IMG/VR virus record: IMGVR_UViG_3300021957_000098
Coordinates: 1 to 40,897 of that record
Origin: a virus
Reading direction: 5' to 3' (one strand)
DNA: 40,897 bases
The position numbers and the translations under genes are program-made. The notes beneath the pieces were generated by a model. That model worked only from the letters and a program-made list of their open reading frames with translations. It was not told the DNA's origin and did not search any database. The first letter of the stretch is position 1, and each line of letters starts with the position of its first letter. This document shows, in pieces, positions 1 through 40,897 of this stretch.

Positions 1-3000
1 AAATTGTAAAAGTAAACGAACAACTTCCTGTAGAGCTTACTGTAGCAACACCGCTATGATAAATCCACTTTGGAGGACTATTACTACTTCCAGAAACATT
101 GTAGTTAGTACTACTAAGATTCCAAGCACTTACAGAAAAGTTGCCAGTAGAAGTAGCATAATAGCTACCCTGCCCTGTGTCTTGGCTACCTCCTGGACCT
201 GTTATACCTAAAGAAGCGTTAATAACTATTTTTGATCCAGCAGGAAGACTAGAGAATGAAGCAGTAACAGAACCAGTAGTGTTGCCGCTATCGCCTACAT
301 GGGCTACCCCTGCACTAAGATCATAAGCAAGATCACTAAGTCCTGGAAGTCTGTCTATGTTTAATTCACCCGCATTAATTTGGGTAGCATTAACTGTACC
401 CGCATAAACGTAGTTAGCAATAATACTATCAGCTTGAATACTAAATTTTACCCAAGAAGAACCATTATAACGATAAGTAAAATTATCGCTGGTATTATAA
501 AAAATATCGCCATCTTTCAAAGGAAGGCTGTTTTGCCCTACTGAAGGCAAACTACCTCCTGTTTGCGAGCTATTTTTAGAATTATACCCATGATACGCAA
601 AAGGATAAAGAAGGCTAGATACTTCTCCTGCAAAATTACTTTGACCACTCCCTGTAATAGTAGGTTTAATTCCCGTTGCACTAATATTAGTTACGGTAAC
701 TAAATCTGCATCAACAGTACCTGTTGTAATTCTATCACCGTCAATAACAGTATTAGCATCTGCTAACCTAGTATTAAGGTTTGTAAAGCTAACAATACCA
801 TCGAAGTTAATACTACGTGTTGGTGTAGTACCTGTTGAGGTAGTATTAGTAGCAGATGCAGTGGCATCTACAAAGCTAATATCACTAAAATAATAAGTAG
901 TGGTGCTAGAAGCGTCAATAGTAGGCGCTGTTAAAGACCAACCAGAAGTTAGATTACTAATAGCTAAAGTAGACCAAGTAATAGTTGCACTAGGTGCGGA
1001 GGGTTGGCTTGTTGCACCACGATAAACTCTTACAGTAGAAAGCCTTGGGGCGTCAGCTCCTGCACTTCCGTTACTACCATTAGCACCCGCAGCACCCGCA
1101 GCACCCGCAGCACCGTCACTTCCCACATACTTTACAAAAGTCTGTCCACTTACAGGTAGAGTTGGCTGAGATACGCTTTCATAAAAGGTAACGTATTCTC
1201 TACTTCCAACATTAAAGGACTGGCTAGCACCAGATGAGTTAGTTGCGTAAATAGGCCAGATAGCTTGGCCATTAGTACCATTAGAACCGTCATCACCTAC
1301 AAATTTAACCCAAGTACCTGTTACAGAAGATACAGACGGTTTTGTTCCAGTCCATTCGTAATACAACACGTATTCTTGATTAGAGTAAGTAGCAGTCTTG
1401 TTTAATCCTGATGTATTATCCGCATAAACTACAAGCACACCTTCGCTAACACCATCATCACCGTCATCCCCATCTTGCCCTAAGATAGCAGGAGTTGACC
1501 ATGTATTAGGAGTTGCTGAAGTAGTTCCAGGAAGCCCATCTACTGACGAGTTAGAGATATAAACTGGGCCAACTCCAATAGGAACTGAAGTAAACCATCC
1601 GCTTGGTGGAGTAAGCGTATCACTTACAAAGTTGTAAGAACCACCAGTGGGGGTATTTACAGGCGTAGAAGTTGATCTTTTAAATACAGAAATTTGTCTA
1701 CTTAGTGTTACTGTTCTAGAAAGAAAATTTAACGTAATACCACTGTTAGCCGCTGTAACAGGTAGCGTTGGTTGTTCGTCTGGTTTATAATCAATTACCG
1801 CATAAAAAGGATAAGTAGTTTCACTTGCATTGTCATTATAAGTCTGATCACTAGCAGAATGGGAAGACTGATTACTATTTTTAGCATAAATGTAATCTTG
1901 GGTTAGTGGGCCTGTATAAGTTAAAGAATAAGGCCCAATTACAACCCTGTTAGATATTTGACCATTAGGTGATACTGTACGTACCGCCCAATGATATGTT
2001 CCTTGTGCCAAAGCGGTTACATCAAAGGTGTTTCCTGTTGTTGTACCGAGATCAAAAAAGGTTGCTTGATTATCATTAGAAGCTTGTATTATATAGTATA
2101 AAGTATCACTGCTAACAGCAGTCCAAGACAAATTACCCGAAGCAACACCGTTATATAACGCTGTAGTAGACCAAGTTAAATTTGTTGCTAAGTCTGGATC
2201 AAAGTTTATTGGGTTAGTTGCAGAAATCCCTGGAACATCATTATCGGCAACATTCCATGCATAACTATCAATGTCAATGTAAAATGCATTTATTTTTACG
2301 GAAAGATCTTCTGAAATTTCTGTAGAATTTACTCTGTATATAGCATCAACATCAGATAAAGGAAGCTCTATTTTTATAAAATCTCCTGGCTCTAAACCGA
2401 TAGCCTCTTTATTTGCAACAAAACTTATTGCGTGATAAGTTCTAGATTGGCGACCAATTTGCTCTGCATGGGCAAGCGCATGATAAGGGTCAGTAACTCC
2501 AGTTAAACGAATGTCTGTAGACATTGGTTGATTATTATCTTGGCTTAATAAAGTATTATACAGAATTCTTCCTGCTGACGATTCTTGATCTGGCCAAGTT
2601 TTACTGTCTTCTTTAAAATCTTCATGTTCATTCATAAAAGTAACAGTAACAGAGTTAAATCTATCAGAGGCAGAAGACCATTGTAAATCAATAGTGTCCC
2701 TAATAACATTATCATTATTAAAAGTTTTAACCGACAAAGCTTCTAACTCAGTTTGATTACTAGGATATTCTAATTGTAGCTTGTACTTTCCATCAGAGGT
2801 CCATGTCATAACTGCAAGAGGCATTGTATTTAAAATAGCCTCAATATTATCTCTAACAGTTGCTTCAGAATCTAAAGAAATATTACATTCGTAAAGAGGA
2901 ATATCTCTAGTGCCAAGAGACGCAGCTGAATAACTACCATTGGGATTTTCTTCCGTACCTGTTTGTGTAAAAGTATAAAAGTTTTCTGTATCTAATGCTT

Positions 3001-3880
3001 TATAGTATGTATCTTCGTTAGTTTCATCGCTAGTAACATCAGGGAAGTCACTTTGAGTATTATAAGCCTCAATCGGGTATTCACCATTAACGCTACCAGC
3101 AACGATACGCCCAGTCATTTTGGTAGTGTTACATTTTGATCCTGCATTATAAAAAGATTCAAGGTCTATCTCGGAGACATCAATGTTACGACCATGAGCA
3201 CCAAGTAAATAATCAAGAAGGCACCATGCAGGATTATTAGAATAAATATAACCGCCAAGGCTATAGACCCCTGAGTTTTCTAAAACTGGCCTTACTTTTC
3301 TTCCTTTTACAAAAAAAGTTAAGTTAGGTATACCATTATAGTTGTAATCATTTCTATTTAAAAAGAAACCTGCAGTAACATGAGCAAGCCCTGTAAACTT
3401 ATGGTTAGCCCCTAAAGAATTAGCTGAACCTAAAGGGGAGGTATTAGGTAACTGATTATTATAAGTATGTACTATATGTCTATGTTTTTTGTCTCTATTA
3501 TAAACTGTATCATCAACAGAAAAACCTTGAACACCTTCAATTCCACCTTGACAAATCGCACCATCCATCATAAGTAAACTACTTTTACCAGTTGATCTAC
3601 TTTGATTTAATGTTTTCTTTTTAGAAAACCATTCTGTACCACCAGTTCCTGGGCTAGCATAAGTATAAGAACTAGCTGTTTTGTGATTAGCTTCAATAAG
3701 ACCTACTGCTTGTTTTCCGTAAACAATAGGTATATGGCTAGCTTCTCCTCTTTTATTAATGGCAAAGCCTTTTCGCTTATCTGCCTCTCTTTTCATTTTA
3801 TTGTATTGAGAAATCTGATAAGCTGTTGAAACTGCAAAACTAAACCATTGTAAAGCTGTTTTACCTAAAAATGTTACCAT
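1..3880 (-). CDS. Tail-tip host-specificity protein, lambda J / GTA gp15-like (C-terminus cut by window edge)
   Basis: The frame is open from an ATG at 3880 to the left edge, giving at least 1293 residues with no stop. The start overlaps the upstream stop as TAATG, which suggests translational coupling. The N-terminal part (KRGEASHIPIVYGKQAVG, later GGYIYSNNPAWCLLDYLLG) looks like the J/TipJ tail-tip family. Further on are fibronectin-III-like stretches, a short collagen-like Gly-X-Y run coded at about 1055-1126, and repeated segments containing VYADN or similar. Known J proteins form the tip that contacts the host receptor. Position after an NlpC/P60-like gene and two minor tail genes fits the lambda K-I-J and GTA gp13-14-15 order. 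Family call is by pattern and context. Confidence 0.8.
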   Translation of the reverse strand, partial: MVTFLGKTALQWFSFAVSTAYQISQYNKMKREADKRKGFAINKRGEASHIPIVYGKQAVGLIEANHKTASSYTYASPGTGGTEWFSKKKTLNQSRSTGKSSLLMMDGAICQGGIEGVQGFSVDDTVYNRDKKHRHIVHTYNNQLPNTSPLGSANSLGANHKFTGLAHVTAGFFLNRNDYNYNGIPNLTFFVKGRKVRPVLENSGVYSLGGYIYSNNPAWCLLDYLLGAHGRNIDVSEIDLESFYNAGSKCNTTKMTGRIVAGSVNGEYPIEAYNTQSDFPDVTSDETNEDTYYKALDTENFYTFTQTGTEENPNGSYSAASLGTRDIPLYECNISLDSEATVRDNIEAILNTMPLAVMTWTSDGKYKLQLEYPSNQTELEALSVKTFNNDNVIRDTIDLQWSSASDRFNSVTVTFMNEHEDFKEDSKTWPDQESSAGRILYNTLLSQDNNQPMSTDIRLTGVTDPYHALAHAEQIGRQSRTYHAISFVANKEAIGLEPGDFIKIELPLSDVDAIYRVNSTEISEDLSVKINAFYIDIDSYAWNVADNDVPGISATNPINFDPDLATNLTWSTTALYNGVASGNLSWTAVSSDTLYYIIQASNDNQATFFDLGTTTGNTFDVTALAQGTYHWAVRTVSPNGQISNRVVIGPYSLTYTGPLTQDYIYAKNSNQSSHSASDQTYNDNASETTYPFYAVIDYKPDEQPTLPVTAANSGITLNFLSRTVTLSRQISVFKRSTSTPVNTPTGGSYNFVSDTLTPPSGWFTSVPIGVGPVYISNSSVDGLPGTTSATPNTWSTPAILGQDGDDGDDGVSEGVLVVYADNTSGLNKTATYSNQEYVLYYEWTGTKPSVSSVTGTWVKFVGDDGSNGTNGQAIWPIYATNSSGASQSFNVGSREYVTFYESVSQPTLPVSGQTFVKYVGSDGAAGAAGAAGANGSNGSAGADAPRLSTVRVYRGATSQPSAPSATITWSTLAISNLTSGWSLTAPTIDASSTTTYYFSDISFVDATASATNTTSTGTTPTRSINFDGIVSFTNLNTRLADANTVIDGDRITTGTVDADLVTVTNISATGIKPTITGSGQSNFAGEVSSLLYPFAYHGYNSKNSSQTGGSLPSVGQNSLPLKDGDIFYNTSDNFTYRYNGSSWVKFSIQADSIIANYVYAGTVNATQINAGELNIDRLPGLSDLAYDLSAGVAHVGDSGNTTGSVTASFSSLPAGSKIVINASLGITGPGGSQDTGQGSYYATSTGNFSVSAWNLSSTNYNVSGSSNSPPKWIYHSGVATVSSTGSCSFTFTI

Positions 3881-4452
3881 TAGATTTTACCCCACTTTAA
3901 CTTGATAACTGACTCTCCATAAATATTTGAAAAGCTTTCATCATCTTCGTCTTTTTGTTTAATTCCATTTTTAGAACTAATAAAAGGGATAACCATATCA
4001 AGATCCGACATTGGTGAAGTTCCCTCAAAAGTTACAAGCTTATTATCAAAGTTATTACTAATAGCAGGACTATCAACATACCCTTTATAAACCAACAAAA
4101 CATCACTTGAATTAAGAACAGGCTCTCCACTAGAGTCAAAGAATCCAACTTTAACCGTTATGTCTTTACCAACAACATTTAGATCAATTTCACCTTTAAA
4201 AGTATCATCATCATCTTCGACGACAACGACTCTATAAGATTCTCTATCGACTACTGAAGAAAACTTAGGGGAATCTACTTCAAGAACTGCGCTATTAGCT
4301 GTATAATTATTTCCTGAACCTGTTGGGTATTCTACATTATAAGGTAAAGACGAAAGTCTATGATGTGTATCAAATTCTAAATCAATTAAAAAGAAAAAGT
4401 CAACTGTATCTTGATTAATTAAAGACTGGACTGTACTACTAAATGTTCTCAT
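3880..4452 (-). CDS. Minor tail protein (tail-tip assembly, GTA/DUF2163-like)
   Basis: The 190-residue protein begins MRTFSSTVQSLINQD. It has a mixed beta pattern with KGYVDSP and a C-terminal IYGESVIKLKWGKI, similar in style to small tail-tip hub proteins that precede J in siphoviruses and gene transfer agents. It overlaps its neighbours by one base on both sides, so it is in the tail-tip operon. An acidic DDDD run sits near residue 80. Position and length support a structural role; the precise family is an inference. Confidence 0.6.
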   Translation of the reverse strand: MRTFSSTVQSLINQDTVDFFFLIDLEFDTHHRLSSLPYNVEYPTGSGNNYTANSAVLEVDSPKFSSVVDRESYRVVVVEDDDDTFKGEIDLNVVGKDITVKVGFFDSSGEPVLNSSDVLLVYKGYVDSPAISNNFDNKLVTFEGTSPMSDLDMVIPFISSKNGIKQKDEDDESFSNIYGESVIKLKWGKI

Positions 4453-5276
4453 TACAATGCCTCGATAATATCTATTGTTCCAGCAGTGGCTAAAATACCA
4501 TCATTAAAAGTTACACCTCTCATACTATCTATACTTCTAAAATATCTAATAGTAGCATTAGCAACAGTTGAGTAAGTTAAACCGCTAGGAGGTGTTGGGT
4601 AGAGGTTAGAAGTTGAGATACTAGAAGCATCTGCTTTTACCATATAGACTTTATTGTTGCTGCCTGTAACAAAGGCACCCTTGGGGTAAGATACCCCTGC
4701 TGAATTATTAACAGTAATTGAGTTGCCCATGTTGGCGTGGTTTGTACAGTAGTAATGTAGAGTAGAAGGGGCGCTATTATCTACAACAATAGTAGTATTG
4801 GCCCCCGATTGACCTTGAGTACCGTTTACAGTAACTCCCGTTGTGTACTGAGGACTTCCATTAGAATTTGTTGAAAACCTAAGAGGATGTGCGCCATTCG
4901 AGCTATCGCTTTGATCAAAGATATAAGTATTACCTTTAACAAAAGTTAAAGTTGGGTTTTGATTACCGTCAATATAGAATTTACCGCCTGAAGCAGTAAC
5001 TATATAGGTGGTTGTCGAACTCGAACTACTCTCTAATCTTTTATTTACATCATTGAGCTGAGGCATTGGCATTGTTTGTTCAGTGTCAAAGTTAACAATG
5101 CTTGCTAAGATATCAGCTGGACTATCAGTTAAAATTCCAAAAGATAGCTCCCAACGTTGAGCACCTTGTGAAGATCTTTGCTTTTTAAGAGAAATTGTAT
5201 CAGCATCAAACATTGGTTCGTTTGAGTTTATAGTAAAAGGGGTTAAAATTTCATAACCCTCGTAATAATATTTCAT
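4452..5276 (-). CDS. Minor tail protein with an inserted cupredoxin-like domain
   Basis: The 274-residue protein has an N-terminal tail-protein segment (about 1-75), a Ser/Thr linker (83-90), and then a beta-rich domain at about 91-190. That domain contains His130, Cys177, His180 and Met183. The run CTNHANM has the Cys-x2-His-x2-Met spacing of amicyanin-type blue copper sites, and the earlier HPLRF supplies the first histidine. The C-terminal part (190-274) returns to a tail-like sequence. The gene lies two bases from the NlpC/P60-like gene and overlaps the next tail gene. The domain may bind copper or may only use the fold for adhesion; similar HPLRF...YYC.NH modules are known from marine phage structural proteins. 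Confidence 0.65.
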   Translation of the reverse strand: MKYYYEGYEILTPFTINSNEPMFDADTISLKKQRSSQGAQRWELSFGILTDSPADILASIVNFDTEQTMPMPQLNDVNKRLESSSSSTTTYIVTASGGKFYIDGNQNPTLTFVKGNTYIFDQSDSSNGAHPLRFSTNSNGSPQYTTGVTVNGTQGQSGANTTIVVDNSAPSTLHYYCTNHANMGNSITVNNSAGVSYPKGAFVTGSNNKVYMVKADASSISTSNLYPTPPSGLTYSTVANATIRYFRSIDSMRGVTFNDGILATAGTIDIIEAL

Positions 5277-5278
5277 AG

Positions 5279-5722
5279 TTAGCTCCTTAATGGTCTGGCT
5301 AAAAGGTTCAATCGCCTATCTAAAAACATATAGCGAGAACCTTGTTTTATTCCTGAATTGTCTTCATCAGTTGTGACCCAGTGACCATTATCTGCTATTA
5401 CTGCAGATCCATCCATATAACCAATATCACCATATTGAGGTCTTAAGTCAGGACGTATTTCGTAATTACAATACTCAGCAAAAGATTTAAGAGTAAACTT
5501 TTGTTTCTTTAGCCCTAACAAGTATTCTTTTGGGCTGTTATATTCAATAATAACGTCTTCTGCTTTTGATTTGTTACCTTTTAGTGCTTTATCGTACTCG
5601 ATAAGAAAACAAAAACAGTCATTGTATCCCCATATAAACTTGTCTACAATACTTGTTTTATCGTTAATAATTCTTTTTGCTTTACTTATAGCACTAATAA
5701 TTTCTTCTAATTTATAATACAT
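5279..5722 (-). CDS. NlpC/P60-like tail peptidase (lambda K / GTA gp14 position)
   Basis: The 147-residue protein contains WGYNDCFCF with candidate nucleophile Cys36, then GDIGYMDG and a candidate catalytic His114 in DNGHW. This Cys...His layout is that of NlpC/P60-type peptidases found in phage tail tips, where they cut peptidoglycan during DNA entry. It is the first gene of the tail-tip cluster. A good ribosome site (AAAGGTAAAGTT) precedes the ATG, and a phage promoter motif lies 34 bases upstream. Sequence similarity is modest, so the family call rests on motif plus gene order. Confidence 0.6.
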   Translation of the reverse strand: MYYKLEEIISAISKAKRIINDKTSIVDKFIWGYNDCFCFLIEYDKALKGNKSKAEDVIIEYNSPKEYLLGLKKQKFTLKSFAEYCNYEIRPDLRPQYGDIGYMDGSAVIADNGHWVTTDEDNSGIKQGSRYMFLDRRLNLLARPLRS

Positions 5723-5744
5723 AACTTTACCTTTAATAATATTA

Positions 5745-5781
5745 GAGGGTGGCCCTTCTTTAACGTCAGGTATCCACCCTC
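5745..5781 (-). terminator. 8-bp hairpin whose loop holds a phage promoter motif
   Basis: GAGGGTGG at 5745-5752 pairs perfectly with CCACCCTC at 5774-5781. The loop contains the full promoter motif at 5756-5772. On the transcript the stem is followed by UAAUAUUAUUAAAGG, which is not a clean U-tract, so termination after phoH is only possible. It could also be an RNA-processing hairpin in the 5' leader. Confidence 0.4.
5756..5772 (-). promoter_or_regulatory. Candidate phage RNA polymerase promoter upstream of the tail-tip operon
   Basis: The minus strand reads TACCTGACGTTAAAGAA, identical over 17 bases to copies at 23399, 28893 and 36411. It lies between phoH and the NlpC/P60-like gene. Exact recurrence in front of different gene blocks, together with a T7-type polymerase in the same genome, supports a late promoter. 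Confidence 0.7.
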
Positions 5782-5789
5782 AAGAAATA

Positions 5790-6476
5790 TTATAGTTTTT
5801 CTTTAATGAAGACTCTTACTAGATCTGCTACGATGTCGCTTCTCACGATGTCATCGACATTAAATTCAACAACTGGTAGTCGAATTCCAGCCTTTTTTAC
5901 AACACTACAAAATTTAAGTAGGTCTTTACCCTCCTTAACATCTGATTGCGCGGGGTCTCCCATAAGCACTAGTTTAGAGTTTTCACCTAGCCTAGTTGTA
6001 ATTGCCTTTAATTCATCCAAATTAAGATTTTGAGACTCATCTACTAAGACTAAAGAGTCTGCATAAGAACGCCCCCGAATAGTCTCAATAGGTTGAATTT
6101 CAATGTCGCCCTTGTTTATCATGTATTGATATTTGTCCTTACCGAAAGAAGTTCTTAATACTTCTAACATTGGTAATAACCACGGTGTCATCTTTTCTTG
6201 GATAGAGCCAGGAAAGTGGCCTAAAGATTTACCTGTAGGAACGTTAGCACGAGTTAATACAATGCGTTTGTATTTACCTTTCATAAAGATTTGTGCAATA
6301 GTTCCTGTACTGCAATAAGTCTTACCTGTCCCTGCGCAGCCGATAGTAACTGTTATAGGGTTCATTTTAATAGATTGTATTAGTAAGTCTTGTTTCTCAT
6401 TTTTAGGTATAACATGAAAGCCAATCCTGTGAATGTTATTATTTTTTACAGCGTAACGAGATTTTCGTTTTGACAT
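5790..6476 (-). CDS. phoH: PhoH-like P-loop ATPase
   Basis: The 228-residue protein has Walker A GCAGTGKT at 46-53 and a Walker B-like LVLVDESQNL, both typical of PhoH family ATPases/helicases, which are common auxiliary genes in marine phages. The role of phage PhoH is unsettled; RNA metabolism and phosphate stress have been proposed. It follows the bilin reductase gene by 12 bases with ribosome site AAAGGAC, making it the last gene of the heme oxygenase-bilin reductase cassette. A hairpin and promoter follow. Confidence 0.9.
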   Translation of the reverse strand: MSKRKSRYAVKNNNIHRIGFHVIPKNEKQDLLIQSIKMNPITVTIGCAGTGKTYCSTGTIAQIFMKGKYKRIVLTRANVPTGKSLGHFPGSIQEKMTPWLLPMLEVLRTSFGKDKYQYMINKGDIEIQPIETIRGRSYADSLVLVDESQNLNLDELKAITTRLGENSKLVLMGDPAQSDVKEGKDLLKFCSVVKKAGIRLPVVEFNVDDIVRSDIVADLVRVFIKEKL

Positions 6477-6488
6477 AAAAGTCCTTTA

Positions 6489-7139
6489 TTATATTTCGGG
6501 GAACAAGCCTTCCTGAATAAAGATATTTACTTCTTCAGGGTCTAGCCCTAAAGATGTCATAACTCTTGGGGTGTGTGGATTCTTCTTTTGATTTTGACAG
6601 TAAAAGTTTTGCTCTTCAGTGTAATCATTTTGGGTAACTTCCCCAATATTACTTAAGTAAAAGTTTAAATTTCTTTTAACTAATTCTAAAATTTTATTCA
6701 GCTCTTCTTCAGAGTTTACATTACCCGCTGCTATCATATTTCCACTAAAGATGTTCCGCGCCCACTCAGGAAGTTCTCTTTCCTTTTTAGGTTTAAAATC
6801 TTTGTTATTATCGTGAAACCACTCTAACATCCAGTGGTCTTTACTAGCGGGGCTAAAGTCATGAAAAGCCCCTGTTACTTTTCTTGGACCTGCAATTATA
6901 TCAAATCCAAATATCGGTGCAGGGTCTTTGGTATGTGGAAATACACAAAGATGTAACATATAAAGATTTTTTGTATTTCTTGCATCTACAATATCCAAGT
7001 GTGCTCGCCTAAACTTAGTGTCTGTATAGACATAGTTAGGCCATGAAAATTCATGATCTTCCTTTACTTCAGTGTACTTAGAAAGTATATCGATTATATC
7101 TTTATGAACTTTTTCTAAGCTATCGAATATCATGCTCAT
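6489..7139 (-). CDS. pcyX: Ferredoxin-dependent bilin reductase, PcyX-type (biliverdin to phycoerythrobilin)
   Basis: The 216-residue protein aligns by eye with cyanobacterial PcyA: FRRAHLDI, LHLCVFP, FGFDIIAG and DFSPASKDH correspond to PcyA FRKMHLEL, LHCVMFP, FGCDIVAG and DLSPTQSD. The catalytic His and Asp of PcyA (His88, Asp105) correspond to His63 and Asp80. The third triad member, Glu76 in PcyA, is Asp49 here; Glu-to-Asp at this place is the reported hallmark of the phage PcyX family, which makes phycoerythrobilin from biliverdin using ferredoxin. RELPEWARNIFS and YCQNQKKN are further PcyA-like blocks. Its start lies 20 bases inside the heme oxygenase gene, so the two are coupled. No ferredoxin gene is visible, so electrons must come from the host. 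The exact product is inferred, not shown. Confidence 0.9.
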   Translation of the reverse strand: MSMIFDSLEKVHKDIIDILSKYTEVKEDHEFSWPNYVYTDTKFRRAHLDIVDARNTKNLYMLHLCVFPHTKDPAPIFGFDIIAGPRKVTGAFHDFSPASKDHWMLEWFHDNNKDFKPKKERELPEWARNIFSGNMIAAGNVNSEEELNKILELVKRNLNFYLSNIGEVTQNDYTEEQNFYCQNQKKNPHTPRVMTSLGLDPEEVNIFIQEGLFPEI

Positions 7140-7647
7140 CTGCTAACTCCTGAAATAACTCTATAGCCCAGAGCATTACTTTGTTGGCTTCAGCTGCTAG
7201 ACTATCGTCTAAACGCTCTCTTAGTTTTTTAATAAGATTAGATCTATCTTCAAACTCATACATAGCACCTGAACCTGGAACAACCTTTTTCATAAGTTGT
7301 CCACCAAATAAATCTCCAAAGTGCCGCACGTACATGTGCGCCATTAAGTTTTCTTTTGATACTGTATCTAAATACCTTACATATTTATAAGTGATATTAT
7401 AGACTTTTGCATTAGATCTGAGTTCATGGAAATCATCTAACATTAACTTAGATCTTTTAACAGTCTCTACGCCTTGGAGTAACCCGTAATGCTCTAGCAG
7501 AGTCTCTAATTTTAAATACATTAAATACTGGTTTAATAAATAGTCTGCATAGATGTGGGTAGAAACACCCCCTGAAAACAAAAGTTTTACAAAAGGGTGT
7601 TTCTCGGCGAGATCATGATTTTCTTTTATATGATCTCTTAGTGCCAT
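7120..7647 (-). CDS. ho1: Heme oxygenase (heme to biliverdin)
   Basis: The 175-residue protein has the heme oxygenase layout. HDLAEKHPFVKLL carries the likely proximal heme ligand His11, followed by a tyrosine-rich helix (YADYLLNQYLMYLKLE). The distal helix contains RHFGDLFGGQ (GDLFGGQ at 111-117), the flexible Gly-rich helix over the heme. It would cleave heme to biliverdin, iron and CO with ferredoxin or another reductant. It is shorter than cyanobacterial HO1 (about 240) and lacks the C-terminal extension, more like compact bacterial HemO. It overlaps the bilin reductase gene downstream, so enzyme and next enzyme are made together. Confidence 0.92.
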   Translation of the reverse strand: MALRDHIKENHDLAEKHPFVKLLFSGGVSTHIYADYLLNQYLMYLKLETLLEHYGLLQGVETVKRSKLMLDDFHELRSNAKVYNITYKYVRYLDTVSKENLMAHMYVRHFGDLFGGQLMKKVVPGSGAMYEFEDRSNLIKKLRERLDDSLAAEANKVMLWAIELFQELADEHDIR

Positions 7648-7648
7648 T

Positions 7649-7885
7649 TTACTCTTCTTCAGCAGCTTCAGCAGCTAAATCAATCTCTAACTGTTCTTCT
7701 GCTTCTGCTGTGTTCAGTGTAGGTTGATATATTTCTACAGAATCTGTTTCTGTATTATAATTATATCTCCACAAAGCATGATTTTCATCTATTTCCGCAG
7801 AAATATTAACATCATTTGGTCCTGGAGTTTGATCTTCAGCCCAACACCAAAACTTACCTTGTTCGTTAAAATATGCTAGTTTCAT
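7649..7885 (-). CDS. Small acidic protein following the tail fibre gene
   Basis: The 78-residue protein starts MKLAYFNEQGKFWCWAEDQTPGP and ends in an Ala/Glu-rich tail. The chosen ATG overlaps the upstream TGA as ATGA and has ribosome site GAAGGAAA. I do not recognise the family. Its position directly after two tail-fibre-region genes suggests a tail fibre chaperone or structural accessory; that is inference. It is followed after one base by the heme oxygenase gene. Confidence 0.6.
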   Translation of the reverse strand: MKLAYFNEQGKFWCWAEDQTPGPNDVNISAEIDENHALWRYNYNTETDSVEIYQPTLNTAEAEEQLEIDLAAEAAEEE

Positions 7886-9330
7886 CCTTGATAATTTCCT
7901 TCTACTTTCCAATGATTAACTGTCATAAATCTTGGATAACTTGTTGAGTACCAATAACCTGGATACTGGAAAGCGTAGTTTCCAAGGTTGTTGGCAAGTG
8001 TTCCTGTCCAGTTAGCTACCTCTGTCATACTACTATTAGCTGTATGAGTAGGAGGCGCATAAACAAAGTTAGTAGTATGATCATGGCCAGTGCTTGAAAG
8101 ATCAAGACTCCAACTTTGTACTGGTTGACTATCTGTGTTTTTACCATTAAGGTATTTAAAACCGCTTCTACCAGAAGGCAGTAATGCACCACCACCAGAG
8201 GTGTCCGTTATATTAACATACGACATCTTTCTTGGATTTTTAACAGAAATGACATAAGCAGACAAACCGCTGCCATAATAGTAGTAAGGACTATACATAA
8301 TTACCCATTCACCATCCCAAGACATTTGCATCCTTGCACGATACATAAGGCCTTGCTCTGGACCATAAGATGTTGTATTACTTTCTGACCTTTCACTTTC
8401 TGGCTGAGCTGCAGCAGTAGTTACGTTTGATGTTGAGGAACAATCTTCGATATAAAGGCGATTCGAGCTACTGTTTCTAGCATTAAAAATTACATGGTCA
8501 TTATCCCCTAACATCATATTAATATTATAATTCAGACTACTAAAACCCCAATTACTAATATTTCCAGTTGTAATGTAGTTAATAGTAGCAGCATCACAAA
8601 AATCTTTAGTAGTTGGGCAAGTAGCTTCATCCATTAAGTCTAAAGTACTACGGAACATATAAACTCGCCCATTATTCGCGCCGTTGCTACTTGCATAGTA
8701 TACGGCTAAAGTCTTAGTATTTTGATTATAACACGCCGTTCCATAATTACTACTGCTTGAAGTTGGCAAGCTTTGTGGGGTAAAATAAGTACTATTTAAA
8801 TCTACAGAACTTTTAAGCCCGTAATTACTATTAAAGTTAGTTTCAGTAAACACTCCATTAGCTATATTGAATTGTCTACGCGGACGTCTTCCTTTTTTAG
8901 AAATAACATTAATTCTACGATAAACTTTTTCATAATAGTCACTGGTATGAAAAGAATGCATACCTAAACGACCTTCAGAAGAACAACTGCCAAACAAAGC
9001 GTAAGGGTAGTGATCGTTTTGATATAAGCTTTGGGTAAAGTATTGATAATTAGTATAGCCTTGAGAACTGAACTGGTTGGATAAATTACCGTGATCAGAG
9101 TTGTACCCAAACATCTGTATGTGAGACTGACCATGAGCATAGCTTGCAGTGCTGTTAGTGATTGCAGCCCAAGGAGAACCTACAAGTTCTCCACTGTGAA
9201 CTTTGTGTAGTCGAACATCCCAATTTTGATTAAAATCGCCGCCATAAATAGCGACAACAGGTAGACCTTCTTGCAAAGGATCGGCTCCTCCTGAGCTACC
9301 ACCACCGAAAAGTGTTGAAAGTGATGTCAT
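7882..9330 (-). CDS. Virion/tail-associated protein, large Ser/Tyr/Asn-rich
   Basis: The roughly 482-residue protein starts MTSLSTLFGGGSSGGADP. The body is rich in Ser, Tyr, Asn and Gly with many short beta-type blocks (e.g. VVAIYGGDFNQNWDVRLHKV), like a receptor-binding or propeller-type tail protein. The ATG at 9330 has ribosome site GGGGAG and overlaps the preceding stop by a few bases; an ATG 14 codons upstream lies inside the fibre gene and is less likely. It sits directly after the fibre gene, which supports a distal tail or adhesin role. Family not recognised. Confidence 0.65.
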   Translation of the reverse strand: MTSLSTLFGGGSSGGADPLQEGLPVVAIYGGDFNQNWDVRLHKVHSGELVGSPWAAITNSTASYAHGQSHIQMFGYNSDHGNLSNQFSSQGYTNYQYFTQSLYQNDHYPYALFGSCSSEGRLGMHSFHTSDYYEKVYRRINVISKKGRRPRRQFNIANGVFTETNFNSNYGLKSSVDLNSTYFTPQSLPTSSSSNYGTACYNQNTKTLAVYYASSNGANNGRVYMFRSTLDLMDEATCPTTKDFCDAATINYITTGNISNWGFSSLNYNINMMLGDNDHVIFNARNSSSNRLYIEDCSSTSNVTTAAAQPESERSESNTTSYGPEQGLMYRARMQMSWDGEWVIMYSPYYYYGSGLSAYVISVKNPRKMSYVNITDTSGGGALLPSGRSGFKYLNGKNTDSQPVQSWSLDLSSTGHDHTTNFVYAPPTHTANSSMTEVANWTGTLANNLGNYAFQYPGYWYSTSYPRFMTVNHWKVEGNYQG

Positions 9331-9331
9331 A

Positions 9332-12300
9332 TTATAATACTCCCCAACCATAAGTTGAATTGATATATACAAGTTCTACTCCAGCATTATTTACGTCTAT
9401 AGTAAGATCGTTTGCTGAACCTGCAATATTGTTACTGTTTCGTGCAACGGTAATGTTTGCTGTGCTTGCTGCCCCTGAAACATCTATGATTTTAATTGTA
9501 TCGCCTGCTGTTGCACTGGCAGGGAGAGTGACTGTATGAGCACCATCTACAGCAAATACTTGTCCTAAAGTTAAAGTTGTATTCCCACTAACAATCGTAA
9601 CAGTTTGATTTTGAGCACCTGCAACTATTTCAGTATCTACATAAGTCTTAGTAGTTGCATCATTAGCATCAGTTGGCGCACTAAGACCTGTAACTTTATT
9701 AGAACCCATAGCAAGATCACCAGACATGGAGTCACCTGCTTTGGTTACTTTAGTATCTGCATAGGTTTTATTAGTCGCGTCATTAGCATCAGTTGGAGCA
9801 GCAAGGCCAGTGATTTTATTAGCGCCCATTGCAAGAACGCCAGACATAGTATCGCCTGATTTAGCCACTTTAGTATCTGCATAAATTTTAACCGCATTTT
9901 CGGTTGGTACTGCTGTATTAGAACTTCCTGATAAACTTGCATCAGAAGAAAACTCATTAATCTGTTCACCAAGTTGAGCACCAATAGATCCAAGCCTAAG
10001 TGAAGTTAGACCTGCTAGATCAAAAGCACTAGCGTTAAGTGTTGCTTTACCTGTAGCCTGTTCAATTCTAAAATATTCACCTACACGGAAGTTACCATCT
10101 TGGTCTGTTGAAATATAGTAAACCCTAGCAGGGAAATTTTCTTGAACTTCATTACCTTGCGCAGCAGCTTGAGTTGGAGTTCCAGGATAGTTAGTTGTAG
10201 TAAAACCACCTGTACCAATGCTTAAGAAATCATGGCCTGTTAGCCTGATTTGTGAAAAGCCTTTACGTATTGTAATAGCTACATTATCAGCAGAACCTGT
10301 TGTTTTCTCTTGCGCCAGAACCAATGTCATTTCACTAGTTGCATCCGCATAAGTACCAGAAACACTTTGAATAACATAAGCAATAGTGTCACCTGCAAAC
10401 TGGATACTACGTCCAGGTTCAGGTGTGGAAGCAAATCCATCTGCTACAATAACAAAGCCTCTTTGATCTTGAATGGCATTACTATCAACATCAGCAGTTC
10501 CACTAGAGGTGCCGCCTGTAACCTGTTCATTAACTTGAAATGTTCCAGTTACATCTTTTACATAGACATAACCTGCAGATTGTTGAACGTTAGTAACTAC
10601 AGCAGTTGCACTAGAAGTGCCACCTGTTATTGTTTCTCCTACTTGAAAAGAAGCAACTTGAAAATTATCAACGTGAAGTCTTGAGCCCTTTACTGCACCT
10701 GTTAATGCTGTTTCATTTTGATCAAAGCCTACTGAGACTGCGCCCCAAGTACCATAAGAGTTATTACCGTTAAGCGCACGTATCTGAGCACCATGATCAG
10801 CTGCATAGCCAAAATAACAGTAATAAGTAAAACAAGAAACAACTTCTGCCTTAGCGCCGTTAGCAATCCAAAAACCAACACCATTATCCGCAATAACAGT
10901 ATAAGCATGAAATAACATACTTTTATTACCACTTGAATGAGCACTGCCATTTACATAAGCACCAATACAACCACTACCAATAGCAGAACACTCCATCACG
11001 TAAGGTGATTTACTTGTTACTGGGCTATTAGGGTTAAGAGCAACACAAATACCTTTTGCTGTAGACGATGCGATATTGTCTTGATTCGGTGATGCAGCTG
11101 CTGTCCAACCAGTCATTCCGTTAAAACTCATACCTTTAAGTATAGAACCATTGCTTAGTTGAAACATTTGAGATTGGTTATTTGGTGTAGTACCATCATC
11201 TGATATACCTGCACCGAAGCCATTATCAGCTGTAGTTTCAGGTTGAACAATAACACTACGTTGAGAATCACCAATAACTGCTTGAGTATCTTTTACAATA
11301 ATTGGTAACTGTTCTTCATAAGTACCATTTTTAACATAAATTACTGAGTTTGTTGGAGCCGTAGCACAAGCATATTTAATAGAAGCAAAGGGTGTAGCCA
11401 TTGCTTTACCTGACTCTACAGTATCCGTACCATGAGGGGCAACGTAGTATACGTTATTTGAATTAGTAGCACCAATCCACGCATAGTTAATACCGTCTGC
11501 TGCAACTGTTAAAGAGCTACCTGTATCTGATGCAGTAACCGCTGGCAACACATCTGTTGCACCTCTTGCAAAGAATTCCCATTTAGCTGCTGCTAAATCT
11601 GTTGCAAAAGTTCCTGCTTGGTGATCTACTAAACAAATATAGCTTGAAATACCATCTTTAATAATATCATCTACTTTGTAATAAGATCCTGTTGCCCAAC
11701 CACCTTTGTAATCTACGCCAGAACTAAATTTTTGCCACTTATTAGAAGCCAAATCTGCAGCAAAAGAACCTGAAGCGTGAGGTTCTAGAGCAATAAAAGT
11801 ATTACCACCATAAGAAACAACATCATCAGTATCATAGTCAGTAGTGGTTGCCCATGTTGCTCTGTTGTTAATGCCACCGTTTAAGCGAATCCAATCAGAG
11901 GTTTGAGTAGAAGGGTTTTGAGCATTATTATCTCTAAGTGCTTTATATAAAGAACCACCATAAGTTACAACCTGATTAATTAGATAAGCGGTTGAGCTTG
12001 ACCAATTCCCTTGATGGCTGAATCCTTCAATTACAAGTTCCCAATCGGAAGTACTTGAGGGCGGTAAAGTTGCTGATACGTCATTTTTAGCACGATAAGC
12101 ATTGGCTCCGTAAAGGACAATATCATTTAGATAGTATTGAGTAGCATTATCATAAGCACCTTGAAACTTAGTACCTGCGACATATGTTTCCCAATTAGCT
12201 GTATCAGTTGGCAAGTTGCCTGTTGTATTAGCAATTGCACGATAAAGGTTTGGACCGTAAGCTACAAGATCTCCTGGAACATACGCGGTTGAATTGTTAT

Positions 12301-12799
12301 AGACCCCTTCAGGAGAAATACCTTCAACAAATTGATCCCAATAAGTTGTTACTGTTGGTAAATTTCCTGTTGTGTCTTGTTTAGCCATATAAACAGAGCC
12401 ACCATAAGTAACCATGTCGTTCTTTTGATAAGCGGCTGTATTACTGTAAACACCTTCATATTGAATACCGTCTACAAATTGTGACCAGTAAGTAGTATTA
12501 GGAGGTGTTTGTCCTGTGCTACCTAAAACAGACACATAAACTTTACCACCGTGGCTTACAGCATCTCCAACTTGATAAGTAGTAGTTGTATCAAATACAC
12601 CTTCAAACTTAAAGCCTTCTACCATTAAAGCCCAATAAGCTGTATCTGTTGGTACATTACCGCTTGTTTTTAATGTGTGAGTATATACATAAACGTTACC
12701 GCCATACTTGACGATATCATTTCTTTCATACGTTGTTCCGTTTGCCCACTCACCTGCAAAATGGAAACGTAGTTTTCCTAAATCAATTAATTGTGCCAT
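9332..12799 (-). CDS. Tail fibre with tandem carbohydrate-binding-like repeats and beta-helix
   Basis: The 1155-residue protein opens with about eight repeats of roughly 47 residues of the type W..GT.Y...DiV.Y.G..Y......G..P.....W, resembling CBM5/12-type carbohydrate-binding modules (about residues 10-415). Next comes a beta-helix/pectate-lyase-like part starting YYVAPHGTDT with VIYVKNGTYEEQLPI. The C-terminal part has two copies of GD.MSG.LAMG.NK.TGL..PTDANDA..K.Y.DT, a common phage fibre repeat. It likely binds or cuts surface glycans. It starts a run of fibre-region genes leading to the bilin cassette. Confidence 0.85.
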   Translation of the reverse strand: MAQLIDLGKLRFHFAGEWANGTTYERNDIVKYGGNVYVYTHTLKTSGNVPTDTAYWALMVEGFKFEGVFDTTTTYQVGDAVSHGGKVYVSVLGSTGQTPPNTTYWSQFVDGIQYEGVYSNTAAYQKNDMVTYGGSVYMAKQDTTGNLPTVTTYWDQFVEGISPEGVYNNSTAYVPGDLVAYGPNLYRAIANTTGNLPTDTANWETYVAGTKFQGAYDNATQYYLNDIVLYGANAYRAKNDVSATLPPSSTSDWELVIEGFSHQGNWSSSTAYLINQVVTYGGSLYKALRDNNAQNPSTQTSDWIRLNGGINNRATWATTTDYDTDDVVSYGGNTFIALEPHASGSFAADLASNKWQKFSSGVDYKGGWATGSYYKVDDIIKDGISSYICLVDHQAGTFATDLAAAKWEFFARGATDVLPAVTASDTGSSLTVAADGINYAWIGATNSNNVYYVAPHGTDTVESGKAMATPFASIKYACATAPTNSVIYVKNGTYEEQLPIIVKDTQAVIGDSQRSVIVQPETTADNGFGAGISDDGTTPNNQSQMFQLSNGSILKGMSFNGMTGWTAAASPNQDNIASSTAKGICVALNPNSPVTSKSPYVMECSAIGSGCIGAYVNGSAHSSGNKSMLFHAYTVIADNGVGFWIANGAKAEVVSCFTYYCYFGYAADHGAQIRALNGNNSYGTWGAVSVGFDQNETALTGAVKGSRLHVDNFQVASFQVGETITGGTSSATAVVTNVQQSAGYVYVKDVTGTFQVNEQVTGGTSSGTADVDSNAIQDQRGFVIVADGFASTPEPGRSIQFAGDTIAYVIQSVSGTYADATSEMTLVLAQEKTTGSADNVAITIRKGFSQIRLTGHDFLSIGTGGFTTTNYPGTPTQAAAQGNEVQENFPARVYYISTDQDGNFRVGEYFRIEQATGKATLNASAFDLAGLTSLRLGSIGAQLGEQINEFSSDASLSGSSNTAVPTENAVKIYADTKVAKSGDTMSGVLAMGANKITGLAAPTDANDATNKTYADTKVTKAGDSMSGDLAMGSNKVTGLSAPTDANDATTKTYVDTEIVAGAQNQTVTIVSGNTTLTLGQVFAVDGAHTVTLPASATAGDTIKIIDVSGAASTANITVARNSNNIAGSANDLTIDVNNAGVELVYINSTYGWGVL

Positions 12800-12812
12800 A
12801 TTTCCACTTTCT

Positions 12813-13061
12813 TTAAAGCATTTTCATTATTAAATGACCATTACTATTATCAAACTCAAAATCAATATTATCTGAACTCCAGAACCAATGCTTATAAGCT
12901 TCAGGGTCTAAGATTTCAGTATCTTGATCTGGAATTTTAACAACTGTTGTTCCATCATTTATAATATCTATTGTGCAGTCTCCTTGATCATTCAAATGAA
13001 AACCATAAAAAGTTTTATCTGAAAGAGCAGAGCCTTCATAAAATCCACCTACTTTAGCCAT
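12813..13061 (-). CDS. Small structural-region protein, unknown
   Basis: The 82-residue acidic protein (MAKVGGFYEGSALSDKTFYGF) has alternating hydrophobic/polar strands and no recognised motif. It lies between two virion-region genes and overlaps its upstream neighbour by one base, so it is probably a minor virion or fibre-attachment protein. Confidence 0.6.
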   Translation of the reverse strand: MAKVGGFYEGSALSDKTFYGFHLNDQGDCTIDIINDGTTVVKIPDQDTEILDPEAYKHWFWSSDNIDFEFDNSNGHLIMKML

Positions 13062-13396
13062 TATGTTACCTCGCTAAGAATTGATAATATCACATCCACC
13101 CCTGTTGTTTGAGCTTGAGAAATAACAGCAGCAACAGTAATTGTGTCATTGTTGTCTAACACCAACTTATTACCTTTCATTATTTCAATATGCTCACCAG
13201 CGTCTATTCGAAGGTCTTTTGCAATATAATAATCAACTCCGCTCTTAGTGATATAAATGTGAAAGGCAATTGTTGCACCTGTTAAATTGGCAATATTAGC
13301 ACCAATTAAAATGGATTTACTATTTGCAGGTGTCGTATAAAGAAGTTGCGGAGTATGAGCTACGTTTTTGCTTACTCTATTAATAAAACTTGACAT
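13061..13396 (-). CDS. Small beta-rich virion-region protein
   Basis: The 111-residue protein (MSSFINRVSKNVAHTPQLLYTTPANSKS) shows a predicted beta-sandwich pattern with phrases such as ATIAFHIYITKSGVDYYI and IDAGEHIEI, seen in small phage capsid- or tail-decorating proteins. Context in the tail fibre operon supports a virion role. No exact family recognised. Confidence 0.6.
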   Translation of the reverse strand: MSSFINRVSKNVAHTPQLLYTTPANSKSILIGANIANLTGATIAFHIYITKSGVDYYIAKDLRIDAGEHIEIMKGNKLVLDNNDTITVAAVISQAQTTGVDVILSILSEVT

Positions 13397-13400
13397 GGCA

Positions 13401-13577
13401 CTATCCTAACGCTATTGCTAGAATAAGAGCTTCAGCTTGTGCTGTAGGTACTACACTGTTTTCTACAGCTGTCAATTCTGTGTTTAAATTAATAAAGTTA
13501 TCATCAAGCTCTTTATTAGTAAGAGGAGTTCCCTTGGGGCTACTACCTTCTTGTCTTAATGTAAGACTAGCTGTCAT
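13401..13577 (-). CDS. Small fibre-module protein
   Basis: A 58-residue protein, MTASLTLRQEGSSPKGTPLT..., with a strong ribosome site (AGGAGG) ahead of the ATG. The phrase KGTPLTNKELDDNFINLN matches the short KGSPLT..E.D.NF.NLN module often found at the N-terminus of marine phage tail fibres. Here it is a separate gene just upstream of the fibre cluster, perhaps a split-off attachment module. Confidence 0.75.
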   Translation of the reverse strand: MTASLTLRQEGSSPKGTPLTNKELDDNFINLNTELTAVENSVVPTAQAEALILAIALG

Positions 13578-13589
13578 AATAACCTCCTA

Positions 13590-14045
13590 TTATGGTTCAA
13601 TAGTAATTTTCCAAGTAACTGTCAAAGTATCATACTGACCTTTGTTAATCACAGGAAATACTGTACGGCAAAGCATAGTACCTGCAGTTGCATCGTTAAA
13701 TGTACCTGCTTCGGTTACTGCGCCTGTCCCTGTTCCAGGAAGGAAGGTAGCAACATATTGAATTGCGTCATCTGCCACTGTTGTAGTAACAATTGTTGTT
13801 GATGTAAGAGCTACGCGAGCTAGCTCACTACCTAATGCTGTGTCTGCACCTGCAGCAGCAGTGGTTCCTGCCCCAATTGCCATGTGCGTCATTACAGCAT
13901 CGGTTGTGTCTTTCATACGGCTTGCAATGTAAGCTAAGCCTGTATCAACGACTAAGTTTTTAATTTCTATTACCTGATCTTTTTTATCAGGAGACGAAAG
14001 GACAAATTTAACATTGCCTTTCATCGCTAGTTTATCATTAATCAT
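13590..14045 (-). CDS. Virion/tail protein, beta-rich
   Basis: The 151-residue protein (MINDKLAMKGNVKFVLSSPDKKDQVIEIKN) has the form seen in small phage tail or fibre-associated proteins: a LVVDTGLAYIASRM helix, AIGAGTTAAAGADTALGSEL and a C-terminal TLTVTWKITIEP strand. It sits between structural-region genes. Function is inferred from context and pattern. Confidence 0.6.
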   Translation of the reverse strand: MINDKLAMKGNVKFVLSSPDKKDQVIEIKNLVVDTGLAYIASRMKDTTDAVMTHMAIGAGTTAAAGADTALGSELARVALTSTTIVTTTVADDAIQYVATFLPGTGTGAVTEAGTFNDATAGTMLCRTVFPVINKGQYDTLTVTWKITIEP

Positions 14046-14057
14046 ATTAAGGATCCT

Positions 14058-15062
14058 TTAAAAATATGAATTTGTACCAGTGTAATCTTCCAACATATAT
14101 TCTTGTGAAGTGTAATTATGTAAATTTAATCTGCCACTTTCTGCAGCAGTAGCAGTATCCACAAAATCTCTAAAGAATGTGATCACGGTTGAAAGAATAT
14201 CATTTGTAGTTGCAGTGTCTTGTTTTCCTAAGTCGGTATTAAATACTGCAAAGTCGATTGTTAAAGATGTATCTTCTCTTGGTCTTGACATGTGTGCTGC
14301 AAATATATCTAATATAGAAGCAAAATCTTTTGTTGTACCGTCTTCAGCTTCAAAGTCTTCTACCGTTTTAACGGTATCAACTATTGATTTAAATATATTT
14401 CTGTAACTAAAATCAGTTACGCCACTAGTGTCAAAATTAACGTCTCTAATGTGTGCTGTCTGATCATCATCAGGATCTGCACTGCCATAGAAGTCATCTG
14501 TTACGCCTATAGTATCAAATATAGACTTAAATAAAACTTTCTCTACTAATTCAGGAGTTGCAACTTCGTCAAACTTATCTGGCTCTATTAATTTTTCATC
14601 TATTTCTGTAGTAGTAGAAGTATCTAAAGCAATCTTTCCAATAGTTTGTTTTACAAATTCTGTAAGATCAACTTCATCAAAAAAGTTTTTGCCTGTTACT
14701 ATTTCTACTTTTTCAGGAGTTTGTAATATTTCAAACTTCCCAAGATTACTAATATTTTGTACTAAGTCTTTAGCACTAGAAATATCAAAACTAGCTTTAT
14801 CTACTAAAGATATTTTAAAATCAGGTACAGTATAAGTGTCTGGCTGAAATATAAACTTTGTTCTATCTGGCTGTCTACTCTCACCTAAACCTGATAAATC
14901 TACTTCTAAAATAATATTGTCTGTTTTAGAAGCTATATCTTGTTCAGATCTATCTACTGTAACTGTAGGAGTAGTAACATTAGTTGTAATCTCCTGTTTT
15001 ACAGGTTTATTTCCTAAAACATCTTGTGATGTAATTGTGAAAGTAGTTTTTTTGTCAGCCAT
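14058..15062 (-). CDS. Structural-region protein with internal repeats, unknown
   Basis: The 334-residue acidic, Asp/Thr-rich protein has several loosely repeated units containing F.D.....D.F (for example FFDEVDLTEFVKQTIGK, FKSIFDTIGVTDDFYG and FKSIVDTVKTVEDFEAE). No known domain recognised. A promoter-like sequence lies immediately upstream. The gene belongs to the virion block between terminase and tail fibre and may be a fibrous or tail-needle-like protein. Confidence 0.6.
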   Translation of the reverse strand: MADKKTTFTITSQDVLGNKPVKQEITTNVTTPTVTVDRSEQDIASKTDNIILEVDLSGLGESRQPDRTKFIFQPDTYTVPDFKISLVDKASFDISSAKDLVQNISNLGKFEILQTPEKVEIVTGKNFFDEVDLTEFVKQTIGKIALDTSTTTEIDEKLIEPDKFDEVATPELVEKVLFKSIFDTIGVTDDFYGSADPDDDQTAHIRDVNFDTSGVTDFSYRNIFKSIVDTVKTVEDFEAEDGTTKDFASILDIFAAHMSRPREDTSLTIDFAVFNTDLGKQDTATTNDILSTVITFFRDFVDTATAAESGRLNLHNYTSQEYMLEDYTGTNSYF

Positions 15063-15073
15063 AATAGCGTTCC

Positions 15074-15090
15074 TTCTTAAGCGTCAGGTA
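15074..15090 (-). promoter_or_regulatory. Weaker copy of the phage promoter motif
   Basis: The minus strand reads TACCTGACGCTTAAGAA, two mismatches over 17 to the consensus. It overlaps the stop codon of the upstream gene (GAC GCT TAA) and lies 12 bases from the next ATG. It may be a degenerate promoter or a chance product of the stop codon and ribosome-binding GAAGGAA. Confidence 0.35.
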
Positions 15091-15703
15091 CTATATCTGT
15101 TGGACTAAATAAAAATTCAACCATACCTCTAATTGGTTTCCATGTTCTACTATAAATAGAATCTGTTGGTTCTGTTACTCTTAATTCAAAGAATCCATAG
15201 ATAGGAGATTTTACTGTTGGTTGTACAGCATAGTTGCTTGCAAGAGTATCTGGGAATTGAACATAAATTTTATTTAATAATGTTACTACCCAAAGAGGAT
15301 CTTGATCAGGAGTTGTTGAGTTAACTCTACCTGCGCCTTCTGTTAATCTATAATACACTGAATTGTATAATACTATTTCTTCTCTATTGTAAGCTTGAAC
15401 ATCTTGCCATGTTCCTCTATAAGTAGGAACCCTTACTACTAATGTGTTTTGTACACCGCTGGGTTCAATAGAGGTTGGCCTGTCGTAGTCTTGACCTACA
15501 ATTTTACCTGTATGACTTGTGTTATTAGCAGCTTCTACTACTACTGCTTCAAAGTCATAGCCTGTATTAGCGGTAGCATCGTCTACAAAATTTAAAGTAA
15601 CAGGAAATTCAAGCTGTTCTCCTCTAACTAAAGAAAATAGCACACTCCCTGAGTCACTAATTAAATCATTAGTATCAGGCTTTAGAATACGACTTCTTGC
15701 CAT
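15077..15703 (-). CDS. Virion-region protein with a fibre-like Trp/Tyr module
   Basis: The 208-residue protein has a beta-rich first half and a central stretch GTWQDVQAYNREEIVLYNSVYYRLTEG resembling one unit of the tail fibre carbohydrate-binding-like repeat (W...Y...diV.y...Y). This suggests a neck, baseplate or fibre-anchoring protein sharing modules with the fibre. Ends VPDA at the weak promoter motif. Family not recognised. Confidence 0.6.
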   Translation of the reverse strand: MARSRILKPDTNDLISDSGSVLFSLVRGEQLEFPVTLNFVDDATANTGYDFEAVVVEAANNTSHTGKIVGQDYDRPTSIEPSGVQNTLVVRVPTYRGTWQDVQAYNREEIVLYNSVYYRLTEGAGRVNSTTPDQDPLWVVTLLNKIYVQFPDTLASNYAVQPTVKSPIYGFFELRVTEPTDSIYSRTWKPIRGMVEFLFSPTDIVPDA

Positions 15704-15721
15704 TGGCTATTCCTTTCACTT

Positions 15722-16426
15722 TTAACTAGGCTTTTTCTTAATTGATTTGTTATACTTATAGCCTGCTACTGACACTACCGCAGCCTTCGCCCCTATAAGA
15801 CCATAAAAAGCATTATTAAAAGATCTACCTACTGCTTCTGCATTAGCCTTAGATACACTATAATCTGAAGCACTTATTTTTGTGCCAGATAGCTTAGCAT
15901 ACTTAGAGGCCTCTGCCTTCAATGCTGCCGTGGTTGCGTTTGTTTTAGCAATCTTCTTTGCAAAACTAGCCTGTTTTGTGCTTATTTTTTCAAGACTTTT
16001 ATTAAGTCTCATTTGTTTTACAAGGCTTCGTTGTAAGCGAGAGTCATATCTTACAAAAGCCGCATCCGCTTTCTTAAAGTTACGTTCTGCATTCTTCATA
16101 CCCATACCAGTTAACTTGCTAACAATGCTTGGGTTTTTAAATTTATTTTCTGCAATTGATCTTTTTAATTTAAATTTAGCAGCAGAGGCACTTCTAACTT
16201 TAACTAAATTGTTTACTGATTTAATGCTAGATTTTAATTTTTTAGACCTAACAGCCGCCTTTGATGCGAACCTTACACTTTTACGTGTTAAATTTAATGA
16301 TTTAAAGGAAGAGCGTCTAGCTCTTTTTAAGGCACTGGCTTTAATGGCCTTTGCCAAAGCTCGTTTCTGAGCCGCAGAAAGTCTCTTGCGGCCCAGTTTA
16401 AATATAATTTTTGCGGCTAATGCCAT
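15722..16426 (-). CDS. Very basic Lys/Ala/Ser-rich protein (histone H1-like composition)
   Basis: The 234-residue protein is dominated by Lys, Arg, Ala and Ser (e.g. LGRKRLSAAQKRALAKAIKA), with a C-terminal hydrophobic stretch (AFYGLIGAKAAVVSVAGY) and a KKKPS end. The composition suggests nucleic acid binding, perhaps DNA condensation in the head, or an internal virion protein. It follows a second basic protein by six bases. No domain family recognised; function is inferred from composition and location after TerL. Confidence 0.65.
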   Translation of the reverse strand: MALAAKIIFKLGRKRLSAAQKRALAKAIKASALKRARRSSFKSLNLTRKSVRFASKAAVRSKKLKSSIKSVNNLVKVRSASAAKFKLKRSIAENKFKNPSIVSKLTGMGMKNAERNFKKADAAFVRYDSRLQRSLVKQMRLNKSLEKISTKQASFAKKIAKTNATTAALKAEASKYAKLSGTKISASDYSVSKANAEAVGRSFNNAFYGLIGAKAAVVSVAGYKYNKSIKKKPS

Positions 16427-16432
16427 TTGCTA

Positions 16433-17026
16433 TTACCGACCCCCGCGCCTAACTGGGTTTTTACGACCTAATAGTTTATTCAATCTCCTACGTGCTGCGT
16501 TACGAGCTTGATATACTGATGTTTTAGCCTGATTCTTAGCTTTTACTGCTTTTGGAGTAGCTTTTTGAACTGCTTTATTTGCAGCTATTTGAGCTTTAAC
16601 GCCGATACCTCTGCTAATCGCTTTAACATTAGAAGCAACTCTCTTTACGCTAGACCCTTTAGCAGTTGAAACTGCACGTTTTGCTTTTGTTTGAGCGCTT
16701 TTTGCTGTTGCTTTAACGCTTTTTGCTGCGTTACTTACGTTTTTATTTACAGTGTTACTTGCTTTACGGACAGTATTTTTAGCCAAAGAAATTTTACTTT
16801 TTGCGCGTCCAACAGCTGAACCACCACTGGGTCCGCGCCCTGAAGCAGAAGCTACAGCTTTTCCTTTACGAGCAGCTGCAGAAGCTTTTACAGCTTTCAT
16901 CAAAGCTGCCTTACGAGCAGCTGTAAACTTGTAAAGACCAGTACGCTTAAGCTTATTCATCATTTTACGTTTTTGAAAAGCTCGACCTTGTTTAGTTTTC
17001 ATACGGGTGATTAATTTTTTTACCAT
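16433..17026 (-). CDS. Very basic Ala/Lys-rich protein (histone H1/protamine-like composition)
   Basis: The 197-residue protein has runs such as KAVKASAAARKGKAVASAS, repeated SAK/KATAKSA units and an Arg-rich C-terminus (RNAARRRLNKLLG). It resembles the tails of histone H1 and bacterial AlgP-like proteins in composition only. It sits between terminase and virion genes. It probably binds DNA; whether it is packaged or acts on host DNA is unknown. Confidence 0.65.
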   Translation of the reverse strand: MVKKLITRMKTKQGRAFQKRKMMNKLKRTGLYKFTAARKAALMKAVKASAAARKGKAVASASGRGPSGGSAVGRAKSKISLAKNTVRKASNTVNKNVSNAAKSVKATAKSAQTKAKRAVSTAKGSSVKRVASNVKAISRGIGVKAQIAANKAVQKATPKAVKAKNQAKTSVYQARNAARRRLNKLLGRKNPVRRGGR

Positions 17027-17049
17027 TTTTATTTCCTTTATATCTGATT

Positions 17050-18375
17050 TTAGAAACCAAATCCGCGCTTAACGGCTTTAGTTCCTGCTCTAATTGGATA
17101 CAGATATTCTACTGCATAACGCAGGGCATCTGTCCAATGTTCAACACCTTCCTTTTTGTCAATCGTAGCACTATCTGGATTAGACTCTATCCACTGTGTA
17201 CGCTCTAGAGACCTTATTGTATTAACACATTTAGGGTTTATAAACATGTCAATATCACCATTGGCGTTTTTAAACTTTTTATTTACAGCTGCTACTGAGT
17301 CTACAATCGGTGGAGCTTTGCTATGTGCTCTGGTGACGATCTTGTTTGTCTCTAGGATTTTAAAATCGGTAACACCGACAGCAGCTGAAGTTTTTCTCGC
17401 CCTCCCAGAAGGATCGGGATAGCTAATGATGCGATGACCATTATACTTTTCCGTAAGCGCCCTTGCTAGGGTTTCAGTATCAGGGTGGCCTTGCATTTCA
17501 TCTAAGATGTGAATTTGGCTACCCCTAATTGCGAAGATAACTGATGCCATTATACCGACATTAAAGTCGATAGCTACATGAACATCTTCTCCGTCTTGGA
17601 ATGAAGGAAGTGTTTTGTCTATATGATCTTTTCTGTTAAATGTATAAAATACATTAGTACCAGAGTCTTCGAAGCTTGCAGTATACTCTCTGGAAAACTT
17701 TAAAGGATCAAGGGTTAGTTTTACTCTCTCAATTTCGTCCTCATCAAGGAAAGGAGAGTCATGATATGTATAAGTATAACTTTTCCAATCGTCATCAGAA
17801 TCTTGTCTGTTGTACATTTCGTAAAAATAATCATAGCCTCTAGGAGTGCTAATAATAAGCGCTCTACCAGCATTAGCATTAAACTTTTTGGAATTCATTG
17901 GAGACCAACGGGTGCTCACACAAGGCTGTATAATAGACTCCCAAGACTCTTTGAGATTCATACCTGCACCTTTCCAAGAAGTAACCTCATCGGCTACTAC
18001 AAAGTATTGACCCGTACCTCGCATACGTTGTGATGCTTCATAAGACCAAAGCTTTAATTGAACATTATTTGGAAACCAAAACTGCCCTGCTGCTTTAGAT
18101 GCCTTATCAGCGAAATCTTCCATCCCTAGTTGCCAAGCTATCAGCGGATAATAAATATCTACTGCTTGGCTGTAAGTAGGGGCAATAAGTGCCACATTCT
18201 TGTTAGGTACGCTCTCATCTAAATTCATTAGTTCTTGTACTGCTATGATAGCTGCTGTAGCTGCAAGATAGGACTTACCAAAGCCACGGCTAGCATTAAC
18301 CACTGCGTAGCGATTACTTTTATTTATAAATAAATCTCTAATAACTTCTGACTGTTTCTCATGTAACTCTATCAT
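17050..18375 (-). CDS. terL: Terminase large subunit (DNA packaging ATPase/nuclease)
   Basis: The 441-residue protein has a terminase-type Walker A, SRGFGKS (29-35), and Walker B with catalytic Glu in YFVVADE (Asp129, Glu130). The C-terminal RNase H-like nuclease shows Asp270 (VAIDFNVG), Asp321 (SYPDPSG) and Asp416 (HWTDALRY). It cuts concatemeric DNA and pumps it into the prohead with ATP. Length is normal. Ribosome site AAAGGC. The TerS-like gene is 1.7 kb upstream rather than adjacent, with membrane and basic proteins between. Confidence 0.95.
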   Translation of the reverse strand: MIELHEKQSEVIRDLFINKSNRYAVVNASRGFGKSYLAATAAIIAVQELMNLDESVPNKNVALIAPTYSQAVDIYYPLIAWQLGMEDFADKASKAAGQFWFPNNVQLKLWSYEASQRMRGTGQYFVVADEVTSWKGAGMNLKESWESIIQPCVSTRWSPMNSKKFNANAGRALIISTPRGYDYFYEMYNRQDSDDDWKSYTYTYHDSPFLDEDEIERVKLTLDPLKFSREYTASFEDSGTNVFYTFNRKDHIDKTLPSFQDGEDVHVAIDFNVGIMASVIFAIRGSQIHILDEMQGHPDTETLARALTEKYNGHRIISYPDPSGRARKTSAAVGVTDFKILETNKIVTRAHSKAPPIVDSVAAVNKKFKNANGDIDMFINPKCVNTIRSLERTQWIESNPDSATIDKKEGVEHWTDALRYAVEYLYPIRAGTKAVKRGFGF

Positions 18376-18384
18376 ACTAAGCCT

Positions 18385-18633
18385 TTAAGCGACTATAAAA
18401 TCTACGATTTGACCTGTCGGTGTTCGTAGTTTGTTTGGGTTTGGATTGTACGCATATCTCTGATTGACTAGTTTTAAATCTTCTACAGGAGTATCTGGAG
18501 TAATTCTATTAGGTTCTCTGATTGCTTCCTCGTTATTTTTAGCAGACCTGTCTTTATCTGCTGATTCAAATACAGTATTGACATGAGTATTAAATGGCAT
18601 ACTAGGTAAAGGAAAATGAGACAATAAAGTCAT
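18385..18633 (-). CDS. Small protein ahead of terL, unknown
   Basis: The 82-residue protein (MTLLSHFPLPSMPFNTHVN) has a polar middle and the phrase YAYNPNPNKLRTPTGQIVDFIVA. It overlaps its upstream neighbour by one base and ends 10 bases before the TerL start region. No family recognised. Confidence 0.6.
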   Translation of the reverse strand: MTLLSHFPLPSMPFNTHVNTVFESADKDRSAKNNEEAIREPNRITPDTPVEDLKLVNQRYAYNPNPNKLRTPTGQIVDFIVA

Positions 18634-19016
18634 TACTTTTTCCTTCCTAGCTTCTTTTTGATCTTTTTGGGTTGTTGAGACGTCTTCTTTCCTTTGGCAA
18701 GATCAGCTCGCTTTTTTCTTGTTGTGGCGGCATACTGTGCTTTGGTAAGTTTCTCACGATCCCTTTTAGGAAGATAACGCTCACCAGTAGCATTCTTACC
18801 ACTGATGCTATTCTTGCCACTTTTAGTACCCCAATCTTGCTTAGTCCACTTAGTCATAGACTTTTGCGCTTTAGTTTTAGAGCCAGTATATTTACCGCCT
18901 CTATCTTTATAAAGCTTAGCGGCTAGCTGCATGGCCCTAGCAGAGTGTCTCCCGCCCATACGAGAGACAGCGTCTTTCTTGGCTCTTTCCCATAAGCGAG
19001 GATTGCTTCTGCCCAT
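18633..19016 (-). CDS. Basic DUF5872-like protein
   Basis: The 127-residue, Lys-rich protein contains MTKWTKQDWGTKSGKNS, then GERYLPKRDREKL and AQYAATTRKKRADLAKGKK. This order (WT..dW.T.SGK...RYLP....L...qyaAt..KK) resembles DUF5872, a domain of unknown function seen in viral proteins. It is one of four strongly basic proteins flanking terminase. It may be a nucleic-acid-binding virion protein; inference. Confidence 0.65.
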   Translation of the reverse strand: MGRSNPRLWERAKKDAVSRMGGRHSARAMQLAAKLYKDRGGKYTGSKTKAQKSMTKWTKQDWGTKSGKNSISGKNATGERYLPKRDREKLTKAQYAATTRKKRADLAKGKKTSQQPKKIKKKLGRKK

Positions 19017-19017
19017 A

Positions 19018-19218
19018 TTACTTTTTACGCCTCGTTGCAGAAGCTTTTTGAGCTTTCCTTAAAGCCGCCATTTGAGCAGCAGTTCTTTTTTTTTTAGATC
19101 CGGAAAGATGCCCCATAGCGGCTCTTTTACCTATAGTGCGAGTAGTAATTCCCATACCTACACTTTTATTCCGAGGACGACCTCTTTTGCTTCCGTAAGT
19201 TCCTTTTCCTTGTGGCAT
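19018..19218 (-). CDS. Small highly basic protein with AT-hook-like motif
   Basis: The 66-residue protein (MPQGKGTYGSKRGRPRNKSV) contains KRGRPRNK, matching the GRP core of AT-hook DNA-binding motifs, and ends in RKAQKASATRRKK. Ribosome site AGGAG precedes the ATG. Likely DNA binding. Adjacent to the DUF5872-like gene. Confidence 0.65.
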   Translation of the reverse strand: MPQGKGTYGSKRGRPRNKSVGMGITTRTIGKRAAMGHLSGSKKKRTAAQMAALRKAQKASATRRKK

Positions 19219-19324
19219 GTTGTACTCCTACTAGTTTGTTTTGAGTTATAATTATTACTTCATCATTATCATCATAAAAAGTATAATGATATTTTCTCTT
19301 AATATATTTTATACTGTTAGCCAT
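19166..19324 (-). CDS. Small basic protein, unknown
   Basis: The 52-residue protein (MANSIKYIKRKYHYTFYDD) ends in RKRNLRKQKRSSSE. The start chosen overlaps the upstream stop; a longer form beginning at 19381 is possible. It overlaps the next gene by more than 50 bases, which is unusual and lowers confidence. Unknown function. Confidence 0.45.
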   Translation of the reverse strand: MANSIKYIKRKYHYTFYDDNDEVIIITQNKLVGVQHATRKRNLRKQKRSSSE

Positions 19325-19767
19325 ACGAAACCTGCTAAACAGCCTCCCAAGAACATTAAAAGAAATATACCTGCGCCCCACTCAATTATAGATTGCTTGA
19401 TTTCCATCTTACGAAATTCATGGTCTTTTTTTTGTTTACGAATCTTTGCTTCAATACTTAGAAGTTCTTCCCAATGTGATGGCCCATAAAGTAAACAAAT
19501 AAACTCTTTTAATTCTGCACGCATTGAATCTCTTTTCTTTTGTGCAGCAAATATTTCCATGGCTTGAGCTTCAGTACCGCCACCTAATGCTTTATACCAA
19601 GGAGGGTTGTCGCTTTGTCTCTGAGCAAAGTCTATGTCAGCCATAGCTCCAGCCCATTGAGATAATTGCCCACCCATGTCTTGTAAATCTTTGCCTACTT
19701 GAATGCCCTTTTTGATAGCGTTAAACGCAGCGGAGGCTCCAGCAATAGCAGTAATTGGATCTATCAT
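19309..19767 (-). CDS. Single-pass membrane protein in packaging/lysis region
   Basis: The 152-residue protein begins MIDPITAIAGASAAFNAIKKGIQVG, has a charged helical centre and ends with a transmembrane segment (about 129-150, AGIFLLMFLGGCLAGFVWLTV). Alanine/glycine-rich N-terminus and C-terminal anchor resemble virion-associated or lysis-region proteins of marine phages. Function unknown. Confidence 0.65.
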   Translation of the reverse strand: MIDPITAIAGASAAFNAIKKGIQVGKDLQDMGGQLSQWAGAMADIDFAQRQSDNPPWYKALGGGTEAQAMEIFAAQKKRDSMRAELKEFICLLYGPSHWEELLSIEAKIRKQKKDHEFRKMEIKQSIIEWGAGIFLLMFLGGCLAGFVWLTV

Positions 19768-19810
19768 AGTATTCCCCTAGCTGTTAGTTTTGCTATCAGG
19801 GATATATCTG

Positions 19811-20077
19811 TCATTTAATCTGTCGGTCTTTTTCCATCATAAGCCTAATGGCTTTTATATTTTCATCCATACGTACTAAAGTTAACGCTTGGGTTTGGAC
19901 TATAGTCTCTAAAGAGTCTAATCGGCCTTCTTGCCTCATTAAATCTCTTGTGTTATTTTCAATAGCATTATCTAAACTAGACACATACCATACAAGAGCT
20001 ACCGTCTGTAATAAAATAGCTAAAATAAATGTTACAGGTACGCTCTTGGAGAGATGCCATGATTCTTCATCACTCAT
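19811..20077 (-). CDS. Small membrane protein with coiled coil, holin/spanin-like
   Basis: The 88-residue protein starts MSDEESWHLSKSVPVTFIL with ribosome site AAGGAAG. One transmembrane helix (about 14-33) is followed by a heptad-like helix (DNAIENNTRDLMRQEGRLDSLETIV). The topology fits inner-membrane spanins or pinholin-like proteins, but no cognate outer-membrane lipoprotein is seen. It overlaps the TerS-like gene end. Confidence 0.6.
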   Translation of the reverse strand: MSDEESWHLSKSVPVTFILAILLQTVALVWYVSSLDNAIENNTRDLMRQEGRLDSLETIVQTQALTLVRMDENIKAIRLMMEKDRQIK

Positions 20078-20438
20078 CTTTATCTTCCTTTTTATTATCA
20101 GTAAGTAGTATTGAGATAGGTTTCTTTTCAGTAACTTCTTGCTCAATCTTGTCAGGGATCTTCTTATAGCCATAAGCCATTAAGTTATTTATGAGTGTAC
20201 CTTGAGTAGCTGTCATCTGCGCATAAGCACCAGAAGTATGTTTACCAATAGTCTCTAAATAGTCTAGCTTGGTCTGTATATCGTTATATTTTTCAACCAT
20301 CATTTCAATAGGATCAAAACCTAATTCTTCAAGCTTCTTTACAGAAGACATAGAGTTAATATTCTTAGATCCTTTAGGACGTCCAGCACCTTCTCTGCGA
20401 CCGCCCATCTGAGGTTTAGTCGGATGAGGATTTGCCAT
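20070..20438 (-). CDS. terS: Probable terminase small subunit
   Basis: The 122-residue protein carries GGRREGAGRPKGSKN near its N-terminus, a motif found in many small terminase subunits, then a helical segment (KYNDIQTKLDYLETIG) and an acidic end. Small terminases recognise phage DNA and regulate TerL. It lies upstream of TerL in the same operon. The N-terminal motif can occur in other DNA-binding proteins, so the call is probable. Confidence 0.65.
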   Translation of the reverse strand: MANPHPTKPQMGGRREGAGRPKGSKNINSMSSVKKLEELGFDPIEMMVEKYNDIQTKLDYLETIGKHTSGAYAQMTATQGTLINNLMAYGYKKIPDKIEQEVTEKKPISILLTDNKKEDKDE

Positions 20439-20449
20439 AATTTTTTCCT

Positions 20450-20527
20450 TTATGTGATAGGTAGAGGAGCATTGTCAGGAGGTAAGTTAGGAACAGGTGC
20501 GTTCTCAGGGGCTTTCGGAATTTCCAT
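20450..20527 (-). CDS. Tiny proline-rich ORF
   Basis: A 25-residue ORF, MEIPKAPENAPVPNLPPDNA..., 8 of 25 residues Pro, lies 11 bases upstream of the TerS-like gene. The ribosome site is weak (GAGAAG). It may be a leader peptide or a real small protein; support is limited. Confidence 0.35.
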   Translation of the reverse strand: MEIPKAPENAPVPNLPPDNAPLPIT

Positions 20528-20816
20528 TTTGCTTCTCTTTTCTTTTATAGATTCTTTTTCAATTGAAATTTTTTTTAACGCTTTTAAATAATTAAAAAAA
20601 TAAATAATTAATTATATGAAAACATTAAAAAGCTGTTAGTTAAAGACAATAAAATAATAACTACACTAAGGATACCAAAGTGATACTTAATAACCCCCCG
20701 AAAAGAGGTATAAGATTATACTCGGTGGGTACTATCGGGGGGCATAAAGAACATCTCTTTTCAAGTACCAATAAGAGAGTCCAAAGTATCACTTCGGTAG
20801 AACCTTAGCAAAGTTA
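20528..20816. other. Gene-free leader between the 20.8 kb promoter and the TerS operon
   Basis: No convincing coding frame. The right part (20666-20808) holds the structured RNA candidate; the left part (20528-20660) is about 80 percent A+T without a clear signal. Together they would form a long 5' untranslated leader for the packaging operon. Confidence 0.6.
20666..20808 (-). ncRNA. Candidate structured RNA with 21-bp closing helix and pseudoknot
   Basis: Helix P1 pairs 20666-20671, 20673-20676 and 20678-20688 with 20803-20808, 20796-20799 and 20784-20794: 21 pairs with two small internal loops. Inside it, CCCCCC at 20694-20699 pairs with GGGGGG at 20737-20742, and GAAAAGAG at 20700-20707 pairs with CTCTTTTC at 20755-20762. 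These two helices cross and form an H-type pseudoknot. A small hairpin (20708-20712 with 20717-20721) sits in its loop. The 20755-20762 side can instead pair locally with AAGAGA at 20773-20778, so two states are possible. The element starts nine bases downstream of a phage promoter motif. No RNA family was recognised; drawn for the minus-strand transcript. Confidence 0.6.
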
Positions 20817-20833
20817 TTCTTAAACGTCAGGTA
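20817..20833 (-). promoter_or_regulatory. Candidate phage RNA polymerase promoter before structured RNA and packaging operon
   Basis: The minus strand reads TACCTGACGTTTAAGAA, one mismatch to the 17-base consensus. It overlaps the stop codon (TGA) of the upstream small membrane protein gene and precedes the structured RNA and terminase genes. Confidence 0.65.
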
Positions 20834-20955
20834 TTTAAAAACGTTATAAAAGATCCTGCATAGTACATTGCAGCTAACCAAAAAAATCCTTTAATAGTGA
20901 AAAATAGTATAGCTAACCAGCCAATTTTTTTAATAAAAGATAATTTATTTGTCAT
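20827..20955 (-). CDS. Small membrane protein
   Basis: A 42-residue protein, MTNKLSFIKKIGWLAILFF..., with one or two hydrophobic segments. The start overlaps the end of the upstream gene, suggesting coupling. Its last codons AAT ACC TGA lie within the promoter motif. Function unknown. Confidence 0.6.
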   Translation of the reverse strand: MTNKLSFIKKIGWLAILFFTIKGFFWLAAMYYAGSFITFLNT

Positions 20956-21196
20956 TACTGTTATTCATTACAAACTCATAAAGAGTTTCAGCATTCTTTT
21001 TTATTTCATTAGGGGTGTACATAACGGGTACATATTTATCCCAAGCTTTAAGGGCTTCTTCAGTATTATCTTTGTAAAGCTCCATAGCTTTTTCTGCCAT
21101 AATCATGTTAGAACTATAAGTCTGATCCATCATGTCCTTTGCCATAGAAAGAACGTCATAACGAATTTGATAAGGGTTTTTAGTATATTTTTCCAT
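20945..21196 (-). CDS. Small helical protein, unknown
   Basis: The 83-residue protein (MEKYTKNPYQIRYDVLSMAK) has ribosome site AAAGGAAAA and is probably mainly helical (AKDMMDQTYSSNMIMAEKAM). A proposed longer start runs through a poly-T/terminator region and was not used. The style is like small phage proteins of the ...ALKAWDKYVPVMYTPNEI... type; function unknown. Confidence 0.65.
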   Translation of the reverse strand: MEKYTKNPYQIRYDVLSMAKDMMDQTYSSNMIMAEKAMELYKDNTEEALKAWDKYVPVMYTPNEIKKNAETLYEFVMNNSNDK

Positions 21197-21221
21197 AATA
21201 TTTTCCTTTGTGTGTTGTGTG

Positions 21222-21293
21222 ATAAAAAAAAAAAATAATTCCCCACACCCCTCCAACCACCCCCGAAGGAGTAGCTAGAAAGATGTGGGGAAT
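21222..21293 (-). terminator. Rho-independent terminator
   Basis: A 10-bp stem (21238-21247 with 21284-21293), with an inner 4-bp stem (21251-21254 with 21268-21271), is followed on the minus transcript by a run of mostly T at 21222-21235. It ends transcription of the nrd/grx/tRNA block. Confidence 0.8.
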
Positions 21294-21295
21294 AA

Positions 21296-21397
21296 TTAGA
21301 AGGCTAAGTTAGCAAGAACAACTCCTATAACTATACCAACAATAATTGATTTTTTATTTTCTAATAGCAAGTTAGTAAGTTCTTTAATTTTATTCAT
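21296..21397 (-). CDS. Very small membrane protein
   Basis: A 33-residue protein, MNKIKELTNLLLENKK..., with a transmembrane helix at the end (SIIVGIVIGVVLANLAF). Ribosome site AGGAGAA is placed well. It lies between tRNA-Arg and the terminator. Function unknown. Confidence 0.6.
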   Translation of the reverse strand: MNKIKELTNLLLENKKSIIVGIVIGVVLANLAF

Positions 21398-21419
21398 AGT
21401 ATTCTCCTAAATTTTTTAT

Positions 21420-21496
21420 TGGTGATCTCTGCAGGATTCGAACCTGCGACCTAGTGCTTAGAAGGCACTTGCTCTATCCAGCTGAGCTAAGAGACC
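21420..21496 (-). tRNA. tRNA-Arg(UCU)
   Basis: Full cloverleaf on the minus strand: acceptor GGTCTCT/AGAGATC (one G-U pair), D arm with TTAGCTCAGCTGGATAGAGC, anticodon loop CTTCTAA giving UCU, T arm GCAGGTTCGAATCCTGC, and an encoded 3' ACCA. It reads AGA arginine codons, which may be common in this AT-rich phage. Confidence 0.97.
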
Positions 21497-21498
21497 TT

Positions 21499-21708
21499 TT
21501 AAGGGATAAAACCTTCTATACCATTTATTTCACCAGTATATTGTGAGTGGTAATCATCCCAAACTAAATCATATTCTTTATTCTTATATTCAACAGTCAT
21601 TATATCACTAAACATAGCTTCTTTTGTTTTTTTAAGTTCAACAAAGCTTACTAAAATATGACTTTTAAGTTGGTTATAAGGAAAAAAAGTTTCAACATAA
21701 CTATTCAT
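21499..21708 (-). CDS. Small protein, unknown
   Basis: The 69-residue acidic protein (MNSYVETFFPYNQLKSHILV) ends YTGEINGIEGFIP. No family recognised. It overlaps the upstream gene by one base and ends three bases before the tRNA. Confidence 0.6.
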   Translation of the reverse strand: MNSYVETFFPYNQLKSHILVSFVELKKTKEAMFSDIMTVEYKNKEYDLVWDDYHSQYTGEINGIEGFIP

Positions 21709-22115
21709 TACATGTTTTCTAACATTAATAAGTTAACACTATAGGGGTTAGGTCTTTCAGAAACCTTTTCCCAACAGTCTTTAGCTACAAGAATAACATC
21801 TACTATAGGTTGTTCGATAAATCCAGACTCTGGGTAAACATTCCAGCGATACATAGAAAAACTTCTTTGACCAAACAACCTATTAGAGTTATCTAACCTA
21901 GACCTGTTACTGTCAGTTACATGGAAACTAATTTCTGGGTTTTCCCACAAGTGATTTATAATTTCTATTGTAAAGTTATCTAATCCATAAATACCTATTG
22001 AGTCTATATCTTTAAACTTTTTTAAAAAATCTTGTCTAGCAGATTTAGGATTATGTTTAAGTTTTATTTTAGTAGGAGGTCTTCCACGAGGTTTACCTGC
22101 TAGTTTTTTAGTCAT
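21708..22115 (-). CDS. Unknown protein with AT-hook-like N-terminus
   Basis: The 135-residue protein begins with GKPRGRPPTK, an AT-hook-like element, followed by a mixed alpha/beta part (DSIGIYGLDNFTIEIINHLW, VDVILVAKDCW). It may bind DNA. It overlaps the glutaredoxin gene by eight bases. Confidence 0.6.
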   Translation of the reverse strand: MTKKLAGKPRGRPPTKIKLKHNPKSARQDFLKKFKDIDSIGIYGLDNFTIEIINHLWENPEISFHVTDSNRSRLDNSNRLFGQRSFSMYRWNVYPESGFIEQPIVDVILVAKDCWEKVSERPNPYSVNLLMLENM

Positions 22116-22335
22116 CTATTAACTCCGATAAGTCTGAATAACCACCAATAACATTAATAATAACAGGTACAGTAGTCTTAGAAAGCTCATTGTTAATAAA
22201 GCTTTTCCAAGCTTCTCTTTTCTCAGGGAAAAGAGTACTAAGATTTTTATATACATATTGAGTATGGTTTCTGTCAAGTAGTTCTTTAGCCTTTTCACAC
22301 CAACCACAATCATCTTTACCAATAACATATAACAT
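22108..22335 (-). CDS. grx: Glutaredoxin
   Basis: The 75-residue protein has the thioredoxin-fold start LYVIGKDDCGWCEKAKELL with active-site CGWC (residues 10-13), a TVPVIINVIGG cis-proline block and the family's short length. It probably supplies reducing power to the phage class II ribonucleotide reductase coded about 1.2 kb upstream. Overlaps its neighbours slightly. Confidence 0.9.
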   Translation of the reverse strand: MLYVIGKDDCGWCEKAKELLDRNHTQYVYKNLSTLFPEKREAWKSFINNELSKTTVPVIINVIGGYSDLSELIDD

Positions 22336-22526
22336 TAATCGTCTATCTCTTCCTTTTCTGCGCCTTCTTCTAACACATTAAGCGTCATTTGAACAGCATC
22401 GCTAAAAATCATAAAGAAAATATCATTAAGAGATTGATCTGTATTAAAATCAAATCCACCTTCAGTGTAAGTGCTAAACATATCTTCTACAAGATTTTCT
22501 AAATTTTCAGTATCTTTATCTGTCAT
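22335..22526 (-). CDS. Small acidic protein, unknown
   Basis: The 63-residue protein is strongly acidic (MTDKDTENLENLVEDMFSTY) and probably helical. One-base overlaps on both sides place it in the same operon as glutaredoxin and DUF1127. No family recognised. Confidence 0.6.
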   Translation of the reverse strand: MTDKDTENLENLVEDMFSTYTEGGFDFNTDQSLNDIFFMIFSDAVQMTLNVLEEGAEKEEIDD

Positions 22527-22720
22527 TATCCTCGACCTTTCATAGTCTTATCTTCTTCTAACCATATTAAGCGATCAATGTCGCCTCGTGAAATACCAAT
22601 ATCTTTTAATTCTTTATCAGTAAGTTTATTAAGTTGTTTGATTGTCTCTCTATGCATCCTTCTAGTTGCAAGATAGTTCCAATACCGAATAAACCAATTT
22701 TCTTTAAGTAGACTTATCAT
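22526..22720 (-). CDS. DUF1127 family protein
   Basis: The 64-residue protein ends with the DUF1127 signature: LATRRMHRETIKQLNKL followed by DKELKDIGISRGDID. Such small Arg-rich proteins are common in alphaproteobacteria, where some affect phosphate metabolism and RNA turnover. A phage copy may act on host regulation and hints at an alphaproteobacterial host. Confidence 0.85.
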   Translation of the reverse strand: MISLLKENWFIRYWNYLATRRMHRETIKQLNKLTDKELKDIGISRGDIDRLIWLEEDKTMKGRG

Positions 22721-22901
22721 TCTCTTTTCCTAAACTAATACACTTATAAAAAGGAACTACTTCCCCTTTACCCTCATAATATTTTATCCCTTCTGCAAGA
22801 ACTTGATAACAAGCTTCTTCTTTTTTAAATATAAGTTGATGAGCTATAGGGTTACAAACCTTCGTCTCAAGGCTACAGTGTACTAATAATGCAATAAACA
22901 T
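22704..22901 (-). CDS. Small protein with hydrophobic N-terminus, unknown
   Basis: The 65-residue protein begins MFIALLVHCSLETKVCNPIA and has four Cys, possibly exported. No signal-peptidase site is clear. It overlaps the DUF1127 gene by 17 bases. Confidence 0.5.
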   Translation of the reverse strand: MFIALLVHCSLETKVCNPIAHQLIFKKEEACYQVLAEGIKYYEGKGEVVPFYKCISLGKENDKST

Positions 22902-23134
22902 TATTCTTTCTGAATCTTAATTGCACAAGCTATAAGCATTTCTAAGACCTCCTCTAGCTCAATATTACTAACAGATAATTCAGGTTTATTCTCATCACTT
23001 AAGGTAATAAGCACTGCTCCGTTTTCAAAAACTTCATCACAGATATCCATAACATAGCTATGGTTCTCAAATGACTTGTCAATAGTTGGTTTGTTTTTTT
23101 CTTTAAATTCATTAAAGTTTATAACATCACTCAT
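22901..23134 (-). CDS. Small acidic protein, unknown
   Basis: The 77-residue protein (MSDVINFNEFKEKNKPTIDK) has a C-terminal helix (LEEVLEMLIACAIKIQKE). It overlaps the upstream membrane protein gene as ATGA. Function unknown. Confidence 0.6.
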   Translation of the reverse strand: MSDVINFNEFKEKNKPTIDKSFENHSYVMDICDEVFENGAVLITLSDENKPELSVSNIELEEVLEMLIACAIKIQKE

Positions 23135-23247
23135 AACAGTATACCCACTTCAAGCCACTTTAAAATACTCAACCCTACATAAACTGTAACAGTTGCACTT
23201 ATTGCATAGCCAAGTAGTAATCCAACAATTTTACCGAAAGTTTCCAT
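23131..23247 (-). CDS. Small membrane protein
   Basis: A 38-residue protein, METFGKIVGLLLGYAISATV..., mostly hydrophobic. It starts five bases after the DUF1289-like gene and overlaps the following gene by four bases. Unknown function. Confidence 0.55.
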   Translation of the reverse strand: METFGKIVGLLLGYAISATVTVYVGLSILKWLEVGILL

Positions 23248-23251
23248 TTAT

Positions 23252-23416
23252 CTACTCTCTCTGTTTTATGGTTTCCATAATTTCTTTACGTTTTTCATTA
23301 GAATACGTAGTCCATAATTTAATGTCATTAAGGTGCCTACCGCAGCCTTTACAGTAAGCACCCTCTAGTTTACATTTTTTTATACAAGGTGATAGTTGTT
23401 CTTTAACGTCAGGTAT
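23252..23416 (-). CDS. DUF1289-like small cysteine protein with apparent AUA start
   Basis: The reading frame encodes SPCIKKCKLEGAYCKGCGRH then LNDIKLWTTYSNEKRKEI, a clear match to the DUF1289 pattern SPCI..C......C.GCGRt..Ei..W...s...R..i. The frame has no ATG, GTG or TTG before this domain. The only sensible start is ATA at 23416, with AAGGA seven to eight bases ahead; the alternative is a +1 frameshift from the preceding ORF. The start region lies inside the promoter motif (ATA CCT GAC GTT AAA GAA). About 54 residues. Confidence 0.6.
   Translation of the reverse strand: MPDVKEQLSPCIKKCKLEGAYCKGCGRHLNDIKLWTTYSNEKRKEIMETIKQRE
23399..23415 (-). promoter_or_regulatory. Candidate phage RNA polymerase promoter
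   Basis: The minus strand reads TACCTGACGTTAAAGAA followed by CAA, an exact match to the consensus. It lies after the ribonucleotide reductase gene and before the DUF1289/DUF1127/glutaredoxin/tRNA block. It also gives the TGA stop of the preceding small ORF. If transcription begins near its downstream end, the AUA start of the DUF1289 frame would not be on this transcript, only on read-through RNA. Confidence 0.65.
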
Positions 23417-23540
23417 TTTTCTTTCCTTGTCTACTAGTATTTTTGTGTTTAAAAAAAGTAATAGTATTTAAACCAGTGTTAATTGTTACCATAACTAATA
23501 TCCACCACTGCCACCAAACTAAACCGCCAACACTTAACAT
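23409..23540 (-). CDS. Small membrane protein after ribonucleotide reductase
   Basis: A 43-residue protein, MLSVGGLVWWQWWILVMVTI..., with one Trp-rich transmembrane segment and a basic tail, ending AAT ACC TGA inside the promoter motif. Starts three bases after the nrdJ stop. Unknown function. Confidence 0.55.
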   Translation of the reverse strand: MLSVGGLVWWQWWILVMVTINTGLNTITFFKHKNTSRQGKKNT

Positions 23541-23543
23541 AAT

Positions 23544-25412
23544 TTATATCTCACAACCACCTGCCCCGCAAGCCAAAGTTTGAGCACCTTCAGTGTTATC
23601 TTCTTGTTCATAATTAGACAACTCTGTAAAGTCAATTTTTGGCATTGCTGCTGTTGCTGCAAGAAATTCATGGTAAGAACAAGGCGTATAAGGTGCTTGT
23701 GCATAAGTATGATCTGAATAAGGTAAAAAAGAAATACCAGTAAGAGCATCAAAGTGTTTGTAACACCATGCGCCTACTGCCATCCATTCATCTTCCTTAA
23801 CATAAATAGTTACCGACACCGAATGTTCAGCCCAATGTTTTTTAAATAATAGCCAATTTTCTAGTTGTTCAATAGCTGTTTGTTCGTTAGCAAGAGTAGC
23901 GCCTTCTGGTGATTTAATAGGGAAGTAAAATACTGTTGTTTTAGCAGGATTCATAACGTCTTCTTCGTTAGGAACTCCTTTGTCTTTTAAAAAAGCAGTT
24001 AAGGGATCATTGTTGGATTGGCGTACAGCGCGAATATAGTAAGGCGCAAAACGTCCATGAATACCAGAAGCACTATCAACAAGCTGAGATACAGTACCGC
24101 TCGGCTTAACCGTTGTAATGGCAGCGGCAGGATTGATGTTAAGCTTTTCTGCATATTCTTTATTTGCCTTAATAGCTTCATTTTTCATTTCCTCAAGTAA
24201 CTTGGGTTCTGGACTACGAAGAATTTTACAATCTTGAATACCTGTAAGAGACACGCCAAGGAGGGCTTCTTCTTCACAGTTCTTTTGCCAGATCTTGCGT
24301 ACATATTTGAAATCAGTTAAAGAAGCTTGTAATGTACCAAGTATAGCGGCAATACGAACTTTACGCTTTAAGTCTTCTGATGTATCATTTTCACGACACA
24401 CAACCTCTGTAAGATTACACAGTTGCCCTGACCGTAATGCAATTTCTGCACACGGATTTAAACCAACAATCTTATCTCCATCTCTACGATCTGGGGCCAT
24501 ATCTTGTAATCCATAACGAGATACAATACCTCGTTCACCAGAACCAGACTTCATGAGGGCCAACCATTCATCCATAAAAACAGCCATAGATGGTTTTGTT
24601 TCATAGGAAGCAGAGTTATTAGCTAAGGCACGATGTGGAGTATTCTCCCACCAACGACCAGATTTACAATCTCTAATTTCAGGGTCTCCAAGATCGCTAA
24701 GAGAAATTAATGCAGAGCGGCGTACACCTCCTACTACAACTACTTCAGCAATTTTACAAATAATATCGTGTACTTCTTGAGGGCTTAGCTTTCGGCCTTG
24801 AGCAAGTTTAAATTTTAAAGTTAAAAAGTCAAATAATTCTTTTAAAGGTTCAGGGCCAGAGGCTCGACCCCCCATTGTTTTTAAGCGAGCACCTTCAGGA
24901 CGAATACGGCTATAATCCCACTGATGAATGTTACCCAAGTATAATTCAGCAATAAGCTTTCGTAAACCTTTTGCCCAACCTTCTGCACTGTCTTCAATAC
25001 TAATAACACGTTCTGTCTCCGTAAAGATATCGTTAACTATTGGTAGTTTATTTACATATTTAGCTTCAGCAGAAAATCCGACACCTGTTCCTGCCATAAG
25101 AATAAATAATATTTCGTCAAATACGCGGATGTGATCAACTGCTGCAAAGCTACAGTTATAACCACGAAAGTGATTTTGCTCTAATGCTTTTCCCGCACTC
25201 CACATGGCCCTCATGGAGGGCATCACTTCACGATTAAAGATCGAATTTCGAAGTTCCGAATACTCTGACTCAAGAATCGTATTTGTTCCAACACGTTCTT
25301 TCCAAAAGCCTACGAGTCGATCTACAGTCTCTCCCCAGGTTTCACGACGACCTTCGTCATCTAGAAAACGTGAGTAACGAGAAAGATGGATAAAACTTTC
25401 GTATGGTTGCAT
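23544..25412 (-). CDS. nrdJ: Adenosylcobalamin-dependent (class II) ribonucleoside-triphosphate reductase
   Basis: The 622-residue protein matches the monomeric RTPR-type class II enzyme: redox Cys87 (RGYNCSF), active-site NPCAEI with Asn319, Cys321 and Glu323, second redox Cys332 (QLCNL), and a C-terminal thiol pair Cys615/Cys620 (CGAGGCEI). It reduces NTPs to dNTPs using a cobalamin radical, independent of oxygen. It is shorter than Lactobacillus RTPR (739), so some peripheral or allosteric insert is probably missing. It supplies dNTPs for replication; glutaredoxin downstream may reduce the C-terminal cysteines. The host must provide B12. Confidence 0.93.
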   Translation of the reverse strand: MQPYESFIHLSRYSRFLDDEGRRETWGETVDRLVGFWKERVGTNTILESEYSELRNSIFNREVMPSMRAMWSAGKALEQNHFRGYNCSFAAVDHIRVFDEILFILMAGTGVGFSAEAKYVNKLPIVNDIFTETERVISIEDSAEGWAKGLRKLIAELYLGNIHQWDYSRIRPEGARLKTMGGRASGPEPLKELFDFLTLKFKLAQGRKLSPQEVHDIICKIAEVVVVGGVRRSALISLSDLGDPEIRDCKSGRWWENTPHRALANNSASYETKPSMAVFMDEWLALMKSGSGERGIVSRYGLQDMAPDRRDGDKIVGLNPCAEIALRSGQLCNLTEVVCRENDTSEDLKRKVRIAAILGTLQASLTDFKYVRKIWQKNCEEEALLGVSLTGIQDCKILRSPEPKLLEEMKNEAIKANKEYAEKLNINPAAAITTVKPSGTVSQLVDSASGIHGRFAPYYIRAVRQSNNDPLTAFLKDKGVPNEEDVMNPAKTTVFYFPIKSPEGATLANEQTAIEQLENWLLFKKHWAEHSVSVTIYVKEDEWMAVGAWCYKHFDALTGISFLPYSDHTYAQAPYTPCSYHEFLAATAAMPKIDFTELSNYEQEDNTEGAQTLACGAGGCEI

Positions 25413-25423
25413 TTTTTAATTTC

Positions 25424-25693
25424 CTATTTATTTTTATATTTAGTTTTTGTTTTTTTATTAACCAATGCCTCTAAAGTGTCTTTGCAGGTTTCTATAACTT
25501 CTTCTGCAACTTCAATTTGAAGGTCTACGCTTGCTTTTACAGCATTTTCTACAGGAGTTCCTTTCCACAAATCTTTAATAAATTCTAATTGTTTAGGATC
25601 ATAAATCTTTTTTATATTAGGGTTATTTACCCATTTTTCAAATTGTTTGTTTGTATAGCCTTTTTCTATAAGCTTTTTAAAAATTTCTTCCAT
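25424..25693 (-). CDS. Helical protein, unknown
   Basis: The 89-residue Lys/Glu-rich protein (MEEIFKKLIEKGYTNKQFEK) is probably all-helical. It shares its first base with the upstream gene and is 11 bases before nrdJ. No family recognised. Confidence 0.6.
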   Translation of the reverse strand: MEEIFKKLIEKGYTNKQFEKWVNNPNIKKIYDPKQLEFIKDLWKGTPVENAVKASVDLQIEVAEEVIETCKDTLEALVNKKTKTKYKNK

Positions 25694-25908
25694 TAGTGTA
25701 GTACCCTTTTTACATTATTTATTTTGTTGAAAAAGGTGTCAGCATAAAAATAAACATGATTCTGTTCTTCTTCAGACATCTCATTTAATTCTTCTGCTAA
25801 CCCTTCTAAATATTCTTGTACAAATGGATTAAATCCACTTATATCAGGATCTCTATCTAACATTTGATAAACAATAGATATCAATACAAGAGCGTGATCA
25901 TTAATCAT
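25693..25908 (-). CDS. Small acidic protein, unknown
   Basis: The 71-residue protein (MINDHALVLISIVYQMLDRD) lies between primase-helicase and nrdJ with tiny overlaps. Acidic middle (EELNEMSEEEQN). No family recognised. Confidence 0.6.
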   Translation of the reverse strand: MINDHALVLISIVYQMLDRDPDISGFNPFVQEYLEGLAEELNEMSEEEQNHVYFYADTFFNKINNVKRVLH

Positions 25909-27548
25909 ACCCGCATAAGTTCCTCTAATTGATTTTCAAATTCATCTGATCCCTTGGACAGCCTACCTGTTTCAAACTCATAATAAAGATTGCCACTTGG
26001 TCCTGTCAAACCTGTGTATCGGCATTTAAGAACTTTTGTTTTAATTGTGTTGCGCTCATCATGAATAGCCGACCCAACGTTTCTAGCAAAAGCGATAATG
26101 TCCATACTAATTTGTTTAATAGAACCTGAACCACGAATATCATCCATTGACGGTAATTTACCTTCTTCAAAACTTTTTCCTTTATTATCTGTCTTACGTA
26201 GGTGACTAATTAGACCTATCCACACATTATGTTTTTTACATAGTCTTAATAAGTCATTCATTATCTTATCAATAGCTTCATTACCAGTTAAACCCTCTGC
26301 TCCTTCAGAAGCAAGTATAGTAATGTGGTCCACAAAGAGATACTTACAACCGCTAAGACACATATACTCAAGAAAATCCATGATGGAGCCATCAGATATA
26401 GAACCTTGATGATCAAGGACCATAACGCGGTTATCACCGAAAATAGTATTAAATCCTTCTTTAAGTTCATCTATAGGGATCTCCTCTTTGGCAGGGTTTC
26501 TACTAAGCGCCATTCCAGACATTTTTCTTGCAGTCTCGGCGGGACTTTCTTCCAAGCTGATAATACCGATTTTGTCTTCAGTTCTTTCAAGAAGATGTAC
26601 AGCAATTTCCCGAAGAAGCGTACTTTTACCTGATCCAGTTCCGCTAGTCCAGAGAGTGATTTCTCCGAATCGCATACCTTTAAGCTTCTCATTAAGACCT
26701 TCCATAAAGTCAGGGTAAGGTACAGATTCAATTTCATTATACGCCTCCAATTGAGTCCATAGTTCATCTTTAGTTAAAATACCTGCAGGTGTATAGTCTA
26801 CGGCATCGTAGATCACTTTTAATACTTTGTCAGGTTCTTTAATCCAAAGATCACTAGCATCTTTTTCATTAGACTTAGCTACTTTTATTTTATCATAACC
26901 AATAATACGGGCGGCTTCTTTCATAGCCTCTCCTCCTGCATCATCGTTATCAAGCCACAATATTACTTCGTCAAAATTTCTAACCCAATCCCTTATTTCT
27001 ATTAAATCTTTAATACTAGAGGCTGAACGAAGTGACACAACAGGATAAAAGGTTTTATACTTTTTATACCATGCAGATTGTACTGCCATAGCATCAAGTT
27101 CACCTTCTGTTATAACTATTCTTTTTCCTGATGAATATAATTGCTGTCCAAATAATCCACCGTTAATTTTTCCAATGGAGGTAAAGTCTTTAGGTAGCTT
27201 TCTGACTTTGTATCCGACAAGTTCTGTGCCAGAGTAATAAGGATAATAATGGCTATCAATATTGCCATCAAGATCGTAAGAAATTTTGACGCCATAATGT
27301 TTAGCTACCTCTTTATATATATTGCGTTCTTTAAATCCGCGAGTAGAATAATCATTTTCTATTTCGTGCAGTTTATCAAAATTGTATTCAGTCCAGTTTT
27401 TATTATCTGGCATTATTGTAACCTCTTTTGGGGCTAAAAAATTTTGTCTACATGAAAAACAAAAAGCAGATCCATCTTCATATATTTGTTTAGCATCACT
27501 GCTTCCACATTTTTCACAAGGTTGATTTCTAATCGTTATCTGACCCAT
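25905..27548 (-). CDS. Primase-helicase, T7 gp4-like
   Basis: The 547-residue bifunctional protein has an N-terminal zinc-binding module (Cys11, Cys14, Cys30, Cys33), a TOPRIM primase core (IVITEGELDA at about 145-153 and LDNDD at 199-203), and a RecA-like hexameric helicase with Walker A SGTGSGKST (302-310). Later blocks LFVDHITIL and LISHLRKTDNKGK match DnaB/T7 gp4 motifs. It primes lagging strands and unwinds DNA with the phage polymerase. Length is close to T7 gp4 (566). Confidence 0.95.
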   Translation of the reverse strand: MGQITIRNQPCEKCGSSDAKQIYEDGSAFCFSCRQNFLAPKEVTIMPDNKNWTEYNFDKLHEIENDYSTRGFKERNIYKEVAKHYGVKISYDLDGNIDSHYYPYYSGTELVGYKVRKLPKDFTSIGKINGGLFGQQLYSSGKRIVITEGELDAMAVQSAWYKKYKTFYPVVSLRSASSIKDLIEIRDWVRNFDEVILWLDNDDAGGEAMKEAARIIGYDKIKVAKSNEKDASDLWIKEPDKVLKVIYDAVDYTPAGILTKDELWTQLEAYNEIESVPYPDFMEGLNEKLKGMRFGEITLWTSGTGSGKSTLLREIAVHLLERTEDKIGIISLEESPAETARKMSGMALSRNPAKEEIPIDELKEGFNTIFGDNRVMVLDHQGSISDGSIMDFLEYMCLSGCKYLFVDHITILASEGAEGLTGNEAIDKIMNDLLRLCKKHNVWIGLISHLRKTDNKGKSFEEGKLPSMDDIRGSGSIKQISMDIIAFARNVGSAIHDERNTIKTKVLKCRYTGLTGPSGNLYYEFETGRLSKGSDEFENQLEELMRV

Positions 27549-27717
27549 TTTGTGTCATCTCCGCTACAAACTTACTCATCTCTATAAATAAAAAGTAATA
27601 CAATAAAGATAAAACAGGGTCAAACTTTAAAAAATTAAAAAGATGACCAAGTATTGTTATTACAAGTGTTAAAATTGCAGCGATCCATAAGGCAGGTGCT
27701 GCTGGGTGCATTGACAT
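27529..27717 (-). CDS. Small membrane protein
   Basis: A 62-residue protein, MSMHPAAPALWIAAILTLVI..., with two hydrophobic segments. The ATG overlaps the upstream stop (TGATG). It overlaps the primase-helicase gene by 20 bases. Unknown function. Confidence 0.6.
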   Translation of the reverse strand: MSMHPAAPALWIAAILTLVITILGHLFNFLKFDPVLSLLYYFLFIEMSKFVAEMTQNGSDND

Positions 27718-28184
27718 CAATATCTCTCCCTTAATTTGTTGATATACGCTTTGGTTTTATTAGAGGGTGCCTCAGAAGGTACAAACCTAATTGCTGCAAT
27801 CTGACGGTTGTAAAAACGTGGAGTTTTGCCATCGTTTAAATATTCAGTCATACAATCGGATAACATTTGAAGATAAGCCTCTGAGTAGTATAAACCCCCT
27901 TTAGTTTTACATAAGTCTACTATTTCAAACTTAAAGTTTTTCTTTTTGTATGTTTTTATATCTTTTTTAAGGGCAATTGATGAACCAACGTAATTTCTCC
28001 AGTTCATTGGTTTACCATACATTTTAGATTTCTTTTTACCACCATGCCACAATTGTTTTTTACCAATATAAAATTGATTAGTAACTAGGTTTTCAATACA
28101 GTATATAAAGCCAAACCACTCTGAAGGATCCCATTGAGAATTAAATTCCCAATGGCCCATTTCATTCTTCAATAGCTTTGTCAT
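27717..28184 (-). CDS. Putative GIY-YIG-like endonuclease
   Basis: The 155-residue protein has FGFIYCIENLVTNQFYIGKK, close to the GIY-YIG pattern (here FIY...FYIG), then WRNYVGSS and an SEAYLQ segment that could supply the catalytic Glu. C-terminal RFYNRQIAAIR. It lies between exonuclease and helicase, where T7-like phages have nucleases, so it may be a junction or host-DNA nuclease. Function inferred. Confidence 0.6.
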   Translation of the reverse strand: MTKLLKNEMGHWEFNSQWDPSEWFGFIYCIENLVTNQFYIGKKQLWHGGKKKSKMYGKPMNWRNYVGSSIALKKDIKTYKKKNFKFEIVDLCKTKGGLYYSEAYLQMLSDCMTEYLNDGKTPRFYNRQIAAIRFVPSEAPSNKTKAYINKLRERY

Positions 28185-28875
28185 AAAAATCCTTTTTTAT
28201 TTTAAAGTGATCTTCAATCTCGCGCCATATATGAATTAAACGTCCGTTTGCTAATAAGTAGCTATAACCTTCTTTTCCATAAAAATCATAATATGCTTTA
28301 CAAACTGTTGCCATGTAGTCTTCTGAGTCTTTTAAAATATTCTCTGCTTTTTTAGGGCCAATTTTAGGAATTCCTGGAATATTATCTGTAGGATCCCCCA
28401 TGAGAATTTGTTTCCAATAAAACTTATTAGCATATTCTTTATCTATTTCATAAAGTTCACCTTTACGTGGATTATAATGTACTCCTGTAATACAATCAAG
28501 GTCTTTGTCTACGGAAATAACAACATTATTTATATTAGCTTTTGTGCATTCATTGGCCCAAATCCTTACCATATCATCTGCTTCACAATTGCTTGTAAAA
28601 ATACAACCTTCATATTGATCTACTATATCAGACTTCAAATCTAAAAACCAATCAGGACGGTTAGATTTCGACTTAGCCCTATTTCCTTTGTAATCAGGAA
28701 ATAAATCGACTCTAAAGTTATCAGGGCCACCTAAGGCCATAACATAGTCTGTAGCGAAAACGCTTTCAAGTGTATTAGTAAATAATTCGTTAAACTTTTC
28801 TTTTGCTTCTTCTTTAGTGTCCATATTCCATATACTCATATATAAAAGAACATCTCCATCAATAATAGCTAGCAT
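28162..28875 (-). CDS. 5'-3' exonuclease, FEN/PIN-type (T7 gp6-like role)
   Basis: The 237-residue protein shows flap-nuclease acidic motifs: IIDGDVL (Asp6, Asp8), NCEADDMV (Glu98, Asp100, Asp101), SVDKDLD (Asp123, Asp125) and GDPTDNIPGIPKIGPKKA, the metal-binding/H3TH region. It removes RNA primers and degrades host DNA in related phages. The start has ribosome site AAAGGAAA and a promoter motif 18 bases upstream. Confidence 0.93.
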   Translation of the reverse strand: MLAIIDGDVLLYMSIWNMDTKEEAKEKFNELFTNTLESVFATDYVMALGGPDNFRVDLFPDYKGNRAKSKSNRPDWFLDLKSDIVDQYEGCIFTSNCEADDMVRIWANECTKANINNVVISVDKDLDCITGVHYNPRKGELYEIDKEYANKFYWKQILMGDPTDNIPGIPKIGPKKAENILKDSEDYMATVCKAYYDFYGKEGYSYLLANGRLIHIWREIEDHFKIKKDFYDKAIEE

Positions 28876-28892
28876 AGGTTTTCCTTTAATTG

Positions 28893-28909
28893 TTCTTTAA
28901 CGTCAGGTA
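28893..28909 (-). promoter_or_regulatory. Candidate phage RNA polymerase promoter before the exonuclease
   Basis: The minus strand reads TACCTGACGTTAAAGAA followed by CAA, exact consensus. It is intergenic between MazG and the exonuclease and leads to exonuclease, nuclease, primase-helicase and nrdJ. Confidence 0.7.
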
Positions 28910-28918
28910 ATTTTTATT

Positions 28919-29197
28919 CTAATCTTTCTTAGCCTTTCCATTAATTTCTCTATCCTCTAATTTTTCGTAGTTAATTTTCATAATTTCTGATAAGTTGCTA
29001 CCCTCATAATTTGCCATTACAGTTACATACCAAAGGACATCGCCAAGTTCATCTAATACTTGTGACCTCGTTCCTAAAGTAATAGCAGCATTTACTTCTG
29101 CCACTTCTTCTCGAAGACCTGTCATTAGATCATTATGGTGTTTGTGTCCAGGTTTGAAGAAATCTAACGCAATCTTTTCATACAGATTACTTTGCAT
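28919..29197 (-). CDS. mazG: MazG-type nucleotide pyrophosphohydrolase
   Basis: The 92-residue protein contains the MazG metal-binding pattern: LREEVAEVNAA then LDELGDVLWYVTVMANYEG. Phage MazG proteins hydrolyse (d)NTPs or possibly alter ppGpp. The chosen ATG overlaps the upstream gene and has AAGGGG ahead. Confidence 0.88.
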   Translation of the reverse strand: MQSNLYEKIALDFFKPGHKHHNDLMTGLREEVAEVNAAITLGTRSQVLDELGDVLWYVTVMANYEGSNLSEIMKINYEKLEDREINGKAKKD

Positions 29198-29408
29198 AAT
29201 AAGCCCCTTCAGCTTTTGACAAAGATGCAATTATATCTTTGAATTGTTGATAAGTAAGGTTGATTAAATCATAACACTTTGTATCTTCGTTGAACTGTCG
29301 TAGAACAACATCAGTTTCATCAAGTATAACCTCAACGTCTGAATATCGCCCCGTTTGATCCAACGTAGTTACTACTGTATAAGAGTCTTCATGTTCTATT
29401 GTAAACAT
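29187..29408 (-). CDS. Small protein, unknown
   Basis: A 73-residue protein, MFTIEHEDSYTVVTTLDQTG..., predicted as beta strands followed by a helix. ATG selected because AGGAG lies seven bases upstream; it overlaps its upstream neighbour. Unknown function. Confidence 0.6.
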   Translation of the reverse strand: MFTIEHEDSYTVVTTLDQTGRYSDVEVILDETDVVLRQFNEDTKCYDLINLTYQQFKDIIASLSKAEGAYYAK

Positions 29409-29701
29409 TCTTGTTCTCCTTTTTGACACCCATCACTATGCCCCCTATAATAACCATCATCCCAACCATCGTCATAACCGTCTTCACGACCGTTTTCAAA
29501 ACCGCTTTCATAGCCATTTTCATACCATTCTTCATGTTCTGTACTGTTTTGATTTTTAGTTACTTCAACACAATTATACTCTAAGTCTTCAATATCTTTT
29601 ATTAAATCTCGACTCAGCTCAATTCCTTGAAATTTAAGCTCTTCAAAAAACTTATTAAAATGATTTTGAATCATAACTTCCATAGATGTAGTAATACTCA
29701 T
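29396..29701 (-). CDS. Protein with Gly-every-fourth-residue repeat tail
   Basis: The 101-residue protein has a helical first half and a C-terminal tail with Gly at every fourth position and acidic/aromatic residues between (GYESGFENGREDGYDDG and so on through GYYRGHSDG). Such tetrad repeats are uncommon and may make an extended or metal-binding structure. No family recognised. Overlaps both neighbours. Confidence 0.65.
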   Translation of the reverse strand: MSITTSMEVMIQNHFNKFFEELKFQGIELSRDLIKDIEDLEYNCVEVTKNQNSTEHEEWYENGYESGFENGREDGYDDGWDDGYYRGHSDGCQKGEQECLQ

Positions 29702-29784
29702 TTTTTTGTCTCACTCATTATAATCCACATAAAACCTAAAATTAAAAATAGTAAAATAGAACCCCCTGTTAATGCCTCATTCAT
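29698..29784 (-). CDS. Very small membrane protein
   Basis: A 28-residue protein, MNEALTGGSILLFLILGFMW..., one transmembrane helix. Ribosome site AGGGG; its stop overlaps the next ATG as ATGA. Part of a coupled chain of tiny genes. Confidence 0.55.
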   Translation of the reverse strand: MNEALTGGSILLFLILGFMWIIMSETKK

Positions 29785-29932
29785 TACTAACCCCTACACA
29801 TGGTAACAGTATTGTTTGTTTACAATACTTAGGGTAGTCATCATAAGTCATTGCAATTAACACAGGTGGCGCGGCAATTAATAAAGCAACAATACCCGCT
29901 GCTTTAATTGCTCCATTAATATTACCTCTCAT
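29777..29932 (-). CDS. Small membrane or exported protein
   Basis: A 51-residue protein, MRGNINGAIKAAGIVALLIA..., with a hydrophobic N-terminal segment and a Cys-containing C-terminus. Ribosome site AAAGGAAA. Overlaps both neighbours. Function unknown. Confidence 0.6.
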   Translation of the reverse strand: MRGNINGAIKAAGIVALLIAAPPVLIAMTYDDYPKYCKQTILLPCVGVSNE

Positions 29933-30122
29933 TTTTCTTTTCCTTTTCTTTTAATACTTTTATAAATTCTTCAATAGCTTCTATTCTAGCTTCTAAAGAT
30001 TTTTTAGGAAAGTTACCAAAAGGATCGTACCTATTCGCCCTTGCCTTTTCTTTAGCTCTGTTTCTTTCTTCATCTGTCATTGGACGAATTGTTAGTGTTT
30101 GTTCTTTGTTAATGGACGTCAT
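29922..30122 (-). CDS. Small charged helical protein following DNA polymerase
   Basis: A 66-residue protein, MTSINKEQTLTIRPMTDEER..., with a Lys/Glu-rich coiled C-terminus. The selected ATG has GGAG nine bases upstream and lies inside the end of the polymerase gene. Function unknown. Confidence 0.6.
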   Translation of the reverse strand: MTSINKEQTLTIRPMTDEERNRAKEKARANRYDPFGNFPKKSLEARIEAIEEFIKVLKEKEKKNER

Positions 30123-31944
30123 AGTAGTCATCTCCTATTTTACAATCACCACAGGTCATAATGTCAACCCCTACAGCTTTAGGCGCTTCTTCAAAACAAC
30201 GCATAATAATTTCTTTTGCTTTTTCTGCTTGTTCTTCTTTAACCTCGTAAGTAACTTCATCGTGATAAAACAACAAAATACGAGATTCAATTTTTGCCTT
30301 AACGAGTTCTCTGTGAATTAAATTAACAGTATACTTCATAACTACTGCTTCAGCACCTTGAATAAGATAATTAAGGGCTTTATGAGCAGATTCAACGTGA
30401 ATTGGTCGATCATCTAAACCTGGAACATAACCTTGTGTATCAGCAATTTTTTGCACTTTAGTAATAAGGGCTTTAAGACTAGGAATTGAATTCAAAAATT
30501 TCTTTTTTACTTTATTCCCTTCTTTTTCTGAACACTTTAATATGCTACCAAGCTTTTTACCACCAGCCCCATATAAAAAGGCAAAGATAAAAGGTTTAGC
30601 AGTAGCGCGGCTACAGCCAAGGATGTCAGCGTTCTTTTGATGGATATCTCCTTTTAATACTTCTTTTGTAAAAGCGTCATCTTTCATAAAATGAGCTAAC
30701 AACCGCAACTGACAAGCTGCAGAATCAGCAGATACTAGCTTATATCCTTTTTCTGCAATAAAAAGCTTTCGGAACTCTGGCCCAAGAACTGCTTTTCCGC
30801 TAGGTAAGTTAGCGATAATTTTATGGGTTTGTCTAAATGTTGGAGTTCCAATATTAAAAACATCACCATGTAGTCTTAAATTTTTGTCAATATAATCAAA
30901 CCAGCCTTTTAATATTGATTTTCGTGACCTTAAAGTATAATATTCCATTAAAGCTTTACCTACATCTCCGAGTCCTTCCAAGGAACTGTCTGATAGTTTT
31001 GCTGAGACTTTAATGAACTGCCCGTTGACTCTTTTCCAATTCCATTCATCTGGTTTCCACCCGATTGACCCCAAGTATTGTTTAACCGTATCAGTGTTAC
31101 CAATATCGCCAGTATCAAAAGTAACACGGCAGTATTCACCCCAAATGGTACAAGTATCAACAGTGGTGTCCAAATCAAGCTCAAACCAACGGCTAATGTG
31201 GCTTGCAAGCTTTCCTGCTTTGGTGTAAGTGGGTTTCTTTGGTATTGCATAACGTTTTCCTGTAGTTAGTTCATGCTCCTTTTTTGTATCAGGATCTACT
31301 ACATTCGCCTTGCCTGGAAGTAAAGGGTTAATAAAATTAGTAATCTCTACCATTTTATTGTTAACACTTTTCTCTAAGGCTTCGGCATCCCGCTTATTAA
31401 ATTTCCAACCATTTTCACACTGTTCAGCCATAATTCCATCCATAGTAATTTCAGAGCGTATAGCCTTGAGAATATCTTTAGACCCAGAATTACGAATATA
31501 AATTTTTAATTCTTTCATTAAACTTTTGTAGACTTTAACATTTAACCTAACGTCTTGTTGCATATATTCAAACATATCTTCATTAAAAGTTTCAAAACCA
31601 CCAGCATATTCTCCTTTGTTATCTTTTAATGACTCCCCCCAAAGCTTAAGGGAATGTCCAAATCCAAACCTTCTGTAATTAAGCACCTGTGACATAACTT
31701 TAGTGCATTGAACAGAGGCTTTAGGTTTCCATCCTGTTAGTTTAAACAGGGCAGGGATGTCATACCCCATAGCGTTATGTGCTACAATAACTTTTGCTTT
31801 ATCTAATAGCTCTAAAAATTCATTGAGTTGGTGGGGCCGAAACCAGTACTCAGTACCAGTTTCGACATCAATTGCACCTGCACAATGAAACTTAGATATT
31901 TTTGGCAGAAGATTATCTGCCTCAATATCGAATACAAGTTTCAT
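30109..31944 (-). CDS. DNA polymerase, family A with 3'-5' exonuclease (T7 gp5-like)
   Basis: The 611-residue protein has exonuclease motifs DIEAD (Asp6, Glu8), AHNAMGYD and YMQQD (Asp131), and polymerase motifs A (SADSAACQLRLLAH, Asp407), B (RATAKPFIFAFLYG, Lys450) and C (HDE at 561-563). Position 762 of E. coli Pol I is Phe454 here. Gln412 stands where the steric-gate Glu (E710 in Pol I, E480 in T7) normally sits. It replicates the phage genome with the primase-helicase. Length is lower than T7 gp5 (704). Confidence 0.95.
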   Translation of the reverse strand: MKLVFDIEADNLLPKISKFHCAGAIDVETGTEYWFRPHQLNEFLELLDKAKVIVAHNAMGYDIPALFKLTGWKPKASVQCTKVMSQVLNYRRFGFGHSLKLWGESLKDNKGEYAGGFETFNEDMFEYMQQDVRLNVKVYKSLMKELKIYIRNSGSKDILKAIRSEITMDGIMAEQCENGWKFNKRDAEALEKSVNNKMVEITNFINPLLPGKANVVDPDTKKEHELTTGKRYAIPKKPTYTKAGKLASHISRWFELDLDTTVDTCTIWGEYCRVTFDTGDIGNTDTVKQYLGSIGWKPDEWNWKRVNGQFIKVSAKLSDSSLEGLGDVGKALMEYYTLRSRKSILKGWFDYIDKNLRLHGDVFNIGTPTFRQTHKIIANLPSGKAVLGPEFRKLFIAEKGYKLVSADSAACQLRLLAHFMKDDAFTKEVLKGDIHQKNADILGCSRATAKPFIFAFLYGAGGKKLGSILKCSEKEGNKVKKKFLNSIPSLKALITKVQKIADTQGYVPGLDDRPIHVESAHKALNYLIQGAEAVVMKYTVNLIHRELVKAKIESRILLFYHDEVTYEVKEEQAEKAKEIIMRCFEEAPKAVGVDIMTCGDCKIGDDYYDVH

Positions 31945-31989
31945 AAGGTTCTCCTAGCTTACTTGATTCTATTCTTAATTGTCAGCTAA

Positions 31990-32160
31990 TTAAAAACTAG
32001 CCTTTTGTTCTTCATACATTAACTCTATTTCTACTTCTCTATAGTTTTCATAGGCTTCACTAGCTCTTCGCACTGCCATTCCAATAGACATATCCCAGTT
32101 TTGTTCTCTGTATAATTTTGCCATTCTTCGAATGTAAGCCCGTTCAAAACCCTTAATCAT
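31990..32160 (-). CDS. Small helical protein, unknown
   Basis: A 56-residue protein, MIKGFERAYIRRMAKLYREQ..., likely helical with charged residues. ATG overlaps the upstream stop (ATGATTAA). Located 45 bases before the DNA polymerase gene. Function unknown. Confidence 0.65.
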   Translation of the reverse strand: MIKGFERAYIRRMAKLYREQNWDMSIGMAVRRASEAYENYREVEIELMYEEQKASF

Positions 32161-32359
32161 TTATTAGATCCTTTATATCTTTTTCTGCGGATAGAAGGTT
32201 TTCAATAATATCATCTAAAATTGAAGACTCGTAATCCGAAGTTTCATGTAAGTAATGGATTGCCGAAGTAATGCCTTGTAAGGCATTTTTAAGGTCTCTT
32301 TGAATACTTAACAAAGCTTTTTCGTTGGTTATTGATTGGATGTATTCTTCTGAAATCAT
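32153..32359 (-). CDS. Small helical protein, unknown
   Basis: A 68-residue protein, MISEEYIQSITNEKALLSIQ..., acidic and helical, with GGAG nine bases ahead of the selected ATG. Overlaps the following small gene. No family recognised. Confidence 0.55.
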   Translation of the reverse strand: MISEEYIQSITNEKALLSIQRDLKNALQGITSAIHYLHETSDYESSILDDIIENLLSAEKDIKDLIND

Positions 32360-32360
32360 A

Positions 32361-32612
32361 TTATAAATCTCCATCTACAAAATCAGGCCACTCTTCTTCT
32401 TTTACATTTAAAATATCAACTAATTCACGTAAGCTTTCTTCAGCACTTGAACCGTTTAAGTAATTTCCAGATATTTCTATATCAACCCCCATACAATCTT
32501 GGCTAAATTCAGTTAACAATAAATTTGCCAAACCTTTTACACCTATTACGTTTTCATAATGAAAATGAACAGGCCCAGTGTTCCCTTCATACCAACCTGA
32601 AATACCAAACAT
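32361..32612 (-). CDS. Small acidic protein, unknown
   Basis: An 83-residue protein, MFGISGWYEGNTGPVHFHYE..., acidic with mixed alpha/beta pattern. No family recognised. It lies between the DUF3310 gene and another small gene. Confidence 0.6.
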   Translation of the reverse strand: MFGISGWYEGNTGPVHFHYENVIGVKGLANLLLTEFSQDCMGVDIEISGNYLNGSSAEESLRELVDILNVKEEEWPDFVDGDL

Positions 32613-32617
32613 TGTTT

Positions 32618-33325
32618 TTACTCCTTTTCTTTAGGGTATTCAATTACATTTACAAGACGATTTGCATACCAAGCAATTTTTTTAGCGTCTTGTAGTTTAG
32701 CATCTTTTTTGCCCAAGCGACAAGCATACTTAAATACTTGACCAAGTAAATGAGCTTCAACACCTTCATGATCATCAAGAATGTATTCCATTAGGTCCAT
32801 ATACTCAAGGCCATCAGGTTTATTTATATAAGCCTCTTTAGGAATCATTTTGTAGTGTTTAGGGTTAATAATTTCGTCCTGAACTTTTTTGTCTAAACTC
32901 GAAAAGTTACCGTGAAAGTCTAAAGCTTTTTTATTTTCGTATTTTTCTGGTACTATATAGTTAGATTCTGCAATTAAAGCTTCATACTGCTCCTCTGCTT
33001 CTTTTTCTAAATGAGAATTATATCCAAAATTGCCTGTTTCTTTTATTTCTAATACTTCCATCCCATCATGCTCTTGATCAAACATTTCTTTCATTATCCT
33101 TTTCTCTACTCGATTGTGTCCACTGTTCTCTATTAACACCTTAGACCAGTTTTTAGCATCAGTACGGTCTTTAATATACATTGCTAATTTATTTCCTTGT
33201 TTAACTGAAATTGCTTTAAAGTTACTTGCCGAACTTGAAATAGACCAAGAGTCTAAAGCTTTTTGCCAGTCAGATGTTACTAACACTTCAACGTTATTCA
33301 CTTCAACATGATACATATATTTCAT
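32618..33325 (-). CDS. DUF3310-containing protein
   Basis: The 235-residue protein has an unrecognised N-terminal half and a C-terminal DUF3310 (SaV-like) domain: INPKHYKMIPKEAYINKP, LEYMDLMEYIL, then HLLGQVFKYACRLGKKD and DAKKIAWYANRLV. DUF3310 occurs in many phage replication regions, often called nucleotide kinase without proof. The fusion to an extra N-terminal domain is worth noting. Confidence 0.8.
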   Translation of the reverse strand: MKYMYHVEVNNVEVLVTSDWQKALDSWSISSSASNFKAISVKQGNKLAMYIKDRTDAKNWSKVLIENSGHNRVEKRIMKEMFDQEHDGMEVLEIKETGNFGYNSHLEKEAEEQYEALIAESNYIVPEKYENKKALDFHGNFSSLDKKVQDEIINPKHYKMIPKEAYINKPDGLEYMDLMEYILDDHEGVEAHLLGQVFKYACRLGKKDAKLQDAKKIAWYANRLVNVIEYPKEKE

Positions 33326-33510
33326 TAGTAATGTGTTCCTTTTGCTTTCATTTCTTGAATGTATCTTTTAAGCTCTGATTTATTATTAAATCCATACATT
33401 TGTGCAGCTTTTTGCTCTGCTTGATAACGACTATAACCAGCATCATATTCAAGTATAGCTACTCGCTCTTCATATGAATCGTCTAATGTATGCCAAGATT
33501 CTACTTCCAT
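33325..33510 (-). CDS. Small protein, unknown
   Basis: A 61-residue protein, MEVESWHTLDDSYEERVAIL..., helical, with one-base overlap to the DUF3310 gene. It includes YSRYQAEQKAAQMYG. Unknown function. Confidence 0.6.
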   Translation of the reverse strand: MEVESWHTLDDSYEERVAILEYDAGYSRYQAEQKAAQMYGFNNKSELKRYIQEMKAKGTHY

Positions 33511-33699
33511 TTATTCTGAGTCCTCTGTTATAAGGTTGTAGTTATCGTCATAAATATAAAAGTCTGCCGAAATTGCTAAATCGGCAGTCCAAGGTGTTGA
33601 TACTGCTATATCATAAAGCTCTTGATATTTAGACTCCGTTGTTATATCTTCATCTTTAAAGTCTAATTCATAAGTTACTACGATCTGTGCTGAAGGCAT
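33511..33699 (-). CDS. Small acidic protein, unknown
   Basis: A 62-residue protein, MPSAQIVVTYELDFKDEDIT..., acidic with beta-strand pattern. It directly abuts the next gene. Unknown function. Confidence 0.6.
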   Translation of the reverse strand: MPSAQIVVTYELDFKDEDITTESKYQELYDIAVSTPWTADLAISADFYIYDDNYNLITEDSE

Positions 33700-33701
33700 T
33701 T

Positions 33702-34085
33702 TTAACTCCTATTATTCCACGCTATTATTACTGGTGTAAGTTTATTTATAATACTAAGCTCTGCTAAATCAGCATAATTAACTTGTTCATTAGAAGACAT
33801 CGTTACAAAGCTGTTAAACTTGTAAGGATTGTAAGTTACTAATTTCGAAGATCCACTTTTAATGATGTACTCTCTATTATTAAGCAGATGACCAACAATA
33901 AAAGCGTGAACGTTTTTAACTTTTTCTTTAAGTACTTTTTCTCGTCCTGTTTGCCTTACAACAAACTTTGGCGAAGCTATCGCTACTGAGGATTCATGAG
34001 AAATTACTTTTCCGTAATTCTCTTTCTCACGGGACTGAATTGAAAAGATATTTTTATGTAAGTTCCAATAAGCTGCTACTTTCAT
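33702..34085 (-). CDS. Phage early/replication-region protein, unknown
   Basis: The 127-residue protein starts MKVAAYWNLHKNIFSIQSRE and includes FVVRQTGREKVLKEKVKNVH followed by AFIVGHL. The wording resembles a conserved phage hypothetical family of the replication region, but I cannot name it. Strong ribosome site AGGAGG. Confidence 0.65.
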   Translation of the reverse strand: MKVAAYWNLHKNIFSIQSREKENYGKVISHESSVAIASPKFVVRQTGREKVLKEKVKNVHAFIVGHLLNNREYIIKSGSSKLVTYNPYKFNSFVTMSSNEQVNYADLAELSIINKLTPVIIAWNNRS

Positions 34086-34086
34086 A

Positions 34087-34482
34087 TTAGCCTCCTTTTC
34101 TTACGTTCCAAGTAAATTTATTCTTCCATACTCCTGTATTTGGTCGTAAAGCTTTTTCCATTTCTTTTGCTTCTTCTAAAGTTAAACCAGAAGCAAGAGC
34201 TACAATACGAACATCTTTCATATGATTGTTTATATTAGTAAGTACTAACCTCTTTTTTCTAGTATAGTTTTCAGACATTGCCTCTTTAACTTCATACCAG
34301 TATCTGTACTTTATTCCTTTCATATTAAGTTTTGATCTACCTATATAACCTTGATGAATTCCTCTATGTTTTCCTTCTACAAATATGTGATACACAGTAT
34401 AAATTCCTTTATCTTTTCCAATTGGTTTTGAAATATAGTTAGTGTAAACTTTATTCATATTAGTTGTCATTGAGTCAAGCAT
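34087..34482 (-). CDS. GIY-YIG-like nuclease
   Basis: The 131-residue protein contains YTVYHIF...HQGYIGRSK, a helical part ending LTLEEAKEMEKALRPNTG and WNVRKGG, the ending typical of GIY-YIG proteins (LRP..g.WN...GG). Ribosome site GGAG and an ATG after the overlapping stop define the start. It may be a homing-type or host-DNA nuclease. Confidence 0.65.
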   Translation of the reverse strand: MLDSMTTNMNKVYTNYISKPIGKDKGIYTVYHIFVEGKHRGIHQGYIGRSKLNMKGIKYRYWYEVKEAMSENYTRKKRLVLTNINNHMKDVRIVALASGLTLEEAKEMEKALRPNTGVWKNKFTWNVRKGG

Positions 34483-34483
34483 G

Positions 34484-34666
34484 TTATTCTCCAAACCATT
34501 TCTTCATAAAGTCTCTTAAGTCTTTTTCGTTATACAAACGGGTTACTGTATTATGATAAACCCCTTCTGGCCCACAAATAGCTACTTCAGGTTTTCCATT
34601 AATAGATACAATGGAAAGCTCTTCAGTGTTGTTTATAGGAATTAAAACTTGTTGGCGTTTAAACAT
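34484..34666 (-). CDS. Small protein, unknown
   Basis: A 60-residue protein, MFKRQQVLIPINNTEELSIV..., with beta-strand start and charged end. It directly precedes the GIY-YIG-like gene. Unknown function. Confidence 0.55.
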   Translation of the reverse strand: MFKRQQVLIPINNTEELSIVSINGKPEVAICGPEGVYHNTVTRLYNEKDLRDFMKKWFGE

Positions 34667-34888
34667 CTAATCTTCCTCTTTGTTGTCTCTCATTATATCT
34701 TCGTACTTGTTAAACAATTGTTCAAACTTCCATTGATATAGTTGTTGCATACCAAGAAGTGCGTTCATTAGTTCGTCTTGCGTAGGTTCCTGATCACTAT
34801 CACCTACTTGTTTAAAAATAGTTTGAAGGTCATTGCAAACAGACCAGCACCCCATAATCATTGGTTCTAAATCATGCAGTTTAGTCAT
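34667..34888 (-). CDS. Small helical acidic protein, unknown
   Basis: A 73-residue protein, [20 protein letters not shown]..., mainly helical. It overlaps its upstream neighbour by four bases. Unknown function. Confidence 0.55.
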
Positions 34889-35088
34889 GTATATTCCCTT
34901 CCATCTTCAAAAGCTTTTACTATCTTAGTTTCTACAATACGAACATCCATTTTTGTATCTTTGTAACGACTATACCACTTAGAAGCTTCTTCTAAACTTC
35001 CGAAAAGATCTGTAGGCTCCCACCACCACTCTCCATCTGCATCTTGAAGAAACAAATGTATTTCATACATCCTTGGACTAAATCCCAT
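34885..35088 (-). CDS. Small Trp/Tyr-rich protein, unknown
   Basis: A 67-residue protein, [20 protein letters not shown]..., with WWWEPTDLF and [10 protein letters not shown]. Possibly a compact alpha/beta fold. Unknown function. Confidence 0.6.
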
Positions 35089-35112
35089 TTTATTTCCTAA
35101 CTTTAATTTTAA

Positions 35113-35553
35113 CTAACCTGCATGTTCAATACAAGCTTCTACTGCTTCTTCTAAAGTTTTGTGAACTTCTGTTGCCATTGCTGCCATAAAAGGATTTAAA
35201 GTACTAATAGGGGGTACCCACATAATAATTACTTTGTTTTTTGTATGAGCAAACATTACTTCTGCAGCAGTACCTTGACCTTTAATTCCTGGCATATCCC
35301 TCATGTCTACAAGTAATACTTCACAACGAGCTATGTCTCTTAAGTCTTGCTTGAATATTCGGTTGGCAATGTTTTGATTTAGACCTTTATCGTCAAATAT
35401 TTGATCGTGATAACTAATACGCCTAGTGGGATCAAGAACTCTTATATCAGCACTTTTAAGCTTTTCCTTAGCGTAATCCCGCCACTCCTTCATATCTTGT
35501 GCAGTTAGCCCTGCCATAGGTCCAGCTAAATATACGCCTTTACACAGTTCCAT
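35113..35553 (-). CDS. Nucleoside 2-deoxyribosyltransferase-like protein
   Basis: The 146-residue protein begins MELCKGVYLAGPMAGLTAQD; YLAGPM is the usual first motif of this fold. Later RDIARCEVLLVDMRDMPGIK and GTAAEVMFAHTKNK give the Asp and Glu (AAE) typical of the catalytic pocket. Related proteins move deoxyribose between bases or hydrolyse nucleotides. It likely acts in nucleotide salvage. ATG at 35553 has GAGG nine bases upstream; alternatives lie two or seven codons earlier. Confidence 0.75.
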   Translation of the reverse strand: MELCKGVYLAGPMAGLTAQDMKEWRDYAKEKLKSADIRVLDPTRRISYHDQIFDDKGLNQNIANRIFKQDLRDIARCEVLLVDMRDMPGIKGQGTAAEVMFAHTKNKVIIMWVPPISTLNPFMAAMATEVHKTLEEAVEACIEHAG

Positions 35554-35758
35554 ATTCATCTTCCTCTTCTCCAAAAACTTCTTTCCATTCTTTAGGTGTT
35601 ACTCCTGAAATTAAAAATTCTCTTTCTTCAGAATTTAATTGAGGAAAAGCATTTTGAACTAACTCTCCATTTTCCCAATTAAGGTATTGCTCTGAAGTTA
35701 TATTAAGTTCCATTTCATTTATTTTTCCTGAAAATAAACTTTTCTTTAAAATTTTCAT
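35540..35758 (-). CDS. Small acidic protein, unknown
   Basis: A 72-residue protein, MKILKKSLFSGKINEMELNI..., with GGAGG before the ATG. Content ITSEQYLNWENGELVQNAFP and FLISGVTPKEW resembles small phage inhibitor or regulator proteins in style, but I cannot assign it. Confidence 0.6.
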   Translation of the reverse strand: MKILKKSLFSGKINEMELNITSEQYLNWENGELVQNAFPQLNSEEREFLISGVTPKEWKEVFGEEEDEYGTV

Positions 35759-35774
35759 AATAGCCTCCATATTT

Positions 35775-35803
35775 AATAAAAAAGGCCACCCCGAAGGGTG
35801 ACC
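35775..35803 (-). terminator. Rho-independent terminator with UUCG loop after ssb
   Basis: The minus transcript folds GGTCACCC/GGGTGGCC (35796-35803 with 35784-35791) around a TTCG loop, followed by TTTTTTATT. This is a strong intrinsic terminator for the ssb transcript. Confidence 0.85.
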
Positions 35804-35817
35804 GTTTAGTTAATAAT

Positions 35818-36357
35818 TTAAAAGTCTAAATCATTATCTTCATCTTCTAAAATCTTAGAAGAAAACTGATCGTTATCTACAACTTGATTATCTGCCACTT
35901 TAATGACTTCCATTTCAGTCATTTCAAATGCATCTTCTCTAGGTTTAGGTGTATACTCTCTAAGAGTTGTTACTTGAACATCCATAAGCATAGATGCTGT
36001 TCCTGTTCTTCCTGCTACATTGTATTCATATTGATATACACGAACATTACCAATTGAGCCATTACCTAGTGTGCTAGGATCAATTGCAGTAAGATTTCCA
36101 CCAACTAGGTTTACTGGGTTTTGAGGGGTTCCATCACGCTTCTTTGATTTCTTTTTCAAATTAGCTTTATAAAACACACCACCATCATCTTCGTCAGGAC
36201 GAACATTTAAATGCATTTCTTTCCAATTTTTAGCAACAGACTTGTCACGAGTACGAATTTGTACTTCCCATGTAGGGTTTTCTGTATCAAAAGTCGCATT
36301 AGGTTTGTTTGGATCAAGTTTAGCAAAAAATAGTTCTACATTTTTAAGAATAGCCAT
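35818..36357 (-). CDS. Single-stranded DNA-binding protein, T7 gp2.5-like
   Basis: The 179-residue protein has an OB-fold-type pattern (TWEVQIRTRDKSVAKNWKEM, VNLVGGNLTAIDP, GNVRVYQYEYNV) and a very acidic C-terminal tail ending EDEDNDLDF. The terminal Phe after acidic residues is the gp2.5 feature that contacts polymerase and helicase. Followed by a terminator, preceded by a promoter motif, so it can be expressed strongly alone. Confidence 0.85.
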   Translation of the reverse strand: MAILKNVELFFAKLDPNKPNATFDTENPTWEVQIRTRDKSVAKNWKEMHLNVRPDEDDGGVFYKANLKKKSKKRDGTPQNPVNLVGGNLTAIDPSTLGNGSIGNVRVYQYEYNVAGRTGTASMLMDVQVTTLREYTPKPREDAFEMTEMEVIKVADNQVVDNDQFSSKILEDEDNDLDF

Positions 36358-36410
36358 AGTTATTTCCTCTTGGATATATATAAGGTTTATTTTGTTTTTG
36401 AACAGTATTG

Positions 36411-36427
36411 TTCTTTAACGTCAGGTA
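36411..36427 (-). promoter_or_regulatory. Candidate phage RNA polymerase promoter before ssb
   Basis: The minus strand reads TACCTGACGTTAAAGAA followed by CAA, exact consensus, placed between a small gene and ssb, 53 bases before the ssb start. Confidence 0.7.
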
Positions 36428-36431
36428 TTAT

Positions 36432-36644
36432 TTAACCTATAACTTCAATATTATAGGCAGTATCGTCTTCATAAAACTCTGCATAAGTTTCTTCTCCATC
36501 TATATTCATAAGAGCACCAACCCACCCTTCTCCTATAATTTGGACATGACCTTCTTCTGTTTTGTGATCTTCATAACCTGAAACAGCAATGCGGTCGCCT
36601 TCTTTAAGCGAATGCAAAATCTGAGTTAATAACTTCTGAGACAT
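36432..36644 (-). CDS. Small acidic protein after RNA polymerase
   Basis: A 70-residue protein, MSQKLLTQILHSLKEGDRIA..., with an SH3/KOW-like beta pattern (GDRIAVSGYEDHKTEEGHVQ). Its start lies within the end of the RNA polymerase gene. In T7-like phages small proteins here can modulate transcription, but this is only speculation. Confidence 0.6.
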   Translation of the reverse strand: MSQKLLTQILHSLKEGDRIAVSGYEDHKTEEGHVQIIGEGWVGALMNIDGEETYAEFYEDDTAYNIEVIG

Positions 36645-38772
36645 TTAGTGTTCCTTTACTAGGTGTTAAATCTAGAGAATCTAATTGACTTAAAATATTC
36701 TCTAAAGGTTGAATTTCGTAAAGCTCTAAAAACTTTTGTCTAACATGATAAAACATTTTATTCATGTTTCCTGCGTTACAACCGAAAGAATCATGAACGA
36801 CAGTTGTTAAATATTCTGCATCATGTATACACATAGTTAAGTGTACTGCGTCTAAACTGTGTACAATATTAGGGGCAGCTCCTGTTTTTTGTTTACTTTC
36901 ATTTATTGTTGTTTCTTCCCATACTTGAAGTTGAACTTTAAGTATTTCTTCACCATACTTAAGTTCTGTTCGTTTAATTGTCGGTTTTCTATATGCCTGA
37001 TATACAGGGAAATTTGTAATAGGAGACACCCAACTTAAATGCTCTTTTTTCTTGTTTGCTCTCTCAGCAAGGGTTTGAAATAGCCTCAAAAGCTTAGCTG
37101 GGCCTTTAAGCTCAGCGTAGCAGGTATCATATACCAGAGAGCCAAGGAGTGCGCCCCAGAGATGTTCTTTGTCTCTTAGGTAAGGCGAGATATCCCTTGT
37201 GTCTTCTATCACCTGCTGGCCCATACCGTAAGACGTACCACCATAGCCTAAAGTCATTACATTACGCTTGACAGTTTTACGTTGTACTTTCTTGTCTTGA
37301 ATATTATACCAATATACAGAAAATAGTTTTTCTCGTAGATCACGGTTTTTATTACGCCATGACTGTGCCTTTTGAAAAGCTAAAACTTTCCTTTCGGATT
37401 TATCAGGCGCAGTTTCATAAGCACGTTGTAAGGACACAGCAGTGTTAAATACTTTTTGAAATTTGGACTTAATTTCTTCATCAATTTCATTTGTCATTCT
37501 CTCTAATCTTTCCCAGACTTTTTCTGCTATAAACATATAGACATCTCCTGGGAGTTTGCTTGGTACTAAGTTTACTAAAGGCGCAACTTCATCGTCTTGA
37601 GACATAGCTACTAAATGTTGAACACCGTTGTTTGAACCGTCAATGTAAACAGGTAAACATGAAGGGAAACTTTCTTCTGAATTTCCTTCTCTTGTCCATT
37701 CTGCTAACATTTTTATTTCATAACAAGCTGCTAAAAAACTAAAAGGCTTATCTGCTTTCATCCAATCACAAGTTCCGAAAGGGTTTTCTGCTTGATTAAT
37801 AACCCACATCCAATTATCTTCAACCCAGCTAACTCTATCATCTAGTGTTATTTTATCATTACCCCATACATTAGCAGTATGCACACATAACCAGTACAAA
37901 CCATTAGACCCTAGCTCTACGGGTTCGTTAAGTAAAAGTATACCTTTTGCGTTATCACTAGACTGCTCATGTAAAAAGGCTGTGTTAGGGTAAATGCGGC
38001 CTCTGAAATCAAGATTATAAAGATGATAAAACACATTGTCCATGTGTTTTTCTGCAAGTCTTTGAATAGCCTCTGCCTCTATGATTAAGGAAGCCCGTTT
38101 AATTGGATCGATTTCTTTAGTAAACTTAAAGGGATTTACTTCAGAGTGCATACACTTTTGATATACGTCAAACACATTAGAGTTAATACGCCAACCTGTA
38201 TTGTTTAATTTATTTAAAGTATTAACAATATAGCTCATATCACTCTTTTCGAAGTATTTTATTGCTTCTTCATAACCTTTCTTTATTACACTAATACCTG
38301 TTGTACTATGATAGGCAGAACCATCCCAAGGAGCAGCAGGGGTGTTTACAGGAAACATATCACATTTTTCTGTATCTACAAGATCCATTAATTCTTTTAT
38401 AGACTTCCAATCTTTTGCGTATATAAAGTAAGACCTGTGTTTATCTTTTTTACCATTACGATAAGTATGTTTTTTGCGATACCCTAATATACCTAACTCT
38501 ATGTAGCTAATCATTACAAACCAACCACCTTGTATATCAAGTACGCTATTTTGCTTTTGTCTTAGTTTTTGTCTTAATCTCCTTCCAATATTGCTGGCAA
38601 CTTCAACTAGTGTCGATTTTCTTTCTAGCCCTTTTAATATATGTGCATAAGAAAATTCAATAACTTCTTTTGCATCTATAGCTGAAAGAAAGCTAGCTGA
38701 TTGTCGATTATCTAGTAATTCTTGCCTGTATTTAAAGTCTTCAGACAATGCGTCTAGAACATTTTTCTTCAT
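36604..38772 (-). CDS. Single-subunit (T7-type) DNA-directed RNA polymerase
   Basis: The 722-residue protein carries all T7 RNA polymerase active-site motifs: DFRGRIYP (T7 DWRGRVY), YIDGSNNGVQH with Asp378 (T7 Asp537), VKRNVMTLGYGG with Lys502 and Tyr510 (T7 Lys631, Tyr639), VVHDSFG with Asp661 (T7 Asp812), and the C-terminal foot DFAFA. It is about 160 residues shorter than T7 RNAP, with the shortening in the N-terminal domain used for promoter melting. It probably reads the repeated TACCTGACGTTAAAGAA promoters. Ribosome site AAGGAAA. Confidence 0.96.
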   Translation of the reverse strand: MKKNVLDALSEDFKYRQELLDNRQSASFLSAIDAKEVIEFSYAHILKGLERKSTLVEVASNIGRRLRQKLRQKQNSVLDIQGGWFVMISYIELGILGYRKKHTYRNGKKDKHRSYFIYAKDWKSIKELMDLVDTEKCDMFPVNTPAAPWDGSAYHSTTGISVIKKGYEEAIKYFEKSDMSYIVNTLNKLNNTGWRINSNVFDVYQKCMHSEVNPFKFTKEIDPIKRASLIIEAEAIQRLAEKHMDNVFYHLYNLDFRGRIYPNTAFLHEQSSDNAKGILLLNEPVELGSNGLYWLCVHTANVWGNDKITLDDRVSWVEDNWMWVINQAENPFGTCDWMKADKPFSFLAACYEIKMLAEWTREGNSEESFPSCLPVYIDGSNNGVQHLVAMSQDDEVAPLVNLVPSKLPGDVYMFIAEKVWERLERMTNEIDEEIKSKFQKVFNTAVSLQRAYETAPDKSERKVLAFQKAQSWRNKNRDLREKLFSVYWYNIQDKKVQRKTVKRNVMTLGYGGTSYGMGQQVIEDTRDISPYLRDKEHLWGALLGSLVYDTCYAELKGPAKLLRLFQTLAERANKKKEHLSWVSPITNFPVYQAYRKPTIKRTELKYGEEILKVQLQVWEETTINESKQKTGAAPNIVHSLDAVHLTMCIHDAEYLTTVVHDSFGCNAGNMNKMFYHVRQKFLELYEIQPLENILSQLDSLDLTPSKGTLNVSEVINSDFAFA

Positions 38773-38829
38773 AATTATTTCCTTGTGTAGACATGGTACT
38801 ATTGTACTCTACTCTTTAGAACATTATAA

Positions 38830-38904
38830 CTATTGATCGTCATTTTCTCGATTATAAGCCTTAATTAATACATATAATAAAAAGACGCCAATAATTTCTA
38901 CCAA
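38830..38904 (-). CDS. Tiny hydrophobic ORF with TTG start
   Basis: A 24-residue ORF beginning TTG GTA GAA (MVEIIGVFLLYVLIKAYNRE) with AAGGA eight bases upstream lies between the terminator and the polymerase gene. One hydrophobic segment. Reality uncertain. Confidence 0.35.
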   Translation of the reverse strand: MVEIIGVFLLYVLIKAYNRENDDQ

Positions 38905-38922
38905 AATTAATTTCCTTGTTAT

Positions 38923-38974
38923 AAAAAAAAAAAAAGATTTTTTAAACCCCTCACCCCCCGAAGGGGATGAGAGG
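38923..38974 (-). terminator. Strong intrinsic terminator with UUCG loop
   Basis: A 12-bp stem, with two G-U pairs (38963-38974 with 38947-38958), closes a TTCG loop and is followed by TTTAAAAAATC and a T13 run. It separates the HTH gene from the RNA polymerase gene. Confidence 0.9.
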
Positions 38975-38991
38975 AAATAAACTTAAAAAGT

Positions 38992-39210
38992 TTAAGCTAA
39001 ATTAGGGTTGTTCTTAGCAAGTGTTTTAATCCAATTACGGACAGAACACTCAGACACTTTATATGCCTTAGCAATTGAAGAAACTTTTTCTCCATCGAGA
39101 ACTGCGGCAGCAGCGACAACACGAGTGGCGTTATCAATTTTGCCGTATTGACGACCTTCTGTAAGAATGTAACGAGAAGTTGAAAAAGCAGATTTGTTGA
39201 TTTTAGCCAT
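38992..39210 (-). CDS. Small helix-turn-helix protein
   Basis: The 72-residue basic protein has a C-terminal HTH: EKVSSIAKAYKVSECSVRNW, like the resolvase/transposase and sigma-4 type HTH. It may be an early regulator. Ribosome site AAGGAGA. It lies just downstream of a structured non-coding stretch and ahead of a terminator, so it could form its own short transcript. Confidence 0.75.
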   Translation of the reverse strand: MAKINKSAFSTSRYILTEGRQYGKIDNATRVVAAAAVLDGEKVSSIAKAYKVSECSVRNWIKTLAKNNPNLA

Positions 39211-39360
39211 AAGAGATCTCCTTATTTATTGGCGTTATAGACCCTGTGGTCTAAAAGACCCTCGTAGCTCTGGGAGGAGAACTAGAGGGCAAGTTACACA
39301 ACAGGGAGGATTCCAATGAAATCCACAGAACCCACTTATAAAAAGTGGATTCACTGGAGC
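39211..39360 (-). other. Structured non-coding stretch upstream of the HTH gene
   Basis: CCCTGT at 39242-39247 pairs with ACAGGG at 39301-39306, closing a junction with two hairpins: GGTCT/AGACC (39248-39252 with 39256-39260) and CTC-TAG/CTA-GAG (39261-39267 with 39282-39287, one bulge). Further hairpins are GGATT/AATCC (39308-39312 with 39320-39324) and CCACTT/AAGTGG (39332-39337 with 39343-39348). Competing pairs exist: AATCCAC (39320-39326) with GTGGATT (39345-39351), and TCCACAGAA (39322-39330) with TTCTGTGGA (39385-39393). GC content is higher than the surroundings. It may be a leader RNA or a small RNA; strand is assumed from gene direction. Confidence 0.5.
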
Positions 39361-39519
39361 TCACTGTAATGATTCCTCTGGCTCTTCTGTGGAGCCTTCT
39401 TCAATAAAATCAATATAAGTGTGTGACCACTTATCATTAATTTCTTTTACGAGATTTGAAAAAGAAATAGTTTTCATATGTTCTATTAGCTCTTCGTCAT
39501 TCATTTTATTTTTACTCAT
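39361..39519 (-). CDS. Small acidic protein, unknown
   Basis: A 52-residue protein, MSKNKMNDEELIEHMKTISF..., acidic C-terminus. Ribosome site AGAGG. Its ATG overlaps the upstream stop. Its last codons take part in the inverted repeats of the adjacent structured stretch. Unknown function. Confidence 0.6.
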   Translation of the reverse strand: MSKNKMNDEELIEHMKTISFSNLVKEINDKWSHTYIDFIEEGSTEEPEESLQ

Positions 39520-39688
39520 AGTTAACCTCTTTTGTTATTACATCGATCTTCCCAATGTGTTTAAAGTGCTGTGAACGAAGTTTTTTAGCACACTCCTCTG
39601 CTTTATATTTCATAGTAAAACCAGAATAACAGATTAACTTTAAATTTAAATCATAAACATTTACGGTGTGTACAAGGTAATTATTCAT
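39512..39688 (-). CDS. Small protein, unknown
   Basis: A 58-residue protein, MNNYLVHTVNVYDLNLKLIC..., basic, with strand-helix pattern (MKYKAEECAKKLRSQHFKHI). Ribosome site AAAGGAAAA. Coupled by overlaps on both sides. Confidence 0.6.
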   Translation of the reverse strand: MNNYLVHTVNVYDLNLKLICYSGFTMKYKAEECAKKLRSQHFKHIGKIDVITKEVNYE

Positions 39689-39794
39689 CTTTTTTCCTTT
39701 CTATTTTATCGTTTACTAACATTGTTATTTCTACTATAATGGTCGTTAGTACAAGTACTACAAAGAACACCATTACTCCAACTACTGTACCCAT
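39681..39794 (-). CDS. Very small membrane protein
   Basis: A 37-residue protein, MGTVVGVMVFFVVLVLTTII..., with one long transmembrane helix and a charged end. Ribosome site GGAG. Possibly an antiholin or host-takeover peptide; unknown. Confidence 0.6.
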   Translation of the reverse strand: MGTVVGVMVFFVVLVLTTIIVEITMLVNDKIERKKDE

Positions 39795-39851
39795 TTTAAA
39801 TCTCCTCTTGGTTTTGAATTTCTTCATTATAGATGCTTTAGTTTTCTCACT

Positions 39852-40130
39852 TTAGTGTGACCAATCATCTATATCATAAGATATTTTTGATCTTGCATCT
39901 TCGTAAAGCTTTTGGTAAGCTTTTCCTTTAAAGGCTTCTTGAAAGCTTCTGGGTGTAAAAAATTCACCATAAAATTCTATACCCTCTATTGCAACAGAAC
40001 TTTCTTCAATTTCCCACCAAATAGGAGATCTTGCAACACCATAGTCAGTCTTATGAGCAGTAGCGCTCAACGTTATATTTAATTCAACACAGTCTTCTTC
40101 AAGAGTGTAGTATACAGTTTTACTGTCCAT
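39852..40130 (-). CDS. Small acidic protein, unknown
   Basis: A 92-residue protein, MDSKTVYYTLEEDCVELNIT..., acidic, beta-rich then helical. The ATG at 40130 has AGGAG ahead. Phrase PIWWEIEESSVAIEGIEFYG. Unknown function. Confidence 0.6.
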   Translation of the reverse strand: MDSKTVYYTLEEDCVELNITLSATAHKTDYGVARSPIWWEIEESSVAIEGIEFYGEFFTPRSFQEAFKGKAYQKLYEDARSKISYDIDDWSH

Positions 40131-40140
40131 AATAATTCTC

Positions 40141-40530
40141 CTATTTTTCGTAGAACAAGTGATTCCCAACTTTACCAATATAATTCATGTTTTTAACCCA
40201 ATAGGGTTTTACATAGTCAGCATGATAATGAGTTGACTTAGTTCCAGGCAGTATTTTGTCGTTTTGAAGTATCTGAATAGCTGCTTTTTTTATTTGACTC
40301 CAAGCGACTTGATCAAGATAATTCATTCTAGTTGGATCATCATGTTTACCATCGTGAGTCCAACTAAATTGCTTTTTTTGCCAGACAACATCACAAACGC
40401 TGTCTGGGTAACTCTTACTAGCAACTCTATTAAGAGTTACTTCTGCAACTAATAACTGTCCTTCAAGAGGTTCATTACGAGCCTCAAAAAACATATTAAG
40501 TGCGAGACACATTGCTGCTGCTGTTAACAT
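40141..40530 (-). CDS. Cell wall hydrolase, SleB-type (endolysin)
   Basis: The 129-residue protein shows the Hydrolase_2/SleB pattern: ALNMFFEARNEPLEGQLLVA (with the catalytic Glu in FFEAR), EVTLNRVASKSYPDSVCDVV, KKQFSWTHDGK and STHYHADYVKPYWV. These enzymes cut peptidoglycan glycan strands and are frequent lysins in marine phages. The hydrophobic N-terminus (MLTAAAMCLALNMFF) could help export. It overlaps the possible holin gene upstream. Confidence 0.88.
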   Translation of the reverse strand: MLTAAAMCLALNMFFEARNEPLEGQLLVAEVTLNRVASKSYPDSVCDVVWQKKQFSWTHDGKHDDPTRMNYLDQVAWSQIKKAAIQILQNDKILPGTKSTHYHADYVKPYWVKNMNYIGKVGNHLFYEK

Positions 40531-40885
40531 TTTTATCTTCCTTCTTTTTATCTAAGTCGTCTTTTTTAGTGTTATACTTTTCTATCATACTACCCAATGC
40601 TAAATATATCTCTATAAAAAACATACCTAGCCATATAAAAGAATTAAAGTTTTCATCAAAACCATTAATTAAGTCAAGTATAAAAAAGTAAATAAAAGTA
40701 ATTACACCAATGTAACCAATAAATACTTTAGTACTTTTATCTTTTATTTCAAGACTTACTGACTTTTTTTTATTTTTATTTTTTACAAGGCTTTTGATTG
40801 TTGCTAGCAGCATTAATACGATAATTACACGTACTAACACGCCTAAGATTGTGTTTCCAACTATAAAGTAAATATACTCTGACAT
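40496..40885 (-). CDS. Membrane protein, possible holin
   Basis: The 129-residue protein has about three transmembrane segments (residues about 6-33, 53-73 and 82-100) and a charged, Lys/Asp-rich C-terminal tail. Its overlap with the SleB-type lysin gene suggests a holin or lysis regulator. No family match recognised. Confidence 0.6.
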   Translation of the reverse strand: MSEYIYFIVGNTILGVLVRVIIVLMLLATIKSLVKNKNKKKSVSLEIKDKSTKVFIGYIGVITFIYFFILDLINGFDENFNSFIWLGMFFIEIYLALGSMIEKYNTKKDDLDKKKEDKNVNSSSNVSRT

Positions 40886-40897
40886 GACAAGGCCCGT

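Follow-up and report, generated by a model that had tools for sequence, protein, structure and literature searches.

A Putative Type 1 Copper (Cupredoxin) Domain as an Optional Insert in a Probable Distal-Tail-Family Protein and Its Relatives in Marine Phages

Introduction

Can a viral tail protein carry a blue-copper-like domain, and would such a domain bind copper or be a decorative part of the tail tip? This question is raised by a stretch of viral DNA of 40,897 nucleotides (IMG/VR record IMGVR_UViG_3300021957_000098, positions 1 to 40,897), hereafter called the window. In the initial annotation, made from the sequence alone, the gene at positions 4452–5276 was described as encoding a minor tail protein with a built-in beta-rich domain, in which His130, Cys177, His180 and Met183 were compared with the type 1 copper ligands of amicyanin. 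The cupredoxin fold, the type 1 site and the splicing of accessory domains into distal tail proteins (Dit) are already known. Nothing relevant on phage cupredoxin tail proteins was found in the open-access literature searched, and neither a marine phage cupredoxin family nor a cupredoxin as a Dit insert was found in Pfam, NCBIfam or that literature.

Results

The Gene, Its Product and Its Neighbourhood

The interval 4452–5276 contains an open frame on the minus strand only, the plus strand being rich in stop codons, and its translation is a protein of 274 amino acids. The flanks of this protein are homologous to insert-free proteins of 163–202 amino acids, so named here because they have nothing between the two parts that enclose the domain in the window protein. 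The N-terminal part (residues 1–83, positions 5028–5276, minus strand) was recognized by this homology, and the C-terminal part (residues 197–274, positions 4455–4688, minus strand) is about 73–83% identical to relatives with and without the insert. Between them lies a plug-in domain of predicted cupredoxin fold (residues 88–196, positions 4689–5015, minus strand), supported by an AlphaFold2 model and a Foldseek search of the PDB. The putative ligands are encoded, also on the minus strand, by codons at 4887–4889 (His130, the first ligand), 4746–4748 (Cys177, the copper thiolate ligand), 4737–4739 (His180, the second histidine) and 4728–4730 (Met183, the axial ligand). Checking of the translation placed all four residues at the numbers given in the initial annotation, with the motif CTNHANM at positions 177–183. 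Cys177 is the sole cysteine of the whole protein. The Cys-x2-His-x2-Met spacing of this motif is known from amicyanin, and the distance of 47 residues from His130 to Cys177 is the same as in plastocyanin.

Relatives of the surrounding protein were sought with residues 1–87 and 197–274 separately. In the insert-free relatives, the N-terminal part runs straight into the C-terminal part (...RLSTVNYPKGAF...). Seven close relatives of this type (L195, L196, L198, L199, L201, L202 and L205), each of 163 amino acids, are 77–80% identical to the window protein where aligned, and the insert is present in other relatives (L002–L006 and L204). Since closely similar proteins exist with and without the domain, it is an optional insert, dispensable for tail assembly. 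More distant insert-free relatives matched the distal tail protein family phrog_1302 (E 5e-16 and 9e-13; 7 of the 20 alignable family members in all); the window protein itself gave no direct match to phrog_1302 and is linked to it only via its insert-free relatives. The full-length model was of low confidence (pLDDT 49.7). We take the window protein to be a member of the Dit family. The earlier description as a minor tail protein is refined to a probable Dit-family member with an optional insert.

Directly after the Dit-like gene come a gene for a phrog_2048 tail protein (3880–4452, minus strand, E 1.2e-9) and then a homologue of the central tail fibre J, cut by the window end (2–3880, minus strand; phrog_31, E 3.3e-25; PF13550 over the cut-off). 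The Dit gene is preceded by a gene for a DUF6950-like protein (5279–5722, minus strand), which matched PF22262 slightly below the cut-off (E 2.2e-5) and phrog_2134 (E 1.2e-7). No tape-measure gene was recognized within the window.

Several other features of the window were observed, all on the minus strand. Genes for heme oxygenase (PF01126), a ferredoxin-dependent bilin reductase (PF05996; PcyX-like cassette as in marine phages, PMC11480375) and PhoH stand in a row (5790–7647) immediately upstream of those for the tail tip. The region 9332–12799 encodes a tail fibre in which several repeats of the carbohydrate-binding CBM_5_12 type were matched, in five stretches. A single tRNA-Arg (tct) gene is located at 21420–21496, and a SegE-like GIY-YIG endonuclease gene (27717–28184) adjoins exonuclease and primase genes. 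A single-subunit RNA polymerase (36604–38772; phrog_414, N4-like matches) and a DNA polymerase co-occur with the J-like tail-tip module (2–4452).

Fold of the Inserted Domain

The structure of residues 88–196 was predicted with AlphaFold2 from an input of these residues and homologous viral-contig domains (alignment A1, 41 rows). The resulting model (mean pLDDT 95.7, pTM 0.88) is all beta except for a short helical turn and contains nine strands of at least three residues. When it was compared with the PDB using Foldseek, all 50 matches listed were copper proteins with cupredoxin domains; three-domain nitrite reductase ranked first (E 1e-4), and behind it came multicopper oxidases, rusticyanin, AcoP, pseudoazurin and plastocyanin. 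TM-scores of the 50 matches listed were moderate, about 0.45–0.58, which characterizes the domain as a divergent cupredoxin. In the model, His130 is situated just ahead of a strand, Cys177 closes the penultimate strand, and His180 and Met183 belong to the loop preceding the last strand; this predicted placement is as in type 1 sites. An Ig-like or CBM domain was also considered as a candidate and was ruled out, the Foldseek PDB matches listed being copper proteins only. In a separate fold search of the BFVD with the same domain, the matches included small “beta-sandwich proteins” from giant viruses of the pithovirus-like and marseillevirus-like kinds (E about 1e-6 to 1e-7).

Sequence comparisons gave results of different strength. 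The best PDB match of the sequence profile alone was copper nitrite reductase (E 0.0043), and plastocyanins appeared in the same search with E of at least 0.2, interspersed with immunoglobulin chains. Comparison with PF00127 proteins from marine genomes by hhalign gave a probability of 89.5 with Cys and His aligned; in the hhalign and MAFFT comparisons Cys, His and Met correspond, and in MAFFT the first His of the domain falls a few residues from that of the PF00127 proteins. The window protein itself had no match over the cut-off in Pfam or NCBIfam, and a single-sequence PDB search was equally unhelpful. Weak matches were obtained for some family members to Copper-bind (5 of 41, best E 0.0085), Cupredoxin_1 and TIGR02656. 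As no curated model (PF00127, Cupredoxin_1 or TIGR02656) was matched over the cut-off, the domain would represent a new family within the cupredoxin superfamily. Of the features of this superfamily, a Greek-key beta-barrel of some 7–8 strands is present in the model, and the order His...Cys-x2-His-x2-Met in the sequence.

A beta-rich, blue-copper-like domain in a small tail protein, as initially proposed, is supported by the confident model, by a fold search that listed only copper proteins, plastocyanin included, and by the conservation and concerted loss of the ligands described below. The CxxHxxM spacing agrees with amicyanin, as initially annotated, but the folds closest to the domain are those of three-domain nitrite reductase, multicopper oxidases, rusticyanin and plastocyanin.

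Conservation of the Putative Copper Ligands

The copies of the domain pooled for this purpose came from scans of viral contigs, from one scan of genomes and from the records of twelve named phages. The complete His-Cys-His-Met set was found in 231 of 246 distinct full-length homologous copies, and no loss of ligands was observed in close homologues. The median pairwise identity among the 231 ligand-complete copies is about 46%, and all four ligand positions rank among the six columns of highest conservation: His130 is the top conserved column (97% of the 246 copies), and Cys177, His180 and Met183 are conserved at 95%, 95% and 96%, respectively. Every ligand-complete copy (231/231) has exactly one cysteine, the ligand itself, and an incidental or disulfide cysteine was ruled out on this ground. 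Both His codons and both Cys codons are used at the ligand positions, indicating that it is the amino acid itself that is conserved. The residues His130, Cys177, His180 and Met183 are, judging from the sequences, the signature of a putative type 1 copper site.

The remaining 15 copies comprise 12 without any cysteine and three in which H, C and H are kept with Lys replacing the axial Met. Cys and His180 vanish together in the 12 copies, which form a subfamily with an extra insert, and His180 is absent only where Cys177 is absent. A chance four-residue motif was ruled out by the conservation and this concerted loss. The extra segment, Y-x-L-D-G-x-x-V...Y, is located between strands and was found in 12/12 ligand-less copies against 9/234 copies keeping His-Cys-His (Fisher p 4e-15, a value that is descriptive only, the sequences being related). 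The subfamily in which Cys and His180 are replaced (L047, L048, L131–L133, L135, L231–L233, L280 and L308) includes the near stand-alone PSS2 gp080 of 112 amino acids, and gp7-like baseplate proteins contribute second copies to it. This minority apparently retains the fold in tail proteins, so that the fold can probably serve there without copper.

The influence of the search pattern on these counts should be kept in mind. In the cleanest sample, obtained with a ligand-free pattern, YxFD[QVL]Sx[SAN][ST]N, all four ligands were intact in 79/79 copies, the A1 viral scan having retained the matches most similar to the window. In the cellular sample 43/43 copies were ligand-complete, a retention that was partly selected because the pattern of the cellular scan included Cys and His.

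Distribution of the Domain

The domain was detected in 317 of 50,697 phage records (E 0.01), essentially all of them marine, and is a widespread marine family, no one-off. Its carriers are cyanophages, pelagiphages and phages of Methylophilales, together with a small number of marine virus or other records, in which the domain is part of tail fibres, gp9-like connectors, baseplate proteins and “virion structural proteins”. It is shared by four phrog families, phrog_30742, phrog_677, phrog_708 and phrog_693 (E 7e-29 to 3e-9). Cellular carriers are lipobox proteins of marine group II archaea, SAR86 and K189A-type gammaproteobacteria, with the caveat that some metagenome-assembled contigs may be misbinned phage.

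Some of these loci have peculiarities of their own. Among the lipoproteins L149–L165, which are mostly from marine group II archaea, the domain of the archaeal ones lies after collagen-like Gly-X-Y repeats; it also occurs at further cellular lipoprotein loci (L166–L180, SAR86 being L171–L172). In Photobacterium proteins of about 2750 amino acids (L181–L183) it is accompanied by GEVED domains and a domain of the legume-lectin type. At L016, L017, L026, L042 and L148 the domain is present in several copies, either within one protein or spread over adjacent proteins of the same phage. The locus tags of two pelagiphage records are swapped: the Hodr record (L137, OQ414635.1) has EXVC032PBaldr, and the Baldr record (L140, OQ414636.1) has EXVC031PHodr.

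Discussion

In our opinion, the locus probably encodes a Dit protein with a mononuclear type 1 copper (cupredoxin) domain as an optional accessory, which would bind copper and contribute to host contact in the manner of evolved Dits; most likely, the domain serves as an accessory module that is loaded with copper and makes contact with the host. According to this explanation, the cupredoxin domain would have been spliced between the N- and C-terminal parts of Dit, and its site would bind copper, probably once the virion is outside the copper-poor cytoplasm. Since virion assembly occurs in that cytoplasm, copper loading would follow release. As a part of the Dit ring, the module would surround the tail tip with some six copies, and copper may there stabilize the domain or form part of a docking surface on the host envelope. 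A precedent for such host contact is provided by the CBM inserts of evolved Dits, which promote adsorption in lactococcal phages and restore it on lactococci that bear exopolysaccharide (PMC10688798, PMC7291167). As to the choice between a copper-binding and a decorative domain, the evidence is only tilted towards copper.

The decorative reading may be formulated as a structural or adhesive beta-sandwich, in which an ancestral type 1 site serves as a fold-stabilizing staple for Cu, Zn or another metal and has no copper-specific function. The persistence of ligand-less copies in baseplate proteins suggests that the fold alone is useful, the Dit inserts described to date bind sugars (PMC7291167), and iron is bound by His pairs of the tail fibre in T4, with the same proposed for marine phages (PMC11705849). 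However, the strict co-conservation of His, Cys, His and Met at a median identity of about 46% argues for a copper-type site, and a zinc staple would not need the Met conserved at 96%; we regard this reading as rather unlikely. It is far less probable still, indeed hardly credible, that an Ig-like or other beta-sandwich has the four residues suggestively placed by coincidence. Tail proteins often contain Ig-like domains, and the weak profile matches include antibody chains, but no Ig domain occurs among the 50 Foldseek PDB matches listed, the domain is otherwise free of Cys, and the ligands, whose columns are all within the top six by conservation, are lost in concert.

More far-reaching is the possibility of a redox-active or copper-trafficking tail tip that exchanges electrons or copper with redox or copper-uptake proteins of the host envelope, a copper counterpart of the iron “Trojan horse” proposed for phage tails. 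The type 1 ligand set is complete, the domain is shared with lipoproteins of marine archaea and gammaproteobacteria, in which electron or copper handling would be natural, and metal at tail tips has precedents in the 4Fe-4S cluster of lambda gpL (PMC7291167) and in T4 gp37 and the iron hypothesis of phage tails (PMC11705849). Against it, the residues that make up the loop around His180 are small ones (S, G, N, A), with no evident docking patch, and no partner protein supports it, so that we consider such a function quite improbable. According to the corresponding general proposal, working blue-copper proteins are exposed on the tail tips and fibres of marine phages, and exchange of copper or electrons with host envelope proteins aids adsorption or genome delivery, lipoproteins with the same domain being present in some marine microbes. 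This proposal seems to us unlikely, if slightly less so.

Returning to the accessory copper-binding Dit module, its significance lies in the fact that an apparently complete and strongly conserved type 1 site has been hidden under the annotations “tail fiber” and “hypothetical protein” in cyanophages, pelagiphages and Methylophilales phages. If copper is bound, phages in seawater would carry defined copper sites, and the role of tail metals in adsorption, debated for iron, would become testable with a natural pair of tail proteins with and without the domain. A cupredoxin family lacking a present Pfam model and common to phages, marine archaea and marine gammaproteobacteria would also be added.

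Comparison with Known Systems

The domain resembles the known cupredoxins (plastocyanin, amicyanin and azurin of PF00127, rusticyanin, and the domains of nitrite reductase and multicopper oxidases) in the fold, according to the model and Foldseek, and in the order and position of His...Cys-x2-His-x2-Met. The Y-x-C-x-x-H and terminal strand patterns of PF00127 proteins align with those of the phage domain, whereas the first His is followed by Asn in the former and by Pro in the latter. Unlike known cupredoxins, the phage domain is found in viral tail proteins and surface lipoproteins, outside any known electron-transfer chain.

With the evolved Dits of phages of Gram-positive bacteria the window protein, as a probable Dit-family member, shares the general plan of a small Dit-family protein with or without an internal beta-sandwich accessory domain. 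The insert of evolved Dits is a CBM, in contrast to the predicted cupredoxin with a type 1 ligand set, and the literature puts their insertion in loops of the galectin domain, whereas here it is between the N- and C-terminal parts. The tail fibre, gp9-like connector and baseplate families phrog_30742, phrog_677, phrog_708 and phrog_693 contain the same domain, but their match is restricted to the cupredoxin stretch of the window protein, and none of them is annotated as a cupredoxin. Finally, the HxH iron sites of T4 gp37, the 4Fe-4S cluster of lambda gpL and the iron Trojan-horse hypothesis have in common with the window domain a metal site at the phage tail tip, putative in the present case, while T4 gp37 and lambda gpL differ from it in metal chemistry, fold and ligands.
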